DNA of 64,000 nt from Candidatus Palauibacter polyketidifaciens (GTDB lineage: Bacteria > Gemmatimonadota > Gemmatimonadetes > Palauibacterales > Palauibacteraceae). A model generated the notes under the pieces. That model saw only the letters and a program-made list of their open reading frames with translations, did no database searches and was not told the origin of the DNA. Shown here one piece after another: positions 1-64,000 of the stretch; position 1 is the stretch's first letter, and each line of letters begins with the position of its first letter. The position numbers were made by a program, and so were the translations under genes. The stretch is from assembly GCF_947581785.1 (NCBI RefSeq), contig NZ_CANPVO010000040.1, forward strand, positions 1-64,000, in the 5' to 3' direction.

Positions 1-1219
1 CGGTCATGTTGGTCCCGATGCAGAAGATCACATCGGGCTTTTCCATGTCCTCGAGTGGATTCGACATCGCCCCCCGTCCGATTGAGGCCGCCAGACCGGC
101 GACCGTGGGGGCGTGTCAAGCACGGCTGCAGTTGTCGATCTGGTTCGTACCGAACGCGCCCCGGATGAACCGCTGCATCATGTAGGCCGCTTCGTGCGGC
201 GCACGTCCGGAGGCGACGCCGTACACGGAGTGCCTGCCGTGATTCTCCACCGCCGCCGTGAAACCCGCCGCCGCGCGGTCGAGGGCCGTGTCCCAGTCGG
301 TTTCGTGGAGTTCGCCGTCCTCGCCCCGCACCATCGGATAGGCGAGCCGGTCGGGGTGCTGCACGAAGTCGAACGCGAATTGTCCCTTGACGCAGAGAGC
401 GCCCTCGTTGGCGGGCCCGTCCATGGCCGGCTGGACGCCGATCAGCGTGTCCCCGCGGGACAGCAGGTCGACGGAGCACCCAACGCCGCAGTAGGGACAC
501 ACGGTACGCGTCTTCTCGGTCTCCCCCGGCACGTCCGCGTTCGCGAGCGCCTTGATGTCCGCGAGAGCGCCGGTCGGGCAGGTCTGTACGCACTGCCCGC
601 AGAACGTGCAGGCGGAGTCCCCCAGCAGGCCCTCGAACTCCGTCGTGATCTGTGTGTCGAACCCGCGATTCATGATCGAGATCGCGTAGTCGCCCTCCTG
701 TTCGGCGCAGACTCGCACGCAGCGATAGCAGGAAATGCAGTTGTCGTAGTCGCGGAGGATGAAGGGGTTGTCGTCGTCCGGCCGGCTGCGGCCGGACCTG
801 GCCCCGGCGAAGCGGCCCGTCCGGGCGTCGTAGCGGTCGAGCAGCACCGCCATCTCCTGCGAGGCGTACCCGGAGAGCGGATCGACATCCGTGTCGCGGT
901 TCTCGGAGGCGAGCATCTCCATGAGCACCCGGCGGTGCATGTCGAGCCGCGCCGAGCGGGTCGTCATCCGCATCCCGGGCTCCGCCCGCGTGGTGCAGGA
1001 GGCGACGGGGTTGCGGGCGCCCTCGAGTTCAACGATGCAGAGGCGGCAGGCACCGAAGGCTTCCAGACGCGGATCGTAGCACAGCGTCGGGATCTCCTTG
1101 CGATGCCGCTCGGAGATCTCGTAAAGGCTCTCGCCCCGACGGACGCCCACCTTCGCGCCGTCGAGCGTGATCTCGAAATCGAAGCCTGCGCCGTTACCCG
1201 AGTTGTCGCTCAAACCCAC
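1..1219 (-). CDS. fdhA: NAD-dependent formate dehydrogenase, molybdopterin/selenocysteine catalytic subunit (3' end outside window)
   Basis: Oxidises formate to CO2 at a Mo/W-bisMGD centre and passes electrons through Fe-S clusters to the NuoEF-like partner encoded upstream. An N-terminal NuoG-like [2Fe-2S] domain (about residues 10-85) is followed by two 4Fe-4S sets ([11 protein letters not shown] and [11 protein letters not shown], about 165-225) and the molybdopterin Fe4S4 motif CPYCGVGC near 240. The frame reaches TGA at 118-116 after NCSRA (residue 367) and continues openly as [20 protein letters not shown] to the window edge. This matches family members that carry Sec or Cys at that site, so the TGA is read as selenocysteine 368 and not as a stop. 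A SECIS hairpin follows. Start: GTG at 1219-1217 overlaps its own GGAGG; a TTG at 1213-1211, 5 nt after that GGAGG, is equally plausible. Reading the TGA as a stop would give a false 367-residue protein. Confidence 0.93.
86..104 (-). promoter_or_regulatory. Bacterial SECIS element of the formate dehydrogenase gene
   Basis: In the mRNA sense a perfect 7-bp stem (GGUCGCC pairing with GGCGGCC, one U-G pair) closes a 5-nt loop GGUCU, with 18 nt between the UGA and the loop. The GGUCU loop and the position match the E. coli fdhF SECIS that SelB recognises. The element is part of the coding sequence (VAGLAAS). Confidence 0.88.
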
Positions 1220-1328
1220 CTCCGGAGGCCCGGGGCGCTGCGCCGCTGGAAACTGCCGGGCCGACTAAAATGACGTGTCGCGCGCGCCACGACAAATCCG
1301 GCCATCGTTCCGGTCAAGGAATCTCTCG

Positions 1329-2993
1329 CTAGATGGAGTCGGCGACGTGCCTGGAGATGCGATCGGGGAAGTAGCGAATGAGGCTCTCGGTGATGAGGGG
1401 AGCGGCCTGCCCGAGTCCGCACGCGCTCGTCTGCATCATCGTGTCGCCGAGGTCGTGCACCTCGTCGATCCAGGCGGCGATCCCGGTCGGGCCCTCGCCG
1501 TGCAGGCGCTCGGTGAGGCGCTGCGTGCCGATGCGGCAGGGGAAACACTTGCCGCACGATTCCTCGGCAAAGAACTCCATGGCGGAATGGGCGACCTCGA
1601 TCATGTCCCGCGAGTCGTCGAAGACCATGATGCCGCCGGCGCCCAGGAACGACCCCTTCGAGCGGATATCGGGCTCGTCCAGCGTGACGGCGAGATCATC
1701 TCCCGCCAGGAAGCCGCCGGAGAGCCCCGCCATCGTCACCGCCTGGATCTTCCGCCCGCGCGGGACCCCGCCGGCCCAGTCGTCGATCAGCGTCATGAGG
1801 GGGAAGCCCATGGGCACTTCGTAGTTGCCGGGGCGAGCGACGTCCCCGGAGAGCGAGATCACCTTCGTGCCCGCGTGGTCCCCGATCCCGAGATCCCGAT
1901 ACCAGTCGGCGCCGTGCACGAGGATATGGGGCACGGAAGCCAGCGTTTCGACGTTGTTCACGACCGTGGGAAGATCCTCGTACCCGTGCGTCACCGGGAA
2001 GGGTGGCCGGTTGCGCGGAAACGGGTGCTTGCCCTCGAGGCTGTTGAGAAGGGACGTCTCCTCGCCGCAGATGTAAGCGCCCGCGCCGCGGCGTACCCAG
2101 AGGTCGAAGGGCCGTCCGGGCCCGAAGGCGTCCGGTCCCAGCAGCCCGGCGCCACGGGCCTCCTCCAGGGCCGTCTCCAGGATGCGCATCGTGTCCGGAT
2201 ACTCGTAGCGGAGGTAGATGAACCCGCGCGTGGCCCCCGTCGCGAAGCCGGCGGCGATCATCCCCTCGATCACCGCGTGCGGGTCGTAGTCCATCAGCGC
2301 CCGGTCCTTGAAGCAGCCCGGCTCTCCCTCGTCGGCATTGCAGACGATGGTCTTCGGCTCCCCCGCCGCCTCCGCCACGGCCCGCCACTTCCGCCCCGTG
2401 GGGAAGCCGGCGCCGCCCCGCCCCGCCAGACCGCTCGCGTCGATGACATCGAGGAGCGCATCGGGCCGCCCCCGGAGGGCATTCTCCAGACCCGCATAGC
2501 CGCCCGTCGCCCGATAGCCCGCCAGGGTGGCACGTCCGGGAGTTCGAATGTGCGCGAATACACATTCCTCAATGTCCGGCGGGACCGCGGGTGGAAGAGG
2601 AGAAGGCCGGCCGGAGAGATCCGCCACCGTCGTTCCGCAGAGAACCCGGTCACGGTCAAGGACCGGAATCGGCTCGTCGCAGCGACCGGGGCAGGGCATC
2701 GCGTGCGCGCCCGGCAGCGCGGCCAGCAGTTCGTCGGCCCCTGCCAGCGCGCAGATCGGTCCCGTGCAGACGCGGGGATGAGAGTAGCCCTCGGGGTCGC
2801 GGGAAAAGTGGTGGTAGAAGGTCACGGTGCCGAAGAGGTCAGCGATCGGAATCCGCAGATCCTCGGAGATGGCTCGGAGAGACGCCTCCGAGAGGCACCC
2901 ATCCCTCTCGTGGAAGTCATGCAGCAGGGGAAGCAGAGGAGCGGGCCGTGTCCGCCACTTCGCGAGCAGATCCGCGTCCGAGGGCGTGTTCAT
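1329..2993 (-). CDS. Formate dehydrogenase NAD/FMN subunit, fused NuoE-NuoF type
   Basis: Electron-output subunit of the formate dehydrogenase: accepts electrons from the catalytic subunit and reduces NAD+ at FMN. Residues about 1-125 are a NuoE-like thioredoxin-fold [2Fe-2S] domain with Cys pairs in VCTGPIC and PCPGRC. From about 145 a NuoF-type domain has the FMN/NADH glycine motif GRGGAGFPTGRKW, GAGAYICGEETSLLNSLEG, and the 4Fe-4S ligands ESCGKCFPC plus a later Cys in SACGLG. At 554 residues it equals NuoE plus NuoF in one chain, as in some soluble NAD-dependent formate dehydrogenases and NAD-reducing hydrogenases. ATG at 2993 was chosen because the open frame upstream shows no family similarity. 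It lies 109 nt upstream of fdhA and is likely co-transcribed with it. Confidence 0.93.
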   Translation of the reverse strand: MNTPSDADLLAKWRTRPAPLLPLLHDFHERDGCLSEASLRAISEDLRIPIADLFGTVTFYHHFSRDPEGYSHPRVCTGPICALAGADELLAALPGAHAMPCPGRCDEPIPVLDRDRVLCGTTVADLSGRPSPLPPAVPPDIEECVFAHIRTPGRATLAGYRATGGYAGLENALRGRPDALLDVIDASGLAGRGGAGFPTGRKWRAVAEAAGEPKTIVCNADEGEPGCFKDRALMDYDPHAVIEGMIAAGFATGATRGFIYLRYEYPDTMRILETALEEARGAGLLGPDAFGPGRPFDLWVRRGAGAYICGEETSLLNSLEGKHPFPRNRPPFPVTHGYEDLPTVVNNVETLASVPHILVHGADWYRDLGIGDHAGTKVISLSGDVARPGNYEVPMGFPLMTLIDDWAGGVPRGRKIQAVTMAGLSGGFLAGDDLAVTLDEPDIRSKGSFLGAGGIMVFDDSRDMIEVAHSAMEFFAEESCGKCFPCRIGTQRLTERLHGEGPTGIAAWIDEVHDLGDTMMQTSACGLGQAAPLITESLIRYFPDRISRHVADSI

Positions 2994-3119
2994 GCCGTCA
3001 TAGTTACCCGCCGACACGAATAGCGGCAAACGACTTTCGGCACCGCCCCGGCGCTGGACACGACGGTCGACGGAGCGCTTGCTCCGGCACCCCGGAGTTC
3101 GACACCGTAGCTTCGGCCC

Positions 3120-3956
3120 ATGATTACGCCCCGAAGGAACACCGCCCGCGTCGACATCGATCGCGTCTCCGAAGCCTCGAGCCGAAGGCGGCGCGACGCC
3201 GTCGCGGTCGAAGAGCCGCTCGAGATCCGGATCGCGCCCGCGGACGGGGGAGAGCACCAGGTGGCCGTGACGATGCGGACGCCGGGAGATGACTTCGACC
3301 TCACGGCCGGGTTCCTCTTCTCGGAGGGGCTGCTGGGACAGCGCTCCGAACTCGCCGATCTGCGGTACTGCGTCGACGTGGAAACGCAGGAGTACAATAT
3401 CGTCACCGCGCACCTGACCGAGACGGCGCGCTTCGACCCGGCGGAGCTGACCCGGAACTTCTATACGACATCGAGCTGCGGCGTCTGCGGAAAGGCCTCC
3501 CTGGAGGCGATCGAGATCCGGGGCTGTGCGCCCCTGCCGGCCGAGGGGCCGACCGTCGCGGCGGAGATCGTGCGCACCCTCCCGGAAGCGCTTCGCCGCC
3601 GCCAGCCGGTGTTCGAACGGACGGGCGGGCTGCACGCGGCCGGCCTGTTCGACACGGACGGTGAGCTGCGTCTCCTGCGCGAAGACATCGGACGCCACAA
3701 TGCGCTCGACAAGGTGATCGGAGACCGATTCCTCCAGGGGGATCTGCCGCTGGGGAATACGGTGCTGGCCGTGAGCGGCCGGGCCTCCTTCGAGATCATG
3801 CAGAAGGCGCTCGCCGCCGGAATCCCGATCGTGGCGGCCGTGGGCGCCCCCTCGAGCCTCGCCGTCGACGTGGCCGCGGAGTTCGGGATGACGCTAATAG
3901 GCTTCGCGAAGCCGACGGGATTCAACATCTACACGGGGCGCCACCGCGTCGGCTGA
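3120..3956 (+). CDS. fdhD: Formate dehydrogenase accessory sulfurtransferase FdhD
   Basis: Transfers sulfur from a cysteine desulfurase to the Mo-bisMGD cofactor, which formate dehydrogenase needs for activity. The 278-residue length fits the family. The sulfur-relay CxxC is C120/C123 in SSCGVCG; family blocks TGGLHAAGLFD (about 168-178) and EDIGRHNALDKVIG (about 188-201) are intact. It is divergent from the formate dehydrogenase genes across a 126-nt shared promoter region (2994-3119), a common arrangement. No strong ribosome-binding site precedes the ATG. Its presence supports a working formate dehydrogenase despite the in-frame TGA in that gene. Confidence 0.97.
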   Translation: MITPRRNTARVDIDRVSEASSRRRRDAVAVEEPLEIRIAPADGGEHQVAVTMRTPGDDFDLTAGFLFSEGLLGQRSELADLRYCVDVETQEYNIVTAHLTETARFDPAELTRNFYTTSSCGVCGKASLEAIEIRGCAPLPAEGPTVAAEIVRTLPEALRRRQPVFERTGGLHAAGLFDTDGELRLLREDIGRHNALDKVIGDRFLQGDLPLGNTVLAVSGRASFEIMQKALAAGIPIVAAVGAPSSLAVDVAAEFGMTLIGFAKPTGFNIYTGRHRVG

Positions 3957-3967
3957 CGAGCTGGAAT

Positions 3968-4032
3968 GACCCCGGCCCCCCGCACTGATCGGACACGACG
4001 TGAACGCGCGGTCGCCACGGGCTGCCGGGGTC
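3968..4032. terminator. Candidate bidirectional terminator between convergent genes
   Basis: A perfect 9-bp inverted repeat (GACCCCGGC at 3968-3976, GCCGGGGTC at 4024-4032) encloses 47 nt between the ends of fdhD and the flavoprotein gene. The long loop and missing T-run make this weak. Confidence 0.3.
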
Positions 4033-4033
4033 C

Positions 4034-5503
4034 TCAAGGCGGCAGGGACCGCCCGATCCTGAGCGCGAGGTCGACGGCCGACTTCCTCCATCCCGTCAGC
4101 GTCGATCTGCGGTAGGCGTCGGCGGTACGCTTCACACCCTCGCTCATCGTCGGATAGGGATGAACCAGCGACCCGAGCGTCCCCAGCTTCACCCCCGCCT
4201 TCATGGCGAGCGAGATCTCCGCGATCATCGTCCCTGCGCCCGGCGCGAGGATATGTCCGCCCAGGATCCGGCCCCCCTTGCCGACGACGACCTTGACCCT
4301 GCCCATGGCGGCGCGCTCGGCGATCGCCCGGTCCAGGTTCCCGATGTCGTAGACGTGCGCGGACACCGCGGACCCGTGGCGATCCACGGCCTCGGCTTCC
4401 GTGAGCCCGACGTGGGCGAGTTCGGGCTCCGTGTACGTGCACCACGGGATCACGCCGTAGTCGATGTTCGCGCGCACGGGAAAGAGGGCGTTCTGCACGA
4501 CGGTGCGCGCTTCGTGGTCGGCGACGTGGGTGAACAGGAAACCGCCGATGACATCGCCGGCGGCGAAGATGTGTTTCCTGGACGTGCGCAGCTTCGAATC
4601 GACGGTGACCCAGCCCTTCGCGGTCTCCACCCCTGCCGCGTCGAGTCCCATGTCCTCCGTATTCGGAGCACGCCCCGCGGCGACCAGCACCTCGTCGACC
4701 TCGAACATCTCGGGCGCGCTCGCCGGGTGGTCGCCGCCTGCGTCCCCGGCGGCGGCGATCGTCACCTGCCGCCGGTCGCCCGCCCGGTCGACCCGGGTCA
4801 CGACGTGGCCGGTCCGGACCTCGATGCCCTCCTCACGCAGCCTGCTCGTCAGCAGTTCTCCCAGCTCCGGCTCCTCGCGCACCATGAGCCGGTCGAGCAA
4901 CTCCACCACCGTGACGTCCGAGCCGAGGCGGCGGAAGGCCTGGGCGAGTTCGACGCCGATCGGCCCGCCGCCGACCACGGCGAGCGACGCGGGGATCGTG
5001 TCGCGGTCGAAGGCCTCGGCGTGCGTGAAGTAACCCGCCTCCGCGAGTCCCGGGATCGGCGGCACGGCCGCTCTGGAGCCGGTGGCGATGACGAAACGGC
5101 GCGCACGGATGCGGCGGCCGTCCACCTCCACTTCGTGCGGCGAAACGAAGCGAGCCGCACCCTCGACCACATCGACGCCCATGGCCCGAAAACGCTCCGG
5201 ATCATCGTGCGGCTCGATCTCGGCCCGAGCGGCCCGGACGCTGGCGAGAACGTCCGCTCCCTCGATCGAGGGTTGGACGGGCCGCAGCCCGTGCGCGGCG
5301 GCGTCACGAAAATGATGGGCCACCCGGGCCGAGCTGATCAGCGCCTTGGAGGGCACGCATCCGGTCCAGAGGCAGTCGCCGCCGAGGCGGTCGCGCTCGA
5401 TCAGCGCCACGCTCGCGCCCAGCCCCGCGCTCCCGGCGGCCGTCACGAGACCCGCCGTACCTCCGCCAATGGCGACGATGTCGAACATCCCGTCTCGATC
5501 CAC
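4034..5503 (-). CDS. FAD-dependent pyridine nucleotide-disulfide oxidoreductase (mercuric reductase / dihydrolipoamide dehydrogenase-like)
   Basis: Class I flavoprotein disulfide reductase. It has an N-terminal FAD dinucleotide fold (IGGGTAGLVTA), the redox-active pair GGDCLWTGCVPSKAL (CxxxxC), an NAD(P)H fold (VVGGGPIGVELAQ) and a C-terminal dimerisation domain with HPYPTMSEGVKRTADAY, where true dihydrolipoamide dehydrogenases have HxxxTxxE-type ends. There is no heavy-metal-associated N-terminal domain and no C-terminal vicinal Cys pair, so mercury reduction is not supported; the electron acceptor is unknown. Start: ATG at 5518 has no ribosome-binding site. A GTG five codons later (5503) sits 7 nt after GGGGAG and is preferred; ATG 5488 is a third option. 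It is divergent from the ceramide cassette. Confidence 0.88.
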   Translation of the reverse strand: MDRDGMFDIVAIGGGTAGLVTAAGSAGLGASVALIERDRLGGDCLWTGCVPSKALISSARVAHHFRDAAAHGLRPVQPSIEGADVLASVRAARAEIEPHDDPERFRAMGVDVVEGAARFVSPHEVEVDGRRIRARRFVIATGSRAAVPPIPGLAEAGYFTHAEAFDRDTIPASLAVVGGGPIGVELAQAFRRLGSDVTVVELLDRLMVREEPELGELLTSRLREEGIEVRTGHVVTRVDRAGDRRQVTIAAAGDAGGDHPASAPEMFEVDEVLVAAGRAPNTEDMGLDAAGVETAKGWVTVDSKLRTSRKHIFAAGDVIGGFLFTHVADHEARTVVQNALFPVRANIDYGVIPWCTYTEPELAHVGLTEAEAVDRHGSAVSAHVYDIGNLDRAIAERAAMGRVKVVVGKGGRILGGHILAPGAGTMIAEISLAMKAGVKLGTLGSLVHPYPTMSEGVKRTADAYRRSTLTGWRKSAVDLALRIGRSLPP

Positions 5504-5570
5504 GTTGCTACTCCCCATGAACGGTCGATTTTCCTTGCCGGGCGTCCCGATTCCGGCTTAGCTTCGCTTC

Positions 5571-6818
5571 GTGCAGAATCCTACGCCCCAAGCTGCGGTG
5601 TCCCGGTCGGGCTCAATGAAAAGCCGCGTCCAGCCGCCTCCGATCCTCGACAAGTGTCGTGAACTAGCGACCGTGAACGACCTTCGCGAGGCCGGCCTCT
5701 ATCCGTACTTCATGCCCATTGAGGCCTCGCACGACACCTGGGTCGTCATCGACGGCGCCCGCAAGATCATGGTGGGCTCCAACAATTACATGGGGCTCAC
5801 GCACGATCCGCGCGTCCTTGAGGCGGCCCGCGACGCGCTCAACAAGTTCGGAAGCGGCAATACGGGCAGCCGCTTCCTCAACGGCAACCTCAACCTGCAT
5901 GAGCAGCTCGAGGACGAGCTCGCCGACTTCACCGGCATGGAGGCGGCGCTCGTATTCTCGACCGGCTACCAGACGAATCTGGGCACGCTGGGCGCGTTGA
6001 TCGGTCGCGCGGACACGGTCTACATCGACAAGCTGGACCACGCGAGCCTCCAGGACGGCGTACGTCTGGGGCTCGGCCGCACGCGACGCTTCAACCACAA
6101 CGACTTCGCCACGCTGCGCCGCATGCTCGAGGCCGAGAAGCCCTCGCGCGGCAAGCTCATCGCGGTGGACGGCGTGTACAGCATGGAAGGCGACATCGCC
6201 GACCTGCCCACCCTCGTCGAGCTGAGGCGAGAGTACGGCGCGGCCATCCTGGTGGATGACGCGCACGCCGTGGGCGTGCTGGGAGAAACCGGGGCGGGCA
6301 CCGCGGAGCACTGGGGACTCACCGACGAAGTGGACCTGATCCTCGGCACGTTCTCGAAGTCCTTCGCCTCGATCGGCGGCTTCGTTGCGGGCCGCGCGGA
6401 CGTCATCGACTACCTCCAGCACAACGCCCGCGCCCTCATGTTCAGCGCGAGCATGCCACCCGCCTCTGCCGCCACCGTGCTGAAGGCGCTGGAGATCATC
6501 CGCGACGAGCCGGAACGCCGGGAGCAGCTCTGGAAGAACACGCACAGGATGATGGAAGGCTTCAAGTCGATCGGGTTCGACATCGGGCCGACCGAGACTC
6601 CGATCGTCCCCATTCTCATCGGGCCCATGGAGAAGACCTTCGTGTTCTGGCGAGCCCTGTTCGAGGCGGGCGTCTTCTCGAACCCGGTCGTTCCGCCCGC
6701 CGTTCCCGAGGGGAGTTGCCGCCTGCGCACGAGCTACATGGCCACGCACACGGACGACGATCTCGATTTCGTGCTCGAGCAGGTGGAGCGCGTGGGGAAG
6801 AAGCTCGGCGTCGTCTGA
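5571..6818 (+). CDS. spt: Serine palmitoyltransferase (alpha-oxoamine synthase family)
   Basis: PLP enzyme predicted to condense L-serine with a long acyl thioester to give 3-ketosphinganine, the first step of sphingolipid synthesis. 415 residues, close to the Sphingomonas enzyme. From the GTG start, the PLP lysine is K263 in GTFSKSFASIGG, the cofactor Asp lies in VDDAHAVG (about 228-235) and the ring-stacking His is H157 in DKLDHASL. The same fold includes BioF and Kbl. The SPT call rests on what follows: a GNAT-like protein and an epimerase-type reductase in the order expected for ceramide synthesis, with no biotin or threonine genes nearby. The GTG start has no clear ribosome-binding site; ATG at 5616 is an alternative. 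Confidence 0.82.
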   Translation: MQNPTPQAAVSRSGSMKSRVQPPPILDKCRELATVNDLREAGLYPYFMPIEASHDTWVVIDGARKIMVGSNNYMGLTHDPRVLEAARDALNKFGSGNTGSRFLNGNLNLHEQLEDELADFTGMEAALVFSTGYQTNLGTLGALIGRADTVYIDKLDHASLQDGVRLGLGRTRRFNHNDFATLRRMLEAEKPSRGKLIAVDGVYSMEGDIADLPTLVELRREYGAAILVDDAHAVGVLGETGAGTAEHWGLTDEVDLILGTFSKSFASIGGFVAGRADVIDYLQHNARALMFSASMPPASAATVLKALEIIRDEPERREQLWKNTHRMMEGFKSIGFDIGPTETPIVPILIGPMEKTFVFWRALFEAGVFSNPVVPPAVPEGSCRLRTSYMATHTDDDLDFVLEQVERVGKKLGVV

Positions 6819-6834
6819 ACCGGCGCCTCCCACT

Positions 6835-7965
6835 ATGACGAATCTCGCTTCCTCCCTGCGCGTCGTCCCCGTCGAGAGCCGCGCCGACCTCAAGCGCTTC
6901 ATCGCCCTGCCGTGGTCGATCTATCGGGGCGACCCCGACTGGGTCCCCCCGCTGAAAAGGGACGTGCGTGCGGCCTTCGATCCCGCGAAACACCCGTTCC
7001 ACCTGCACTCGGAAGTCCAGCCCTACCTCGCCTTGCGCGACGGCCGGGCCGTGGGCCGGGTCTGCGCGATCCGGAACCGGAATCATGAGCGGCTGCACGA
7101 CGAATCGGTGGGGTTCTTCGGCTGGTTCGAGTGCGTCGACGACCCCGAGGTGGCCGGGGCGCTGCTCGACGCGGTTCGGGCCTGGCTCCGCGAACGCGGC
7201 CTTACAGCGATGCGGGGCCCCACGAGCTTCTCGACCAATGAGACCTGTGGCCTCCTCATCGACGGAGATCCCGGACCGCCGGTCGTGCTCATGCCCTACA
7301 ACCCGCCGTACTACCCCGGGCTGCTGGAGGCTGCCGGGCTGCGAAAGGTGAAGGATCTCTTCGCCTGGCTCATGAAGAAGGGCGATTGGCCGCCGCACCT
7401 CTTCCGCGCCGAGAAGGTCGCGACACGCCGGTACGGCATCCGGATCAAGACGATGGACATGTCCCGATTCGACGAAGAACTCGGCCGCGTCCAGCGCCTG
7501 TACAACGCGGCCTGGGAGAAGAACTGGGGTTTCGTCCCCATGACCGAGGCCGAGATGGATCACATGGCGGCCGAACTCAAGCCCATACTCGACCCCGAAC
7601 TCGCGCTCTTCGCCGAGACGCCGGAGGGCGAGACCGCCGGCTTCGCTCTCGCGCTACCGGACTTCAACCAGGTGCTGCGCCGGATGAACGGAAGACTCTT
7701 CCCCTTCGGGATTCTCAAGGCGCTCATCTACAGGCGGCAGATCACGTGCATGCGCGTCATCATCCTCGGCCTTGCCGAGGAATGGCGCGGCAAGGCCGTC
7801 GATGTCCTCCTCTACCTCTGGCTGTTCAGGAAGGGGATCGCCGCCGGGATGACGTCCGCCGAGCAGTCGTGGATCCTCGAGGACAACCAGAAGATGAACC
7901 AGGCGATCGAGCGTCTCGGTGGCAGGATGTACCGAACCTACCGGCTGTACGAAGCGGCGCTGTAG
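6835..7965 (+). CDS. bcerS: GNAT-like N-acyltransferase, candidate bacterial ceramide synthase
   Basis: 376-residue protein with GNAT-type features in its second half (acetyl-CoA-fold-like stretch around RVIILGLAEEWRGKAVDVLLY, then SAEQSWILEDNQKMNQAIERLGG near the C terminus). Proteins of this type, often annotated only as GNAT acetyltransferases, include the ceramide synthase described in Caulobacter crescentus, which N-acylates 3-ketosphinganine. The gene lies 16 nt after spt and 24 nt before a CerR-like reductase, so the operon makes this role likely. Unlike eukaryotic Lag1 ceramide synthases it has no row of membrane helices. The substrate chain length cannot be read from the sequence. 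Confidence 0.75.
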   Translation: MTNLASSLRVVPVESRADLKRFIALPWSIYRGDPDWVPPLKRDVRAAFDPAKHPFHLHSEVQPYLALRDGRAVGRVCAIRNRNHERLHDESVGFFGWFECVDDPEVAGALLDAVRAWLRERGLTAMRGPTSFSTNETCGLLIDGDPGPPVVLMPYNPPYYPGLLEAAGLRKVKDLFAWLMKKGDWPPHLFRAEKVATRRYGIRIKTMDMSRFDEELGRVQRLYNAAWEKNWGFVPMTEAEMDHMAAELKPILDPELALFAETPEGETAGFALALPDFNQVLRRMNGRLFPFGILKALIYRRQITCMRVIILGLAEEWRGKAVDVLLYLWLFRKGIAAGMTSAEQSWILEDNQKMNQAIERLGGRMYRTYRLYEAAL

Positions 7966-7989
7966 GCGCTTTACTATGTCGCTTTACTC

Positions 7990-8943
7990 ATGGCATCAGT
8001 CTTTCTGACGGGGGGAAGCGGGTTCCTCGGCGGTCATCTCGCCGAGGCCCTCGTCGCGGCCGGACACCAGGTCACGGCGAGCGTGCGGCGAACGAGCGAC
8101 ACGCGTCATCTCGACCCTCTGGAGCTGAAGAAGGTCGAACTCGATCTAGGGGCGGAGGACACGTCGGAGGCGGCCGCGACACTCGCGGGCTGCTCCGCCG
8201 TCGTCCACTGCGGTGCGCTCACGCGGGCGCGCAACGAGTCGGAGTTCATGGCCGTAAATGCGGTCGGGACACGGAGGCTCGCAGAGGCGGCGGCGGAGGC
8301 GGGAGTCCGGCGGTTCGTCTTCATCAGCAGCCTCGCCGCCCGGGGTCCGGATGGCGCGGACGGCCCGGTGAGCCCGTACGGCCGGTCGAAAGCCGAAGCG
8401 GAGGCCGCGCTCGCCGGCATCGGCGGGTCGATAGAGGTCGTCGTACTCCGCCCGGGAGGCGTCTACGGCCCGCGCGACTCCGACCTGCTGCCGCTCTTCC
8501 GGCTGGCGGCGCGCGGGTGGACCGCGATTCCGCGGAGCCGTGCGCCCCTGCAGCCGGTGTACGTTGCCGATGTCGTCTCGGCCGTCCTCGCCGCCCTCGA
8601 GGCGGCGCCGGCGCCGCGCCCGCTTCCCATCGCGGCGGCGGAGCGCCATACCTGGCGCGCGCTGGCGAGCGCGCTAATGGCCGCCGTCGACCGCCCGGGC
8701 CGCGTCCTGCGGCTGCCATCCGCCCTCTTTCTCACCGTCGGGGCGCTGTCGGAACTCGCGGGCCGCCTGACGGGGAAGGCCCCCGCGTTCGACCGGAGGC
8801 GCGCGCGCGATCTGTCCGCATACGCCTGGACCTGTGACATCGAGTCGAGCCGGAGATATCTCGACCCTTGGCGTCCGCGGGTCGGCATCGACGAGGGGCT
8901 CGCGCGCACCGCCGAGTGGTATCGCCGCATGGGCTGGCTGTGA
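7990..8943 (+). CDS. cerR: NAD-dependent epimerase/dehydratase-type reductase, candidate ceramide reductase
   Basis: Extended short-chain dehydrogenase of 317 residues: N-terminal Rossmann motif TGGSGFLGGHLAE, VVHCGA region, FISSLAARG, and the catalytic YGRSK (Tyr-x3-Lys). In the bacterial ceramide pathway the reduction of 3-oxo-ceramide (or 3-ketosphinganine) is done by such an epimerase-family protein and not by the eukaryotic KDSR type. Position third in the spt operon supports the role. The generic alternative is a nucleotide-sugar epimerase or steroid-type dehydrogenase. The stop TGA overlaps the GTG of the PAP2 gene, implying translational coupling. Confidence 0.75.
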   Translation: MASVFLTGGSGFLGGHLAEALVAAGHQVTASVRRTSDTRHLDPLELKKVELDLGAEDTSEAAATLAGCSAVVHCGALTRARNESEFMAVNAVGTRRLAEAAAEAGVRRFVFISSLAARGPDGADGPVSPYGRSKAEAEAALAGIGGSIEVVVLRPGGVYGPRDSDLLPLFRLAARGWTAIPRSRAPLQPVYVADVVSAVLAALEAAPAPRPLPIAAAERHTWRALASALMAAVDRPGRVLRLPSALFLTVGALSELAGRLTGKAPAFDRRRARDLSAYAWTCDIESSRRYLDPWRPRVGIDEGLARTAEWYRRMGWL

Positions 8944-9827
8944 GCGGCGGTGTCCGCGGACGGCTTCTGCCCGTCGATCGCGTGGCCATCGGCTACTTCG
9001 GTTGCACGGGCCTCGTCGCCCTGGTGTTCGGTGGGCTCCCGGGCGCGGGAATCGCGGCGGCCCACGCGGTCGCGGTCTTCGGGATCACGCGACTTGCGGC
9101 CTGGCACCCCCGGGCCGGCCTCGCCGCGATCGCGAGGGGGGCGTACGCCGTGCTCATCACGCCCCTCCTGTACGCGGAACTGTCGGTCCTCAACCGCTTT
9201 CTCACGCAACGTTACTTCGACGCCATGGTGCAGGCGTGGGATGCCGCCCTGTTCGGCGGACAGCCCAGCATCGATCTCAGCGCATGGCTCCCCTGGCTCT
9301 CCTTCTCCGAGGTGTTGCATCTGGGCTACTTCGGCTACTACGCCATCATCCCCGCCGCCATCCTGGGCGTGTTCGCCACCCGGGGGATCGAGGCCTTCCA
9401 GCGCACCGCCCTCGCCGTGGCGTCCGCCTTCTTCGCCTCCTACCTCATCTTCATGTTCTTCCCCGTCGCCGGCCCCCGATACGAGTTTGTCCAGATCGGC
9501 AGCTCGGTCGGCGAGGGTACGCTGTTCGGGATCGTGCACGGGATCCTGGAGGCCGGATCGTCGAAGGGCACGGCTTTCCCCAGTTCCCACATCGCCGCCT
9601 CCCTGGCCGGGGTCGTGGCCGCCGGACGCGAGGATCGGCGCTGGTTCTGGCTCCTCCTGATCCCGGAACTCGCGTTGACTGCGGGGACGGTGTACGGTCG
9701 CTTTCACTATGCGACCGACGCCCTCGCGGGCATCCTGCTCGGGCTGCTGGTCTGCGCCGTACTCCGCAGGACCGGCTCCGGGGCCGAGGGCATCCGAGTG
9801 GCCGGGGGCGGGCAACCCGCGGCCTGA
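8940..9827 (+). CDS. PAP2-superfamily integral membrane protein (Aur1/inositol-phosphorylceramide synthase-like)
   Basis: Polytopic membrane protein (about six hydrophobic segments) with PAP2 catalytic motifs near the C terminus: KGTAFPSSHIAAS and GRFHYATDALAG. The FPSxH and HYxxDxxAG spacing resembles Aur1-type phosphotransferases and PAP2_3 proteins. Its coupling to three ceramide genes suggests it adds or removes a phospho-headgroup on ceramide; a plain lipid phosphatase is the alternative. GTG at 8940 forms a GTGA overlap with the upstream stop; the open frame before it (from 8868) lies inside cerR and is not used. Confidence 0.8.
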   Translation: MSGGVRGRLLPVDRVAIGYFGCTGLVALVFGGLPGAGIAAAHAVAVFGITRLAAWHPRAGLAAIARGAYAVLITPLLYAELSVLNRFLTQRYFDAMVQAWDAALFGGQPSIDLSAWLPWLSFSEVLHLGYFGYYAIIPAAILGVFATRGIEAFQRTALAVASAFFASYLIFMFFPVAGPRYEFVQIGSSVGEGTLFGIVHGILEAGSSKGTAFPSSHIAASLAGVVAAGREDRRWFWLLLIPELALTAGTVYGRFHYATDALAGILLGLLVCAVLRRTGSGAEGIRVAGGGQPAA

Positions 9828-9876
9828 ACCGCGCATCAAAGCGGTGGATCCGGAAGGTGACCTTCAGAGGGACGAT

Positions 9877-10434
9877 GTGGACGAACGCGAACTGATCGCC
9901 TGCGCCAAAGCGGGAGAGCGATCCGCGATGGGGGAGCTGTACGAACTCCACGCGCGACGCGTCTACACGGTGATTCGCCGCCTCGTGGGCGACGATCACC
10001 TCGCTGAGGACCTCTCCCAGGAAGCGTGGATCCGCGCGTTCGAGAAGCTCCATCTCTTCCGGGGAGATGCGGCCTTCGGCACGTGGCTCTACCGGTTGGC
10101 GACGAACGTGGCGCTCAACCGGCTGCGCCGGTCGTCGAAGCGGCGTCCGGTGGAATCCGCCGCCGAGCTTCCCCGCGTGGCGCGGGCGCACGACGACGTG
10201 ATCGTGACGCGGCGGGTCCTGACCCGGGCGCTGGACCAGTTGCCGCCGGGGTACCGGAGGGTCCTCGTGCTGCACGACGTGGAAGGCTGGACGCACAACG
10301 ACATCGCCGAGGCTCTGGGCTGTTCGCCCGGCACGTCGAAATCGCAGTTGCACAAGGCGCGGGCGCGCATGCGGAAGCTCATCGCTCCGGAAGGTTCCGG
10401 GAACGGCGGTGCACGGGGCGAAGCGCGCCTCTGA
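9877..10434 (+). CDS. ECF-type RNA polymerase sigma factor (RpoE-like)
   Basis: 185-residue sigma-70 family protein with region 2 (DERELIACAKAGERSAMGEL ... LAEDLSQEAWIRAFEKLHLF ... FGTWLYRLATNVALNRLRR) and region 4 (LPPGYRRVLVLHDVEGWTHNDIAEALGCSPGTSKSQL) and no region 1 or 3. GTG 9877 is preferred because AGAGGG lies 5 nt upstream; GTG 9844 is possible. The next gene, 14 nt downstream, encodes a zinc anti-sigma factor, so the pair forms a classic signal-responsive unit. It begins 49 nt after the lipid cassette, which suggests linked expression or envelope-related control. Confidence 0.93.
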   Translation: MDERELIACAKAGERSAMGELYELHARRVYTVIRRLVGDDHLAEDLSQEAWIRAFEKLHLFRGDAAFGTWLYRLATNVALNRLRRSSKRRPVESAAELPRVARAHDDVIVTRRVLTRALDQLPPGYRRVLVLHDVEGWTHNDIAEALGCSPGTSKSQLHKARARMRKLIAPEGSGNGGARGEARL

Positions 10435-10448
10435 GAGGGATAGAAGAG

Positions 10449-11144
10449 ATGGCGAACCACATGGATGCCGAGCGAATCTCGGCACTGCTCGACGAGCCGT
10501 GGGCCGACCGGGACTGCCGGGCCCACCTCGAAACGTGCAGCGAGTGCCAGGCGGAGTTCGAGAGATTGAGCCGGCTGCGCATGGCGCTGTCCGCGCTGCC
10601 GGATGAGAAGGCGCCGGCCGGGCAGTGGGCCGCGATCGAAGCCGCGCTCGATGCCGGCGAGACCCGTTCCGGCTCCCGATGGCTCGGACGCGGCTTTGGC
10701 GGCCGTCTCTTCGTCCCGGGACCGCTGCAGGCCGCGGCCGCCCTCGTGCTGTTTGCCGGCGGCGTGATCGCCGGCCTGCAGTTCACGGGCGGGCGCGACG
10801 CGAGTCCGCCGGGTTCGACCGGGGACCTTCCTGCCGTCGTTTCGACCGATGACGACCGCGCGCTCGTCGACGGGCTCAGCCGGATGGAATCGTTGCGCTC
10901 GCCGCTCAGGCAGGTGGGAGCGGGCGGGGCGGACGCGGCTGCTGAAGGCGGGTTGAGTGCGAGAGATCCGTTGGAGACGGCCCAGCGGCTGGCGAGGCTG
11001 GAGGGGTTGATCCGGGCGCTGCGCGACCGCCTCGCGACGAATCCCGACGATCCCCTCGCCAGCGCCTACCTGCTGGAGCTCGTGGAAACGCGCGATCGGC
11101 TCGCGGAGGATCTGAGCCGCGCGAGCGGGACGCGAACCTGGTGA
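10449..11144 (+). CDS. Membrane anti-sigma factor with zinc-binding (ZAS) domain
   Basis: About 231 residues. The cytoplasmic N terminus has the HxxxCxxC zinc motif (HLETCSEC, about residues 25-32) that binds ECF sigma factors. One transmembrane segment (LQAAAALVLFAGGVIAGLQF, near 98) precedes a periplasmic region ending in a predicted helical stretch (RLARLEGLIRALRDRL). It should hold the upstream sigma factor inactive until an envelope signal. ATG 10449 follows a purine-rich GAGGGATAGAAGAG. The stop overlaps the GTG of the PDZ gene (GTGA). Confidence 0.88.
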   Translation: MANHMDAERISALLDEPWADRDCRAHLETCSECQAEFERLSRLRMALSALPDEKAPAGQWAAIEAALDAGETRSGSRWLGRGFGGRLFVPGPLQAAAALVLFAGGVIAGLQFTGGRDASPPGSTGDLPAVVSTDDDRALVDGLSRMESLRSPLRQVGAGGADAAAEGGLSARDPLETAQRLARLEGLIRALRDRLATNPDDPLASAYLLELVETRDRLAEDLSRASGTRTW

Positions 11145-12262
11145 CCGCGCCCCTCTCACCGCCTCCGGGCCCGATCGTGGTGTTCCTCGCCGCGGGCGTC
11201 CTTGCGCTAACGTCCCCACCCGCCGCGGCGCAGGAGACCCCGGCAGTCGACGCTCCGGGCTGGATCGGGGTTCGGGTCGACGAGCGCCATAACTGCGGCT
11301 GGGAGACTTCGGACGACTGGAAGAACTGCACGCTCGTCATCCAGGTGCGTGAAATGCAGGAAGACGGGCCGGCGGCGCGTGCGGGACTCCTCGTCGGCGA
11401 TCGACTCGCCGCGATGAACGGTACGAGGATCACCCTCGTCAATCTGCCCGACCTGCTCGCATCGATCCGCCCGCGCGTCCCGGTACGGCTGCAGGTCACG
11501 CGAGACGGGACGGACCGCACGCTGGAGGTCATCCCCGACGCGCGGCCCCCGGATGCGGACGGCATCCCGATGGTGGGCCGTCGGACGATCGTCGCCGCGG
11601 CCGGGAACCCGCGGCGTGGCACGTTCGTCCTGTGGTTGACGGACTCCGACGGGCGCGACTCCACAGAGCGCGACCGCGCCGGCTTCGCCCTCGCGTTCCG
11701 CGATACGGACGAGACCGGCGTGGCGGTGGAGCCCTCCGCGGTGCGGGTCGTGGACGGCCAACTCAACGTGCTGCCCGTGCGCGACCGGCCGGCGGCGGAG
11801 TTGCCGGCGGTTCGCGTTGAAATACTCCGCGACCTGCAGCGCGAGACGGAATCGGCCTATCGGGACTTCACGCTTGCGCTCCAGAACGTCGGGGCCGTGC
11901 GGGCACGCCTCTCGGCGATGGAGTTCCGGCGTCGCGTGGCGCGTGCCGCTCGGGTGGCACTGCCGGAGCCCGATCTCGCCGTGCGCCTCCATCGCACGTT
12001 CGCGGGAGCCGAGTTCGAGCCCGTACGCGACTTTTCCGACCGTGCCGGCCTCGACGGCCTCCTCGTTCTCAGGGTCGCGCGGGGAACGGTCACCGCCCGG
12101 CTCGGGCTCCGGGCGGGAGATCTCCTTCTGAGAGCGGCGGACCGTGCGACCCGGGAACTCGAGGACCTCGTCACCGCGCTCGAATCGGAGGCCGACCCGG
12201 GTCCCACCGTCGTGTGGGTCCGGGGCGGTCAGGAGATGAGCGGGGTCTGGCCCCGGCGTTGA
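11141..12262 (+). CDS. Exported protein with two PDZ-like domains
   Basis: 373 residues with a signal peptide ending near PPAAAQ. A first PDZ-like region (about 40-130: GWIGVRVDE ... DGPAARAGLLVGDRLAAMNGTRI) and a C-terminal one (about 305-365: LDGLLVLRVARGTVTARLGLRAGDLLL) flank a helical middle. No protease triad is visible, so it is a binding or sensing protein, not a DegP/RseP enzyme. Its coupling to the anti-sigma gene suggests a role in sensing envelope state for that switch; this is inference. GTG 11141 overlaps the upstream stop; the stop at 12262 overlaps the next ATG. Confidence 0.8.
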   Translation: MTAPLSPPPGPIVVFLAAGVLALTSPPAAAQETPAVDAPGWIGVRVDERHNCGWETSDDWKNCTLVIQVREMQEDGPAARAGLLVGDRLAAMNGTRITLVNLPDLLASIRPRVPVRLQVTRDGTDRTLEVIPDARPPDADGIPMVGRRTIVAAAGNPRRGTFVLWLTDSDGRDSTERDRAGFALAFRDTDETGVAVEPSAVRVVDGQLNVLPVRDRPAAELPAVRVEILRDLQRETESAYRDFTLALQNVGAVRARLSAMEFRRRVARAARVALPEPDLAVRLHRTFAGAEFEPVRDFSDRAGLDGLLVLRVARGTVTARLGLRAGDLLLRAADRATRELEDLVTALESEADPGPTVVWVRGGQEMSGVWPRR

Positions 12263-12732
12263 TGATGGCTCGCCGACGCCCGAGACCGCCGACCTGGAGC
12301 ATGAGGAGAGGACCGGCACGCTGCCGGCTCGACGCGCTGGCCGTTATCGCGGCCTTCCTCCTTGGAATCGGGCCGGGCGCACCCCTTCAACCCTGTCCGA
12401 AGCACCAGGCGGTGCACGGCGACGAGTCGAGCCCCCACGCCGCCACGGTCCATGGCACGCATGCGGAGACCGCCCGCGCGGACAGCCACGCGGGGCACTC
12501 TCACGCCTATGGTGCCGGCGCCACCACGAACTCGCACCCGCATTCGGGCGGACCGTGCGACTGCCTCGGGATGTGCCTGACCTGCTGCGGACCGGCCATC
12601 GCAGGGTCCGCCCTGCAAACCGCACACCCGACTTCCACAAGCCAGGCCCCGCATGGGGTGCGGCCCCACCTCCGCCCGGCACCCGACCCGGCCGCCTACC
12701 TCCGACCGTTCGGACAGCCGCCCCCCGCCTGA
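12262..12732 (+). CDS. His/Cys-rich exported small protein, probable metal binding
   Basis: 156 residues from the ATG that overlaps the upstream stop (TGATG). A hydrophobic segment (LDALAVIAAFLLGIGPG) resembles a signal or anchor. It is followed by a His-rich stretch (many HxH and SHxGHSH-type patterns, about residues 45-95) and a Cys cluster (PCDCLGMCLTCCG, about 97-109). The composition suggests periplasmic copper or other soft-metal binding, similar in style to DUF2946-type proteins, but no family assignment is certain. A Met-rich barrel protein is encoded 155 nt downstream, which supports a metal link. Confidence 0.6.
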   Translation: MMARRRPRPPTWSMRRGPARCRLDALAVIAAFLLGIGPGAPLQPCPKHQAVHGDESSPHAATVHGTHAETARADSHAGHSHAYGAGATTNSHPHSGGPCDCLGMCLTCCGPAIAGSALQTAHPTSTSQAPHGVRPHLRPAPDPAAYLRPFGQPPPA

Positions 12733-12887
12733 CTCCTCGACAAGAACCCGTACGGAACGCCCGGTAGTCCAACCCCGCCGGTCAGAAGGGGTGGATGCGT
12801 CGGGCTCGTTGCCGGATCGACCGGGCCGCCTGCGAGGCGGCGTGCGTCGAACGGCGACTCATCCCCTGTCGAACGAGGAGTCGAACC

Positions 12888-13910
12888 TTGAAGAAATGCA
12901 CGATACCCGGCGCATTCGCGCTGCTGATTCTTGCCGCACCCGTGGCCGCGCAGTGGAACGCTTCGCGCGCGGACAGCCACGCCCCCATCGGAGTCATGGC
13001 CGACCACCGCCACGAGGCGGGCGAGGTGATGCTCTCCTACCGCTACATGACGATGGCCATGGAGGGGAGCCGCATCGGTACCGATCCCATCGCCGACGCG
13101 GACATCGTTTCGCCGGATGGGGGGTTCATGATCACGCCGACCCGCATGCCCATGACGATGCACATGTTCGGGGCCATGTTCGCGCCATCCGATCGCGTCA
13201 CCTTCATGGCCATGCTCCCCTTAGTGTCGAGTTCGATGGACCACATCACGCGCCACGGCGGGTCGTTCACGACCGAATCGGGCGGCCTGGGCGACGTCAA
13301 GGTGGGCGCCATGATCGGCCTGGCCGACTGGGCGAACCAGTCGCTCCACCTGAACGCGATGGTCGGCCTCCCGACCGGATCGATCGAACAGGTGGACGTC
13401 CTCCCGATCAGCGACGGGATGGAGGTCCAGCTCCCCTACCCCATGCAGATCGGGTCCGGCACGTTCGACCTGCGCCCCGGCCTCACCTGGCTGGGCCAGG
13501 CCGGCGACTGGTCCTGGGGCGCCCAGGGGAACGCCGTGCTGCGCACAGGCATGAACGACCGCGACTGGGCGCTCGGCGACAAGGTGCAGGGGACTGCATG
13601 GTGGGCCAGGGTGCTGGGCCGCAACCTTGCGGCCGCCGTGCGACTGGTCGCTACGCGGACGGGCAACATCGACGGGAGGGACGCCGCGCCCAGCGTAAAC
13701 CCTCAAATGGTACCCACAGCCCGCACCGACCTCCGCGCAGGTACCGTGGTCGAGGGCGGGTTGAGCCTCAACCTCTACATCCCCCGGGCCAGGGCCTTTC
13801 GGATCGCCGGCGAAGTGCTCCTCCCCCTCGTTCGCGACCTCGACGGTCCCCAGCTCGAGACGGACCTGACCTTCGTGCTGGGCGTGCAGATCGTGCCCGT
13901 AAGCCACTGA
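12888..13910 (+). CDS. Met-rich outer-membrane beta-barrel protein (copper-associated 'transporter' type)
   Basis: 340 residues. The TTG start at 12888 has an ideal GAGGAG 7 nt upstream and directly yields a signal peptide (KKCTIPGAFALLILAAPVAAQ); no ATG or GTG gives one. After MADHRHEAGEVMLSYRYM comes a strongly Met-rich segment (MTMAMEG, TRMPMTMHMFGAMFAPSD, FMAMLP, SSSMDH, about 50-120), then alternating beta-strand sequence to the end. Similar barrel proteins are often found with copper-handling genes, where Met clusters bind Cu(I). Function is not proven. Confidence 0.72.
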   Translation: MKKCTIPGAFALLILAAPVAAQWNASRADSHAPIGVMADHRHEAGEVMLSYRYMTMAMEGSRIGTDPIADADIVSPDGGFMITPTRMPMTMHMFGAMFAPSDRVTFMAMLPLVSSSMDHITRHGGSFTTESGGLGDVKVGAMIGLADWANQSLHLNAMVGLPTGSIEQVDVLPISDGMEVQLPYPMQIGSGTFDLRPGLTWLGQAGDWSWGAQGNAVLRTGMNDRDWALGDKVQGTAWWARVLGRNLAAAVRLVATRTGNIDGRDAAPSVNPQMVPTARTDLRAGTVVEGGLSLNLYIPRARAFRIAGEVLLPLVRDLDGPQLETDLTFVLGVQIVPVSH

Positions 13911-13927
13911 CCGGCAACGCTTTATTC

Positions 13928-13958
13928 GTACGGGAGCCGCCCCGCTCGGCTCCCGTAC
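13928..13958 (+). terminator. Strong hairpin, probable transcription terminator
   Basis: Perfect 12-bp stem GTACGGGAGCCG / CGGCTCCCGTAC with a 7-nt loop, 17 nt after the stop of the Met-rich barrel gene. There is no T-run after it, so Rho-independent efficiency is uncertain. Confidence 0.6.
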
Positions 13959-14004
13959 GGCGTCGCCGTGAGATTCTACTTGAGGTCTCCAGTGGACATG
14001 GGTC

Positions 14005-14029
14005 GTATACATACGATGCGATTGTATAC
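14005..14029. promoter_or_regulatory. Inverted repeat in an AT-rich patch upstream of icd, possible operator
   Basis: GTATACA (14005-14011) and TGTATAC (14023-14029) form a perfect 7-bp inverted repeat with an 11-nt spacer, inside an unusually AT-rich stretch between the terminator and icd (start 14138). It could be a repressor operator or part of the icd promoter; the regulator is not identifiable. Confidence 0.35.
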
Positions 14030-14137
14030 AGCCTGTATGGTTTGTCATCGGTGAAGGGCTTGCGTACTCTCCCCTCCCGCCGCGCCGATCCCCGGTGAGC
14101 GTAAGGAAAGATCCCCGAAACCGTTCGAGAAACCCCC

Positions 14138-15388
14138 ATGGCCGACGCGTCTCCCTCATACGACACCCTGCGCACGCCCTCCGGCGGTACCATCCGCATG
14201 GTGGGCGACCGCCTCGACGTGCCCGACCGCCCGATCATTCCCTTCATCGAAGGAGACGGGATCGGTCCCGACATCTGGCGCGCCGCGAGCGCGGTCTTCG
14301 AAGCGGCCGTCGAGAAGGCCTACGGCGGCGAACGGCGGATCGCGTGGTTCGAGGTGCTCGCCGGTCAGAAGGCGTTCGATCGCACGGGGGACTGGCTGCC
14401 CGGGGACACGCTCCGCGCGATCCGGCATCACCGGGTCGCGATCAAGGGACCCCTCACGACGCCCGTGGGTGGCGGGATCCGGTCGCTCAACGTGGCGCTG
14501 CGCCAGCAACTGGACCTGTTCGCGTGCGTCCGCCCGGTGCGCTGGTTCGAGGGTGTCCCGTCGCCGGTTCGCCAGCCGGACCTCGTCGACATGACGATCT
14601 TCCGCGAGAACACCGAGGACATCTACGCCGGAATCGAGTGGGAAGCCGGCAGTGAGGAGGCCCGCCGTCTGCGCGACTTCCTGTGCGATGAGATGGGCGT
14701 CTCGACGATCCGTTTCCCGGACACGAGTTCCTTCGGGGTGAAGCCGATCTCGCGGGAAGGGACGCAGCGGCTCGTCCGCGCCGCGATCCGCTACGCCCGC
14801 GACCGGGGATACGGCAGCGTCACGCTGGTCCACAAGGGGAACATCATGAAGTTCACCGAGGGCGGTTTCCGCGACTGGGGCTACGAACTCGCGAAGGACG
14901 AGTTCGGGGCGCGGGAGTTCGGCGGCGGCCCCTGGTGCCGGACCTCGGATGGAATCGTCGTCAAGGATGTGATCGCCGACGCGTTCCTGCAGCAGATCCT
15001 CACGCGGCCCGCGGAGTACGATGTAATCGCGACCATGAATCTGAACGGGGACTACATCTCGGACGCGCTCGCCGCGCAGGTGGGCGGGATCGGCATCGCC
15101 CCCGGCGCGAACATCAACTACGAGACGGGCCATGCGATCTTCGAGGCAACGCACGGTACCGCGCCGAAGTACGCCGGACAGGACAAGGTGAACCCGGGGT
15201 CCGTGATCCTGTCAGGGGAGATGATGCTGCGGCATATCGGGTGGAACGAAGCCGCCGACCTTATTGTATCCTCCTTGAGCGCAACCATCAGCGAGAAGCG
15301 GGTGACGTACGACTTCGAGCGCCTGATGGATGGTGCGACACTCCTCGGTTGCAGCGAGTTCGGCCGGGCGATGATCGACAACATGTGA
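14138..15388 (+). CDS. icd: NADP-dependent isocitrate dehydrogenase
   Basis: TCA-cycle enzyme converting isocitrate to 2-oxoglutarate and CO2 in the cytoplasm. 416 residues, E. coli Icd type. The substrate and phosphorylation loop [20 protein letters not shown] is intact with S116 as the regulatory serine. Metal-binding aspartates lie in the [10 protein letters not shown] and [14 protein letters not shown] blocks. The coenzyme region [19 protein letters not shown] and the later VTYDFERLM carry the Lys/Tyr pattern of NADP-specific enzymes. No aceK kinase is in the window. An M16 peptidase gene follows with a 4-nt overlap or 12-nt gap, depending on its start. Confidence 0.97.
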
Positions 15389-15399
15389 TGGAGAAAGAG

Positions 15400-18153
15400 A
15401 TGAGAACGACACGCAGGTTTGCGGCGGTGGCGGGGTTCGTGTCCGTGCTGGCCGTACCCGATACCGTTGAAGCCCAGCTTCCCGCGGGCGTCACCGAGGT
15501 CGCCACCGTCGAAGGGATCACGGAGTATCAACTCGACAACGGGCTGCGCTTCCTGCTCTTCCCCGACCAGAGCAACCAGCGCATCACGGTGAACATCACC
15601 TACCTCGTCGGCTCAAGGCACGAGGGGTACGGCGAGACGGGCATGGCCCATCTCCTCGAACACCTCGTATTCAAGGGGACCCCGAACCACCCGGACATCC
15701 CGAAGGAACTGGACGAGCACGGCGCCTTCCCGAACGGGACGACGTGGTTCGACCGCACGAACTACTTCGAGACGTTCCCGGCCACGGACGAGAACCTCGA
15801 GTGGGCGCTCGACCTCGAGGCCGACCGCATGGTGAACTCGTTCATCGCCCAGGAGGACCTCGATTCCGAGATGACGGTCGTCCGGAACGAATGGGAGGCG
15901 GGGGAGAACAGCCCGCGGGGCGTACTTCAGAAGCGGGTCCTGTCCGCCGCCTACGACTGGCACAACTACGGGAATTCCACGATCGGCGCGCGCGCGGACA
16001 TCGAAAATGTGCCCATCGACCGGCTGCAGGCCTTCTACCGGAAGTACTACCAGCCGGACAATGCGATCCTCGTCGTCGCCGGCCGCTTCGATCCGGACCG
16101 GGCGCTCGAGCTCGTCGCCGAGAAGTTCGGTGTCCTCCCGCGGCCGGACCGCACGGGGGCGAACCAGCTTTTCACGACGTACACCGCCGAGCCCGCCCAG
16201 GACGGCGAGCGGACCGTCACCCTGCGGCGCGTCGGCGATGTCCAGTTCGCGATGGCGGCCTATCACATGCCGCCCGGCTCTCACGAGCACTTCGCCGCCG
16301 TCGACGTGATGACACACATCCTGACCGCCCGTCCCGCGGGGCGCCTCTATCAGGCGCTCGTCGAGCCGGGTCTGGCCGCCAACGCGTTCGCCGGCAACTT
16401 CCAGCTGCGCGAGCCGGGCATCCTGTTCGCCGGCACGGAGGTGCGCGAGGGCGATTCGCTCGAAGAAGCCGCCGACGTCATGCTCGCCACGATTCAGGCG
16501 CTCGTCGACGAACCTCCCACGGAGGAAGAGGTCGACAGGGCGAAGACGGACTTTCTCTCGGGGATCGAACTCTCGTTCAACAACCCTCAGGGGATCGCCC
16601 TTCAGCTCAGCGAGTGGGCGTCGATGGGCGACTGGCGCCTCTTCTTCCTGCACCGCGACCGCCTGGAGCGGGTGACGCCCGATGCGGTCCACCAGGTCGC
16701 GCAGGCCTATCTGAAGCCCTCGAATCGGACCATCGGCTATTACTACCCGACGGAGGAGACCCCGGCCCGCGCCGAGATCCCCGCGCCACCGGACGTCGGT
16801 GCTCTGGTCGCCTCGTACACGGGGCGAGAAGCGGTGGCCGAGGGAGAGGCGTTCGAGCCCACGATCGAGAACATCGAGGTCCGGACGGAGCGGTTCGAAC
16901 TGCCCAACGGCCTCAAGATCGCCTTTCTCGCGAAGGAGAACCGCGGCGACGCCGTGAACGTGCGCTTCTCGCTGCGGCACGGCACGGAGGGCGCCCTCAT
17001 GGGGAAGGCGACGGCAGCCTCCCTCGCCGGCGCCATGCTGATGCGCGGGACGGAGAACCGATCCCGCCAGGACATCTCCGATGAACTCGATCGCCTCAAG
17101 GCCCAGGGAAACATCGGCGGGGGTGCCACCATCGCGAGCGGCTCGTTCACGACCGTGCGGGAGAATCTCCCGGCGGTCCTCCGGCTCGGCGCCGAGATCC
17201 TCCAGCAGCCGGCCTTCGACGCGGACGAGTTCGAACTGCTGCGCGAGGAGCGCCTGGCCGGCATCGAGTCGCAGATGTCGGAGCCACAGGCCCTCGTGGT
17301 CCAGGCGTTCCAGCGCCATTTCAGCGAGTATCCGGCGGATCATCCCCGCTACTCGCCGACCTTCGAGGAGCAGATCGAGCGCCTCGAGGCCGCGACGGTG
17401 GACGAGGCGCGCGCGTTCTGGCAGGGCTTCTACGGGGCGCAGGGCGGCACCATGTCCGTCGTCGGCGACTTCGACGCCGCGGAGATCCGCGCCCTGATCG
17501 AGGAACTGTTCGGGGACTGGACCGCGAGCGAAGCCTACGCCCGCGTGCCGGTGCAATACCGCGAGATCGAGCCGCTGACCCTCGACATCGAGACGCCGGA
17601 CAAGGCGAACGCCATGATGTTCGCCGGACTCGCGGTTCAGATGCGCGACGATCATCCCGACTACCCCGCCCTGCTCCTCGGCAACCACATCCTGGGCGGC
17701 GGCATGAACTCACGGATGTTCAGCAGGATCCGGGGGGAGGAAGGCCTGTCGTACGGCGTGGGCTCGAACTACGGGGCGCCCCCGATCGATGACAACGCGC
17801 AGTTCATCGCATTCGCGATCTTCGCGCCGGAGAACGGAGACAAGGTCGTGGCGTCGTTCACGGACATCCTCGACGTCATGCTGGCGGATGGGTTCACGGA
17901 AGAGGAATTCGAGGGCGCGAAGCGCGGATACCTCGACCAGGCGCAGAACGCTCGCTCGAACGACGCCGTCATCGCGAACATGCTGTCGAACAGTCTGTTC
18001 CTGGACCGTCCGCTCGCATTCACGGCGGAGCAGGAGGCCGCGATCGAGGCGCTGACGGCCGGCGACGTGGTGGCCGCGCTGCGGCGCCACATCGATCCCG
18101 AGAAGCTGACGATCGTCCGGGGCGGCGACTTCGCCAACAAGCTCGTTCCCTAG
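15400..18153 (+). CDS. Periplasmic M16 zinc metallopeptidase with two M16 halves
   Basis: 917 residues with a Sec signal peptide ending near VEAQ. The N-terminal half has the inverted zinc motif HLLEH (H84, E87, H88) and a downstream Glu region (VVRNEWEAGENS). A second, catalytically inactive M16 half starts near residue 500 (FELPNGLKIAFL) and ends in LSYGVGSNYG and related blocks. This is the pitrilysin/insulinase-like, single-chain layout used to degrade short peptides. ATG 15400 is preferred: GGAG lies 6 nt upstream and the signal peptide begins there; ATG 15388 would overlap the icd stop. Confidence 0.93.
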   Translation: MRTTRRFAAVAGFVSVLAVPDTVEAQLPAGVTEVATVEGITEYQLDNGLRFLLFPDQSNQRITVNITYLVGSRHEGYGETGMAHLLEHLVFKGTPNHPDIPKELDEHGAFPNGTTWFDRTNYFETFPATDENLEWALDLEADRMVNSFIAQEDLDSEMTVVRNEWEAGENSPRGVLQKRVLSAAYDWHNYGNSTIGARADIENVPIDRLQAFYRKYYQPDNAILVVAGRFDPDRALELVAEKFGVLPRPDRTGANQLFTTYTAEPAQDGERTVTLRRVGDVQFAMAAYHMPPGSHEHFAAVDVMTHILTARPAGRLYQALVEPGLAANAFAGNFQLREPGILFAGTEVREGDSLEEAADVMLATIQALVDEPPTEEEVDRAKTDFLSGIELSFNNPQGIALQLSEWASMGDWRLFFLHRDRLERVTPDAVHQVAQAYLKPSNRTIGYYYPTEETPARAEIPAPPDVGALVASYTGREAVAEGEAFEPTIENIEVRTERFELPNGLKIAFLAKENRGDAVNVRFSLRHGTEGALMGKATAASLAGAMLMRGTENRSRQDISDELDRLKAQGNIGGGATIASGSFTTVRENLPAVLRLGAEILQQPAFDADEFELLREERLAGIESQMSEPQALVVQAFQRHFSEYPADHPRYSPTFEEQIERLEAATVDEARAFWQGFYGAQGGTMSVVGDFDAAEIRALIEELFGDWTASEAYARVPVQYREIEPLTLDIETPDKANAMMFAGLAVQMRDDHPDYPALLLGNHILGGGMNSRMFSRIRGEEGLSYGVGSNYGAPPIDDNAQFIAFAIFAPENGDKVVASFTDILDVMLADGFTEEEFEGAKRGYLDQAQNARSNDAVIANMLSNSLFLDRPLAFTAEQEAAIEALTAGDVVAALRRHIDPEKLTIVRGGDFANKLVP

Positions 18154-18165
18154 ACTGTCCGTCGG

Positions 18166-18196
18166 GCTCCCCGGCCCGGCTCGCGGGCCGGGGAGC
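18166..18196. terminator. Bidirectional hairpin terminator between convergent peptidase genes
   Basis: Perfect 13-bp GC-rich stem (GCTCCCCGGCCCG / CGGGCCGGGGAGC) with a 5-nt loop GCTCG lies exactly between the ends of the M16 gene (18153) and the S9 gene (18211). Shared use by both strands is likely. Confidence 0.75.
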
Positions 18197-18210
18197 GGCG
18201 GGCGGCCGGA

Positions 18211-20778
18211 TCAGCGGCTGCCCGTCTGCTCCTGCTCGACGTTCAGCTGCGTGATGTCCGGGCTCCACCGCGTATCGCCCAGCAGGTGCTTCACGAAGTA
18301 CTCCGCGCGCAGCCAGAACCAGTAGTCGCTCATGTCCCCGTAACCGTGCCGCTGGCCGGGGAAGACGAAGTAATCGAAGCGCTTGTTGGCCCGGATCAGC
18401 GCCTCGGCCATGCGGTGCGTGCCGGCGTGGTGGACGTTGTTGTCGATGTCTCCCGTCGTGAGCAGCAGACGCCCCTTCAGGTTCGCGGCGAGGTCCGAGT
18501 TGCGCTCGATCTCGTACTCGAAGGTCACGTTCCCGCTGTCGTCAACGACTTCACGCACGCCGTGGTGCTTCTCCGACCAGTTCTGGTTGTAGACGTCGTT
18601 GTTGTGGTTCCCCGAGGATGAGACCGCGACCTTGAAGAAGTCCGGGTAGACGAGCATCGCCGCCGTCGACATGAAGCCGCCGCCGGAGTGCCCGTAGATG
18701 CCCACGCGGTCGATGTCGACGAAGTCGTGCCGGTCGGCGAGTTGCTCGATCGCGGTCTTCTTGTCCGCCAGCCCGTAGTCGCGGAGGTTCCCGTAGCCGT
18801 AGTTGTGGTACCACTTCGAGCGAGCCGGGTGGCCGCCGCGGTTCCCCACCGTGATCACGATCATCCCGAACTGGGCCAGCGCCGTCTCGTAGCGCGCCGT
18901 CGAGAACGACTTCGCAACGGCCTCCGTCTGAGGCCCGGGGTAGACGTAGGCGACGATCGGATACGTCTTCTCCGGATCGAAGTCGAACGGCTTGTAGATC
19001 ACGCCGTACAGGTCGGTCACGCCATCGTCCGCCTTCACGGTGTAGGGCTCGGGGAAACCGTAGCCCGCCTCTTCCAGCTTCGAGAAATCCGCCGTCTCGA
19101 GGTCCATGATCCGGCGACCGTTCGCCGCGTGGAGCGCGGCCGCCGGGGTCGTGTTGACCCGCGAGTAGTTGCTGACGAAGAAGCGGTTCGACTCCCCCAT
19201 CTCGACGCGGTGATCGAAGTCGCCGGGGTTCAGGATCGTCAGCCCGGAGCCGTCAAGGTTCACGCGGTACACGTGCTGGTAATAGGGATCCTCGCCTTCC
19301 TCGCGCGCGTTGGCCTGGAAGTAGACGACGCCGGCCGACTCGTCGATTCCGACGACCTGACGCACCGACCACGGACCCTCGGTGAGGCGATTGCGAAGCG
19401 TGCCGTCCGGCCCGAACCGGTACAGGTGAGCCCAGCCGTCCCGCTCGGACCACCACAGCATGTCGCCCGACTCGAGGAGTTCGAGCCGCTGGAACTCCAC
19501 GTAGGTGTTGAGCCGCTCCTCGAACAGCACGCGTGCGGCGCCCGTCGCGGCATCCGCGACCATCACGTCCACGCGATGCTGGTCGCGGCTCTGCCTCACG
19601 AAGTGAAGTTCGTCCGAGCCGGGAGAGAGCCACAGCGAGCGGAACGGCTCCTCGCTGTCCGGATAGCGGAACTGGCGCGCGGAAGTCGTGAAGAGGCGGT
19701 GGTCCTTCCACTCCTCCGGCATTGCGACCTCGACCGTGTTCCGGTCCTGGAGGTCGTAGATGAGAAGCTCGGGCTGGCTCACGGTCTCCTCGCCCGGCAT
19801 GTCGTACTTGTAGGACTCGAGCTCGGGCCGCTTGTTGCCGACCATGTGGATGACCCAGAGGTTCCCCACCTCGCGCCGGTCGCGGCGGATGAGGGAGAAG
19901 CGGCGTGAATCACGGGCCCACGAGATCGACACCCGCTTCCGCTCGTCCGCGTTCTCCTTCCGCTCGATGTCCGTATCTCCGCGCTCGAACACGGCGTAGC
20001 TGTAGTGCTCCTCACCGTCCGTCGTGAGCTGCGTCTCCTCGACCTCGATCCCCTCCTCCGCTTCGTCCGCCTCGTCCCCGCTCTTCCCGCGGCGCGCCTC
20101 GAGGAACTGCCGGTAGTCGTCCCCGCTCATCATGTGGAGGTTGTGGTCGCGGGCGAAGATGACCGTCTGGCCGTCGGGGGACACGCTGGCCCATGACGGA
20201 TGATTGTCGGGCGCCTCCCAGTCCTCGAGTTCCCGCAGCACCCGCGTGTTCACGTCGTACTCGAAGTGGAACACCTTCTTGCGCGCGCGCCGGCGCTGCT
20301 GCTCGCCCTCCTCCTCCTCCTCGTCCAGCTCCTCCATCTCCGATTCCGTCTCGTCTTCCTCCTCATCCTGCGAGGACTCGACCTCGAACTGGAGCGTGTT
20401 CGCGTCGATGAACCTGATCGCGCGGATCGGGAGGTGCTGGCCGTCCCAGGGGTCGCGCGTGATGCGCGTGAGTTCGGCCGCGATGCGGTCGTTGTCGAAG
20501 ATCTGCCGCTTCGTCCCCGCCACCGGATCCACGATCTGGTAGAAAGAACCGTCGGAGGTCTCCCATTCGTACCAGAAGGACTCCGAGCCTTCGATCCACT
20601 GCGGATCGACCGAGGTGGAGTAGACGAGATCCTGGATCTTGTACGGTGCGAAGCGCGCCGCGAGGCGGTAGTTCGCCGGGTCTTCCGCGGTCTCCTGCGC
20701 GGCGAGCGGCGCCGCGAGCAGGATCACGGCGGCGAACGGAAGGAAGCGGCGGAGACCGGCACGGTATACGGAGTTCAT
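18211..20778 (-). CDS. S9 family prolyl oligopeptidase, dipeptidyl-peptidase IV type
   Basis: 855-residue exported serine peptidase: signal peptide (LPFAAVILLAAPLAAQ), N-terminal beta-propeller, then an alpha/beta-hydrolase domain. The nucleophile is S698 in GIYGHSGGGFMSTAAM; the acid lies in TTGDIDNNVHHAGT and the His in PGQRHGYGDMSDYW. Such enzymes remove dipeptides, often X-Pro, in the periplasm. It has an odd insertion near residue 140-170: a run of Asp/Glu (DEEEDETESEMEELDEEEEE) followed by QQRRRARKK, a charged low-complexity loop in the propeller. ATG 20778 was chosen because it begins the signal peptide. Confidence 0.94.
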   Translation of the reverse strand: MNSVYRAGLRRFLPFAAVILLAAPLAAQETAEDPANYRLAARFAPYKIQDLVYSTSVDPQWIEGSESFWYEWETSDGSFYQIVDPVAGTKRQIFDNDRIAAELTRITRDPWDGQHLPIRAIRFIDANTLQFEVESSQDEEEDETESEMEELDEEEEEGEQQRRRARKKVFHFEYDVNTRVLRELEDWEAPDNHPSWASVSPDGQTVIFARDHNLHMMSGDDYRQFLEARRGKSGDEADEAEEGIEVEETQLTTDGEEHYSYAVFERGDTDIERKENADERKRVSISWARDSRRFSLIRRDRREVGNLWVIHMVGNKRPELESYKYDMPGEETVSQPELLIYDLQDRNTVEVAMPEEWKDHRLFTTSARQFRYPDSEEPFRSLWLSPGSDELHFVRQSRDQHRVDVMVADAATGAARVLFEERLNTYVEFQRLELLESGDMLWWSERDGWAHLYRFGPDGTLRNRLTEGPWSVRQVVGIDESAGVVYFQANAREEGEDPYYQHVYRVNLDGSGLTILNPGDFDHRVEMGESNRFFVSNYSRVNTTPAAALHAANGRRIMDLETADFSKLEEAGYGFPEPYTVKADDGVTDLYGVIYKPFDFDPEKTYPIVAYVYPGPQTEAVAKSFSTARYETALAQFGMIVITVGNRGGHPARSKWYHNYGYGNLRDYGLADKKTAIEQLADRHDFVDIDRVGIYGHSGGGFMSTAAMLVYPDFFKVAVSSSGNHNNDVYNQNWSEKHHGVREVVDDSGNVTFEYEIERNSDLAANLKGRLLLTTGDIDNNVHHAGTHRMAEALIRANKRFDYFVFPGQRHGYGDMSDYWFWLRAEYFVKHLLGDTRWSPDITQLNVEQEQTGSR

Positions 20779-20880
20779 GGCAAGACTCGTGGTTGTCGTT
20801 TGGAGAGCGGGCGACGAGAGAACGTCGGAGAACGTGGAGGAGGTGCCGTGGCCTGTCCAGATGGGCGCACCCTGCCGGTG

Positions 20881-20905
20881 GGGGCCGGTCCGGACGACCG
20901 ACCCC
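20881..20905 (-). terminator. Hairpin downstream of the small membrane protein gene
   Basis: A 10-bp stem with one mismatch (GGGGCCGGTC / GACCGACCCC) and a 5-nt loop lies 35 nt past the stop of the minus-strand gene ending at 20940. It has no T-run. Confidence 0.4.
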
Positions 20906-20939
20906 CGACAGGCAGAGGCTAGGTGAAGTTCGCCGGCGG

Positions 20940-21347
20940 CTAGTCGCCGCGTCCGAGCATCATGCCGACGACGGCGCCGGCCGCGCCCCACAGGACGCCG
21001 GTGACGACGACATCGACGACCACCGAGGCGAGCGTCGAAATGTTCATCGCGCCCAGCATCACGAACCCGAAGGCGACGGCGATGAGCGCGCCGAGCTTCG
21101 CGCCCGCCTGAGCGCCGCCGGCGACGTCCGTCGCGCCCTTCCAGCCCAGGGCGGTCGCGAGCACGCCCCCCGAGGCGAGCTGGCCTACGGCGATCCAGAG
21201 GAAGTCGGGAGACTCCTTGATGACGCCGGTGGCGGACCCCGCGTTGGCTGCGAAGAATCCGCCGAGCACAAGCTCATACAGTACGTAGCCCCCCACAAAA
21301 AGGACGACGGCACCGGCGACTGATGCGACGAGGCACTTCGTGTTCAT
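20940..21347 (-). CDS. Small hypothetical membrane protein with four predicted helices
   Basis: 135 residues, strongly hydrophobic: VAGAVVLFVGGYVLYELVLG, FLWIAVGQLASGGVLATALG, GALIAVAFGFVMLGAMNIS and VVVDVVVTGVLWGAAGAVVG. Gly/Ala-rich helices with small polar turns and a GRGD end. The ATG has an ideal GGAGG 7 nt upstream, which excludes the longer upstream frame. It resembles small DUF1761-like membrane proteins only in general pattern; function unknown. It lies 161 nt upstream of the S9 peptidase gene on the same strand. Confidence 0.75.
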   Translation of the reverse strand: MNTKCLVASVAGAVVLFVGGYVLYELVLGGFFAANAGSATGVIKESPDFLWIAVGQLASGGVLATALGWKGATDVAGGAQAGAKLGALIAVAFGFVMLGAMNISTLASVVVDVVVTGVLWGAAGAVVGMMLGRGD

Positions 21348-21659
21348 GGCGTTACCTCCGCCTGAGGGTGGGTGGCCCCCCCTGACACGTCCCGTCCCCG
21401 ATCCGGCGCAGGCCTGAGACCCGGGTGCCGTGACGCAGAACACCTCGGCTATTCGAACGCCGATGCATTCTTCCCTGCGGCGTTGCTCGCCTGGCAGACA
21501 CGGACGCCTCGGCACTCTCGGTAGCTCGCCGATTCCGCGTCACGACACCAGCCTGCCGGATTCAGCATAGGAATCGCTAAAGGCAGCCGGCAAGAGCGAT
21601 TAGATGGAAGAGCCCGCCGGAGCGGCGGCCAGCCCGCAGCAGGGCTTTGCCACGGGCTG
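21348..21659. other. 312-nt intergenic region with hairpins, no gene seen
   Basis: It contains the promoter side of the small membrane protein gene at its left end. At its right end two hairpins lie just after the minus-strand barrel gene: CCGCCG/CGGCGG (21614-21628, loop GAG) and AGCCC/GGGCT (21631-21646, loop GCAGCA), which may terminate that gene. Open frames inside have no start signal or protein-like composition. Confidence 0.5.
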
Positions 21660-22934
21660 CTAGAACCGGTCCAGCCGGGGGTTGACCACGTTGGAGTAGA
21701 TCGACCCGAAGGTGTAGGAGAAGCCCACCGACACGCCGTACTCGAAGCCGCTCTGCAGGATGCGCTGCCGCAGGAGCACCTCCTCGGTGGTCGCGTCGCC
21801 GGCGGGCACGTTTAGCTGGTCGCGGATGCGCGAATAGTTCGCGTTCAGCCGCAGCGACAGGCCGCGGAAGATCCGGAAATCGGCCCCCGCGAAGGCCGTG
21901 AAGCGGTTCTTGGACGGATCGTGGAGGAACTGGGAGAAGGTGAGGAAGCCGTACGATTCGCCCCACGGCTGGCGGACGCTGAGACGGACTCTGAACCGGT
22001 GGTGGGGGAGGGCCTCTTCGTGCTTGAGGAATACGGTCTGCTCGATGTAGTCGTGATACCGGAGGCCGATCGTGTACAGAAAATTGAACTGCCTCCGGGT
22101 CGACTCCGAGTAGGGGAAGATGTTGTACTCCAGAGCCGGCCCCACCCGGAGCTGCAGGTCTTCGTTGGCGAAGCTGGAGTGTCCCACTTCGTACGCGGCG
22201 CCCGCCGACCAGTGATCCGACAGGCTCCACACGCTGAGTCCCTCCGCATCGTAGCTCTCGCGGACGCTCGTCACGGATGTCGTGTCCGAAGTCTCGAAGA
22301 GCCTCCGGTTGTAGCTCCCGCCGATCGAGAATTCGAGCTTCAGGGCGTCGGTCACGCGATCGGCCGAGAACCCGCCCCCGAGTTCGTACTCCTCGGTGCG
22401 CTCGTCCACCTCGAACTCGACGTTCGAGCGCAGCCGGAAGGTCCAGAAGTTCCAGGGGTCGTCCTCGGGTCTGGCCGCAGCCTCGCCGCCCTCCGCACCG
22501 TCGTAGCGGACGTCGATGTTGGCGGCCTGCTCCGTGCGGGCGATGTAGCGCAGCAGTCCCAGTTCGAGTACGCGCGCGACCTCGGTCAGCCGCTGCTCGA
22601 CCGCGAGGTTGACGCGGGTCACCACCTCGAGCCGATCCGTGATCTCTGCGAACTCCTCCCGCCCGATGAAATCGAGCGTGAAGCGCTGGCCGCCGCTGCC
22701 CGTGCCTTCCGAGGTCATGAGGATGTGGACCTGCGCGTCCTCGCGGTCGCGCGTGTAGTTCACGTACGGTATCTCGCGCCGGTAGAAGTCGAAGTCGCAC
22801 ATGCCGCGGCCGCCGTCGCAGTCGAAGAAGACGCGGAGGGCGCCGTTGCCGTTGGCGATGGGCGTCACCTCCTGCGCGGGCAGGGGAACGGCGGCCAGGC
22901 AGGCCGCGGCAGCGAGAAAGGCCGAGAGCTTCAC
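21660..22934 (-). CDS. Hypothetical exported protein with C-terminal outer-membrane beta-barrel
   Basis: 424 residues. Signal peptide (FLAAAACLAAVPLPAQ), then an alpha/beta N-terminal domain (about 25-140: LRVFFDCDGGRGMCDFDFYR ... VVTRVNLAVEQRLTEVARVL) with a pair of Cys in DCDGGRGMCD. The rest is alternating aromatic/polar beta-strand sequence ending in the aromatic signature residue (NPRLDRF), typical of BAM-inserted barrels. The strand pattern is like DUF481-type barrels, but no family is certain. GTG start at 22934; the ribosome-binding site is weak. Confidence 0.7.
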   Translation of the reverse strand: MKLSAFLAAAACLAAVPLPAQEVTPIANGNGALRVFFDCDGGRGMCDFDFYRREIPYVNYTRDREDAQVHILMTSEGTGSGGQRFTLDFIGREEFAEITDRLEVVTRVNLAVEQRLTEVARVLELGLLRYIARTEQAANIDVRYDGAEGGEAAARPEDDPWNFWTFRLRSNVEFEVDERTEEYELGGGFSADRVTDALKLEFSIGGSYNRRLFETSDTTSVTSVRESYDAEGLSVWSLSDHWSAGAAYEVGHSSFANEDLQLRVGPALEYNIFPYSESTRRQFNFLYTIGLRYHDYIEQTVFLKHEEALPHHRFRVRLSVRQPWGESYGFLTFSQFLHDPSKNRFTAFAGADFRIFRGLSLRLNANYSRIRDQLNVPAGDATTEEVLLRQRILQSGFEYGVSVGFSYTFGSIYSNVVNPRLDRF

Positions 22935-22957
22935 TCGAGGATATCCTTGACGGGCGG

Positions 22958-23332
<375 letters not shown>

Positions 23333-23452
23333 GGGATCGCTCCGGGCTGTGGGCACTGTGGCGACGGTCGCCGGGAAACTGATGCTCCAGAGCCGCGCCG
23401 CCAACGGTGCGCGCCGAGACCGTCCGGCTCTCCGGTTCCGGCCATCCGCGCG

Positions 23453-24592
23453 ATGAGCGCGCTCCGTCTTTCGCTCCGCTCACCGCAGCTGCGGCGCGAG
23501 GCCGCGGAGAGGATCCTCGATCCGTCCGCGGCCGCGACGGCCAGGGACGTGATCCGAAGCTGGCATGGATACGACGCGACGCCGATGGTAACACTGCCGG
23601 GGCTCGCCGCGTTGCTGGGAGTGGAATCGGTCCGGGTAAAGGATGAATCGTCGCGCTTCGGGCTCGGATCGTTCAAGGCGCTCGGCGGGGCTTTCGCGGT
23701 CCTGCGCGCGCTGCAGGACGAGATCGAGCGTCGGACGGGCACCCGTCCGACGGCGGCGGAGTTGCGGGCCGGGCATCCGCTGGCGACCGGGATCACGGTC
23801 ACGACCGCCTCGGCGGGGAACCACGGCCGGTCCGTGGCGTGGGGAAGTGCCGAATTCGGCTGCCGCTGCGTGATCTTCCTTCCGGAAGACGCGATACCGG
23901 CTCGCGCCCGCGTGATCGAGGAACACGGAGCGAGAGTCGTCCGCGTACCCGGCGAGTACGACGGCGTCGTGGGGCACACCGACCGGGAGGCCGCGCGGCA
24001 CGGCTGGATCGTCGTCTCCGACACGGCGTACGAAGGCTACGAGGAGACGCCGCGCCGCATCATGGCGGGCTACACGCTCCTCGCCGCGGAGATGCTGGAC
24101 GACCTCGCGGATGCCGGCGCGGCGCCGCTCACGCACCTCTTCGTGCAAGCCGGCGTCGGCGGCCTCGCGACCGGGGTGTGCGGCCATTTCGCACAGGTGT
24201 GCGGCGAGGGGCGGCCGCGTTTCATCGCCGTCGAGCCGTGGTGGGCCGACTGCTTCGGCCGGAGCCTGCGACTCGGCCGGGCGAGCATCGCGGAACCGCC
24301 GTTCCACACCGCGATGGGCGGTCTCGCCGCCGGCGTCGCGTCGACGGTCGCCTGGGACTGTCTGGCGCCGCTGCTCGACGCGGCCATTGCGCTCCCCGAG
24401 CCCGCATGGACCGCCGGCGCCGAGGCGCTGGAGTCCGGTCGGCTGGGCGCCCGCATCATCGCGGGCCCGTCCGGCGCCGCCGGCGCAGGAGCGCTCCTCG
24501 CCCTCGCCCGCCTCCCCGGCCTGCGCCGGCTCCTCGGCCTCGACGCGTCCTCGCGGATCGGCGCGCTCGTCACGGAGCAGCGTTTCGACTGA
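23453..24592 (+). CDS. dpaL: Diaminopropionate ammonia-lyase
   Basis: PLP fold-type II enzyme predicted to split 2,3-diaminopropionate to pyruvate and ammonia. 379 residues, near the usual length. PLP lysine K75 in [16 protein letters not shown] matches the family form (RFGLxxFKxLGG) and separates it from threonine dehydratase. Further blocks: [15 protein letters not shown] (phosphate/Asn loop), [13 protein letters not shown] and the C-terminal [15 protein letters not shown] threonine synthase-like or serine/threonine lyase is a less likely alternative. The M20 dipeptidase gene follows after 114 nt and may form a peptide/amino-acid use pair. Confidence 0.85.
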
Positions 24593-24706
24593 CCGCGGCC
24601 GCTTGCCGCAGGCCTCCTCGTCCGTATAGTCGATCACGCCGATCATCGAGTCGCACGCGCGAACCGCCACCGCACGCCGAGTCCCCTCGATCCGCCCGGG
24701 AGCCAC

Positions 24707-26080
24707 ATGTCCGATTTCGCCGCCCATATCGACCGCGAACTGCCTCGCTTTCACGACGAACTGAAGGCCTTTCTACGCATTCCGAGCATCAGCACCGATC
24801 CCGGACATGCGGACGACGTCCGCGCCTGCGCGGATTGGGTCGCGGAGCACCTCCTCGCGGCCGGGATGCACGAGGCCGAGGTCATCGAGACCGGGGGGCA
24901 TCCCATCGTCGTCGGCGAACGGATCCACTCGGCAAAGGCCCCGACCGTGCTCGTGTACGGGCACTACGACGTGCAGCCCTCGGAACCCGACGAGTTGTGG
25001 ACGAGCCCGCCGTTCGACCCGGAAGTCCGCGATGGCCGCCTGTACGCCCGCGGATCGATCGACGACAAGGGGCAGGTCCACATGCACATCAAGGCGCTCC
25101 AGACGCGCCTGGCGTCCGGGGCGGATGTCCCCGTCAATCTCAAGCTCGTGATCGAGGGCGAGGAGGAAGTGGGGAGCCGCCACCTCGCGGCGTTCCTCCA
25201 CGAGCACGCCGCGCGGCTCGCCTGTGACGCGATCCTCGTCAGCGACACCGGGATGTTCTCCCCGGAGTTGCCGTGCATCACGACCGGACTGCGGGGCATC
25301 GTCTACACCGAGATCAACGTCCACGGCCCCCGGTCGGACCTTCACTCCGGTACCTACGGCGGCGCGGTCGTGAACCCCGCCAACGCGCTGGCCGCCATCC
25401 TCGCCGGGCTCCGCGACGAAGATGGCCGGGCCACGGTGCCGGGATACTACGAGGCGGTTCGACCCATCAGCCCCCGCGAGCGTGCCGATCTCGAACGCCT
25501 CCCCATGGATGAAGAGACGCTCCGGAGGGGCGTCGGCGCACCGGCGCTCGGCGGGGAAGCCGGGTTCTCCGCGCTGGAGCGGCTATGGTATCGCCCCACG
25601 CTCGACGTGAACGGGCTGCTCAGCGGCTTCACCGGCGAAGGCTCGAAGACCGTCCTCCCCTCGCATGCGATGGCGAAGGTGTCGATGCGGCTGGTTCCGG
25701 ATCAGGACCCGGCGCAGGTGGTCGAAGCCTTCGAGGCCCGCGTCCGCGAACTCGCGCCGGAGGGCGTGACCGTCGAGATCCAGCGCTCCCACGGCGGCGC
25801 GCCGTGGGTGGCCGACACCGAACATCCCGTCTTTGACGCCGCCTCCGCCGCGCTGGAGTCGGGGTTCGGCGCGCCGCCCGCCTACATCCGCGAGGGCGGC
25901 TCGATTCCCATCGTGCAGGAATTCGAGGAGACGTTCGGCGCTCCGGCGCTCCTCATCGGCTTCGGGCTTCCGGGAAGCAACATGCACGCCCCGGACGAGT
26001 GGATCGACCTCGAAGTCTACCGAAAGGGGATCGCCGCCCTCGCCGACCTCTACGGCCGTCTCGCCGACCCACTCGCCTGA
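24707..26080 (+). CDS. M20 family metallo-dipeptidase (carnosinase/CNDP-like)
   Basis: 457-residue di-zinc peptidase that hydrolyses dipeptides in the cytoplasm. Metal and catalytic residues are visible in order: VYGHYDVQP (His and Asp), ARGSIDDKGQV (bridging Asp), EGEEEVGS (catalytic Glu plus Glu ligand), LVSDTGMF (Asp) and the C-terminal GLPGSNMHAPDEWI (His). The inserted dimerisation domain spans about 205-330, with the His of the GPRSDLHSGTYGG block reaching the partner active site. GGGAG 5 nt before the ATG supports the start. The gene is convergent with osmC; the stops are 12 nt apart. Confidence 0.93.
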   Translation: MSDFAAHIDRELPRFHDELKAFLRIPSISTDPGHADDVRACADWVAEHLLAAGMHEAEVIETGGHPIVVGERIHSAKAPTVLVYGHYDVQPSEPDELWTSPPFDPEVRDGRLYARGSIDDKGQVHMHIKALQTRLASGADVPVNLKLVIEGEEEVGSRHLAAFLHEHAARLACDAILVSDTGMFSPELPCITTGLRGIVYTEINVHGPRSDLHSGTYGGAVVNPANALAAILAGLRDEDGRATVPGYYEAVRPISPRERADLERLPMDEETLRRGVGAPALGGEAGFSALERLWYRPTLDVNGLLSGFTGEGSKTVLPSHAMAKVSMRLVPDQDPAQVVEAFEARVRELAPEGVTVEIQRSHGGAPWVADTEHPVFDAASAALESGFGAPPAYIREGGSIPIVQEFEETFGAPALLIGFGLPGSNMHAPDEWIDLEVYRKGIAALADLYGRLADPLA

Positions 26081-26092
26081 GCCGCCGCGAGT

Positions 26093-26560
26093 TCAGTCGA
26101 CCGGGACGACGTCGAGCTCCGTCGTGATGTCGATGCAGCCGGAGAGCGTTCGGTAGACCGGACACTTCGGCGGATGGGCCTCGAACGCGCGCCGGATCGC
26201 ATCGGCGTGCGCTTCATCCGCCTGCAGACGGTATCGGGCCCGGATCCGCCGGATCACGAGCACGCCGTCGTCCGTCTCGACCTCGCCCTCCACGTTCGCC
26301 ACCAACCGTCCTTCATCCGCCTTGACGCCGCGCGCTTCCAGCGCGCCCCCGAAGGTTCCGGCCAGTCAGCCGCCGGTCGCGGCGATGACATAGTCGAGTG
26401 TCGTGGCGATGTCGCGGTTGTCGCGGACGCCGTAGTACTCGGCGACCGCGGAGTGGACGCCGAAATCGACTGGCGCATCCGTGGCCGGGATCTCTGCCGT
26501 GCGGTACGGACCCTTCTGTCGCACGATCTTCACGTGCGAGCGGTAGACGACTTCACTCAT
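26093..26560 (-). CDS. osmC: OsmC-family peroxiredoxin-like selenoprotein (in-frame TGA = Sec65)
   Basis: OsmC/Ohr-fold thiol peroxidase predicted to reduce organic hydroperoxides. Frame: ATG 26560, 64 codons to YVIAATGG, TGA at 26368-26366, then LAGTFGGALEARGVKADEGR and on to a normal stop at 26093; 155 residues. In homologues the site after ATGG is the peroxidatic Cys; the second conserved Cys is present in PPKCPVYRTLSG. Family length and both halves are intact in one frame. A stop would remove more than half the protein, and a frameshift is not needed, so selenocysteine is the best reading. A hairpin with SECIS features follows. OsmC-like proteins have been reported among bacterial selenoproteins from marine metagenomes. 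ATGA overlap with the NUDIX gene makes it the last gene of the suf-rsgA operon. Confidence 0.85.
26330..26346 (-). promoter_or_regulatory. Putative bacterial SECIS element in osmC
   Basis: In the mRNA sense GCGCGC / GCGCGC form a perfect 6-bp stem with the 5-nt loop UGGAA. A G occupies the second loop position and lies 26 nt after the UGA, within the 16-37 nt range and loop rule known for bacterial SECIS elements. The loop differs from the fdhA one (GGUCU), so it is less certain. Confidence 0.6.
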
Positions 26561-27153
26561 TGGCCGGTTCTCTCCGTGATGATGTCGAGGAAGTTCATGA
26601 CGACGCGGTGCGTGAGCCCCCAAATGGCGTCGTCCTCGTACAGGATGGAGGGCCACACATGTTCGTGGCCCCCATCGGGATAGCGGACTTCCGAGCGCAG
26701 TGCCGGATCGCGCAGCGCGCGGAGCGGAGCCCACACATGATACTGCACTTCGGCGTTCGTCGAGACCCGTGCGTCCTCCCCGTGCCACGCGACGAAGGGG
26801 GAGATGAGGATCGACGGGATCCGGCGCGTCACCGGGTGCAGGTCGTCGAGCCGTCCGAGGAACCCGTTGCGCGGAAGATCGAGCCCCACTTCCTCGCGCA
26901 ACTCGCGGCGCGCCGTCTCCAGGAGATCGGCGTCCGCCGCGTCCCGGTGCCCGCCGGGAAGCGCCATGTGGCCGGACCACGGGTCGCCGGGGAGCTCCGC
27001 CCGACGGACGAAAAGCACTTCCAGGTCGCGACCGCGCGGACGGACCACGAGGGTCACGGCCGCGTGGCGCTCCGCCGCCCCGGGGTCGACCTCGGTGTGA
27101 CCCGCCGTGACCAGCCGATGAGCGACCCGTGCCGCGCTCCAACCCTCGCTCAC
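26557..27153 (-). CDS. NUDIX hydrolase, coenzyme A pyrophosphatase type
   Basis: 198 residues. The NUDIX region reads GGHRDAADADLLETARREL then REEVGL, with the Asp-for-Glu spacing seen in NudL-like CoA diphosphatases; the preceding SGHMALPGG also fits that family. It would cleave CoA or related acyl-CoA pyrophosphates. GTG 27153 forms a GTGA overlap with the rsgA stop and is preferred to longer frames. The 3' end overlaps the osmC ATG. Together with rsgA and the sufU group this looks like one transcription unit, without a clear metabolic link. Confidence 0.87.
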   Translation of the reverse strand: MSEGWSAARVAHRLVTAGHTEVDPGAAERHAAVTLVVRPRGRDLEVLFVRRAELPGDPWSGHMALPGGHRDAADADLLETARRELREEVGLDLPRNGFLGRLDDLHPVTRRIPSILISPFVAWHGEDARVSTNAEVQYHVWAPLRALRDPALRSEVRYPDGGHEHVWPSILYEDDAIWGLTHRVVMNFLDIITERTGQ

Positions 27154-28103
27154 CGACCCTTCTCCGCCTCGTCGAGGAGGCGCAGATAGCTCTCCAGCCG
27201 CCTCCGGCCGATCCTCCCATCCTCCACGGCCGCGCGAACCGCGCAGTCCGGCTCCACCCGATGCCGGCAGTCCGCGAACCGGCAGGCGTCGCTCATCGCG
27301 GCGATCTCGACGAAGCCCCCCGAAAGTTCCGCCGGATCCAGCTCCCACAGCGCCAGGTACTGCAGGCCGGGTGTGTCCGCCACGTAGCCGCCCCCCGGAT
27401 ATCGATAGAGCGCCGACGCCACGGTCGTATGCCGCCCCCGCCCCCGCCGCTCGCTGATCTCGCCCACGCGCAGGTCGAGTTCCGGCACGATCGCGTTCAG
27501 CAGGCTCGACTTTCCCACGCCCGACTGCCCGCTGAGCACCGTGATCCGCCCCGCGAGGCGTTCCGAAAGCGCCCCCAGTCCCGCCCTCGACTCGACGCTC
27601 GTCCGCAGCGTCTCCACGCCGAGCGCCGCGTACTGTTCGAGGCCGTCCCCGGGTGCCGGCTTCCCGGCCGCCGCGCCGGAACTCGCAGCGTTTGGCACAG
27701 GCTCCGCGAGGTCCGTCTTGTTCACGACGAGGAAGGCATCGATGCCGCTCAGCGCCGCGAGCGCGAGCAGTCGGTCCACCATGAGGAAGTCGGGATCGGG
27801 CGCCGTCACCGAGACGACGACGGCGACCTGGTCCACGTTCGCCACGATCACCTGCTCGCGCCGCTTGGAGACACCGTGCCGGGAGAGCGCGCCGCTTCGC
27901 GCGCGAAGCCGAACGATCCGCATCTCGTCGCCGACGCGTTCCATCTCTACGAGGTCGCCGACCGAAACGATGCGCGAGTCCGTCCGCTTCAGGCGCCCCC
28001 GCAGCGAGGCCCGGACTACCGTCCTGGAATCGTCGACGTGATAGACCCCACCCGCGATCCGCAGCACGCGGCCAACGGTAGCGGAGGGGCCGCCGGAGCT
28101 CAC
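27150..28103 (-). CDS. rsgA: Ribosome small-subunit-dependent GTPase RsgA (YjeQ)
   Basis: 317-residue circularly permuted GTPase that helps the last steps of 30S subunit maturation. An OB-fold N terminus (about 1-75) is followed by GTPase motifs in permuted order: NKTDL (G4), GQSGVGKSS (P-loop), DTPG (G3). The C-terminal zinc region has CRFADCRH...C (CxxxxCxH...C). GTG start at 28103 with a weak ribosome-binding site. It lies 34 nt after sufU on the same strand. Confidence 0.96.
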   Translation of the reverse strand: MSSGGPSATVGRVLRIAGGVYHVDDSRTVVRASLRGRLKRTDSRIVSVGDLVEMERVGDEMRIVRLRARSGALSRHGVSKRREQVIVANVDQVAVVVSVTAPDPDFLMVDRLLALAALSGIDAFLVVNKTDLAEPVPNAASSGAAAGKPAPGDGLEQYAALGVETLRTSVESRAGLGALSERLAGRITVLSGQSGVGKSSLLNAIVPELDLRVGEISERRGRGRHTTVASALYRYPGGGYVADTPGLQYLALWELDPAELSGGFVEIAAMSDACRFADCRHRVEPDCAVRAAVEDGRIGRRRLESYLRLLDEAEKGR

Positions 28104-28137
28104 GCCGAGCTGCGGCTTCCGTCCGGAGTCGCGGAGT

Positions 28138-28662
28138 TCACCCGGAGCCGCCGTCGGCGTCCGTCCCGTCGCCCAGCTCCTCGAGACAGTTCCACGCCAG
28201 CAGCGCGCACTTGATGCGGACCGGAAACTTCGAGACCCCCGCCAGCGTGCGCAGATCGCCGAGGTCGTCGTCCGACAGCAGCGCTCCGTCTCCGTGCAGG
28301 AGGTGCGTGAACTTCCGGGAGAGTTCCAGCGCCTGCTCGAGCGATTTGCCCCGCACGCGTCCCGTGAGCATCGACGCCGACGCCAGGCTGATCGAGCACC
28401 CGCGGCCCAGAAAGCGCGCCTCGGCGATGCTCCCCCCTTCCACGCGCAACATGAGTTCGATCACGTCGCCGCAAAGGGGGTTGTTCATCGTGATCGCGTG
28501 CGTGGCTCCGTCCAGTTGCCCCTTGTTCCGGGGTTTCCGGTAGTGATCGAGGATGACTTCCTGGTACAGCTGGTTGAGCGACGAAGGGATTTCCCGGTCG
28601 ATCGGCCCGGGCGTGGCAGATTGTCCCGAGGAGCTCGGCGTCGTCGGACGGGGTTCGATCAT
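28138..28662 (-). CDS. sufU: SufU/IscU-type Fe-S cluster assembly protein
   Basis: 174 residues; scaffold or sulfur-acceptor partner of SufS. Conserved ligands: C64 and D66 in NPLCGD, C89 in GRGCSIS, and C152 in RIKCALLAWNC. The insert between the second and third Cys (about 100-140) is of the longer SufU kind that contains a zinc-bound acceptor and not a strict IscU. The N-terminal 25 residues are Pro/Ser-rich and probably disordered; a later start is possible. It lies 4 nt after sufS. Confidence 0.93.
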   Translation of the reverse strand: MIEPRPTTPSSSGQSATPGPIDREIPSSLNQLYQEVILDHYRKPRNKGQLDGATHAITMNNPLCGDVIELMLRVEGGSIAEARFLGRGCSISLASASMLTGRVRGKSLEQALELSRKFTHLLHGDGALLSDDDLGDLRTLAGVSKFPVRIKCALLAWNCLEELGDGTDADGGSG

Positions 28663-28666
28663 GGAT

Positions 28667-29998
28667 TCAGGCGATGCCGCCGAAGACTTCGGCTGCCAGG
28701 GCGAGCCCTTCGCACAGCACGTCGATCTCCCGCGGCGAATTGTAGAAGTAGAAGCTCGCCCGGGCCGTGCTGCTGATCCCGTAGTGGTCCATCAGCGGCT
28801 GGTTGCAATGGTGCCCCGCCCGGATCGCGATTCCCCGCTGGTCGAGGATCGTGGAGAGGTCGTGCGGATGTATGTCACCGTAGGTGAAGGAGAAGACCGC
28901 GGTCCGCCCTTCGCGCGGGCCGTACAGGTGAAGCCCTTCGATCTCGTCGAGCCGCTCGAAAACGGCGCGCTTCAGGGCGTCTTCGTGCGACGCGATCGCC
29001 TCCGATCCGAGGTCCGCGAGGAAGCGGGCGGCTTCGCCGAAGCCCACGACGCCCGAGATGTTGGGCGTTCCGGCCTCGAACTTGTGGGGAACCTTCGCCC
29101 AGGAAGATCTTTCGAGTTTCACGTCGGAGATCATCTCGCCCCCGCCCTGATACGGGGGCATCTCCTCCAACAGTTCTCTCCTAGCCCACAACGCTCCGAC
29201 GCCGGTAGGGCCACACATCTTGTGGCTGCTGAACGCGTAGAAGTCGCACCCGAGCTTCGCCACATCGGTGAGCATGTGGGGCGCGGCCTGCGCTCCGTCG
29301 ATGAGCGTCAGCGCGCCGGCGGCGTGAGCGCGGTCCACGATCTCGCGGACCGGATTGACGGTCCCGAGGCTGTTGGAGACGTGCGTACAGGCGACCAGCC
29401 GGGATCGCTTTCCGAGGAGCCGGTCGTAGTCGTCCAGATCGAGCGTGCCCTCGGGCGTGACGTCGACGAAACGGAGCTTGCACCCCGTGCGGCCCGCGAG
29501 CAGCTGCCACGGCACGAGGTTCGAATGGTGCTCCATCTTCGTGAGCACGATCTCATCGCCCGCGCCGATGGACGCGTCCCCCCAACTCGACGCGACGAGG
29601 TTCACCGCCTCCGTCGTGCCGCGCGTGAAGACGATCTCCGCCGGATCTCTCGTCCCCGCATGCGCCGCCACCGAACGGCGGGCGCCCTCGTAGGCCTCCG
29701 TCGCTTCGGCGCTGAGCTGATGCACGCCACGGTGCACATTGGCGTGTTCCTCGCGCAGATAGCGCTCGACCCGGTTCAGCACGCGGAGCGGCTGCTGCGA
29801 GCTCGCCGCGTTGTCGAGGTAGGCCAGGGGGTGGCCGTGGACTTCCCTCGAGAGAATGGGGAACTGGGCCCGGATCGCCGCGAGATCCCAGCCGCCGTCC
29901 TCCGAAACGTCACCCGCATCGCCGTGCCCGGCCGCCTCCGGGGGGCGCTCTGACGCCAAGGTGCCCGTCGCCTGCTTCGTATCCGTCATCTCCGCCAT
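28667..29998 (-). CDS. sufS: Cysteine desulfurase SufS (SufS/CsdB type)
   Basis: 443-residue PLP enzyme that takes sulfur from cysteine for the SufBCD scaffold. PLP lysine K260 in SSHKMCGPTGVG and active-site C398 in RAGHHCNQPLMDHYG. A 35-40 residue acidic, unstructured-looking N-terminal extension precedes the normal FPILSREVHGHPLAYLDN beginning. Family members also release selenium from selenocysteine, so with two UGA genes in the window it could feed selenophosphate synthesis; inference only. Start ATG 29998; ATG 29989 is possible. Confidence 0.95.
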   Translation of the reverse strand: MAEMTDTKQATGTLASERPPEAAGHGDAGDVSEDGGWDLAAIRAQFPILSREVHGHPLAYLDNAASSQQPLRVLNRVERYLREEHANVHRGVHQLSAEATEAYEGARRSVAAHAGTRDPAEIVFTRGTTEAVNLVASSWGDASIGAGDEIVLTKMEHHSNLVPWQLLAGRTGCKLRFVDVTPEGTLDLDDYDRLLGKRSRLVACTHVSNSLGTVNPVREIVDRAHAAGALTLIDGAQAAPHMLTDVAKLGCDFYAFSSHKMCGPTGVGALWARRELLEEMPPYQGGGEMISDVKLERSSWAKVPHKFEAGTPNISGVVGFGEAARFLADLGSEAIASHEDALKRAVFERLDEIEGLHLYGPREGRTAVFSFTYGDIHPHDLSTILDQRGIAIRAGHHCNQPLMDHYGISSTARASFYFYNSPREIDVLCEGLALAAEVFGGIA

Positions 29999-30026
29999 CG
30001 GGCCCCGGTCCTCGGCTGGGTCCGGC

Positions 30027-30338
30027 TCAGCCGAGGTCGACCTGAATGTCGTCCCCGTCGATCCGCACGTCGAAGCGTCGAACCGGCATGACCGCCGGGA
30101 GCGCCCTCGGCGCGCCGGTCGCCAGATCGAAGCGCGCCCCGTGGAGAAGACAGGTGATCTCGCCCGCCTCGACCTCGCCGTCCGAGAGCGGGAACTCTTC
30201 GTGGGAGCAGCAGTCCTCGAGCGCGTAGACCTCACCCCCGCTGCGGATGAGGGCGATCGCCAAGTCCTCGGCCATCACCCCGCACGTTCCGTTCTCCGGC
30301 ACGTCGTCGACCCTGGCCACCGTGACGAATCGGCTCAT
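30027..30338 (-). CDS. Rieske-type [2Fe-2S] ferredoxin in the suf operon
   Basis: 103 residues with one Rieske domain: CSH in CCSHEEFPLSDG and CLLH in ITCLLHGARFD give the Cys-x-His and Cys-x2-His ligands (about residues 44-66). No oxygenase or membrane domain, so it is a soluble bacterial ferredoxin such as the NirD-like ones inserted in suf operons. It may deliver electrons during cluster assembly or protect the complex. Its ATG overlaps the sufD stop, with ATGA coupling. Confidence 0.9.
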   Translation of the reverse strand: MSRFVTVARVDDVPENGTCGVMAEDLAIALIRSGGEVYALEDCCSHEEFPLSDGEVEAGEITCLLHGARFDLATGAPRALPAVMPVRRFDVRIDGDDIQVDLG

Positions 30339-31666
30339 AGCCCGATCTTCTCCTCGATCGCTTCGCGTACGCGCGCGCGGACCCCCTCCATCGGAAGGCG
30401 CCCGAGCACCTCATCGAAGAAGCCGAACACGAGCAGGCGCTCCGCTTGGCGCCGCGTGAGACCGCGGCTCATCAGATAGAAGAGCTGCCCGTCCTCGACC
30501 TGTCCGATCGTCGCCCCGTGCGAGCAGCGCACATCGTCGGCCTCGATCTCCAGGTTGGGAAGCGCGGAGGCATGAGAGCTCTCGCTCAGAAGCAGATTCC
30601 GGTTCGTCTGATAGGCGTCCGTGAGCTGGGCTCCCTTGTCGACCCGGATCAACCCGCGGAAGACGCTCGACCCGGCATCCGTCAGCGCCCCCTTGAACAG
30701 CAGATCGCTGTGCGCGTGCGGTGCCGCGTGATGCTGCAGCGTGTGGTGGTCGAAGTGCTGGTCGGAGTCGCCGAACCAGAGTGCGAGCATCTCGCTGTCG
30801 CTCCCGGGCCCGTCGAGACGGCTTGTGACGTCCGCCCGCGAAAGGTCGCCCCCGAGCGCGACGTTGAAGGTCACGACGCGCGAGTCGCGGCCCGCGGTCA
30901 CGTGCTGCGTCGAGAACCGCTTCACGCCCCGGCCGAAGCGCTGGAGCGCGACGTACTCGATCCCCGCGCCCCCCTCGCCGGTGATCGTCGCCCCGTGAAG
31001 CGAGACCGTCTCCGCATCGAGGTCGCCGGAGAGGAACTCGTCGATGACCGCGGCCCGGGCACCGGACTCCGCGTACACGAACGAATGTGCGGAGGAGAGC
31101 GTCCCCGCCCGCTCGACGATGTGGAACGCGTGGATCGGCGCCGGCATCTCCACGCCGCGCGGAACGTAGAGGAAATAGCCTCCGCCCAGGAGAGCGAGGT
31201 GCAGCGCCCAGAGCTTCTCCTCCGCGGGGCCCGGCTGCGCCTCTAGCAGCGCCCGCCTCAGCACCTCCGGATGCCGATCCGCCGCGTCGCGGATCGACGA
31301 CAGGACCACGCCGCTCCGCGCCACCTCGGGTTCGAGTTCGAGGTGCGCGACCCGCCCCTCCCGCAGCACGACGACGCCCGCCCGCTCCCCGGAGCGTCCG
31401 AGCACCTCCCGCACGTCCGCCGACAGCGCTTCCGCCGTCGCGGGTGCCGGGACCACCGGCGTGAGCGCCTCGAAGCCGACCTTCGCGAGGTCCGTGTACC
31501 GCCATTCCTCCGACTTCTTCGTCGGCCAGGGAAGGGCGGTGAACCGCTCCCATGCGGCGGCCCGTGCCCCCGCGAGCGCTTCCGGCTCCGTCAGCGCGCC
31601 GGCAAGCGTGTCGAAATCCGCCGCGGCCAGCGTAGACTCCGCCGGCCCGGCTGTCATCGTGCTCAT
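30335..31666 (-). CDS. sufD: Fe-S cluster assembly protein SufD
   Basis: 443-residue partner of SufB in the SufBC2D scaffold. Recognisable blocks: [11 protein letters not shown] at the N terminus, [20 protein letters not shown], the beta-helix core ([18 protein letters not shown]), and the C-terminal [27 protein letters not shown], which is the SufB/D signature. Overlaps SufB (ATGA) and the Rieske gene. Confidence 0.97.
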
Positions 31667-33078
31667 CCGACCGATCCCTCCATCTCCAGCTCGATCAGCC
31701 GGTTCAGCTCGATCGCGTACTCGAGCGGCAACTCCTTGGCCACCGGCTCGATGAAGCCGCGCACGATCATCGCCATCGCCTCCGCCTCGTCGAGCCCGCG
31801 ACTCATCAGATAGAAGAGCTGCTCGTCGCCGACCTTCGAGACCGTGGCCTCGTGCCCGATCGACGCCGTGTTCTCATCGATCTCGATGTAGGGGTAGGTG
31901 TCCGTCCGCGACGTCTCGTCGAGCAGCAGGGCGTCGCACTCGACGTTGGACTTCGCGCCCTCGGCGCCGTCGTACACCTTGCACAGTCCGCGGTACGAGG
32001 AGCGCCCGAGCCCCTTCGAGATCGACTTCGACGTGATCTGGGACGTCGTGTTGGGGGCGGCGTGGATCACCTTGCCCCCCGTGTCCTGGTGCTGACCGTC
32101 CCCGGCGTACGCGATGGAGAGGATCTCGCCGTGCGCCCGCTCTCCGACCAGATAGCACGACGGATATTTCATCGTGAGTTTCGAGCCCAGGTTCCCGTCG
32201 AGCCACTCCATCTTCGCCTCCTCGTGCACGAGCGCTCGCTGCGTGACGAGGTTGTACATGTTGTTCGACCAGTTCTGGATCGTGGTGTACCGGAAGCGCG
32301 CGCCCTTCTTGACCACGATCTCGATGACGCCGGAGTGGAAGGAGTCCGTCGAGTAGACCGGCGCCGTACAGCCCTCGATGTAGTGGGCTTCGGCCCCCTC
32401 TTCGCAGATGATCAGGGTGCGCTCGAACTGGCCCATGCGCTCCGCGTTGACCCGGAAGTAGGCCTGGAGCGGGATCTCCACCTTCACCCCCTTCGGGATG
32501 TAGACGAACGACCCGCCCGACCACACGGCCGAGTTGAGCGCCGCGAACTTGTTGTCGTGCGTGGGGACGACGGTCGAGAAATACTGCCGGAACAGCTCCG
32601 GGTGCTTCGCGAGTCCATCCTCGATCGACTCGAAGATCACGCCCTGCTCCTCCCACTGTTCCTTCAGGGAGTGGTAGACCATCTCGGACTCGTACTGGGC
32701 CCCGACCCCGGCGAGCGCCTTACGCTCCGCCTCTGGGATCCCGAGCTTCTCGAACGTGTCCTTGATCTCCTGCGGGACATCGTCCCAGGACCGCTCCATC
32801 TGATCCTGCGGCTTGAGGTAGAAGTAGATCTCGTCGAGCGTGTCCTCGAGCTTCGAGAGATCCCCGCCCCACTTCGGCATCGGCTTGGAGTAGTAGACCT
32901 CGAGCGCCTTCAGCCGGAAGTCGAGCATCCATTCCGGCTCTTCCTTGTGAAGCGAGATCTGGCGCACGATGTCGCTGGAGAGCCCGGGGACGGCCTTGAA
33001 GACGGGCTTGTCCTCCGTGACGAAGCCGTACTTGTACTCGTCGAGCCCTAGCCCGGTGATGGTCTCGTTCTGAGGCAT
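31663..33078 (-). CDS. sufB: Fe-S cluster assembly protein SufB
   Basis: 471-residue core scaffold subunit. Blocks: [59 protein letters not shown], and the C-terminal [20 protein letters not shown] with [18 protein letters not shown]. These match SufB and not SufD. Cys residues for cluster handling are in the GCTAP and SYRGLCKV blocks. It lies 25 nt after sufC. Confidence 0.98.
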
Positions 33079-33103
33079 GGTTCTTCCACCTTCCCTTACG
33101 GAA

Positions 33104-33877
33104 TCAGACGGTCGCCGCCGCCCGCTGAAGCCAGTCGTATCCCTCGGCTTCCAGCTTGTCGGCGAGCGAGGCGCCGCCGCTCTCCGCGATGCGGCCGGCC
33201 ATCATCACGTGCACGATGTCCGGCTGGATGTAGTTGAGGATCCGCTTGTAGTGCGTGATGAGCAGCACCCCGAGCGCCTCGTCGGCCTCCGACAGGCGGT
33301 TCACTCCGCGGGCCACGACCTTGAGCGCGTCGATGTCGAGTCCGCTGTCCGTCTCGTCCAGAACCCCGAGTGCCGGCCGAAGCACGGCCATCTGCAGGAT
33401 CTCGTTCCGCTTCTTCTCACCGCCGGAGAAGCCGTCGTTCACATACCGGGTGGCGAAGCCCGGGTCCATCTTCAGCATCTCCATCTTCTCCGTGAGCGTG
33501 CGCTGGAACCCGAACACGTCCATTTCTTCGCCCTCGCCCAGCCGCGAGTTGACGGCGGTGCGCAGAAAATTGGCGATCGAGACGCCCGGGATCTCCGCCG
33601 GATACTGGAAGGCGAGAAAGATCCCCGCGCGGCTCCGCTCATCGGGCTCCAGCTCGAGGACATCCTCCCCCTCGAACAGGATCTCGCCGGCCGTCACCTC
33701 GTACGCCGGGTGGCCCGCGATGACCTTGGCGAGTGTGCTCTTGCCCGAGCCGTTGGGACCCATCAGCGCGTGCACTTCGCCGCGCTGGAGGTCCAGGTCG
33801 ACGCCGCGGAGGATCTCCCCCTCCACGCCTTCGACTTTCGCCCGGAGTCCGCGTATCGACAGAAGCGGTTCTGACAT
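33104..33877 (-). CDS. sufC: Fe-S cluster assembly ATPase SufC
   Basis: 257-residue ABC-type ATPase that powers the SufB-SufD scaffold. Walker [10 protein letters not shown], signature [12 protein letters not shown], Walker [13 protein letters not shown], and H-loop ITHY. AGAGGA lies 5 nt before the ATG. First gene of the suf operon; a Fur-like palindrome is 76 nt upstream. Confidence 0.97.
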
Positions 33878-33952
33878 TCGTGTCCTCTTGGTGCGAAAGG
33901 CCGGTCACCCAGGGGCGCCGGCCTGGAAATACAGCGTTCAATTCAAGATGAA

Positions 33953-33969
33953 CCGATAACGATTATCGG
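33953..33969. promoter_or_regulatory. Fur-like 17-bp palindrome upstream of the suf operon
   Basis: CCGATAACGATTATCGG: two perfect 7-bp arms with a 3-nt centre, in an AT-richer patch of the 256-nt region between sufC and the divergent oxidoreductase gene. The GATAA...TTATC pattern resembles the Fur consensus, and Fur control of suf operons is known. An IscR-type or other regulator is possible. No clear -35/-10 was identified. Confidence 0.5.
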
Positions 33970-34133
33970 CGGGACAAAGTACGCGGCGGACGACCCCTTA
34001 TCAACCCTCGTTGAGACCCGTTCTCAACCGTTGTGCCCCGACTGCGACGCGCTTGCGACACGATGGTCTCCCGTCCGCTTCGAGCATCGGCGGCCCGCTG
34101 CACTCACTGCGGCGCAACCGTAGGTTGGCGGCC

Positions 34134-35168
34134 ATGAAAGCGGCCTACTTCGAACGACACGGGGGGCCCGACGTCATCCGCGTCGGCGACCTGCGCGAAC
34201 CGGCGGCGGGTCCGGGAGAGGCGGTGATCCGCGTGCGCGCGGCGGGCCTCAACCACCTCGATCTGTGGACGCGGCGCGGCCTGCCGGGACTCACGCTGAA
34301 GATGCCGCACATCGGAGGGTCGGATGTGGCGGGCGAGATCGCGGCGACGGGGGACGGAGTGGAGGGCTGGGCGGCCGGCGACCGGGTCGCGGTAAACCCG
34401 GGCCTCTGGTGCGTCCGCGCCGACTGCGAGTGGTGCGCGCGCAACGAGCACCCCCTCTGCACGACCTACCGAATCCTCGGCGAGCACGTGCCCGGCGGCT
34501 TCGCGGAAAAGGTCGCGGTTCCGGTGCGCAACCTCGTCCGACTGCCCGACGGCTTCCCGTTCGCGACGGCGGCCGTCGCGCCCCTCGTATACCAGACGGC
34601 ATGGCGCGGACTCCTGTCGCGGGGGCGGCTGGCGCCGGGAGAGACGGTCCTCGTCACCGGGGCCTCGGGCGGCGTCTCCACCGCCGCGATTCAGATCGCG
34701 AAACACCACGGGGCGCGGGTATTCGCGGTCACGAGCGGACCCGACAACGTCCGGCGCGTGGAGGCGCTCGGAGCGGACCTCGTCATCGATCGTCTCGAGG
34801 AGGATTTTTCGCGGCGCGTCTGGATGGAGACGGGGAAGCGCGGCGTCGACCTCGTCCTCGACAGCGTGGGCGCGGCGACGTGGGAGGGCTGCGTCCGCGC
34901 GTTGGCGCCTGCGGGCAGGATGGTCGTGTACGGCGCGACGACCGGGCCGAAGGGCACGCTCAACATCGCGCGCCTGTTCTGGAGCCAGACATCGATCATG
35001 GGGACCACGATGGCGACGCGTGCCGAGTTCGAGGCGGTGATGGCACTCGTGCTGGACGGTACCCTCACGCCGGTCGTCGATGACGTGTGGCCGCTCGACC
35101 GGGCGCGCGAGGCCCACGAGCGGCTGGAGGCGGGCGGAGTCTTCGGGAAGCTCGTCCTCGAGCCGTGA
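34134..35168 (+). CDS. Zinc-type alcohol dehydrogenase / quinone oxidoreductase (MDR family)
   Basis: 344 residues. GroES-like N-terminal domain with GLNHLDLW and GSDVAGEI (about 40-75), structural-zinc-like Cys cluster (CVRADCEWCARNEHPLC, about 90-106), then a Rossmann domain (LVTGASGGVSTAAIQIAK) and conserved VLDSVG, FGKLVLEP. The typical substrate of the family (alcohol, quinone, enoyl) cannot be read from the sequence. Its ATG follows a GC-rich leader with no clear ribosome-binding site. The stop overlaps the GTG of glpD. Confidence 0.88.
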   Translation: MKAAYFERHGGPDVIRVGDLREPAAGPGEAVIRVRAAGLNHLDLWTRRGLPGLTLKMPHIGGSDVAGEIAATGDGVEGWAAGDRVAVNPGLWCVRADCEWCARNEHPLCTTYRILGEHVPGGFAEKVAVPVRNLVRLPDGFPFATAAVAPLVYQTAWRGLLSRGRLAPGETVLVTGASGGVSTAAIQIAKHHGARVFAVTSGPDNVRRVEALGADLVIDRLEEDFSRRVWMETGKRGVDLVLDSVGAATWEGCVRALAPAGRMVVYGATTGPKGTLNIARLFWSQTSIMGTTMATRAEFEAVMALVLDGTLTPVVDDVWPLDRAREAHERLEAGGVFGKLVLEP

Positions 35169-36898
35169 CCCCGGCTCCGGGGCGCGCGGAGCGGTTCCGG
35201 AGCCTCGCGGAGACCGCCTTCGACATCCTCGTCATCGGAGGCGGCATCTCCGGCGCGGCCGTCGCGCGCGACGCGGCCCGCCGCGGATTTCGCACCGCTC
35301 TCGTCGAAGCGGCGGACTTCGCGTCGGGCACGAGCAGCCGTTCTTCGCGCCTCGTCCACGGCGGCCTGCGCTACCTGGAGCACTTCGAGTTCGACCTCGT
35401 GTTCGAGGCGAGCCAGGAGCGGCGGACGCTGCTCCGGATCGCGACCCACCTCGTCCGGCCGCTGGAGTTCCACTTTCCGATCTTCCGGGACGGCCGCATC
35501 GGCCGGACGAAGCTGGACGCGGGGATGTGGCTCTACGACGCGCTCTCGCTGTTCCGGAACATCGAACGCCACCAGATGCTCGACACCGAGGCCATGCTCG
35601 CTCGTGAACCGGGGCTGCGCGCCGAGGGGCTGCTCGGCGGCGCGCGCTACTACGACGCCCAGGTCGACGATGCGCGACTGGTCGTCACGACCATCGTGGC
35701 GGCCGCCGAGGCCGGCGCGACCGTGGTCAACCGGGCCGAGGTCGTGCGCATCGACGCCTCCGACTGGCCGGGCCACCGGGCGCTGGTGAGAGATGCGGAG
35801 GGCGGGCGGGAGGTGGGAGTCGACGCCCTCGCGATCGTCAACGCCACCGGCGCGTGGGCCGAACAGACGCTCGACCGCGTCAGCGCGGGCCCCCCGGGAC
35901 CCGGCCCGGGCGACGGCGCGGCGCCCGCCGTCCGCATCCGGCCCTCGCGCGGGACGCACATCCACATAGCCCGCGAACGGGTAGGGCACTCCGGCGCCCT
36001 GATCTTCGAGGCGCCCCAGGACGGTCGCGTGATGTTCATCCTCCCGTGGCGGGAGGACCTGACGCTCATCGGGACGACGGACGAGTTCTTCGACGGCCCG
36101 GCGCACGAGGTCGCGGCCACTCCCGGGGATATCGCCTACCTGCTCGAGGCCACCCGTAGCCTGCTCCCCGCGTCGAAGCTGGGACCGGAAGATGTGATCA
36201 GCGCCTGGGCCGGCCTGCGGCCGCTCGTGGCGCCGCCCGCGGACGGCGCCGACGAGGGCGCCGAGGAGGGCGCCGTCTCGAGGGAGTTCGAGGTCCATCA
36301 GCATCCCCCAGGCATCTTCACCCTGAGCGGGGGAAAGCTGACCTCTCACCGGCACATGGCCGAGGCGACGCTGGATCGCGTGCAGGCGTTCCTTGCGCCG
36401 GCCGGCGTGAAGGCGATTCGGAAGGTGGACACGGACAAGGTTCCGCTCCCCGGCGCGCGATTCCGGGATCTGGAGGCGCTCCGCAGCCGGATCCGGGCAC
36501 GTGCCCGCTCGCAGGGACTCGAGCGCGCTTCCGCCGACCGGCTCACGCGCGCGTACGGGACGAGAGCGAACCGGGTGCTCGACCTCGTCGATCGAAATCC
36601 GCGGCTCGGCGAGAGGGTCGTCGCCGGGAGGCCGCACCTTCTGGCCGAAGCGGTGTATTCGGTGCGGAGCGAGATGGCCCTTCACGTCGAGGATATTCTC
36701 TTCCGGCGGATGCGGGTCGGCCTCGAGACGCGCTCCGGGACGCCGGAGGCGGCGCGCCGCGTCGCCGAAGTCGTGGCCCCGGAGCTGGACTGGACAACCG
36801 AACGACGGACGGAGGAAGTGAAACGGGCGCTGGACTTCAGGGCGGCGGACGACGGCGCGATCCGTGAGCTGGCGGCCCGCGCGAAGGAGGACCGCTGA
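35165..36898 (+). CDS. glpD: Glycerol-3-phosphate dehydrogenase (GlpD type)
   Basis: 577-residue FAD enzyme that oxidises sn-glycerol 3-phosphate to dihydroxyacetone phosphate and feeds electrons to quinones at the inner face of the membrane. FAD motif ILVIGGGISGAAVARDAARRG, GTSSRSSRLVHGGLRYLEHFEF and the GTTDEFFDG region are intact, with the C-terminal domain (YGTRANRVLDLV...EDILFRRMRVGL). GTG 35165 overlaps the upstream stop (GTGA). A glycerolipid link to the other lipid genes is possible but not shown. Confidence 0.95.
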   Translation: MTPAPGRAERFRSLAETAFDILVIGGGISGAAVARDAARRGFRTALVEAADFASGTSSRSSRLVHGGLRYLEHFEFDLVFEASQERRTLLRIATHLVRPLEFHFPIFRDGRIGRTKLDAGMWLYDALSLFRNIERHQMLDTEAMLAREPGLRAEGLLGGARYYDAQVDDARLVVTTIVAAAEAGATVVNRAEVVRIDASDWPGHRALVRDAEGGREVGVDALAIVNATGAWAEQTLDRVSAGPPGPGPGDGAAPAVRIRPSRGTHIHIARERVGHSGALIFEAPQDGRVMFILPWREDLTLIGTTDEFFDGPAHEVAATPGDIAYLLEATRSLLPASKLGPEDVISAWAGLRPLVAPPADGADEGAEEGAVSREFEVHQHPPGIFTLSGGKLTSHRHMAEATLDRVQAFLAPAGVKAIRKVDTDKVPLPGARFRDLEALRSRIRARARSQGLERASADRLTRAYGTRANRVLDLVDRNPRLGERVVAGRPHLLAEAVYSVRSEMALHVEDILFRRMRVGLETRSGTPEAARRVAEVVAPELDWTTERRTEEVKRALDFRAADDGAIRELAARAKEDR

Positions 36899-37668
36899 AC
36901 GGGCGGCCATGCCGGTGGGGCCACGTTCTCTTCGGCCTTGCGTGGCTCGCGGCGGCGTGCGCCCCGGCCGAAGACACGTCCGATTCGTCCGGCGTCCCGC
37001 CCGATTCCACGCCGTCCGCCGAGGCCGCGGCGGTTGCCCCGCTCCCGGGCGAGGGTCCGACCCGCGAATATCGGATTCTCCTCGTCAACCCGCTCGACGT
37101 TGACGCGTACGTCTTCGCCGCCGCGGGGGCGGGAAGCGTCGCGCTCGATACCGTGCCGCGCCGGGATTCGGTCCGGGTGAACGTTCGGGTGCGCGCCGAT
37201 CTCGTCCGCCTCGAGGCTCGGGATGCGGAAGGCATACTCCTGGCGGCGACCGACCTCGCGCTGGCCGGGGATACCCTCAACCGCTGGGACATCGAGGCTG
37301 ACTCTCCCATCCGACGTGTCACCATCGGGCCCGAGAGTTCGTTAAATGGCAGGAAGGCCTTATACTATGGGAGCGATCTGTGTCCGGATCCGGCGTTGGG
37401 TGCGGCGTTAGGTGCAGGGACGATGGGGGAGGGGGAACGCCATGAAGAAGCTGAGGATCGCGCTGGCGCTCGTCGCGAGTATCGCGATGATCGTCGTCGG
37501 GCAGCGTCAGGTCGGCCAGAAGGATGTGCGGACGCAGAAGGCCGACGTCCAGGGGTTCGATTCCGAGAACGAGGCCTTGTTCATCTAGCTCGACGGCCGG
37601 CGGCCTCGCCGGTCCTACCGTCCGAAGCACCGTTGGGCACTCTCGCGTCCGACGGTGACGGAGCATGA
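36895..37668 (+). CDS. Hypothetical lipoprotein, probable CTG start, uncertain C terminus
   Basis: The frame has no ATG/GTG/TTG near its 5' end, but CTG at 36895 overlaps the glpD stop as CTGA, 4 nt after AAGGAGG. From there it reads a perfect lipoprotein signal (NGRPCRWGHVLFGLAWLAAAC, Cys about residue 22), then a Pro/Ala/Ser-rich linker and a small beta-rich domain (REYRILLVNPLDVDAYVFA ... VRADLVRLEARDAEG ... IRRVTIGPESS) to about 37340. Beyond this the frame is Arg/Ala/Gly-rich and looks like non-coding readthrough: a better small ORF lies in another frame there. The true stop may have been lost by a frameshift, or it may really end at 37668, where TGA overlaps the next ATG. Confidence 0.55.
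   Translation: MNGRPCRWGHVLFGLAWLAAACAPAEDTSDSSGVPPDSTPSAEAAAVAPLPGEGPTREYRILLVNPLDVDAYVFAAAGAGSVALDTVPRRDSVRVNVRVRADLVRLEARDAEGILLAATDLALAGDTLNRWDIEADSPIRRVTIGPESSLNGRKALYYGSDLCPDPALGAALGAGTMGEGERHEEAEDRAGARREYRDDRRRAASGRPEGCADAEGRRPGVRFRERGLVHLARRPAASPVLPSEAPLGTLASDGDGA
37442..37588 (+). CDS. 48-residue small hydrophobic protein
   Basis: ATG with a strong GGGGGAGGGGG ribosome-binding site. The protein starts MKKLRIALALVASIAMIVVG, a basic N terminus plus hydrophobic segment, followed by about 28 polar residues (RQVGQKDVRTQKADVQ) ending NEALFI. It could be a secreted peptide or a small single-pass membrane protein. A TATACT-like -10 box (37361-37366) lies 75 nt upstream. It overlaps the tail of the lipoprotein frame in another reading frame; this frame looks the more protein-like. 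No family recognised. Confidence 0.55.
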   Translation: MKKLRIALALVASIAMIVVGQRQVGQKDVRTQKADVQGFDSENEALFI

Positions 37669-38942
37669 CAGGTGCGAGGCACCGGATGAGTCCAGCCAGG
37701 AGTCGTGTCGCCCGAGGGGTCGGCTTGCGCCGTCGTCTGCTCCGAATCGCCTTGGTGCCGTATGTGGCGGGGCTCGCCGCCTGCACCGGCGAGGGCTTTG
37801 GGCCGCCGCCCCCGTTCTCTGATTGCTCGCTTCCGCTCATGAACTTCACGGACGCCGGCGCCGCGCGCTCAAACATTCCGGCGCTCACCAATCCCGACGT
37901 CGCCACGCGGCTCATCGCGCCCCACGTCGGTTACGTCAATCGCGGCGACCTCGTGATCGGGCTCGAATTCAACGGCCAGCCTCTCGCGATACCCCTGAAG
38001 CTCCTCTGGTATCACGAGGTTCTGAACCTGCAGGCCGACGTCGACCCGACCGTCCCGAATGCGACGGGAGAACGGCTCACGATCACCTATTCGCCGCTCA
38101 CCGGGTCTGTCCGGGTCTTTGATCCCGCGGCGACCGACACGCCGGACTTCGCGGTGTCCAACTACGTCCTCGACAACAATCTCGTGATGGACGATGGTTC
38201 CGGGACGCTCTACCCCCAGTTGACGCGATCCGCCACCTGCGGCCCGCAGGACGGCGTCAACCTGAAGCGCGTACCGTACGAACTCATGGTGTACGGGGCC
38301 TGGCTCCAGGTCTTTCAGGACACCTGGATCGCAACGCGCGTGACGGGGCACGACTTCCTCTACACGCTCTACCCGTACGGGAACTACCGGGACCCGGACA
38401 ACGCATCGCTCTTCTATCCGACGTCCGCCCCCATCGACCTGCGGCGAAAGCCCAAGGAGCGCGTGGTCGGGGTCCCGTCGGGGACCGGCGGCTACGCGTT
38501 CGCCATCTCGGACCTGCGAGAGGTGGCCGCACAGGACCAGGAGGGGCAGAATTTCACCGTCTGGGCCGCGAGTGCCCGCGTCGGGGGCGAGCCCGTGGTC
38601 GCGTTCTGGAACTCCGTCGCGCAGAGTGCGCGAGTCTACCACGCCCGTGCCAACGGCCGGTCGCTCACGTTCGAGGTCGTCGAAGGTCGCCGGCAGGACG
38701 TGGAAACGGGGAGCGTGTGGAACTTCGGCGGCGAGGCCGTGGCGGGCCCGCTCGACGGAGAGAGACTCGAGCCTCACCCCGAGGCGTACCACGCCTTCTG
38801 GTTCGCCTGGGCCGCGTTCCAGCCGGACACAGAGCTGTGGGAGCCCCCGGTTCCCCTCACCCGCTCGGCAGACTTCGTGCCGACGGATGACGCGACGCTG
38901 CTACCGTCCGATCCGGACCTGGTGAGACGGCGTCCGCGCTGA
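37665..38942 (+). CDS. DUF3179 family lipoprotein
   Basis: 425 residues. Basic leader and lipobox (VAGLAAC, Cys about residue 40), then the DUF3179 region: PHVGYVNRGDLVIGLEFNGQPLAIPLKLLWYHEVLN and TITYSPLTGSVRVFDP. The usual YCPLxxS cysteine is replaced here by Ser-Pro-Leu-Thr, and later SSKT-type blocks are loosely kept. Function of DUF3179 is unknown; the proteins are found in the periplasm. ATG 37665 overlaps the upstream TGA; ATG eight codons later is an alternative. Confidence 0.82.
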   Translation: MTGARHRMSPARSRVARGVGLRRRLLRIALVPYVAGLAACTGEGFGPPPPFSDCSLPLMNFTDAGAARSNIPALTNPDVATRLIAPHVGYVNRGDLVIGLEFNGQPLAIPLKLLWYHEVLNLQADVDPTVPNATGERLTITYSPLTGSVRVFDPAATDTPDFAVSNYVLDNNLVMDDGSGTLYPQLTRSATCGPQDGVNLKRVPYELMVYGAWLQVFQDTWIATRVTGHDFLYTLYPYGNYRDPDNASLFYPTSAPIDLRRKPKERVVGVPSGTGGYAFAISDLREVAAQDQEGQNFTVWAASARVGGEPVVAFWNSVAQSARVYHARANGRSLTFEVVEGRRQDVETGSVWNFGGEAVAGPLDGERLEPHPEAYHAFWFAWAAFQPDTELWEPPVPLTRSADFVPTDDATLLPSDPDLVRRRPR

Positions 38943-38965
38943 GCTGCGGCACCGCCCCGCTGGCG

Positions 38966-40165
38966 TCAGCGCGTCCCGGGCACCGCGGGCATCGGGTATT
39001 TCTCGAGCCAGGCGAAACCGAATTCGTCGCTTCGGACCAGGTAGGCGCTTTCCGCTCCGAAGGTGACGAGCCGTCGCTCCTCGGGCAGTTCCACCTGGGC
39101 GACTCGCTGCCCGCCCGCGTCGAACACATCGTACAGGTGCGCTTCCCCCGCCGGCACATGGCGCCGGACCCACGCCCGACCTTCCGCATCGACCGCGACC
39201 GCGCCGGCGGGAATGACCGGCTTCTCGTCGGGCCACTCGAAGTCCGAGCGATCCGCGTTGCTCGAGCCTGAAGGCGCGCGGCTCATGGACATCCGCATCC
39301 CGCTTCCATCGTCCGTGGCCTCGACACGCAGCCCGCCTCCGAGCTGGTCGAGCCACTCGTCCTGGTCCGCCCGCCGCACCCGCACCGGTTCGTACGGGAT
39401 CCCGGGTCCCCGCGTGACCCCGCCCGCGCGATCCAGCCACTCCAGTCGGTAGCCGTCCGCGCGCGCGACCGCTACCCGGCCGTCCCAGGCCACGTTCCAC
39501 GCGTCCTGATTGGAGAACGGCACTGGCCGGATGTTCACGCTGCGGTTGTTGGCGTCCCCCGACTCCACGCGCGTCTGTTCCGCAAGCCGGACCCGTCCGA
39601 CCTCGGAGGTCTCGCCCGTCGCCGGATCGAAGCGCGCCACGGCCGCGGAGTCGGATATGCCCGCCATCCCGTCGAGTCGCTGCTGGAAGTAGATCCCGCC
39701 TTCGCGGTCGGTCCCTACCGGAATCATCATCGTCATCCCGGCATTCGGGCCTCCACGGGCGATGGGCCACGTCTCGCCGAAGCCGAGGTCCGCTTCGATG
39801 CGGGTGAGCCGCGCGTTGCCGAGATCGATGAGGAGCGTCGCGCCGTCCGGAAGGGGGAAGAGACCGTCCGGCGTCCGATACTCCGCCGGCCCCTGGCCCG
39901 TGTTCGTCAGCGTGTCCGCACCGCCCCCGGGCTTCCACGCGATGACCGCGGCGCCGAAACCGTCGGCTATGAGGACGCGGCCGTCGTCAAGTTCGCGCAC
40001 GCCACGCATGGAACCCAGGCCGTCCTCGAAGGCCGCGGTCGCCATCCCGAACGAAACCCGCGGCGCCTCCTGTGCCTCCGCCGTGAGAAAGGCCGTTGGC
40101 AACAGCGTCGTCGCGGCCACCAGCCCGACGCGGATCGCCCCGGATTTCCGTGCCGTGTTCATCAT
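38966..40165 (-). CDS. Exported six-bladed beta-propeller-like protein
   Basis: 399 residues with a signal peptide (VGLVAATTLLPTAFLTAEAQ). Repeats of about 50 residues (MRGVRELDDGRVLIADGFGAAVIAW ... GLFPLPDGATLLIDLGNARLTRIE ... VDAEGRAWVRRH) are the NHL/6-bladed propeller pattern, with DG/GR turn motifs. No catalytic residues are visible. This class is frequent in Gemmatimonadota-like genomes and often binds ligands in the periplasm. It lies 26 nt after a small membrane protein gene. Confidence 0.78.
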   Translation of the reverse strand: MMNTARKSGAIRVGLVAATTLLPTAFLTAEAQEAPRVSFGMATAAFEDGLGSMRGVRELDDGRVLIADGFGAAVIAWKPGGGADTLTNTGQGPAEYRTPDGLFPLPDGATLLIDLGNARLTRIEADLGFGETWPIARGGPNAGMTMMIPVGTDREGGIYFQQRLDGMAGISDSAAVARFDPATGETSEVGRVRLAEQTRVESGDANNRSVNIRPVPFSNQDAWNVAWDGRVAVARADGYRLEWLDRAGGVTRGPGIPYEPVRVRRADQDEWLDQLGGGLRVEATDDGSGMRMSMSRAPSGSSNADRSDFEWPDEKPVIPAGAVAVDAEGRAWVRRHVPAGEAHLYDVFDAGGQRVAQVELPEERRLVTFGAESAYLVRSDEFGFAWLEKYPMPAVPGTR

Positions 40166-40191
40166 CGAATTCCCGCCACTCCTCTCACCAG

Positions 40192-40428
40192 TTACCAGTT
40201 CTCTTCGGGCTCGTCCCACGTCTGGGCCCAGAATTCGTCCTCCTCGGCCCTCGCCAGCTCGAGATCCACCGGTTCGACATCCTCCGCGTCCACGCGGCCC
40301 ACGGTCTCGATGCGCTGCACGATCTCGTCCGTCACGCCGGGGCGCGTCCGGCGGCGCAACTGGCTCCGGCGTCTCCAGCCGGCCACCGCCACCAGCACCG
40401 CAAGCGCCACGAAAATGTAACCGGTCAC
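40192..40428 (-). CDS. Small membrane protein with acidic tail
   Basis: 78 residues from GTG 40428 (20 codons shorter than the longest frame; the shorter form begins right at the membrane segment). VTGYIFVALAVLVAVAGW is one transmembrane helix, followed by a basic run (RRRSQLRRRTR) and an acidic C terminus (ARAEEDEFWAQTWDEPEENW). Orientation with cytoplasmic C terminus is suggested by the positive run. No family recognised; likely co-transcribed with the downstream propeller gene. Confidence 0.5.
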   Translation of the reverse strand: MTGYIFVALAVLVAVAGWRRRSQLRRRTRPGVTDEIVQRIETVGRVDAEDVEPVDLELARAEEDEFWAQTWDEPEENW

Positions 40429-40507
40429 CGCTTCCCACTGTTCTCGACGGCCGGCGGACAGAGGCGGGGGCCGCGTTGCCCCCGCCACCGGCTGTGTACG
40501 AGCTACA

Positions 40508-43219
40508 CTAGAGCCCCAGCCAGTGCTCGAACTTGACGAGGAAGATATTGGTGGACGGAATACGCGCGAGGTCCGTCAGATCGTCGCCGAGGCGGAACGC
40601 ACCGTCGTTGCGGAAGGACTGCTGGTCGCGGCTCCAGACGAGGAACACGGTCGATCCGGGCCGATACTGCCAGCGCAAGACCAGGTTGGAGCGGAACGAC
40701 TTCACGTTGAAGTCGGGATCCGCGAAGCCGAAGTCCGGCTTCCCGTCCCGGTCGGCGTCGACCTGGTAGAGTCCGAAGCCGTTCGCCTCCAGCCGCCGGA
40801 TCTCGTTCTCCCCGTACGTCCGGAAGCGGTCGGCGAAATCGGAAGCCCGCGGATCATCGACCTCCATGAAACGGTCGTAGCTCCCCGCGCTCACGAAGGG
40901 CTGGGCGTAGAACTGAAGGGAAAGATCCGGGCTGAACGTGTAGTTCAGGCGCGTCGTGATCGAGACCGTCTGCTGGCTCAGACGCGCGAACACGTAGTGC
41001 GTCCCGTCGGAGGCGTCGGGGCGCGAGACGAACTGCCACGCCCGATCGTTCCACTGCAGGCTCGGGCCGAAGTTGAGCTGGAGACGGCTCGACGGCTGGA
41101 GCGTCACGTTCGGCGACAGGCCCAGGCGGCGGGTCGCGGTGCGGTACTCTCCTCCCGCGTTGAAGACGGCTCCGAGCCGCACCGGCTTCCGGGAGTCCGT
41201 GAACACGCCGCCCCAGCTGCTCCACTGGCTCGGCTGGTAGAGCGTGGGCCCTCCGCGCAGCGCCGTCGTGGCGAGTCCCGCCCACTCCTGGTTGAAACCG
41301 GCGAAACCGCGCCAGAAGTTCTTGAACTGGAAGTTCCCGTTCACGTTGCCGCCCGTGAACTGCCGTTCCCCGTTGAACGTCCAGCCGGACCACGTCGCCG
41401 CGTTCACGCCCCAGTTCCGAAACGGACCCTGCGGCCGGAACTGCTCGTAGTTCACCCAGACCGCCCCGACCCGGTAATCCGCGTTCTGCTGGAATCCCAG
41501 GTCATTCGATTCGAAGCCGGGCGAGCGGTTCTCGCCGAACAGTCCGTAGCGCCAGTTCCCGCCTCCCACCTTCGAGAAACTGATCGTCGACGTGCTGCCC
41601 GACAGACGCGTGCGGGTGGGGTCCAGTCCGTGCCTGGAGTCCGGGCTCTGGAAGTAGTGGACGGAGGAACGCTGGATGCGCGCGATCGCCTCCGGGCTCC
41701 CGCTCACCGTGCTCCCGATCACGTGACCGTCGATCTGATAGTTCCCGTTCCCGAACCGATGCCGAAAGTCGATCCCTCCGGTGTACGCCTCGTCCGCAAG
41801 GAAGGCGAGCGTCCCTCCGGCGCCGAGGCGCCGGTTCGTGGCGGTGCCGATGACGCCGACGGCGCTCTCTCCGTCGCGGAAGTCCTTGATGACCCGCGCC
41901 ACGGCGTAGTTGGTCATCGGCTCCACGGGTTGCGCGCCGGATGTGCCCCCGGGCGAAACGAAGTGTGCGTTCTCACTCGAAGTCAGGGCATCGAGGAACC
42001 CGATCGACCAGCCGTCCGCCGTCTTCCCGGACAGCTTCGCCGCTCCGAGAATGCTCGTCGCCTCCGGCACGTCGCGGTATTCCGCCGGGCCCGTCACGGA
42101 CCCCTGGGGCGTACGCCCGATCCGGCGGCTGTAGAAGAGCGACTCGTTGTTGTCGCCGCCTCCGCCGAAGGAAAAACCGAAGATGTCCGATCCCTCTTGG
42201 AAGAACGGCCGCTTCTCGGGGAAGAACGTCTCGAACGCCGTGAGGTTTACGACGGACGGATCCGCTTCGACCTGCCCGAAATCGGGGTTCACGGTGACGT
42301 CGAGCGTGAGATTCTCCGTGATCCCGTACTTCAGGTCGCCGCCCACCGTCTGGCGCAAGTCCGTGGCCGCGTAGAACGGATTATCCGCAGTGCCCGGCGC
42401 CCGCGTGGCCGACGAGAGGACGTAGGGCCGTACCTCCAGATTGCGGCGCGGCCGGAGGCCCTGGAGGTCGCGCAGCGTGCCGAAGGCGGACACGACCCGC
42501 GAACGATCCTCCGGCAGGGGCGACCAAACGCTCGACTCCTCGAGGCGGGCGATCTCGCGCACGAAGTTGATGCCCCACGTGCTTCCGGAACCGTCGTCCG
42601 ATGAGCTGGCGAACCGGAGTTGCGAGAGGGGGATCCGCAGTTCGGCGGTCCAGCCCGTTTCGTCGGAGCCCGTCGCGCTCTCCCACACCGCGTCCCAATC
42701 GCCGTCCTCCTGCGTGTCGGAGAACATCAGCGCGTCGCTCTGGACGCCCGCCACGCTGACGGAGAAGCGGAACGCCGTGCGGTGATCGAAGTAGCTGTCG
42801 AACGCCACGGAAAAGGCGTCCGTCGTCACCTCCTCATCGCGGCGCGCGAGCCGGCGGATAATCCCGTCGGGATCGCGGTCGTACATCCGCGCGCCGATGT
42901 AGACGGCGTCGTCCGTATAGAGAACCCGGACCTCGGTGCGCTCGCTCGCCGGCTCGCCCGGGTCGGGCTGAAACTGAACGAAGTCGGTGGCAACCGGCGC
43001 GCCGTTCCACGCAGCTTCGACCAGCCGTCCGTCGATCTGCGGCGCTTCCGTCGCGCGGACGGCCCGGAGCGCCGGGGCCGCGGCGGCCCGCGCGTTTGTC
43101 TCGCCGCCGATCGCGGAGTCCTGCGCCGCAAGCGGCGTGGCCAGGCCCATCAGCAGCACGAACGCCGCCCACCGGCGCAACGGGGCGGCGGAATCTATCA
43201 AGAACGAGGAAAACCCCAA
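40508..43219 (-). CDS. DUF5916 family outer-membrane protein with CBM9-like N-terminal domain
   Basis: 903 residues. Signal peptide (FVLLMGLATPLAAQ), a CBM9-like/DOMON-type sugar-binding domain (about 45-215: APQIDGRLVEAAWNGAPVATDFVQFQP ... GWTAELRIPLSQLRF), then a long beta-barrel of DUF5916 type (FETFFPEKRPFFQEG, DVTVNPDFGQVEADPSVVN) ending LVKFEHWLGL. Likely outer-membrane porin or receptor for polysaccharide-derived material. TTG 43219 is strongly supported by AAGGAAGG 5 nt upstream. Confidence 0.88.
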   Translation of the reverse strand: MGFSSFLIDSAAPLRRWAAFVLLMGLATPLAAQDSAIGGETNARAAAAPALRAVRATEAPQIDGRLVEAAWNGAPVATDFVQFQPDPGEPASERTEVRVLYTDDAVYIGARMYDRDPDGIIRRLARRDEEVTTDAFSVAFDSYFDHRTAFRFSVSVAGVQSDALMFSDTQEDGDWDAVWESATGSDETGWTAELRIPLSQLRFASSSDDGSGSTWGINFVREIARLEESSVWSPLPEDRSRVVSAFGTLRDLQGLRPRRNLEVRPYVLSSATRAPGTADNPFYAATDLRQTVGGDLKYGITENLTLDVTVNPDFGQVEADPSVVNLTAFETFFPEKRPFFQEGSDIFGFSFGGGGDNNESLFYSRRIGRTPQGSVTGPAEYRDVPEATSILGAAKLSGKTADGWSIGFLDALTSSENAHFVSPGGTSGAQPVEPMTNYAVARVIKDFRDGESAVGVIGTATNRRLGAGGTLAFLADEAYTGGIDFRHRFGNGNYQIDGHVIGSTVSGSPEAIARIQRSSVHYFQSPDSRHGLDPTRTRLSGSTSTISFSKVGGGNWRYGLFGENRSPGFESNDLGFQQNADYRVGAVWVNYEQFRPQGPFRNWGVNAATWSGWTFNGERQFTGGNVNGNFQFKNFWRGFAGFNQEWAGLATTALRGGPTLYQPSQWSSWGGVFTDSRKPVRLGAVFNAGGEYRTATRRLGLSPNVTLQPSSRLQLNFGPSLQWNDRAWQFVSRPDASDGTHYVFARLSQQTVSITTRLNYTFSPDLSLQFYAQPFVSAGSYDRFMEVDDPRASDFADRFRTYGENEIRRLEANGFGLYQVDADRDGKPDFGFADPDFNVKSFRSNLVLRWQYRPGSTVFLVWSRDQQSFRNDGAFRLGDDLTDLARIPSTNIFLVKFEHWLGL

Positions 43220-43367
43220 CGTAACCTTCCTTAAGCAGCCCGAACTTCAAACCCTGCGAAGTAGGACGCGTCGAGCCGTCGAAAGGTTGCGGTCCGTACC
43301 TGGCCCGCACCCCCCGGCCGCCGCGTCAATGGCGGGAACGAGGCCGGCGCAAGAAAAGTTGCAGCGG

Positions 43368-43393
43368 GGTCAGCCGTCCGGGTCAGCCGTCCG
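43368..43393. repeat. 13-bp tandem duplication at the 3' end of the TPR gene
   Basis: GGTCAGCCGTCCG occurs twice, directly joined (43368-43380, 43381-43393). The copy includes the TGA stop and the last four codons of the minus-strand TPR gene, so the duplicate lies just after the stop and does not alter the protein. Confidence 0.8.
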
Positions 43394-44348
43394 GGTCGGC
43401 TTCCAGGCGGGCGATCTCCGCTTCGGACGCGATGTAGCCGAACCCCGCCCAGCCGGAACCCTCGAGAATGAGGCGGTACATCTCCGCCGCCTGCGCCTCG
43501 CGGCCGTTGTAGAGGTGCCAGGTCGCGATGCCGTACGCGACCGCCACGCCCGCCGGATCTCCGCTCTCGGGATCCCACAGTTCGTCGGCATCGAGCTCCC
43601 CCCGGTACATGAGGAGGAGCCGGTGATAGCTGGTGTTCTCGATGACATCGAGATCCGCCGTCACCGGTTCGAGGACGGCCGCCGCCTCCGCGTCGCGGCC
43701 CAGACGCCGGAGCGCCATGTACCACCAGTGCGAGATGGCCACGAGCTGGTCGGGGTTCGTCGTCACGGCCATGTAGGCCTCGTACGACGGCAGCGCTCCC
43801 TCGAAATCCCCTTTCAGATAGCGGGCCAGCGCCAGGTGGTAGTGGATGTTCGACTGCAGCGTGCTCGTCGGGATGCCGCGCGCGTTGGGCTGGCCATCCG
43901 GCTCGACCTCGTCCTCCTCGCCTCGCACGAGGCCGGCAGCGTGAGAAAGGTCCTCGATGGCGCGGTCGAACTCGCGCACGCTGATCCAGCGGTGCCCTCG
44001 ATGACGGTACATCCGCGCGTCATCCGGGTGCTTCCCGATCCCCTCCGAGAAGATCTCGATCGCGTCGCGAAACGCCCCCGTGTACCCGACGCGCCGCCCG
44101 AGCCAGATGATCGCGTCCGCATCGTCCGGATCCGCGTCGTAGTCCGCGCGCGCGACTTCGATGTCTTGCGCCTGCTCCGCCGAAGCGGGGGAAGGATAGA
44201 GAGGTTCGCCGAGGAGGGAGATCGCCTCCGCCCCCTCCGGCAGTCCAGCTCCGGTGGCGGACGTTTGCGCCTCCTCCGCCGCCTCCCCGCAGGCCGCAAC
44301 GCCGAGCGCCAGCACGAGGGCGCGCAGTTCCAGTCGGTAGCGTGTCAT
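43383..44348 (-). CDS. TPR-repeat lipoprotein
   Basis: 321 residues with lipobox LGVAAC (Cys about residue 20) and several TPR-like helical pairs: ADYDADPDDADAIIWLGRRVGYTGAFRDAIEIFSEGI, ARMYRHRGHRWISVREFDRAIEDL, STLQSNIHYHLALARYLKGDFEGAL. Protein-protein scaffold in the periplasm or outer membrane; partners unknown. It is divergent from the DUF4342 gene and shares no operon with it. Confidence 0.85.
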   Translation of the reverse strand: MTRYRLELRALVLALGVAACGEAAEEAQTSATGAGLPEGAEAISLLGEPLYPSPASAEQAQDIEVARADYDADPDDADAIIWLGRRVGYTGAFRDAIEIFSEGIGKHPDDARMYRHRGHRWISVREFDRAIEDLSHAAGLVRGEEDEVEPDGQPNARGIPTSTLQSNIHYHLALARYLKGDFEGALPSYEAYMAVTTNPDQLVAISHWWYMALRRLGRDAEAAAVLEPVTADLDVIENTSYHRLLLMYRGELDADELWDPESGDPAGVAVAYGIATWHLYNGREAQAAEMYRLILEGSGWAGFGYIASEAEIARLEADPDG

Positions 44349-44472
44349 CGTTTTCCTCGGAAGAGGGATTTCCGCGCGGCTCGCAAAACCCGGGCCGGAT
44401 TGCGAGCGTACAGCGGACTGTCAGGATCCAACATCAAGCCGGACTCGCGGGCGCGCCGCAAGGGAGGTGGAC

Positions 44473-44760
44473 ATGACCGAGGAACACCGAGTGCCGGGCG
44501 AGAACCTCGTGCGGAAGATCAAGGAGATCATCCGGGAGGGGAACGTCCGCCGCATCACGATCCGGAACGAAGACGGCAAGGAACTCATCGAGGTGCCGCT
44601 CTCCATCGGCGTCGTAGGGACGTTGATGCTGCCCGCCTGGGCGGCGATCGGCGCCATCGCCGCGCTCGTCACGAACTGCTCCATCGTCGTGGAACGCGAA
44701 GAACCCGAAGGAGAAACGAACTCCGCCCCGGTGCCCGCCGATGGCGAAGATGGCCGATAG
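44473..44760 (+). CDS. DUF4342 family small membrane protein
   Basis: 95 residues. N-terminal half matches DUF4342 (NLVRKIKEIIREGNVRRITIRNEDGKELIEVPLS), followed by one hydrophobic helix (GVVGTLMLPAWAAIGAIAALV) and an acidic tail. ATG 44473 is chosen: GGGAGG lies 5 nt before it, overlapping an in-frame GTG. Function unknown; members are widespread small membrane proteins thought to act near the membrane. Confidence 0.87.
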   Translation: MTEEHRVPGENLVRKIKEIIREGNVRRITIRNEDGKELIEVPLSIGVVGTLMLPAWAAIGAIAALVTNCSIVVEREEPEGETNSAPVPADGEDGR

Positions 44761-44811
44761 AGCGGAGCATCGGTCTCGGCAACGCCGAACCGGACGACTA
44801 TCTTGAAGGAA

Positions 44812-44835
44812 GCGGCGTCTTCGCAGGGACGCCGC
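44812..44835 (+). promoter_or_regulatory. 8-bp hairpin before the lipocalin-like lipoprotein gene
   Basis: Perfect stem GCGGCGTC / GACGCCGC with an 8-nt loop, 52 nt after the DUF4342 stop and 22 nt before the next ATG. It could terminate the former or be a 5' leader structure; no T-run. Confidence 0.35.
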
Positions 44836-44857
44836 ATCCGAAACTGACGGAGGTTAC

Positions 44858-45301
44858 ATGAAGAAGCACTTGCTCAGATTGTGCGCGCCGCTGGTCGTCG
44901 CGGCCCTTGTCGCGGGCTGTGGCGGCGGCGACACCGTGGACCCGGAGCCGCCCCCCGCCGCGGGACCGCCGGACCTCTCCGGCACGTATAGCCTCGTATC
45001 CCTGACCCAGGGTGGGGCTACAGTCGGTCCGCCGATCGCCTCAGGAACTTTCACGCTCTCGCAGACCTCGTCCTCCGGCGACACTGCATCGGGCACGATG
45101 ACCTATGAAGTCTCGGTACCTGCCGCGGGGATCATGCTTCAGGACCAGGGCACGTTCACCATCCGTACCGACGGCACCTGGCAGCAGAGCGGTACCGAAG
45201 TGCAGGCTCTGGGTACGTACACGTTGGCGGGCAACGTCCTCACCGTGATCGTAACGGAGCCGCTCGCCGCCGTCTCGACTACAGTTTGGCAGCGGCAGTA
45301 G
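44858..45301 (+). CDS. Small lipocalin-like lipoprotein
   Basis: 147 residues. Signal with lipobox (LVAGCGGGD, Cys about 21), Pro-rich linker, then a beta-rich domain (LSGTYSLVSLTQGG ... GTFTLSQTSSSG ... GTFTIRTDGTWQQSGTE ... GTYTLAGNVLTVIV), a lipocalin-like/DUF5640-style sandwich. GGAGG 6 nt before the ATG supports the start. Its 3' end overlaps the TonB receptor frame by 16 nt, suggesting one operon. Confidence 0.78.
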   Translation: MKKHLLRLCAPLVVAALVAGCGGGDTVDPEPPPAAGPPDLSGTYSLVSLTQGGATVGPPIASGTFTLSQTSSSGDTASGTMTYEVSVPAAGIMLQDQGTFTIRTDGTWQQSGTEVQALGTYTLAGNVLTVIVTEPLAAVSTTVWQRQ

Positions 45302-47508
45302 AGGTCGGGATCCGACGACGTCTCACGGCAGGCGCCGCGCTCGTCTTCTTCTACATGCGCGCGGCGCTCGCCTCCTTCTACGCGCGGGCGGCGCTTGCCT
45401 CCTTCTACGCGAGCGCTCCGCTCGCCGCCCAGGCCCAGGACGCCATCGTCCGCGGCCGCGTTCTGGACGCGGAGACGGGCGCGCCCCTCGCCGGGGCCAC
45501 CGTGCTCATCCGCGACACCCCGCTGAGCGCGACGACGCGGCCCGATGGCGGCTTCGGCATCGCCTCTCCCGCCAACGGGACCTTCACCCTCGTCGTCGTG
45601 GCGGACGGCTTTCGCGTCGCCGAACGCGAACTTCAGACCGGTCGGTCGGGCGAACTCAGTATCCTGCTCGAGCGCCGGCTGTTCGACGTTCCCGAGTTGA
45701 CCGTGACGGCGAGCCGCTCCGCCGTCCGGACCGGCGAGGCTCCCGTGAGCGTCGCCGTGATGAGCGGCGACGAACTCGGCAACCGCGACGCCGTGACCCT
45801 CGACGAGGCGCTCCCCTTCGCGCAGGGCGTGATCTTCAATTCCGGCCAGATGGACATCCGCGGCGCCACCGGCCTGGCGCGGGGCGTCGGCAGCCGCGTT
45901 CTCATGCTCCTCGATGGCCACCGCGTGCTCTCCGGCGTGGGCGCGTCCATCGATTTCAGCGGCCTACCCGTGCTGGACGTGGACCAGATCGAGATCGTAA
46001 AAGGCCCTCATTCCACCCTGTGGGGGACGAACGCGCTGGGCGGCGTCGTGAACGTGATCACGAAACGCCCGCCGGCGGAGCCCGAGACCATCGTCCGCGG
46101 CTACGTGGGACTCTTCGACACGCCGGCCCGCCATTCGTTCACGGACGAGCGCCTGAGCAGGGAAGGGCTCGCCCTCCAACATTCGCGCCGCATCGGCGAT
46201 GTCGGTACCACCCTCTACCTGGCCCGGGAGGAATCGGACGGGTTCCGGCAGAACGGCGCGCTGGAGCGCTGGCGGATGCGGCTCAAGACCGTCTTCCCGG
46301 CGGAATCCGCCAATCCGTGGGAGATCTTCGTCAACTGGACGGGAAAGGAAGAGGAGGAGTTCTTCACCTGGCTGTCGCCGGACCGGCCGCTGGAGGTCGA
46401 CCCGGCCGAACTCGGCGACTGGATTCGCTCGGACGACCTCGTCTTCGGCATGACGGCCAATCCGATCGTCACGCCGAAACACCGCGTGCAGGTGCGCCCG
46501 CACATCTACCACGCGCGGAACCAGAACCATTTCCACGACAACGAGGACTACCACCGCTCGACGCGCCTCGGCACCGATGTCCAGTGGTCTCTCTTCCCCA
46601 ACCGTTCGCACGCGCTGACGATCGGGGCGGAAGGCGCTTTCACCGGCGTGAACTCGAATTTCCTGGAGCCATCGCCCGACGTGACGGACCTCGCGCTGTT
46701 CGCTCAGGATGAGATCACGTTCTCGGACCGGGTTCGCGGCTCGGTGGGCCTCCGACTCGACTACCACAACGCCTCGGCGGCAAAGGAGGACCGCTTCCTC
46801 AATCCGAAACTCGGGATCGTCTACGAGGCGAGCGACCGGTTGAGCCTTCGAGGGTCCCTCAGCCGCGGATACCGGGCGCCGAGCGTGTCCGAGCAGTTCA
46901 CCTCGACGACCCAGTTCGGCTTTCGAGTCATCCCCAATCTCGAACTGCGGGGAGAATCCGCCTGGGCCCGCGAGGTCGGGGCGACCGTGCACGTGAGCGA
47001 TCGCGTCTGGCTGGACGCCGGACTCTTCTGGAGCGACTACACGGATCTCATCGAACCGTCGCCAGCGCCCAACAACGTGTTCGTGTTTCAGTTCCGCAAC
47101 GTCGCCGAAGCCATGGTGCGGGGCGTCGACGCGGGTCTGCGGATCGGCGTGATCCCGACCCGTCTGGACCTCAACGCGAACTACACCTTCCTCGATACGA
47201 GGGACGACCGGACCGGGCGCTCGCTCCCCTACCGTTCGCGCCACAACTTCACGGCGACGGCGTCCGGGTTGAGAGGTATGGTCGCGGTCGACTTCCGGCA
47301 CCGGAGCCGCGTGGAGCAGGTGCTCGCCTTCCCGCTCGACGAGCGCAGCGCCATCAACCTCGTCGACCTGCGCGTGCGCACGCGGATTCTCGGGACCCGC
47401 GTGCAGGCGAAGATCGAGAACCTGTTCCAGACGACCTACGTGGACGTGCAGGAGCGGAGTCCGGGACCCACCCGAAGCTTCCGCCTCACCGTAACTCCTC
47501 GTTTCTAG
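45286..47508 (+). CDS. TonB-dependent outer-membrane receptor
   Basis: 740 residues: a carboxypeptidase-regulatory-like domain (VRGRVLDAETGAPLAGATVLIRD), then plug (VPELTVTASRSAVRTGEAPVSV, IEIVKGPHSTLWGTNALGGVVNVIT) and a 22-strand-type barrel ending TPRF. It imports a ligand such as an iron chelate, vitamin or oligomer using TonB energy. The TTG start (45286) overlaps the lipoprotein stop and has no ribosome-binding site; ATG 45355 is the alternative and lies inside the repeated signal region. The signal peptide is unusual: three tandem 9-residue units AALxxFYxR. Confidence 0.9.
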   Translation: MAAAVEVGIRRRLTAGAALVFFYMRAALASFYARAALASFYASAPLAAQAQDAIVRGRVLDAETGAPLAGATVLIRDTPLSATTRPDGGFGIASPANGTFTLVVVADGFRVAERELQTGRSGELSILLERRLFDVPELTVTASRSAVRTGEAPVSVAVMSGDELGNRDAVTLDEALPFAQGVIFNSGQMDIRGATGLARGVGSRVLMLLDGHRVLSGVGASIDFSGLPVLDVDQIEIVKGPHSTLWGTNALGGVVNVITKRPPAEPETIVRGYVGLFDTPARHSFTDERLSREGLALQHSRRIGDVGTTLYLAREESDGFRQNGALERWRMRLKTVFPAESANPWEIFVNWTGKEEEEFFTWLSPDRPLEVDPAELGDWIRSDDLVFGMTANPIVTPKHRVQVRPHIYHARNQNHFHDNEDYHRSTRLGTDVQWSLFPNRSHALTIGAEGAFTGVNSNFLEPSPDVTDLALFAQDEITFSDRVRGSVGLRLDYHNASAAKEDRFLNPKLGIVYEASDRLSLRGSLSRGYRAPSVSEQFTSTTQFGFRVIPNLELRGESAWAREVGATVHVSDRVWLDAGLFWSDYTDLIEPSPAPNNVFVFQFRNVAEAMVRGVDAGLRIGVIPTRLDLNANYTFLDTRDDRTGRSLPYRSRHNFTATASGLRGMVAVDFRHRSRVEQVLAFPLDERSAINLVDLRVRTRILGTRVQAKIENLFQTTYVDVQERSPGPTRSFRLTVTPRF
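45334..45414 (+). repeat. Three tandem 27-bp units in the TonB receptor signal peptide
   Basis: Units at 45334-45360 (AALVFFYMR), 45361-45387 (AALASFYAR) and 45388-45414 (AALASFYAS) are in frame; the last two differ at only a few bases. They lengthen the hydrophobic leader between the RRR N terminus and the APLAAQAQ cleavage region. Confidence 0.85.
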
Positions 47509-47515
47509 ACGGCTT

Positions 47516-49681
47516 GTGGCCCGCGGAGATCCGGGCGCCCGCCCGCTGGCCGGCGCGCTTCTTGTCTCCTGCGCGCTGGCGGCCTGCGAACCGTCCCCGC
47601 GGCGCGACGCGGCCGGCGCCGTCACCCGGGACCGTCTGCTGGCGACGGACACGGTCGCCGCGGAGTGGCTGACCTCCGGCCGGGATTTCGGGGAAACCCG
47701 GTACTCCCCGCTCGGGCGCATTCACGTCATGAACGCGGCCGCCGTGGGTCTCGCCTGGGAGTACCCGTGGCGGTCCCACGTCGGCTCAGTCCACTGGGGA
47801 CTCGAGGCCACTCCCGTGGTCGTCGACGGCGTGATGTACTCGCCCGGCCCCTGGGGAAGCGTCGCGGCGCTCGACGCGGCGACGGGAGAACCGGTGTGGC
47901 GCTACGACCCGCAGGTCGACCCGAGCACCACGCGAAAGGGCTGCTGCGGCCCGGTCAACCGCGGACTCGAGGTGTGGGAGGGACACGTCTACATCGGCAC
48001 CTTCGATGGCTGGCTGGTGGCGCTCGACGCGGCGACGGGCGAGGAGGTCTGGCGCGCCGACACCTTCATTGACCGGTCCCTCTCCTACACGAGCACCGGC
48101 TCGCCGCAGATCGCCGGCGACGTCGTCGTCCTCGGCAACGCCGGCGGCGACTTCGGCGTGCGCGGTTACATCACGGCGTACGACCTCGAGACCGGCGAGG
48201 AGGCGTGGCGCTTCTTCACCGTTCCCGGCGATCCGGCGGCCGGCTTCGAGCACCCGGAGATGGAGGCAGCCGCCGCCACGTGGGACCCGGACTCGGCCTG
48301 GGAGGGCGGACTCGGGGGCACCGTATGGGGGGAGATGGCGTACGACCCCGTCCTCGATCTCCTCTACGTGGGGACGGGGAACGCCTACCCGTACCCGATC
48401 TGGCACCGGAGCCCGTCGGGGGGCGACAACCTCTACCTCGTCTCCATCCTCGCCATCGACCCGAAGACGGGCCGCCTCGCCTGGCACTACCAGACGGTGC
48501 CGGGCGAGATCTGGGACTACACCGCCACGCAGAACCTCATCCTGAGCACGGTTACCATCGACGGCCGGCCGCGCGATGTCCTGCTCCAGGCCCCCAAGAA
48601 CGGCTTCTTCTACGTGCTCGACCGCGCCACGGGCGAACTGCTGCGGGCGGAGAACTTCGTGACCGTCACCTGGGCACAGGGGATCGATCTCGAGACGGGG
48701 CGGCCGATCCCGAACCCCGCCGCTGACTATCGCGACGAACCGCGCGTCGTCTTCCCCTCCTCCGCGGGCGGCCACAACTGGCAGCCGATGTCCTTCAACC
48801 CCGAAACGGGCATCGCCTACATCCCGGCCCGCGAACAGGCCATGCTGTGGCGTTCGCTGGACGAGTTCGACCATCGCCCGGAGGTGGCGTATGAAGGCTT
48901 CGCCGCCTCCTGGCCTCCCTTTCCGGAGGAGTTCGCGCACCTCGCCGAGGGTCTCCCCGACATCGGCCCGAACGAGTTTCTCCTCGCGTGGGACCCCGTC
49001 GCGGGGCGCGAGTTGTGGCGGGTTCCGCGCGGCAGCATGTGGAATGGGGGCACGCTGGTGACGGGCGGAAACCTCGTCGTCCAGGGGACGGCGTCGGGCA
49101 CGCTCGACTTCCACCAGGCGGACACCGGCGCGCGCATCCACAGCATCCATCTCGGCACAGGTGTGATGGCGGGGCCCATGACGTACGAGGTCGACGGCGT
49201 GCAGTACATCGCGGTCATGGCGGGCTACGGCGGGCCGAGGGGCTCCGCCTACCCGCTGGGCTCGGCGGCGTACGACTACGATAGCGCGGGGCGGCTGCTC
49301 GTCTTCAGGCTCGATGGCCGGGAGGTGCCGCTACCACCCGCGCAGATCGTGCAGACCACGCCGGAACCGCCGGATGTCGCGCTCGACGCGGCCAGGGTGC
49401 GGCGCGGGGCGGAACTCTTCGGGGTCCACTGCGGCATCTGTCACCGGGCCTCTGATGAACACCTCTCCGCCTATCCCGACCTGCGCCGCATGGATGGCGG
49501 CGCGTGGGAGAGCTTCGACGCCGTCGTGCTCGGCGGAGCGCTCGCCGTGAACGGCATGGCCGGCTTCGGCGACCTTCTCTCGATGGAGGACGTCACCGCG
49601 ATTCGGCACTACCTCACGAGCGAGCAGCGGCGCCTGTGGGAGGCGGAGTCGGCCGCCGATCCCGTCCCGGACGGCCGCTGA
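47516..49681 (+). CDS. PQQ-dependent quinohemoprotein dehydrogenase, lipoprotein
   Basis: 721 residues. Lipobox (ALAAC, Cys 24), an eight-bladed PQQ propeller with W-motifs (AALDAATGEPVWRYDP, YDLETGEEAWRF), the vicinal disulfide C143-C144 (KGCCGPVN), the metal/active-site block GEIWDYTATQNL, and a C-terminal cytochrome c domain with CGICH (C639, C642, H643). It oxidises alcohols or sugars in the periplasm and passes electrons to the respiratory chain. The residue two after the active-site Asp is Thr, not Asp, which points to calcium rather than lanthanide dependence. GTG start 7 nt after the receptor stop, so the two are probably co-expressed. Confidence 0.92.
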   Translation: MARGDPGARPLAGALLVSCALAACEPSPRRDAAGAVTRDRLLATDTVAAEWLTSGRDFGETRYSPLGRIHVMNAAAVGLAWEYPWRSHVGSVHWGLEATPVVVDGVMYSPGPWGSVAALDAATGEPVWRYDPQVDPSTTRKGCCGPVNRGLEVWEGHVYIGTFDGWLVALDAATGEEVWRADTFIDRSLSYTSTGSPQIAGDVVVLGNAGGDFGVRGYITAYDLETGEEAWRFFTVPGDPAAGFEHPEMEAAAATWDPDSAWEGGLGGTVWGEMAYDPVLDLLYVGTGNAYPYPIWHRSPSGGDNLYLVSILAIDPKTGRLAWHYQTVPGEIWDYTATQNLILSTVTIDGRPRDVLLQAPKNGFFYVLDRATGELLRAENFVTVTWAQGIDLETGRPIPNPAADYRDEPRVVFPSSAGGHNWQPMSFNPETGIAYIPAREQAMLWRSLDEFDHRPEVAYEGFAASWPPFPEEFAHLAEGLPDIGPNEFLLAWDPVAGRELWRVPRGSMWNGGTLVTGGNLVVQGTASGTLDFHQADTGARIHSIHLGTGVMAGPMTYEVDGVQYIAVMAGYGGPRGSAYPLGSAAYDYDSAGRLLVFRLDGREVPLPPAQIVQTTPEPPDVALDAARVRRGAELFGVHCGICHRASDEHLSAYPDLRRMDGGAWESFDAVVLGGALAVNGMAGFGDLLSMEDVTAIRHYLTSEQRRLWEAESAADPVPDGR

Positions 49682-49694
49682 CGCTCATGCCCCC

Positions 49695-50111
49695 TCAGTC
49701 CCCGGGCGGCTCGGCGGGTCCCTCGGCCATCGCCACGTCGAGTTCGACCGTCCGCTTCAGGTCCCGGTTGATGAAGATCGGAAACGTGTACCCGCCGAAC
49801 TTCTGAAACGTCAGGTTGTTGATGCCCACGACATGGTTGAAGGTGGCCGCCTTCCCGGGCGGAGCCTGCACGGAAAACCCGCCCGTCACCTTGAACAGTT
49901 CTTCGCCGTCCTCGTCCATGCAGCGGATTTCGAGTTCGTGCTGCCGGTCGGTTTCGGAAGGCTCGGCCCGGATCCTGAGCACGAGTTGCATGGACGGGTG
50001 GGTCACCGGCATGGCGCCGGCATAGAGCGTGTCGAAGAGGCCCATGAGGTTGAGCTTGCCGTCGCTCGATGTATTGGCGGCGTCGGCCAGTGTGGCCAGC
50101 ACGATTTCCAT
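49695..50111 (-). CDS. Hypothetical protein, DUF6941-like
   Basis: 138 residues, cytoplasmic, no signal. Begins EIVLATLADAANTSSDGKLNLMGLFDTLYAG and continues as a beta-sandwich (MQLVLRIRAEPSETDRQHELEIRC ... FNHVVGINNLTFQKFGGYTFPIFINRDLKRTVELDV). The opening and overall layout resemble DUF6941 proteins; function unknown. ATG 50111 follows GGAG; TTG 50126 is a longer alternative. The convergent quinohemoprotein gene ends 14 nt away. Confidence 0.75.
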   Translation of the reverse strand: MEIVLATLADAANTSSDGKLNLMGLFDTLYAGAMPVTHPSMQLVLRIRAEPSETDRQHELEIRCMDEDGEELFKVTGGFSVQAPPGKAATFNHVVGINNLTFQKFGGYTFPIFINRDLKRTVELDVAMAEGPAEPPGD

Positions 50112-50204
50112 TCGTCGGTTCTCCAATAGGAAAAGAAGCGTCTTTGCCTCGAAGCGGACTCGGAGTCTAGCGGACGGAGCGTCGCGGCGAATCCGGGGCG
50201 GGAG

Positions 50205-50873
50205 TCAGCCGAAGATGCCGCCGACGATCTCGAGGATCGCCTCGAACACGCTCGCGGCCGCATCGCCGACGGCGTCGATGGCGGCCGGCGCCGCTTCCGC
50301 CGCGGCCGCCACGGCGTGGCCGGTCACATGCGCCCCCACGAAGACGAGATCCGGCGCCCAGAAGAGCGTCTCGAACAGGACGTCGGCGCCGGTGTCCGCG
50401 GTGCGCGCGACTGCGCCGTCGCGTCCCCGCCGCGCGACGAGCCGGTCCCGTTCCATCTCCCAGATCGCCTCGAGTTCGTGGTGGTCGAACCAAACGCCCT
50501 TGCACCGCTTGCACACATCGAGCGTGAGCGAGGATTGGCGGACCTGCAGCATGCGGGTATCGCAGGCGGGACAGTTCAGGCGGGTCTTCGCCCCGCACGC
50601 GGCGCATTTCGGCGCGTCTCGGTCCACGAACGCGCGGCAGGCGTGACACTGGGCCCGGTGCCGCTCGTCGCGCGCCGGGATTTGCGCCCACAGCGACTCG
50701 GGCCGCTCGGAACGGAGGCGCTGCACCTCCCCCAACTCGAACCACATGCCGCCGCAACGGGCGCAATGGTCGAGCGTCAGCGGACCGGCGGCGTCTCCGG
50801 CCCCGGCCCCGAGCGATGTCTTCTCCATCCTGGTCCCGAGACATACGGGGCACGGCCAGCGCGTCTCGCTCAC
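50205..50873 (-). CDS. Zinc-ribbon protein with two TFIIB-type zinc modules and hydrophobic tail
   Basis: 222 residues. Two repeats of CPxC-x(n)-CxxCxGxWF form: WPCPVC ... DHCARCGGMWFELGE (about 6-50), a middle CHAC ... CAAC pair, and LNCPACDTRM ... DVCKRCKGVWFDHHEL (about 100-140). These match zf-TFIIB (PF13453)-style modules. The C-terminal part is Ala-rich and hydrophobic (VFVGAHVTGHAVAAAAEAAPAAIDAVGDAAA), ending EIVGGIFG, perhaps membrane-peripheral. DNA or protein binding is possible. GTG 50873; GGGAG 10 nt upstream. Confidence 0.78.
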   Translation of the reverse strand: MSETRWPCPVCLGTRMEKTSLGAGAGDAAGPLTLDHCARCGGMWFELGEVQRLRSERPESLWAQIPARDERHRAQCHACRAFVDRDAPKCAACGAKTRLNCPACDTRMLQVRQSSLTLDVCKRCKGVWFDHHELEAIWEMERDRLVARRGRDGAVARTADTGADVLFETLFWAPDLVFVGAHVTGHAVAAAAEAAPAAIDAVGDAAASVFEAILEIVGGIFG

Positions 50874-50889
50874 GGCTGCGGCTCTCCCG

Positions 50890-51342
50890 TCACGGATCGA
50901 GCAGCCCGCGCGCCGATCCCTTCTCCGACAGGTGCCGTACGTCGTGGAAGGTGTACACGAGCAGGCCCGAATCCGTGATCTCAATTTCGGCCATTTCCCG
51001 CGCCATCAGTTCGTTGAGGACTTCCTCGGCCGTCGTCGTGGGTACCGCCAGTTCGCCGGCGACCTCGACCGCCGTGAGCCGCCCGCCGTGGCGCCCCGCC
51101 ATCTTCAGGACCTCGGCCTCGAGGGTGTCGCGGCGGAGTGCCTCCCGCCGGTGTTCGATGCGGCGTCCGAGCCCGAAGTGGCGCGCCACGAGCAGGCCGC
51201 CGGCGGCGGCGGGCAGTCCGGCCGCGATGAAGAGCGCGACGAGCGTCCTCAGGGCGAGCGGATCCGCACCCGAACGAAGGAACCCCCAGCCCATGAGCAG
51301 CGCCAGCGCCAGGAGAGCGACGCCTCCCAGGAGCCTGCCCAC
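50890..51342 (-). CDS. Membrane protein with C-terminal winged-helix-like domain
   Basis: 150 residues. Two hydrophobic segments (VALLALALLMGWGFL and TLVALFIAAGLPAAAGGLLVA) followed by a soluble region (DTLEAEVLKMAGRHGGRLTAVEVAGELAVPTTTAEEVLNELMARE) shaped like a winged helix, ending in a small beta hairpin (MAEIEITDSGLLVYTF). It has the look of a one-component regulator with a membrane anchor, but no family is certain. It precedes the zinc-ribbon gene by 16 nt on the same strand. Confidence 0.65.
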   Translation of the reverse strand: MGRLLGGVALLALALLMGWGFLRSGADPLALRTLVALFIAAGLPAAAGGLLVARHFGLGRRIEHRREALRRDTLEAEVLKMAGRHGGRLTAVEVAGELAVPTTTAEEVLNELMAREMAEIEITDSGLLVYTFHDVRHLSEKGSARGLLDP

Positions 51343-51363
51343 CGCGTCAGCTCCCGGCCACGC

Positions 51364-52881
51364 TCACGCGGGATCGCCCTCGTGCACGAAGCGCTCCACA
51401 ACGCCGTGGATCCGCGACACGGTCACGTCGCTCGGCGGCGGCGTGACGCGGCTCACGAACCAGGTCACCAGGAAGTTCACCAGCAGACCCCACACGCCGC
51501 CGTGCAGCCCCAGCGGATTCGGGAACAGTACGAGCGTGAAGTAGAGCGTCGCGAGTCCGGCCCCGATCCCCGCGAGCACGCCGGCTCTCGTCGTGATGTG
51601 CCGGCCCGGGAAGCAGACGCCGAGGACGGCCGGCATCAACTGCAGCGCGCCGGATCCGGACAGCGCGACGAGCTCAACCAGGTACTCGAACGTGCTCACC
51701 GAGAGGACGTATCCGACGAAGAGGAGGGCGACGACGATCAGCCGGCCGATGAGGATGTAGTGGTTCTGGCTCGCGTTCGTGCGGATGTAGCGCTGGTACA
51801 CGTCGCGGGTGAGCACCGTCATGTTCGCGTGCAGCATCGAATCGAGCGTCGACATCGCCGCCGCCGTCGCCCCGGCCAGGATCGCGCCCGTCAGCCACGC
51901 CGGGGCGTAGGCGAACAGCATCTCCGGGAAGATCCGGTCGGCGATCTCGATGTCCGGCATCACCAGTGCCCCGCCCAGCCCCACGAGCGCCGCCGGAATG
52001 TAGAGCGTCATCAGGTAGATGGGGGTCGTGGCGCCGAGCCACTTGATCGTGCGCGCGGAGACCGCCGTGTAGTAGCGGATGAAGAGATGCGGCTGGAAGA
52101 CGATCCCGAACGAGAGGACGATGACCATCCCGAACCACATGCCCGGCGTGAACAGGCCCTCCGGGCCCGGCAAGCTCAGCAGATCGGGCCGCTCGGCGGC
52201 CACCCGGCGCCACAGTTCGAGCGGGCCGCCGAACAGTTCGAAGGCGAGCACGAGCGCGCCCGCCCACACGGCGACGTACATCCACACGCCCTGAATCACG
52301 TCCGTCCAGTACACCGCGCGCAGGCCGCCGGCGATGAGGTAGCCCGCCGCGACGATGAGAAGAATCAGCGTGCCGAGTTCGAACGAGATCCGGTCGCCCG
52401 ACGCCACGGAGAGGATGTAGCCCAGCCCCACGGCCTGGACCTGGATGTAGAGGATCGTGAACAGGACGGAGACGATCGCCGCCACGACGCGGACGGCATC
52501 CGACTCGTAGAAGTCCGCCAGCAGGTCGGCCGGCGTGATGTAGCCGAACGTCTTGCCCAGCGCCCAGATCCGGCTGCCGAGCACGTAGGTGACGGCCCCC
52601 ACGAGCACCGTCCACGCGCCCGCGGCCCAGAACCCGATCCCGTGCGTGTAGAAGTAGCCGCCGGAACCGAGGAAGGCGAAGGCGGAATGGTAGGTCGCAA
52701 CGACCGTAAGGTAGAGGACGATGAACCCCGCCTTGCGTCCGTAGAGGAGGAAGTCCTCCAGGTCCACGGACATGCGCCGGTTCGCGATCGCCCCCAGCAC
52801 GATCGTGGCCACTAGGTAAACGAAGATGAGACCCGTCGCGACGACCCACGGCTCCATCAAGGCCTCGACGTCCGCAGGCAC
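51364..52881 (-). CDS. Sodium/solute symporter (SSS family)
   Basis: 505 residues with about 13 transmembrane helices. It has the SSS pattern: RRMSVDLEDFLLYGRKAGF at the N terminus, FGYITPADLLADFYES, the GGLRAVYWTDVIQG signature and ATAAAMSTLDSMLH (sodium-binding helix 8 region). Substrate not identifiable (proline, pantothenate, sugar or acid type). Its gene is tightly linked to a DUF3311 subunit (1-nt gap), the arrangement seen for PanF/YhdT-like pairs. Confidence 0.93.
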   Translation of the reverse strand: MPADVEALMEPWVVATGLIFVYLVATIVLGAIANRRMSVDLEDFLLYGRKAGFIVLYLTVVATYHSAFAFLGSGGYFYTHGIGFWAAGAWTVLVGAVTYVLGSRIWALGKTFGYITPADLLADFYESDAVRVVAAIVSVLFTILYIQVQAVGLGYILSVASGDRISFELGTLILLIVAAGYLIAGGLRAVYWTDVIQGVWMYVAVWAGALVLAFELFGGPLELWRRVAAERPDLLSLPGPEGLFTPGMWFGMVIVLSFGIVFQPHLFIRYYTAVSARTIKWLGATTPIYLMTLYIPAALVGLGGALVMPDIEIADRIFPEMLFAYAPAWLTGAILAGATAAAMSTLDSMLHANMTVLTRDVYQRYIRTNASQNHYILIGRLIVVALLFVGYVLSVSTFEYLVELVALSGSGALQLMPAVLGVCFPGRHITTRAGVLAGIGAGLATLYFTLVLFPNPLGLHGGVWGLLVNFLVTWFVSRVTPPPSDVTVSRIHGVVERFVHEGDPA

Positions 52882-52882
52882 A

Positions 52883-53107
52883 TCACAGCCCCCGCCTCTG
52901 CACCTGGATCAGGACCCCGATGAGGAGGAAGTAGAGGACGAGCAGGTACACGTAGAGGAAGGGCATGCCGCCGATCCACGGCTCGACGCGGTTGCCGATC
53001 CAGTACACCAGCGGTGGCTGTGTGAACGCGAACAGGACCAGGAAGAGGACGACGAGCCGGCGGCCCGTCGGCGTGCGCGGCAGAAAGTGCGACCGGAAGC
53101 GTGTCAT
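52883..53107 (-). CDS. DUF3311-like small membrane subunit of the symporter
   Basis: 74 residues with two helices (LVVLFLVLFAFTQPPLVYWI and FLYVYLLVLYFLLIGVLIQV) separated by GNRVEPWIGGMP. Such proteins pair with SSS transporters, as YhdT with PanF. ATG 53107 is used; TTG 53116 is longer by three codons. Confidence 0.82.
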   Translation of the reverse strand: MTRFRSHFLPRTPTGRRLVVLFLVLFAFTQPPLVYWIGNRVEPWIGGMPFLYVYLLVLYFLLIGVLIQVQRRGL

Positions 53108-53173
53108 GGCTGCCAACCTATTGGCCGGTCCGCACCGGCGGCCAGCCGTAGCAATCCCTGGAACCCCGCGTCA

Positions 53174-53201
53174 GCGCCGAGAGCGGCGAAGCGCTCGGCG
53201 C
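53174..53201 (-). terminator. Hairpin terminator after the trypsin-like protease gene
   Basis: Stem GCGCCGAG / CTCGGCGC (8 bp) with an internal GC/GC extension and a 12-nt loop, 7 nt past the protease stop (53208). GC-rich, no T-run. Confidence 0.5.
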
Positions 53202-53207
53202 CTGGCG

Positions 53208-54353
53208 TCAGCGGCGGGCGTCCTCGCCCACGATCGTCACGTCGAAGCGGTCGAGGACGAGGTCGATCGGGTTCCCGATCGTGAGCCGGCCGTCGCCGGC
53301 GAAGAGCAGCGCGACCGGCTTGCGGTCGTCCGGGCCCGCGTTCCCGTCGCGGTCCAGATCGCGCGCCACGATCAGGGAACCGGAATCGCCGCCCTTGCTG
53401 AAGTTGCAGCACACCATGATCTGACCGGTGAAGCGGGCCGCCTGCGACCCGGCCGACCCGTAGGTCACGTTGATCGACGTGTTGACCGCCTCCACCTCCC
53501 CGACCGTGAGGCGAGTCGTCCGTCCGTACTTCTGGACCTGCAGCCCCGGCTTTGCCGCCATCGTCGTGCTGCGCGGCGACCCATAGCCCCCCACCGGCGT
53601 CTCCGGCAGCACGTCGTCCGTGCGCGCGATCGCCGCATCGATCCGGTTGGACGCGAACGGCGACAGGACCACGGGTTCGAACGCCGTCAGCGTGCCGATC
53701 GCGTCCCCGGGATCAGAGCCGCCATCCACGGGGCCCGGCTGCAGGAGAACGTCGCCCACCTGGCCCTCGCCGCCCGGCACGAACACGTGCCAGTTGCTAA
53801 GGGCGTACCGGCGGTCGCCATCGGTTACGACGGCGCCGATCGTGCCCGCCGTCGAGCGGGTGTGTCCCGTGGACACGCCCATGGGCACCGGCCGGTCGAA
53901 ACGTCCCGTGGGGACGGGCCCTTCGTCCGCCGAGACCGGGGCGACGGGCTCCGGCGGCAGAATCCGGAACGGGCCGGCCGGCTCGACGGTGACGGCGAAG
54001 AGACCGAGTGCCTCCGGGATGCCCTCGAAACCACGGGGTCCCGGCGAGGCGCCGGGGTCGACGAAGACCTTGATCGTCGGCGTTCCGGCGTCCGTGAAGC
54101 CGATCCCCACGCCGACCACGCCCGGCACGGCGAAGAGCATCGATTCGTTGTCGCTCTGAACCTGCATGGCGGCAGTCAGCAACTCCTGAGCCGAGGCGCC
54201 CGGGGGAAGCAGCGGCGGCCGCGTCGGGAGCGGCGGCGGAGGCAGCGTCGGGGGCCGCGTCGGCCAGGACGTCAGCGTCCAGTGGATGCCGACCCCGACG
54301 CAAGTCACGGCCGCGATGGCGACCGCAAGGACGAGGTTCCGGCGCGGTGTCAT
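53208..54353 (-). CDS. Exported trypsin-fold serine protease (bacterial NAL1-like)
   Basis: 381 residues. N-terminal membrane/signal segment (LVLAVAIAAVTCVGVGIHW), Pro-rich linker, then a small domain with VPGVVGVGIGFTDAGTPTIKVFVD (about 75-100) before the protease fold. Catalytic triad: His in LSNWHVFVPGG, Asp in SNRIDAAIART, Ser in KGGDSGSLIV, giving a trypsin-like but divergent enzyme with CC in IMVCCNF. These resemble bacterial relatives of plant NARROW LEAF1. The start ATG 54353 gives the shortest form with the membrane segment. A small protein similar to its V-x-GVGIG domain is encoded directly upstream. Confidence 0.8.
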   Translation of the reverse strand: MTPRRNLVLAVAIAAVTCVGVGIHWTLTSWPTRPPTLPPPPLPTRPPLLPPGASAQELLTAAMQVQSDNESMLFAVPGVVGVGIGFTDAGTPTIKVFVDPGASPGPRGFEGIPEALGLFAVTVEPAGPFRILPPEPVAPVSADEGPVPTGRFDRPVPMGVSTGHTRSTAGTIGAVVTDGDRRYALSNWHVFVPGGEGQVGDVLLQPGPVDGGSDPGDAIGTLTAFEPVVLSPFASNRIDAAIARTDDVLPETPVGGYGSPRSTTMAAKPGLQVQKYGRTTRLTVGEVEAVNTSINVTYGSAGSQAARFTGQIMVCCNFSKGGDSGSLIVARDLDRDGNAGPDDRKPVALLFAGDGRLTIGNPIDLVLDRFDVTIVGEDARR

Positions 54354-54372
54354 CGCCTGTCCTCCGCGTCCC

Positions 54373-54618
54373 TCACGCGCTGCCGGCCGATGAGTCGGCC
54401 GGTCCGTTGCCCTGCGCCCGGAACGGCCCTCCGCCGACCACCCGCACCGGGTGTCCATCGTAACGGTCGGGGATCGATTTCCGGGATGAGGACCCGGAGA
54501 GGTAAACCTTCAGGCACGGGTCCCCGTTTTCGGCCCCGATGCCCACGGCGGACACGTCCCTGCGCGAAAGCAGCTTCTCGGCGAGTCGCTGCTGTGCATC
54601 TTCGATCGAGCGTTTCAT
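54373..54618 (-). CDS. Small stand-alone protein resembling the protease pro-domain
   Basis: 81 residues: helix-like start (SIEDAQQRLAEKLLSRRD), then VSAVGIGAENGDPCLKVYLSG, which parallels VVGVGIGFTDAGTPTIKVFVD in the neighbouring protease, then a Gly/Ser-rich tail. No signal peptide, so if it acts with the protease it would be before export, or as a cytosolic inhibitor or folding helper. Only this pattern match supports a link; no known family. 19 nt before the protease gene. Confidence 0.6.
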   Translation of the reverse strand: MKRSIEDAQQRLAEKLLSRRDVSAVGIGAENGDPCLKVYLSGSSSRKSIPDRYDGHPVRVVGGGPFRAQGNGPADSSAGSA

Positions 54619-54697
54619 GCGCCTCCTTACGAGAGTCCCGCTCTCCAGGTGTCGGCGTGGCCGCGAACCGTTGTGCTGTCGGCGAAGGATCGCCGCT

Positions 54698-56020
54698 TCA
54701 CGGCGTCCCCGCGAGCGGCCGGTGTCGGTAAACCACTCCGGCCCGCATCACGAGCACGACATGCTCGAGGGCGCCGATATCCGCTGTCGGATCTCCCGCT
54801 ACGGCGATCACATCGGCCTCGAACCCCGGCGCCAGCGTGCCCACCGTCTCCTCGAGTTCGAGCGAAGCCGCCGCCAGGCTCGTGGCCGACACGATGGCCT
54901 CCATCGGGTCCTGTCCGCCCTCACGCACTCTGTACACCAGTTCCGTCCAATTGCGCCCGTGCGCTCCGGCCACGGCGTCGGTCCCGAACACGATATCGAG
55001 CCCCTCGACGTCGAGAGCCTCGCGGAAGGCGGCGAGCGCGACCGGCACCGCCGCGCGCATCTGACGAAATCCGTCTTCCGTGTAGTTCCCGACGCCGAGG
55101 TAGCGGTCCTGGTTTACGAAGTAGTTCTCGAAGATCAGGTGGGTGTGCGGATCGTAGTAGAGTTGCCGTTCGGCGAGCAGTTCGAGCGTCTCGCGGTCGA
55201 GGAGGGCGCCGTGCTCGATCTGCCGGCAGCCGGCGAGGGCGGAGCGCCGCGCGCTCTCGGGGCCGTGAGCGTGGACCACGGCGCGCAGGCCCCGCTCGCG
55301 CGCCCGGCCGCAGGCGGCGTCGAGCTGCTCCTGGCTCAGCGTAGGGGTGCCGCCGACCCTGATGCTGGCGGACGCGAAGATCTTGATCACGTCCGCTCCC
55401 GCCGCCGCCAGTTCGTCCACGCGCGCGCGGATCTCCTCCGGTCCGCCGCTCCCGAGCGTGATGGGCTCGATCGACGTGAGGATCCGCGGTCCCGGCAGCG
55501 AGCCGCGCGCGATCGCGTCCCGGACCGGCACGTCCTCCGGTCCGCCCAGGCTCTGCACGGTCGTGACGCCGCTCGCGAGCATGTTCCAGGCGTTCTCGGC
55601 CGCGTAAAGCACGCGGTCTTCCGCCGTGTTCGTCGACGCCGCGCTGCTCAGCCGTCCTGTCGCCGCGTCGAAGTGCCAACCGAGGTGGACGTGCGTGTCG
55701 ATGAGCCCCGGCAGCACAGTCGCCCCCGGCAGTCGGTATACGACGGCGCCCTGCGTGGCCCCCGCCTCGGCGATGGCTTCGATCCGTCCGTCCCGCACCA
55801 CGAGTTCCCTGCCCGTGAGCGCGGCGCCGCGCCCGTCCAGGATCCGATCCGCCCGGATCACGACGGCGGCGTCCGGACCTGCGGGGTGCAAATCCGATGC
55901 GTCCCGCCCCCCGTCCGTCGCGCACCCGCCCGCCGCCGGCATCAATGAGATCGAGACGGCGGCGACGAGGATCGTCACGGCCCTGCGGCGTCGCGTCGGT
56001 ACGATCGCGCGGCGCGGCAT
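54698..56020 (-). CDS. Exported metal-dependent amidohydrolase (prolidase/imidazolonepropionase-like)
   Basis: 440 residues with a signal or lipoprotein-type leader (LMPAAGGC). TIM-barrel amidohydrolase motifs: GLIDTHVHLGWH (metal His pair), AGADVIKIFAS (carbamylated Lys), AVVHAHG and QIEHGALL (His ligands), and IVFGTDAVAGAHG (catalytic Asp). Subtype resembles Xaa-Pro dipeptidase-like hydrolases of the subclass with HxH at the start. Substrate unknown. The upstream toxin-antitoxin pair ends only 2 nt away from its ATG. Confidence 0.9.
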   Translation of the reverse strand: MPRRAIVPTRRRRAVTILVAAVSISLMPAAGGCATDGGRDASDLHPAGPDAAVVIRADRILDGRGAALTGRELVVRDGRIEAIAEAGATQGAVVYRLPGATVLPGLIDTHVHLGWHFDAATGRLSSAASTNTAEDRVLYAAENAWNMLASGVTTVQSLGGPEDVPVRDAIARGSLPGPRILTSIEPITLGSGGPEEIRARVDELAAAGADVIKIFASASIRVGGTPTLSQEQLDAACGRARERGLRAVVHAHGPESARRSALAGCRQIEHGALLDRETLELLAERQLYYDPHTHLIFENYFVNQDRYLGVGNYTEDGFRQMRAAVPVALAAFREALDVEGLDIVFGTDAVAGAHGRNWTELVYRVREGGQDPMEAIVSATSLAAASLELEETVGTLAPGFEADVIAVAGDPTADIGALEHVVLVMRAGVVYRHRPLAGTP

Positions 56021-56022
56021 GG

Positions 56023-56436
56023 CTAGGGCCCGGCGTCGGCGCCGTGCAACAACTTCGCGGCCCAGTTCACGACGGTCTCGGCAATCTCCACAGCTTCGAG
56101 GTATTGCGCCTCCGAGACAGGCACGCCCGGACCCGGATAGCGAGTCGCGACGGCATAGGGAGTGAGGCGTCCGACGCGGCGAAGGTCCGCCGGAATCGGT
56201 TCTCCGTGCGACTCGAGGATATGGAGCAGGTGCGCCAGATCATGCACATAGGGGAACTCGACGTCGCGCGATAGCAGCACGCCCTTCAGCGCCTTCTCCG
56301 CTGCCTGCTGCGCGTCGAAGCAGAGGTCCTCCAGGTAGATGCCGGCGAGGCGGTTCCCGGCCCGGGTCAGATTGCTCCGTGCGCGGCTGAGCCATTCGCG
56401 CGGGTCAGTGGATGGATGACGCTCAGGCTGCGTCAT
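56023..56436 (-). CDS. hepT: HEPN-domain toxin (HepT type)
   Basis: 137 residues with the compact helical HEPN fold: WLSRARSNLTRAGNRL, FDAQQAAEKALKGVLLSRDVEFPYVHDLAHLLHIL, and a C-terminal YLEAVEIAETVVNWAAKLL. In MntA/HepT pairs the HEPN protein is an RNA-cleaving toxin held in check by AMPylation by the MNT partner. The catalytic Rx4-6H motif could not be confirmed. Overlaps the mntA gene by 14 nt. Confidence 0.8.
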   Translation of the reverse strand: MTQPERHPSTDPREWLSRARSNLTRAGNRLAGIYLEDLCFDAQQAAEKALKGVLLSRDVEFPYVHDLAHLLHILESHGEPIPADLRRVGRLTPYAVATRYPGPGVPVSEAQYLEAVEIAETVVNWAAKLLHGADAGP

Positions 56437-56791
56437 AGACCACCCGGCCTTCCCGCAGCGCCGGCTTGATGACGAACGCGTGCACATCCCGATAGCGTTC
56501 GACATCGCCGGGGGTTACGACGACGACATCGACCGCGGCCGCGACGCCGTAAAGTTCCTCGTAGATATCCCCCATCACATCCCAGTTGTTTTCACACTGC
56601 TTGATGACGAGAAGGTCGACATCGCTGTGCGGGCCCATCTCACCGCGGGCGGCGGAGCCGAAGAGTATGACTTTCTCCGGTTGAGAGGCGACGACGATTC
56701 GCTGGACGATCTCGTCCAGCGTCGCGTCATCGAGCGAACGCCCGCCGTTCCGCGGCGCGCGCGCCGCCTTCGCCTTCAACCCCCCGCTCAT
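56423..56791 (-). CDS. mntA: MNT-type nucleotidyltransferase antitoxin
   Basis: 122 residues. Minimal nucleotidyltransferase with GSAARGEMGPHSDVDLLV (G45-S46, D57, D59) and a third Asp in VDVVVVTPGD (D88). It would transfer AMP to a Tyr in its HEPN partner. ATG 56791; no strong ribosome-binding site is visible. Confidence 0.87.
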   Translation of the reverse strand: MSGGLKAKAARAPRNGGRSLDDATLDEIVQRIVVASQPEKVILFGSAARGEMGPHSDVDLLVIKQCENNWDVMGDIYEELYGVAAAVDVVVVTPGDVERYRDVHAFVIKPALREGRVVYDAA

Positions 56792-56973
56792 GGATCGAAC
56801 GTATTCGGATTCGATCGGACCGGCGATGGCCATACCGGGCCGGGGAAGTCGGCAGTGCATTGGAAGCAGGGGCAGTTTGCCTCAGCCGCAGGTGTCGGAC
56901 ATGGTAGGTGAGAAGCGAGAGTTGTAGCGCCCCGCGCCCGTCGGATCACCGAATGCTCGACCCGGAGGCACCC

Positions 56974-57537
56974 ATGACGAACACGCTTGCCCGGCCACGC
57001 CGTTTCCATGCGCGATTCGCTCTCCCGGTGATGTGCGCCGCGGCGTGGTCCACATTCAACATCGGGTCGGCGCTCATGGCCGTATCGCTCTCCGCACAGG
57101 ATGCCGCCGGTGGGCAGGATGATGCGCGGGGCGAGGTCTCCGCGGTCCTCGACGCGCTCCACGCGGCCGCCTCGGAGGCCAACTTCGACCGCTACTTCAG
57201 CCTCTACGCCGGCGAGGCCGTCTTCCTCGGCACCGACGCGACCGAGCGCTGGACACGCGAGGAGTTCATGGACTACACGAGGGCGCGCTTCGACACGGGC
57301 ACGGGCTGGACCTACCACATGATCGAGCGCCACATCGCGATCGCGCCCGGCGGGCGCACCGCGTGGTTCGACGAGCGCCTCGAAAACGCCAACCTCGGTG
57401 AAACGCGCGGCAGCGGCGTGCTGGTGATGGAAGATGGGGGTTGGAAGATCGCTCAGTACAACCTCACGATCCCGATACCCAACGAGATGGCCCGCGAGGT
57501 CGCCCAGCGGATCCGGGCGCTGCCGGGCGGCGGCTAA
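56974..57537 (+). CDS. Exported SnoaL/NTF2-like protein (DUF4440-like)
   Basis: 187 residues. Signal region (ALPVMCAAAWSTFNIGSALM ... SLSAQ), then one NTF2-like cone: VSAVLDALHAAASEANFDRYFSLYAGEAVFLGTDATERWTREEF and GSGVLVMEDGGWKIAQYNLTIPIP. ATG 56974 has GGAGG 6 nt before it; the upstream ATG 56953 is a longer alternative. It ends on a CTAA shared with the opposite-strand ABC ATPase stop. Confidence 0.83.
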   Translation: MTNTLARPRRFHARFALPVMCAAAWSTFNIGSALMAVSLSAQDAAGGQDDARGEVSAVLDALHAAASEANFDRYFSLYAGEAVFLGTDATERWTREEFMDYTRARFDTGTGWTYHMIERHIAIAPGGRTAWFDERLENANLGETRGSGVLVMEDGGWKIAQYNLTIPIPNEMAREVAQRIRALPGGG

Positions 57538-58313
57538 GCCGACCCGGTCGTCCTGACCTCGAAGCGGCCATCTCCCGGGGAGAACCGGATCGCGTCGGTG
57601 TCGAAAGCGTCGCCGAGCGCGCCGCTGCGGCTCAGCGCGTCGGGCGTACCGACCGAAAAGCCGCCCTCGCCGTCGAGCAGCCAAACGCTGTCGGCGAGCT
57701 GAAGCGACAGGTCGAGGTCGTGGCTCGACAGCAGGACGATCTGCCCCTTCTCTCTGGCCTGGGAACGCAGGAGGGCCATGATCTCGACGCGGCTCGGCAG
57801 ATCGAGGAAGGCCGTGATCTCGTCGAGCACCATGAGCCGCGGGGTCTGTGCGAGCGCCCGCGCAATCATCACGCGCTGTCGCTCGCCGTCGCTCAGATCG
57901 CTGAAGAAGCGCCGCAGGAACGGCTCGACGTCCGTGACTGCGACGGCGGCGGCGATCGCGTTCCTGTCGTCGTCCGCCAGTCCGCCCTGCCAGCGCGTGA
58001 AAGGCTGCCGGGCGAGCGCGATGACGTCGTCCACGCGGAGACCCGGATTGAACCGTCGCTCGGTCAGCACCACGGCGATGCGGCGCGCGCGCGTCGCCGG
58101 CCGCATGGCCGCAATGTCTTCGCCGTCGAGCTGTGCGGTTCCGTCGAGCGACGCTTGCAGCCCCGCGATCGTGCGCATGAGCGTCGATTTCCCGGAACCG
58201 TTGCGGCCGAGGATGCAGACGAAGTCACCGGGAGCGGCCGAGAGATCGATCCCGGAGAGGACGAAGGCCCCCGCGTTGCGGTAGCCCACGGCGAGCGACC
58301 GCAGATCCAGCAT
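57534..58313 (-). CDS. ABC transporter ATP-binding protein, BtuD/FecE type
   Basis: 259 residues. Walker A LGRNGSGKST, Q-loop near LTERRFNPGLRVDDV, signature LSDGERQRVMIARAL, Walker B LMVLDEITAFLD, H-loop LSSHD. Cytoplasmic energy subunit of the importer with the next two genes. ATG 58313 overlaps the permease stop (TGATG); the longer frame upstream lies inside the permease gene. Confidence 0.94.
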   Translation of the reverse strand: MLDLRSLAVGYRNAGAFVLSGIDLSAAPGDFVCILGRNGSGKSTLMRTIAGLQASLDGTAQLDGEDIAAMRPATRARRIAVVLTERRFNPGLRVDDVIALARQPFTRWQGGLADDDRNAIAAAVAVTDVEPFLRRFFSDLSDGERQRVMIARALAQTPRLMVLDEITAFLDLPSRVEIMALLRSQAREKGQIVLLSSHDLDLSLQLADSVWLLDGEGGFSVGTPDALSRSGALGDAFDTDAIRFSPGDGRFEVRTTGSA

Positions 58314-59338
58314 CAGCGCCACTGCCTCACGGCCGGCGAGAAAATCAGGATGAGAATCACGACCGGAGCGCCGACGATGGCGAGGATCGCGTTCAGGTGC
58401 AGGAAGTGCTGTTCCCACGGCGCATGGATGATGGCGTCGCCGGCGAGGGCAAGCAGCGCGCCGCCGAGTCCGGCGAGTGGAAGGAGCGGGAGGATCCGCG
58501 CCGTTCCGGCCAGTGCCCGGGCGAAGTGGGGCGCGATGAGGCCGACGAAGCTCACCGGCCCGCAGAAGGCCACCACGGGCGCCACGAGGAGAACGGTTGC
58601 CGCGAGAACGGCATGTCGTAACGACGTCACCTTGACGCCGAGGCTGCGGGCGTAGGTCTCGCCGAGAAGCAGCGAGCTGAGCGGCTTGGCCGTCGCGACG
58701 GCGGCACTGATACCGATGACGATCGGCAGCGCGAGCCACGGCAGCGCTTCGGGCGCGACGCCGGCAAAGCTCGCATCCTGCCACCCGCCATAAACGCGAC
58801 CGCCGGCGCGGGCCGCGAAGTGAAGCAGAACGCTCGTGAGGCCCTGGGACGTGAAACCGAGCATGAGGCCAATGACGAGCAGCGTGATGGCGCCGACGCG
58901 GCGGCCGATGGCAAGCATGACGAACGCCGCGATCGCGACCCCCGTGGCGGCCGCGAGCGTGATGCTGGGGCCCTCGAAGAAGGTGAGGAACGACACGGCT
59001 GCGGGACCCGCGAACGCCGCCGCGGTCACGGTGAGGGCGACCCCGAGCTGGCCGCCCGCGAGGAGGCCGAGGGACCACGCGTCGGCGACCGGATTCCGGA
59101 AGAGGGCCTGCATCAGCACGCCCGCCATGCCGAGCGCGCCGCCGGCGATGATCGCGGCGACGACCCTCGGGAGGCGAATATCGAGGACGATCTGCCGAGC
59201 GAGGTCGGTCGACTGCGTCCCCGTCAGCGCGCCGAGCGTGTCAGCCAGGGGAAGCGCGATCTGCCCATAGGTCAGCGTCAGCAGGGAGAGTGCGGCGAGC
59301 GCGGCGAGGAGAGCGGCGGAACTGGTGTGGCGTCGCAT
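58313..59338 (-). CDS. ABC transporter permease, BtuC/FecCD type
   Basis: 341 residues with about ten helices. FecCD motifs: RLPRVVAAIIAGGALGMAGVLMQALFRNPVADAWSLGL near the N terminus and FVGLIAPHFARALAG in the second half, the coupling helix that contacts BtuD. ATG 59338 overlaps the binding-protein stop (ATGA). Substrate: cobalamin, siderophore or heme. Confidence 0.94.
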   Translation of the reverse strand: MRRHTSSAALLAALAALSLLTLTYGQIALPLADTLGALTGTQSTDLARQIVLDIRLPRVVAAIIAGGALGMAGVLMQALFRNPVADAWSLGLLAGGQLGVALTVTAAAFAGPAAVSFLTFFEGPSITLAAATGVAIAAFVMLAIGRRVGAITLLVIGLMLGFTSQGLTSVLLHFAARAGGRVYGGWQDASFAGVAPEALPWLALPIVIGISAAVATAKPLSSLLLGETYARSLGVKVTSLRHAVLAATVLLVAPVVAFCGPVSFVGLIAPHFARALAGTARILPLLPLAGLGGALLALAGDAIIHAPWEQHFLHLNAILAIVGAPVVILILIFSPAVRQWR

Positions 59339-60567
59339 CACTCGTGCTGACCCGCGCCGGCATGGTCTGCCTGCCACGTTTCCGGTGCGAGGTAGCGCCA
59401 CTCCCCGTCGCGCAGGGCCGGGTGCAGCATCTTCACGATGTCGGCCAGGTGCCAGTCCGGCCGGATGGTCCCCATCTCCCACAGCTCCCACGAATCGGCG
59501 GTGGGATGGGGTTTGCCCGGCTCCCAGAACACGCAGCCCTCCCGGTACGCTTTGAAACGCGCCAGCACGTCCTGATCGTCGAAAACTCCGGACAGCGGGT
59601 CGCGGATCATCCAGCAATCGGCGCCCGTTGCATCCCGCAGGAGCCGTTCCGTCGAGAGGTCTGAAAAGGTGTCGAGCTGGGGATCGTCCTCGGCGCCGAG
59701 CACAAGTTCCGCGTTCGCGTCGCGAATGAGGGCCGCGTCGGCGTTGCGCTGCGTGACGGCCCAGCGATTGCCGGCGCTCCTGTACCAGGCCCAGAGCACC
59801 GACCGGCGCGGCTGCGTTCGAGCGAGTGATGTCAGACGGTCGATCTCCTCCGAGACCAACTGAACGAACGCATCGGCTTCCGCCTCCTTCCCGGTCAGCA
59901 GGCCCATCAAGCGAACCCACTCGACGCGGCCCATGTAGTGCGGCTCGGCATCGATGAAGGTCGGCACGACCGGAATGCCGAGCGACTCGACGCGTTCCAT
60001 GTGTTGGGTGTGCGTGAGGTCGGCCATGCGCGCGATCAGCACGTCGGGCTGGGCCGCCACCAGCGCGTCGAGCGTCGGCGGCATGTGCCAGCCGTAGCCG
60101 ATCTGCTGGATCTCACCCGCGCGTGCTTTGCGGCGCAGGTCATCGTGGTAGCTGTTGTGCCCGCCGACGGCGACGATCCGGTCCTCGACCCCGAGTACGC
60201 GCAGCATGGCCTCTTGGGGTTGCTCGTTGACGGCGATCCGCCGGACGGGCGTTCGGATCAGCGACGCGCCCGTCAGATCCCCCGTCAGGGCGGGCGGCTC
60301 CAGGCCCCTCGGGACGAGCACGAGCCGGGCGCGCTGCGGCGGCCCGCCAGCCGAGCCGCCCCAGGTGACGACGGACGCTTCGATGTCGACGATCCGATAA
60401 CCGTCCCGTTCGACGACGCTGAAGGTCTCCGCAAACGGCGTTTCCAGCGGATCTCCGTCGACGGTTCCCGGATCGTAAGACACGCCGGACGCGCACGCGG
60501 CGAAGCCGACGGACAGAAGGAGGGCCGTCAGGCGAAAGGTGGCGGGAATCCTCGGAGGGCCTCGCAT
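59338..60567 (-). CDS. ABC transporter substrate-binding lipoprotein, BtuF/FecB type
   Basis: 409 residues. Lipobox (VGFAACAS, Cys about 25), N-terminal beta domain, then two-lobed Fe/B12-binding fold: TPVRRIAVNEQPQEAMLRVLG, LDALVAAQPDVLIAR, VESLGIPVVPTFID, and a C-terminal lobe with GADCWMIRDPLSGVFDDQ. No metal-specific residue identifies the ligand. ATG 60567 is used because it starts the lipoprotein signal. The gene follows the FG-GAP gene by 78 nt on the same strand. Confidence 0.9.
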   Translation of the reverse strand: MRGPPRIPATFRLTALLLSVGFAACASGVSYDPGTVDGDPLETPFAETFSVVERDGYRIVDIEASVVTWGGSAGGPPQRARLVLVPRGLEPPALTGDLTGASLIRTPVRRIAVNEQPQEAMLRVLGVEDRIVAVGGHNSYHDDLRRKARAGEIQQIGYGWHMPPTLDALVAAQPDVLIARMADLTHTQHMERVESLGIPVVPTFIDAEPHYMGRVEWVRLMGLLTGKEAEADAFVQLVSEEIDRLTSLARTQPRRSVLWAWYRSAGNRWAVTQRNADAALIRDANAELVLGAEDDPQLDTFSDLSTERLLRDATGADCWMIRDPLSGVFDDQDVLARFKAYREGCVFWEPGKPHPTADSWELWEMGTIRPDWHLADIVKMLHPALRDGEWRYLAPETWQADHAGAGQHE

Positions 60568-60645
60568 CGGAGCGAGAACGTCGCGAACCCGGCACACAGC
60601 GTCAACATCTTCGGCGGCGGCGACGGCAGGCGCGGCGGTGGGCCT

Positions 60646-63600
60646 TCAGCGGCGAGCGGCGAGCGCGCCCGTCGCTTCGATCGTGACCTCAAGCGGGGTC
60701 GGTGCGTCCAGCGGCGTGACGGTCTCGGAGCCGTCTGGCCAGCGCACGCGGACGGCGGTCGGTTCCGCCGCGAGTCCCATCACCTGAACCGGATCGTCCT
60801 GCGACCAGTAGCCGCCGCCAGCCCGCACCGCTCGTAGCGGACCGAGCGCTCCACCGGCGTACTCGAGACGAATGGCGGCGCCGATGGCGGCGGGGTTGCC
60901 GGGACCGCCGCGCAGCCGCACACGCAGCCCGGGCTTCGCGCCCGTGTTCCGGTACAGTTTCGTCCCGGCCGCGTTCTGGCTGACGAGCACGTCCACGCGC
61001 CCATCCCCGTCGTAGTCGGCGAAGGCCGCCCCGCGCTGCTCGCCATACACCGCGATGCCCGACCGCTGTCCCGGGACCGGCGTCAGCGCTCCCGTCCCGT
61101 CGCCCCGTAGCCACAGGCCGCGGCCCCCGTCGTTCCGGTCCGCTTCGCCGCGCAGCGCGAACAGGTTCTGGCTCAGGAAGACATCCTCGTGCCCGTCCCC
61201 GTCCATGTCGGCCACACCCGCGTGAAAGGCGGGCGCCAACTGCGATTCGCGCGGCAGGTCGAACGCCTCGAACGACCCCCCCCGGTTGATGAACACGGTG
61301 TGCGCCAACGTCGTCGCCTCGACCGTGGGCAGCAGGTCCGCGGGCTGTTCCAGGATCTCGTTCACGCCCAACTGCCCGTAGTGCTCGAACCCCTGGATGC
61401 GGCCGCGCAGGAAGGGGAGGCCGCCGGCCAGCGTGAGGAGTCCTCGCACCGGCACCATCGCGCGCGTGAACTCGTCGTAGCGCGCCTCGATCACATCCCG
61501 GAAACCATCGTTGTCCAGGTCGGCGTGATAGGCGGTGGCCGGATGCTCGGAACTCGCCGTGAACTGCGAGTTGAGTCCGCGATTGGAGGCGATGACGTCG
61601 GGCAGCCCGTCTTCGTTGAGGTCTCCCGTCGTCACCCCGTTCCACCACCCGGTCCGGGACTCGAGTCCGAAGGCGGCCGTCGCGTCCTCGAATCGTCCAT
61701 CGCGGTTGACGAGCAGCCGAACCGGTCCCCACTCGACGGCGAGCAGGAGGTCCGGGTCGCCATCCGCGTCCAAGTCGCTGAAGACGGCGCCGGACACGAG
61801 GCCCAGGCCGGCCAGGACGGCCGCGTTCGACTCGTCGAGGACGTAGCGGCCGCCCTCGTTGAGGAAGAGGCGAGAGGTCGCCGCCGCCGGATACTGGCCG
61901 GGGACCACGCGGCCGCCCGCGAAGAGATCGACGTCGCCGTCCCCGTCGACGTCGGCCGCCGCGAGCGGGCCGGTGCTCGACTCGGCGGCCGGGAGCGTCT
62001 GCGCCTCCCGGAGCACCGAGCCGGAGGCCCGCAGCAGCGTGGCCGAGGCGGCCGCCCGGTCGGTGCCGTCGTACGTAGCGGTTCCGACGACCACCGTGGC
62101 GCCGGCCCGGCCGGGGACGATGACAAGGCCCGTCTGGTCGCCCGGGGATGGCGCGGGCCCGGCTGCCCCGTCGCCCCGCGCTCCCCGGTCCGGCGAGAAC
62201 CCGCCCGCGCCGTCGTTGCGGAAGACGGAAAGGCCCGCGCCACCCCCTCCGCCGACCAGCGCGTCAGAGTCTCCGTCACCGTCGATATCGGTCCACGCCA
62301 CGCCCGGGCCGCCCTGTCCCAGGCGCCACGTGATGAGCGGCTGCTGCGCGAAATCGTCGAACGAGTTCTCCCGGTGACGGTGCCCGAGCAGCTCGGACAC
62401 ATCGTCGAACAGGGGCGCCTCCGATTCCGTCGCCCCCGCCGAACCGGCGCCCGCAGCCGAAGCCGCGCCGCCGGCCGCGGGCTCCCGGATCTCGTAGATG
62501 CGGTTCGCGCTGACCCCCTCCACCCGGCTCACCATCCCGCCCCGCCACACGACCTCGATCGTCATTTCTCCGCCGGCTGCGGCGAAGCTGGCCATCGCCT
62601 CCGAACCGGAGAGGTACAGGCCTCCCGCGACGATCTCCTTCGTCTGCACCGGCAACCCGCTCCCCGACAGACGGATCTGCGCGCCGACGCCGTCGGTGTT
62701 GAGCCCCCGGCCGACGAGTCGCACGGCCACCCGCGGCGCCCGCCCTACGTTCCGGTACACGCCCGCGGGCGCGAGCAGCCGGTTCGTGACGACGTCCAGG
62801 TCCCCGTCCCCGTCGAGATCCGCCGTCGCCATCCCGTGCGTGATGTCCTCGTCCCCTGCGAAACTCCACGCCTCCCCCACCTCCTCGAAGGTCAGGTCTC
62901 CGCGATTGCGGAAGGCGACGTTGGAGAGGCGCAGCGGCGGGAAGCCGAGGATCCGCTGCCGCCAGTCCATCGACCCCACGCGCTGCGCCGCGTCCTTGTC
63001 CATCGCGTCGTAGAAGTGGCCGGTCCCCACGAGAAGATCCTCGAACCCGTCGAGATCGACATCCATGAACGTGCTCCCCCACGACCAGCCGGACGCGTCC
63101 AGTCCCGCGAACTGCGCGGCTTCCGCGAAGGTCCCATCCCCCCGGCTCAGGTAGAGCGTGTTGCGCGGCTTCTGCGGCCGGTTCCGGATTCGTCCCGCGA
63201 ACTGAGGATCGGCGACCCCGCCGACGATCTGCTTCATGCGCAGCCGTTGCTCCCGGCTCAGCATCTCCGCCACGAAGAAGTCCGTGAACCCGTCCCGGTC
63301 GACGTCCGAAAAATCCACCGCCATGGAGGCGAAGCTCGTACTCCGCATCGCGAGCGGATCGAGCATCCGGAAACGCCCCGTCCCATCGTTGATCCAGATG
63401 TGGTCCGGGCTGTGGAAGTCGTTGCAGACGTAAAGATCGGGATCTCCGTCCCCGTCCACGTCCTGGAAACGCGCCGCGAGCCCCCACTCCAGCGGCTCGG
63501 CCTGAAGGGGGCGCCCCTCCTCGTCGAGGAACGCGCCCTCCGTCCACGGGACCGGCGTGAACCGTCCCGTTCCGTCGTTCAGGTAGAGCCGGTCGGGCTC

Positions 63601-64000
63601 CGCGAGTTCGAGCCGGGGGACCATCCCTTCCCGGACCTCGCCGAGCGTGAAGTGTTCCCGCCATTCGGGGAGGATCTCGAACCCCCCTTCCGACTGCCGG
63701 TAGATGTTGCTCGGCTGCATGTCTACGGGCGGGAAGAGGTCCTGCACTGTCGCGACCTTGTTGTTCACCACGTACAGGTCGAGATCCCCATCTCCGTCGA
63801 TGTCGGCGAGCGTCATCGACATGCTCCCGAGTGTCGAGGAGAGCCCCGCCGCTTCCGTCCCGTCCGCAAAACGCCCCGTCCCGTCGTTCAGGTAGAGCGC
63901 GTTCGGGCCCCCGAGCGCGTGGACGAGCAGGTCGAGGTCGCCATCGCCGTCCACATCCGCGAACGCCGCCCCCGTCGAAAAGCGGTCCGCCGCCGCGACC
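60646..64000 (-). CDS. Giant FG-GAP repeat / ASPIC-UnbV (CRTAC1-like) protein, 5' end outside window
   Basis: At least 1118 residues; the frame continues to the window edge (FSTGAAFADVDGDGDLDLLV). About a dozen FG-GAP repeats with calcium-binding DxDGDGDxDL loops make a beta-propeller surface. Two ASPIC/UnbV domains are present: mid-protein (VAVRLVGRGLNTDGVGAQIRL) and at the C terminus (LRVRLRGGPGNPAAIGAAIRL). Families of this design are secreted or cell-surface and often linked to adhesion or nutrient handling. The signal peptide would lie beyond the window. The ABC importer follows it, which may hint at a shared role. Confidence 0.9.
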   Translation of the reverse strand, partial: VAAADRFSTGAAFADVDGDGDLDLLVHALGGPNALYLNDGTGRFADGTEAAGLSSTLGSMSMTLADIDGDGDLDLYVVNNKVATVQDLFPPVDMQPSNIYRQSEGGFEILPEWREHFTLGEVREGMVPRLELAEPDRLYLNDGTGRFTPVPWTEGAFLDEEGRPLQAEPLEWGLAARFQDVDGDGDPDLYVCNDFHSPDHIWINDGTGRFRMLDPLAMRSTSFASMAVDFSDVDRDGFTDFFVAEMLSREQRLRMKQIVGGVADPQFAGRIRNRPQKPRNTLYLSRGDGTFAEAAQFAGLDASGWSWGSTFMDVDLDGFEDLLVGTGHFYDAMDKDAAQRVGSMDWRQRILGFPPLRLSNVAFRNRGDLTFEEVGEAWSFAGDEDITHGMATADLDGDGDLDVVTNRLLAPAGVYRNVGRAPRVAVRLVGRGLNTDGVGAQIRLSGSGLPVQTKEIVAGGLYLSGSEAMASFAAAGGEMTIEVVWRGGMVSRVEGVSANRIYEIREPAAGGAASAAGAGSAGATESEAPLFDDVSELLGHRHRENSFDDFAQQPLITWRLGQGGPGVAWTDIDGDGDSDALVGGGGGAGLSVFRNDGAGGFSPDRGARGDGAAGPAPSPGDQTGLVIVPGRAGATVVVGTATYDGTDRAAASATLLRASGSVLREAQTLPAAESSTGPLAAADVDGDGDVDLFAGGRVVPGQYPAAATSRLFLNEGGRYVLDESNAAVLAGLGLVSGAVFSDLDADGDPDLLLAVEWGPVRLLVNRDGRFEDATAAFGLESRTGWWNGVTTGDLNEDGLPDVIASNRGLNSQFTASSEHPATAYHADLDNDGFRDVIEARYDEFTRAMVPVRGLLTLAGGLPFLRGRIQGFEHYGQLGVNEILEQPADLLPTVEATTLAHTVFINRGGSFEAFDLPRESQLAPAFHAGVADMDGDGHEDVFLSQNLFALRGEADRNDGGRGLWLRGDGTGALTPVPGQRSGIAVYGEQRGAAFADYDGDGRVDVLVSQNAAGTKLYRNTGAKPGLRVRLRGGPGNPAAIGAAIRLEYAGGALGPLRAVRAGGGYWSQDDPVQVMGLAAEPTAVRVRWPDGSETVTPLDAPTPLEVTIEATGALAARR

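What the first reader, a model, noticed from the sequence alone, without database searches (positions are those of the whole stretch)
26093..26560. OsmC-family protein with an in-frame TGA at the redox cysteine: a selenoprotein in a suf operon
The two halves of a complete OsmC protein lie in a single frame, separated only by TGA at 26368-26366. The TGA sits after ATGG, where homologues have the peroxidatic Cys; the second Cys is intact. A hairpin (26330-26346) with a G in the first two loop positions begins 19 nt after the UGA. A standard gene caller would call the C-terminal 70 residues or the N-terminal 64 residues as truncated genes. OsmC-like selenoproteins are known from marine metagenomes, but one as the last gene of a suf-rsgA operon seems unusual.
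Basis: partly seen in the sequence, partly recalled or inferred. Interest (0 to 1): 0.85.

Follow-up and report, generated by a model that had tools for sequence, protein, structure and literature searches.

The report
Selenium-containing OsmC protein with hairpin
A bacterial OsmC-type protein is written with a mid-gene stop codon that is almost certainly read as the selenium amino acid selenocysteine, in a subfamily where nearly every relative examined does the same and keeps the RNA hairpin that this needs.

Summary
Confirmed. Window 26560-26096 (minus strand) encodes a 155-residue OsmC-family protein with one in-frame TGA (26368-26366) at the peroxidatic-cysteine position. The genome holds SelA, SelB, a SelD with its own TGA, and tRNA-Sec. 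In 128 of 132 loci the codon at this site is TGA; the other 4 are distant OsmC proteins with Cys. Of 44 matches in 400 Chloroflexota genomes, 38 hold a TGA, 1 has Cys, 1 Trp, 4 are fragments. The hairpin at 26346-26330 meets the published bacterial SECIS model; 137 of 148 distinct rows keep all 7 pairs and 148 of 148 have G as first loop base. Paired codons co-vary (GCG/GCG, GCA/GTG, GTG/GCA), so the RNA stem steers Ala/Val swaps. Differences beyond the TGA are mostly synonymous. OsmC-like selenoproteins have been known since 2005, so the kind is not new. Less ordinary: a subfamily almost entirely selenocysteine, with a U-x-x-G-T motif rather than the listed UxxT. The suf-rsgA context was seen only in the host's genus. 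Peroxidase function is inferred.

The parts
26093..26560 (-). OsmC-family selenoprotein gene, 155 residues with Sec at position 65; ends with TGA at 26095-26093
   Evidence: Translation with TGA=U; Pfam OsmC 46.3 bits; 38-row alignment A1; AlphaFold2 model pLDDT 93.7 with OsmC/Ohr structures as best PDB matches
26366..26368 (-). in-frame UGA read as selenocysteine (Sec65)
   Evidence: TGA in 128 of 132 rows; Cys in the 4 distant ones; Cys (TGC) in one closer relative, L217
26330..26346 (-). bacterial SECIS-type hairpin: 7-pair stem, loop GGA at 26339-26337, 26 nt from UGA to loop
   Evidence: 137 of 148 distinct rows keep 7 pairs, first loop base G in 148 of 148; two pairs with both sides changed; 82 of 94 keep 6 outer Watson-Crick pairs against 4.2% under synonymous resampling
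26162..26164 (-). codon of Cys133, presumed resolving cysteine
   Evidence: invariant C133-P134 in the 38 rows of A1
26557..27180 (-). NUDIX hydrolase gene upstream (start approximate), overlapping the osmC start by 4 nt
   Evidence: Pfam NUDIX 58.4 bits; overlap ATGA
27150..28103 (-). rsgA
   Evidence: NCBIfam TIGR00157 207.5 bits, cut-off 100
28138..28662 (-). sufU
   Evidence: NCBIfam TIGR01994 164.7 bits, cut-off 92.5
28667..29905 (-). sufS-type cysteine desulfurase (start approximate; name from Pfam class and position)
   Evidence: Pfam Aminotran_5 475.4 bits
30027..30338 (-). Rieske-type ferredoxin
   Evidence: Pfam Rieske 65.5 bits
30335..31666 (-). sufD (B/D told apart by order, not by a test)
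   Evidence: Pfam SUFBD_core 246.6 bits
31663..33078 (-). sufB (B/D told apart by order, not by a test)
   Evidence: Pfam SUFBD_core 299.6 bits
33104..33877 (-). sufC-type ATPase
   Evidence: Pfam ABC_tran 83.1 bits; position next to sufB

Best explanation
The gene makes an OsmC-family selenoprotein. SelB loaded with Sec-tRNA binds the hairpin just behind the UGA and inserts selenocysteine at position 65, where other OsmC/Ohr proteins have their peroxidatic cysteine (decoding: strongly supported by sequence, not shown by experiment). The protein folds like OsmC/Ohr (predicted). It most likely reduces hydroperoxides: the selenolate attacks the peroxide, the resulting selenenic acid forms a selenenylsulfide with Cys133, and a thiol donor resets it (inferred from the Cys enzymes, about 0.6). 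Its place behind suf-rsgA-nudix is a habit of this genus and not part of the mechanism. The confidence below is for the selenoprotein claim.
For: Machinery in the same genome: SelA 411 bits, SelB 370 bits, SelD 375 bits with its own TGA in a GAGUACK motif, tRNA-Sec 79.9 bits with anticodon tca. Site: TGA in 128 of 132 rows; 115 of 395 Gemmatimonadota genomes match the subfamily profile and each match printed holds one TGA (list cut, and the site itself was checked only where the gene is also); of 29 matches in 19 genomes searched again, 27 hold TGA and 2 are fragments ending before the site. Co-occurrence in 100 relatives: 52 with SelA and the gene, 2 with the gene alone, 31 with SelA alone, 15 with neither (Fisher p 1.3e-4; genomes are related); both SelA-less carriers have a tRNA-Sec (79.7 and 77.8 bits); 7 of 7 carriers tested from other phyla have SelA. 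Hairpin. Downstream purifying selection: for example 15 synonymous against 3 nonsynonymous changed codons versus L028, 16 against 3 versus L029. Fold.
Against: The single-sequence fold is ordinary for its composition, and the lowest-energy 61-nt structure does not show the full stem. Of 148 rows, 11 lack the full 7-pair stem: 6 of 84 in clade A (four of them, L096 and L100-L102, with only 2-3 pairs), 1 of 51 in clade B and 4 of 13 in clade C. One relative has Trp at the site (L218). Two measures did not exceed shuffles. Identity to solved OsmC/Ohr chains is only 9-18% in the 50 listed, so peroxidase activity is an analogy. No expression or protein data.
Confidence: 0.95

Rival explanations
1. 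Pseudogene or sequencing error: the TGA is a real stop and the second half is dead.
For: A few relatives are visibly broken: L231, and the C793 copy in G660 (L232), are in pieces, and L218 is truncated with TGG at the site.
Against: TGA at the same codon in 128 of 132 rows; changed codons downstream mostly synonymous in 7 of 7 close comparisons; relatives of 50-99% identity in the 41 loci, each with the same TGA.
Confidence: 0.01
2. UGA is read through as another amino acid (for example Trp by suppression) rather than as Sec.
For: L218 carries TGG (Trp) at the site.
Against: L218 is truncated and has a broken stem pair; the full-length sense-codon relative L217 has Cys, as do the 4 distant OsmC homologues; a SECIS-type hairpin with compensatory changes follows the UGA; this gene itself ends at a TGA.
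Confidence: 0.02
3. It is a selenoprotein of the OsmC fold, but not a peroxidase: Sec65 serves another thiol chemistry (for example selenide, persulfide or metal-cofactor handling linked to its suf neighbours here, or to molybdenum enzymes elsewhere).
For: Low identity to characterised Ohr/OsmC. Of 20 nearest co-directional genes scanned, 3 belong to molybdenum-enzyme families: L093 MoCoBD, L136 XdhC_CoxI, L056 Oxidored_molyb. The acidic residue before the active site is an Asp nine residues before Sec, whereas Ohr has Glu51 ten before Cys61 (residue numbers from PMC5962072).
Against: A scan of 47 further neighbours showed no family in more than 3 of them (first 25 of 66 families shown). Sec65, Cys133 and Arg20 are invariant in 38 rows, as expected for an OsmC-like peroxidase.
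Confidence: 0.3

Closest known systems
OsmC-like selenoprotein family (Sargasso Sea 2005, PMC1088965; GOS 2008, PMC2398784; tables of 2022 PMC9312934 and 2026 PMC13188914; passages seen)
   Same: OsmC domain (PF02566, COG1765), Sec predicted as redox residue, bacterial SECIS behind the UGA.
   Different: Listed motif is UxxT; here position +3 after Sec is an invariant Gly and the Thr is at +4 in 38 rows. The 2005 table gives 3 and 10 for this family, which I read as Sec and Cys sequences; here Cys forms are almost absent. Whether the listed sequences belong to this subfamily could not be checked: figures and those records are not held.
OsmC / Ohr hydroperoxide reductases (PF02566; PDB 1ukk, 1qwi, 2onf, 6ebg)
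   Same: Predicted fold (TM-score by query length 0.57-0.76 in the 50 chains listed), reactive residue on the central helix, second Cys in a CP motif, invariant Arg near the N terminus.
   Different: Sec instead of Cys; 9-18% identity; 20.6 bits against a cut-off of 85.8 for NCBIfam osmo_induc_OsmC.
Bacterial SECIS element (model in PMC13188914, Fig. 2 legend, passage seen)
   Same: 3-nt loop, 7-pair stem, G in first two loop positions with U-GG-A-A pattern, 26 nt from UGA to loop, -13.2 kcal/mol for a 31-nt piece.
   Different: Nothing in the constraints for this gene; sub-branches L096/L100-L102 and L223/L227/L229 depart from the stem.

Membership tests
Bacterial selenoprotein gene | in-frame UGA at a site where homologues have Cys or Sec | tested here: met
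   128 of 132 TGA, 4 Cys; L217 Cys and L218 Trp among relatives
Bacterial selenoprotein gene | SECIS hairpin meeting the published model (loop 3-9 nt, stem 4-16 bp, G in first two loop positions, 16-37 nt from UGA, MFE at most -7.5) | tested here: met
   loop 3, stem 7, GG, 26 nt, -13.2 kcal/mol for the 31-nt piece (model); the 61-nt fold prefers a larger structure
Bacterial selenoprotein gene | SelA, SelB, SelD and tRNA-Sec in the genome | tested here: met
Bacterial selenoprotein gene | selenium shown in the protein | not testable with these tools
   needs 75Se labelling or mass spectrometry
OsmC domain family (PF02566) | match above the curated cut-off and OsmC fold | tested here: met
   46.3 bits, cut-off 27.5; PDB fold matches
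NCBIfam osmo_induc_OsmC (TIGR03562) | score above 85.8 bits | tested here: not met
   20.6 bits
Listed OsmC-like selenoprotein subfamily (UxxT) | Thr three residues after Sec | tested here: not met
   Gly68 at +3 and Thr69 at +4, both invariant in 38 rows
Ohr-type peroxidase | Cys/Sec, resolving Cys, catalytic Arg and Glu in the Ohr arrangement | tested here: inconclusive
   Sec65, Cys133, Arg20 invariant in 38 rows; the acidic residue is Asp56 at -9, not Glu at -10 as in Ohr (residue numbers); geometry not measured

The most novel reading that the evidence does not exclude
A distinct OsmC subfamily (three clades; in Gemmatimonadota, Chloroflexota and scattered genomes of other phyla) that is almost purely selenocysteine-based, with a single Cys form seen, and whose protein sequence next to the active site is steered by its SECIS stem: Ala/Val swaps occur in step with base pairing. 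It would be a case against the rule that Cys forms far outnumber Sec forms, and a kind that Cys/Sec-pair searches tend to miss.
Probability: 0.5. Interest if true: 0.55.

Novelty: new member of a known kind. Interest (0 to 1): 0.42.

Why it matters
It places an OsmC selenoprotein in definite, mostly uncultured lineages together with their Sec machinery, shows a gene that annotation reading TGA only as stop would cut in two, and gives an unusually clear case of coding sequence and SECIS structure evolving together. Because the subfamily is nearly Sec-only, comparing it with its rare Cys relative (L217) would test why selenium is retained.

Tried and rejected
A shared gene neighbourhood as a clue to function: of the loci, RsgA and Nudix lie upstream in 24 (L022-L030, L063-L076, L081; some are the same gene from two collections, and the genus of the named records L022-L030 is inferred from their 93-99% identity). 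The window's neighbours were found in no other locus of L022-L152, but many of those have flanks of only 1.5-3 kb. Nearest co-directional genes elsewhere (20 scanned, chosen by a GC3 filter; 47 more) gave no recurring partner. Clustering ORFs around 94 loci was swamped by spurious high-GC ORFs and is not used.

Plasmid-borne or viral origin: no match in plasmids; in viral contigs 63 stretches fitted a pattern and none was confirmed.

Single-sequence folding as evidence for the hairpin: not significant, so not used.

Stability of the subfamily tree: 38 Sec rows form one side of a branch against 16 Cys rows (95/98), but the tool warned of meeting long branches and of a bootstrap that had not settled, so a single origin of Sec is likely, not proven.

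Control shuffles (14 rows chosen by me out of the 94): two of five measures did not exceed shuffles (pairs with both sides changed, 144 of 500; further pair types, 500 of 500); cells paired, cells with both sides changed and covariation score did (0 of 500 each). MAFFT shifted the clade-B rows in the flanks of that alignment, not in the stem.

Rows dropped: one search left out contexts shorter than 60 nt (such as L061, L062) and repeats; one search left out contexts under 45 nt and repeats; its GT-motif filter removed none; some of its rows are cut short by contig ends and may repeat a longer row.

Full report
What is there. The minus strand at 26560-26096 holds one frame of 155 residues broken only by TGA at 26368-26366. 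Read through, it matches Pfam OsmC at 46.3 bits, cut-off 27.5. The start codon overlaps the stop of the upstream NUDIX gene in ATGA, and the gene closes a same-strand row sufC-sufB-sufD-Rieske-sufS-sufU-rsgA-nudix-osmC. A convergent M20 peptidase gene ends at 26080.

Can the host make selenocysteine? The assembly (97.3% complete) has SelA at 411 bits, SelB at 370 bits, SelD at 375 bits with its own in-frame TGA in GAGUACK and a tRNA-Sec at 79.9 bits (gathering score 47) with anticodon tca. In 100 relatives, 54 carry the TGA gene and 52 of these have SelA; 31 have SelA alone and 15 neither (I counted SelA above 50 bits, and counted G037, G044 and G075, which have only weak hits to Cys OsmC proteins, as non-carriers). 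The two carriers without SelA, G005 and G032, are fragmented assemblies (290 and 510 contigs) and both have a tRNA-Sec (79.7 and 77.8 bits). Fisher p is 1.3e-4, with the caution that genomes are related. Of 7 carriers tested from other phyla, 7 have SelA.

What stands at the site in relatives? One search returned 41 loci from genome contigs and one search matched 57 of 100 relatives. Of 132 rows examined by tblastn (131 loci and the window; the same gene is sometimes present twice, and the window and L063 are one gene), 128 have TGA at position 65. The 4 others (L149-L152, E 1e-5 to 3e-3) are distant OsmC-family proteins with Cys there. Of 395 Gemmatimonadota genomes, 115 match the subfamily profile at 1e-12 and each match printed holds one TGA; that list was cut, and the position of the TGA was not shown there. 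I searched 19 low-scoring or unlisted genomes again: of 29 matches 27 hold TGA and 2 are fragments that end before the site. Of 400 genomes of the phylum of G404 (labelled Chloroflexota), 38 match at 1e-6 with 44 matches: 38 with a TGA, 4 fragments without, one Cys (L217, TGC) and one Trp (L218, TGG; its match starts only at profile position 31 and one stem pair is broken). For 36 of these 38 the site itself was read; G490 and the second copy in G726 were not fetched.

Is the second half alive? Against seven close relatives, changed codons beyond the TGA are mostly synonymous: 5/1, 11/1, 6/3, 15/3, 12/3, 16/3 and 13/3 synonymous/nonsynonymous.

The hairpin. The stem covers 26346-26340 and 26336-26330, with loop GGA. 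It begins 19 nt after the UGA and the loop 26 nt after it, which meets the published bacterial model (passages seen in PMC13188914). The fold of this one sequence is not remarkable, and with 61 nt the lowest-energy structure keeps only part of the stem. Its conservation is remarkable: of 94 distinct rows, 82 keep six outer Watson-Crick pairs against 4.2% expected if codons are redrawn by the usage of eight window genes with the protein kept. Adding rows found later, 137 of 148 keep all seven pairs and 148 of 148 have G as first loop base; that base is mostly the third base of a Leu codon, for which the eight window genes use CTG in 116 of 317 cases. The middle pairs change together: codons 8 and 11 after the UGA are GCG/GCG in 40, GCA/GTG in 31, GTG/GCA in 19 and GCC/GCC (unpaired) in 4 of 94 rows. 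So in 50 of 50 such rows an Ala-Val or Val-Ala pair comes with the rare Ala codon GCA (15 of 343 Ala codons) that completes the stem. A later row, L216, has GCG/GTG, a G-U wobble. On a tree of the 94 proteins these states need 6 changes; GTG/GCA needs 3, of which well-supported branches force 2. A third clade in Chloroflexota mostly uses a different stem (GCCCU/AGGGC) with the same pairing and the same first loop G; 9 of its 13 rows keep 7 pairs. In the Cys relative 5 of 7 pairs remain and the loop reads GAT.

The protein. AlphaFold2 with 38 sequences gives pLDDT 93.7. The best PDB matches are OsmC and Ohr proteins at 9-18% identity. Sec65, Cys133, Arg20, Asp56 and His129 are invariant in the 38 rows. 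In Ohr, Arg19, Glu51 and Cys61 form the active site and Cys125 resolves (passages seen in PMC5962072). Here Arg20 and Asp56 may play those parts, but Asp56 lies nine and not ten residues before Sec, and I could not measure distances. Hydroperoxide reduction is therefore the likeliest function by analogy, not shown.

Subfamily. Eleven clade-B rows are 34-40% identical to the window's clade-A protein; many genomes carry both. The 38 Sec rows group together against 16 Cys rows with support 95/98 (with the tool's warnings). Uninterrupted OsmC-family genes coexist in the same genomes (98 of 100 have a Pfam OsmC match; list cut); the window's genome has one with Cys (L153).

What is known. An OsmC-like selenoprotein with motif UxxT was reported from the Sargasso Sea (PMC1088965, tables and legends seen: 3 Sec and, as I read the columns, 10 Cys sequences there), again in the GOS survey (PMC2398784, table passage) and in reviews of 2022 and 2026 (PMC9312934, PMC13188914, table passages). 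This gene is the same kind. [quoted passage not shown] The 2005 pipeline required at least two Cys homologues and more than 50% TGA/Cys pairs (passage), so such a family could be under-reported. I found no paper on this subfamily or on Gemmatimonadota OsmC selenoproteins in the listings of searches of open-licence PMC papers; most listed papers were not opened. PMC10469786 on Palauibacterales does not contain OsmC or peroxid-, and 'selen' only in an author name.

Verdict. The observation and the interpretation both stand. The selenoprotein is real to a high degree of confidence, of a known kind, and the suf context is a local arrangement. The surprising part is the near-absence of Cys forms and the visible grip of the RNA hairpin on the protein sequence.

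Noticed in passing
L103-L148 (clade B), for example L130 in G006: A paralogous Sec-OsmC with a motif like LPLPVDYxVAATGGUMLGTLNGALEVRG sits elsewhere in many related genomes; the window's own assembly shows none, although G235 of the same species has two matches, so a gap or loss is possible.
   Followed up: partly
L217 (G787) and L218 (G712): The only sense-codon relatives seen in the subfamily: one Cys (TGC) with the hairpin decayed, one Trp (TGG) in a truncated copy.
   Followed up: partly
L219-L230 and L232 (clade C, Chloroflexota): A third Sec-OsmC clade, most with a different SECIS stem (GCCCU/AGGGC, loop often GUC); L223, L227 and L229 keep only 4-5 of the 7 pairs and may use another stem; L232 is frameshifted at the stem.
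   Followed up: partly
L096, L100, L101, L102: A branch of the host's family with TGA but without the standard stem (GCC/GCC codons); an alternative hairpin was not worked out.
   Followed up: no
L093:159-2996, L136:3456-3995, L056:5475-6092: Genes next to the Sec-OsmC gene in three lineages belong to molybdenum-enzyme families (MoCoBD, XdhC_CoxI, Oxidored_molyb).
   Followed up: partly
L165:7862-8227 and 12162-12257 (G000 contig C14): A tmRNA gene lies about 4 kb upstream of the tRNA-Sec gene, on the same contig as selA and selB.
   Followed up: no
G150:C53:1-261 and G150:C145:30133-30324: The gene's two parts lie on two contigs, parted right at the UGA (profile 3-64 and 64-149), perhaps an assembly break at the GC-rich stem.
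   Followed up: no
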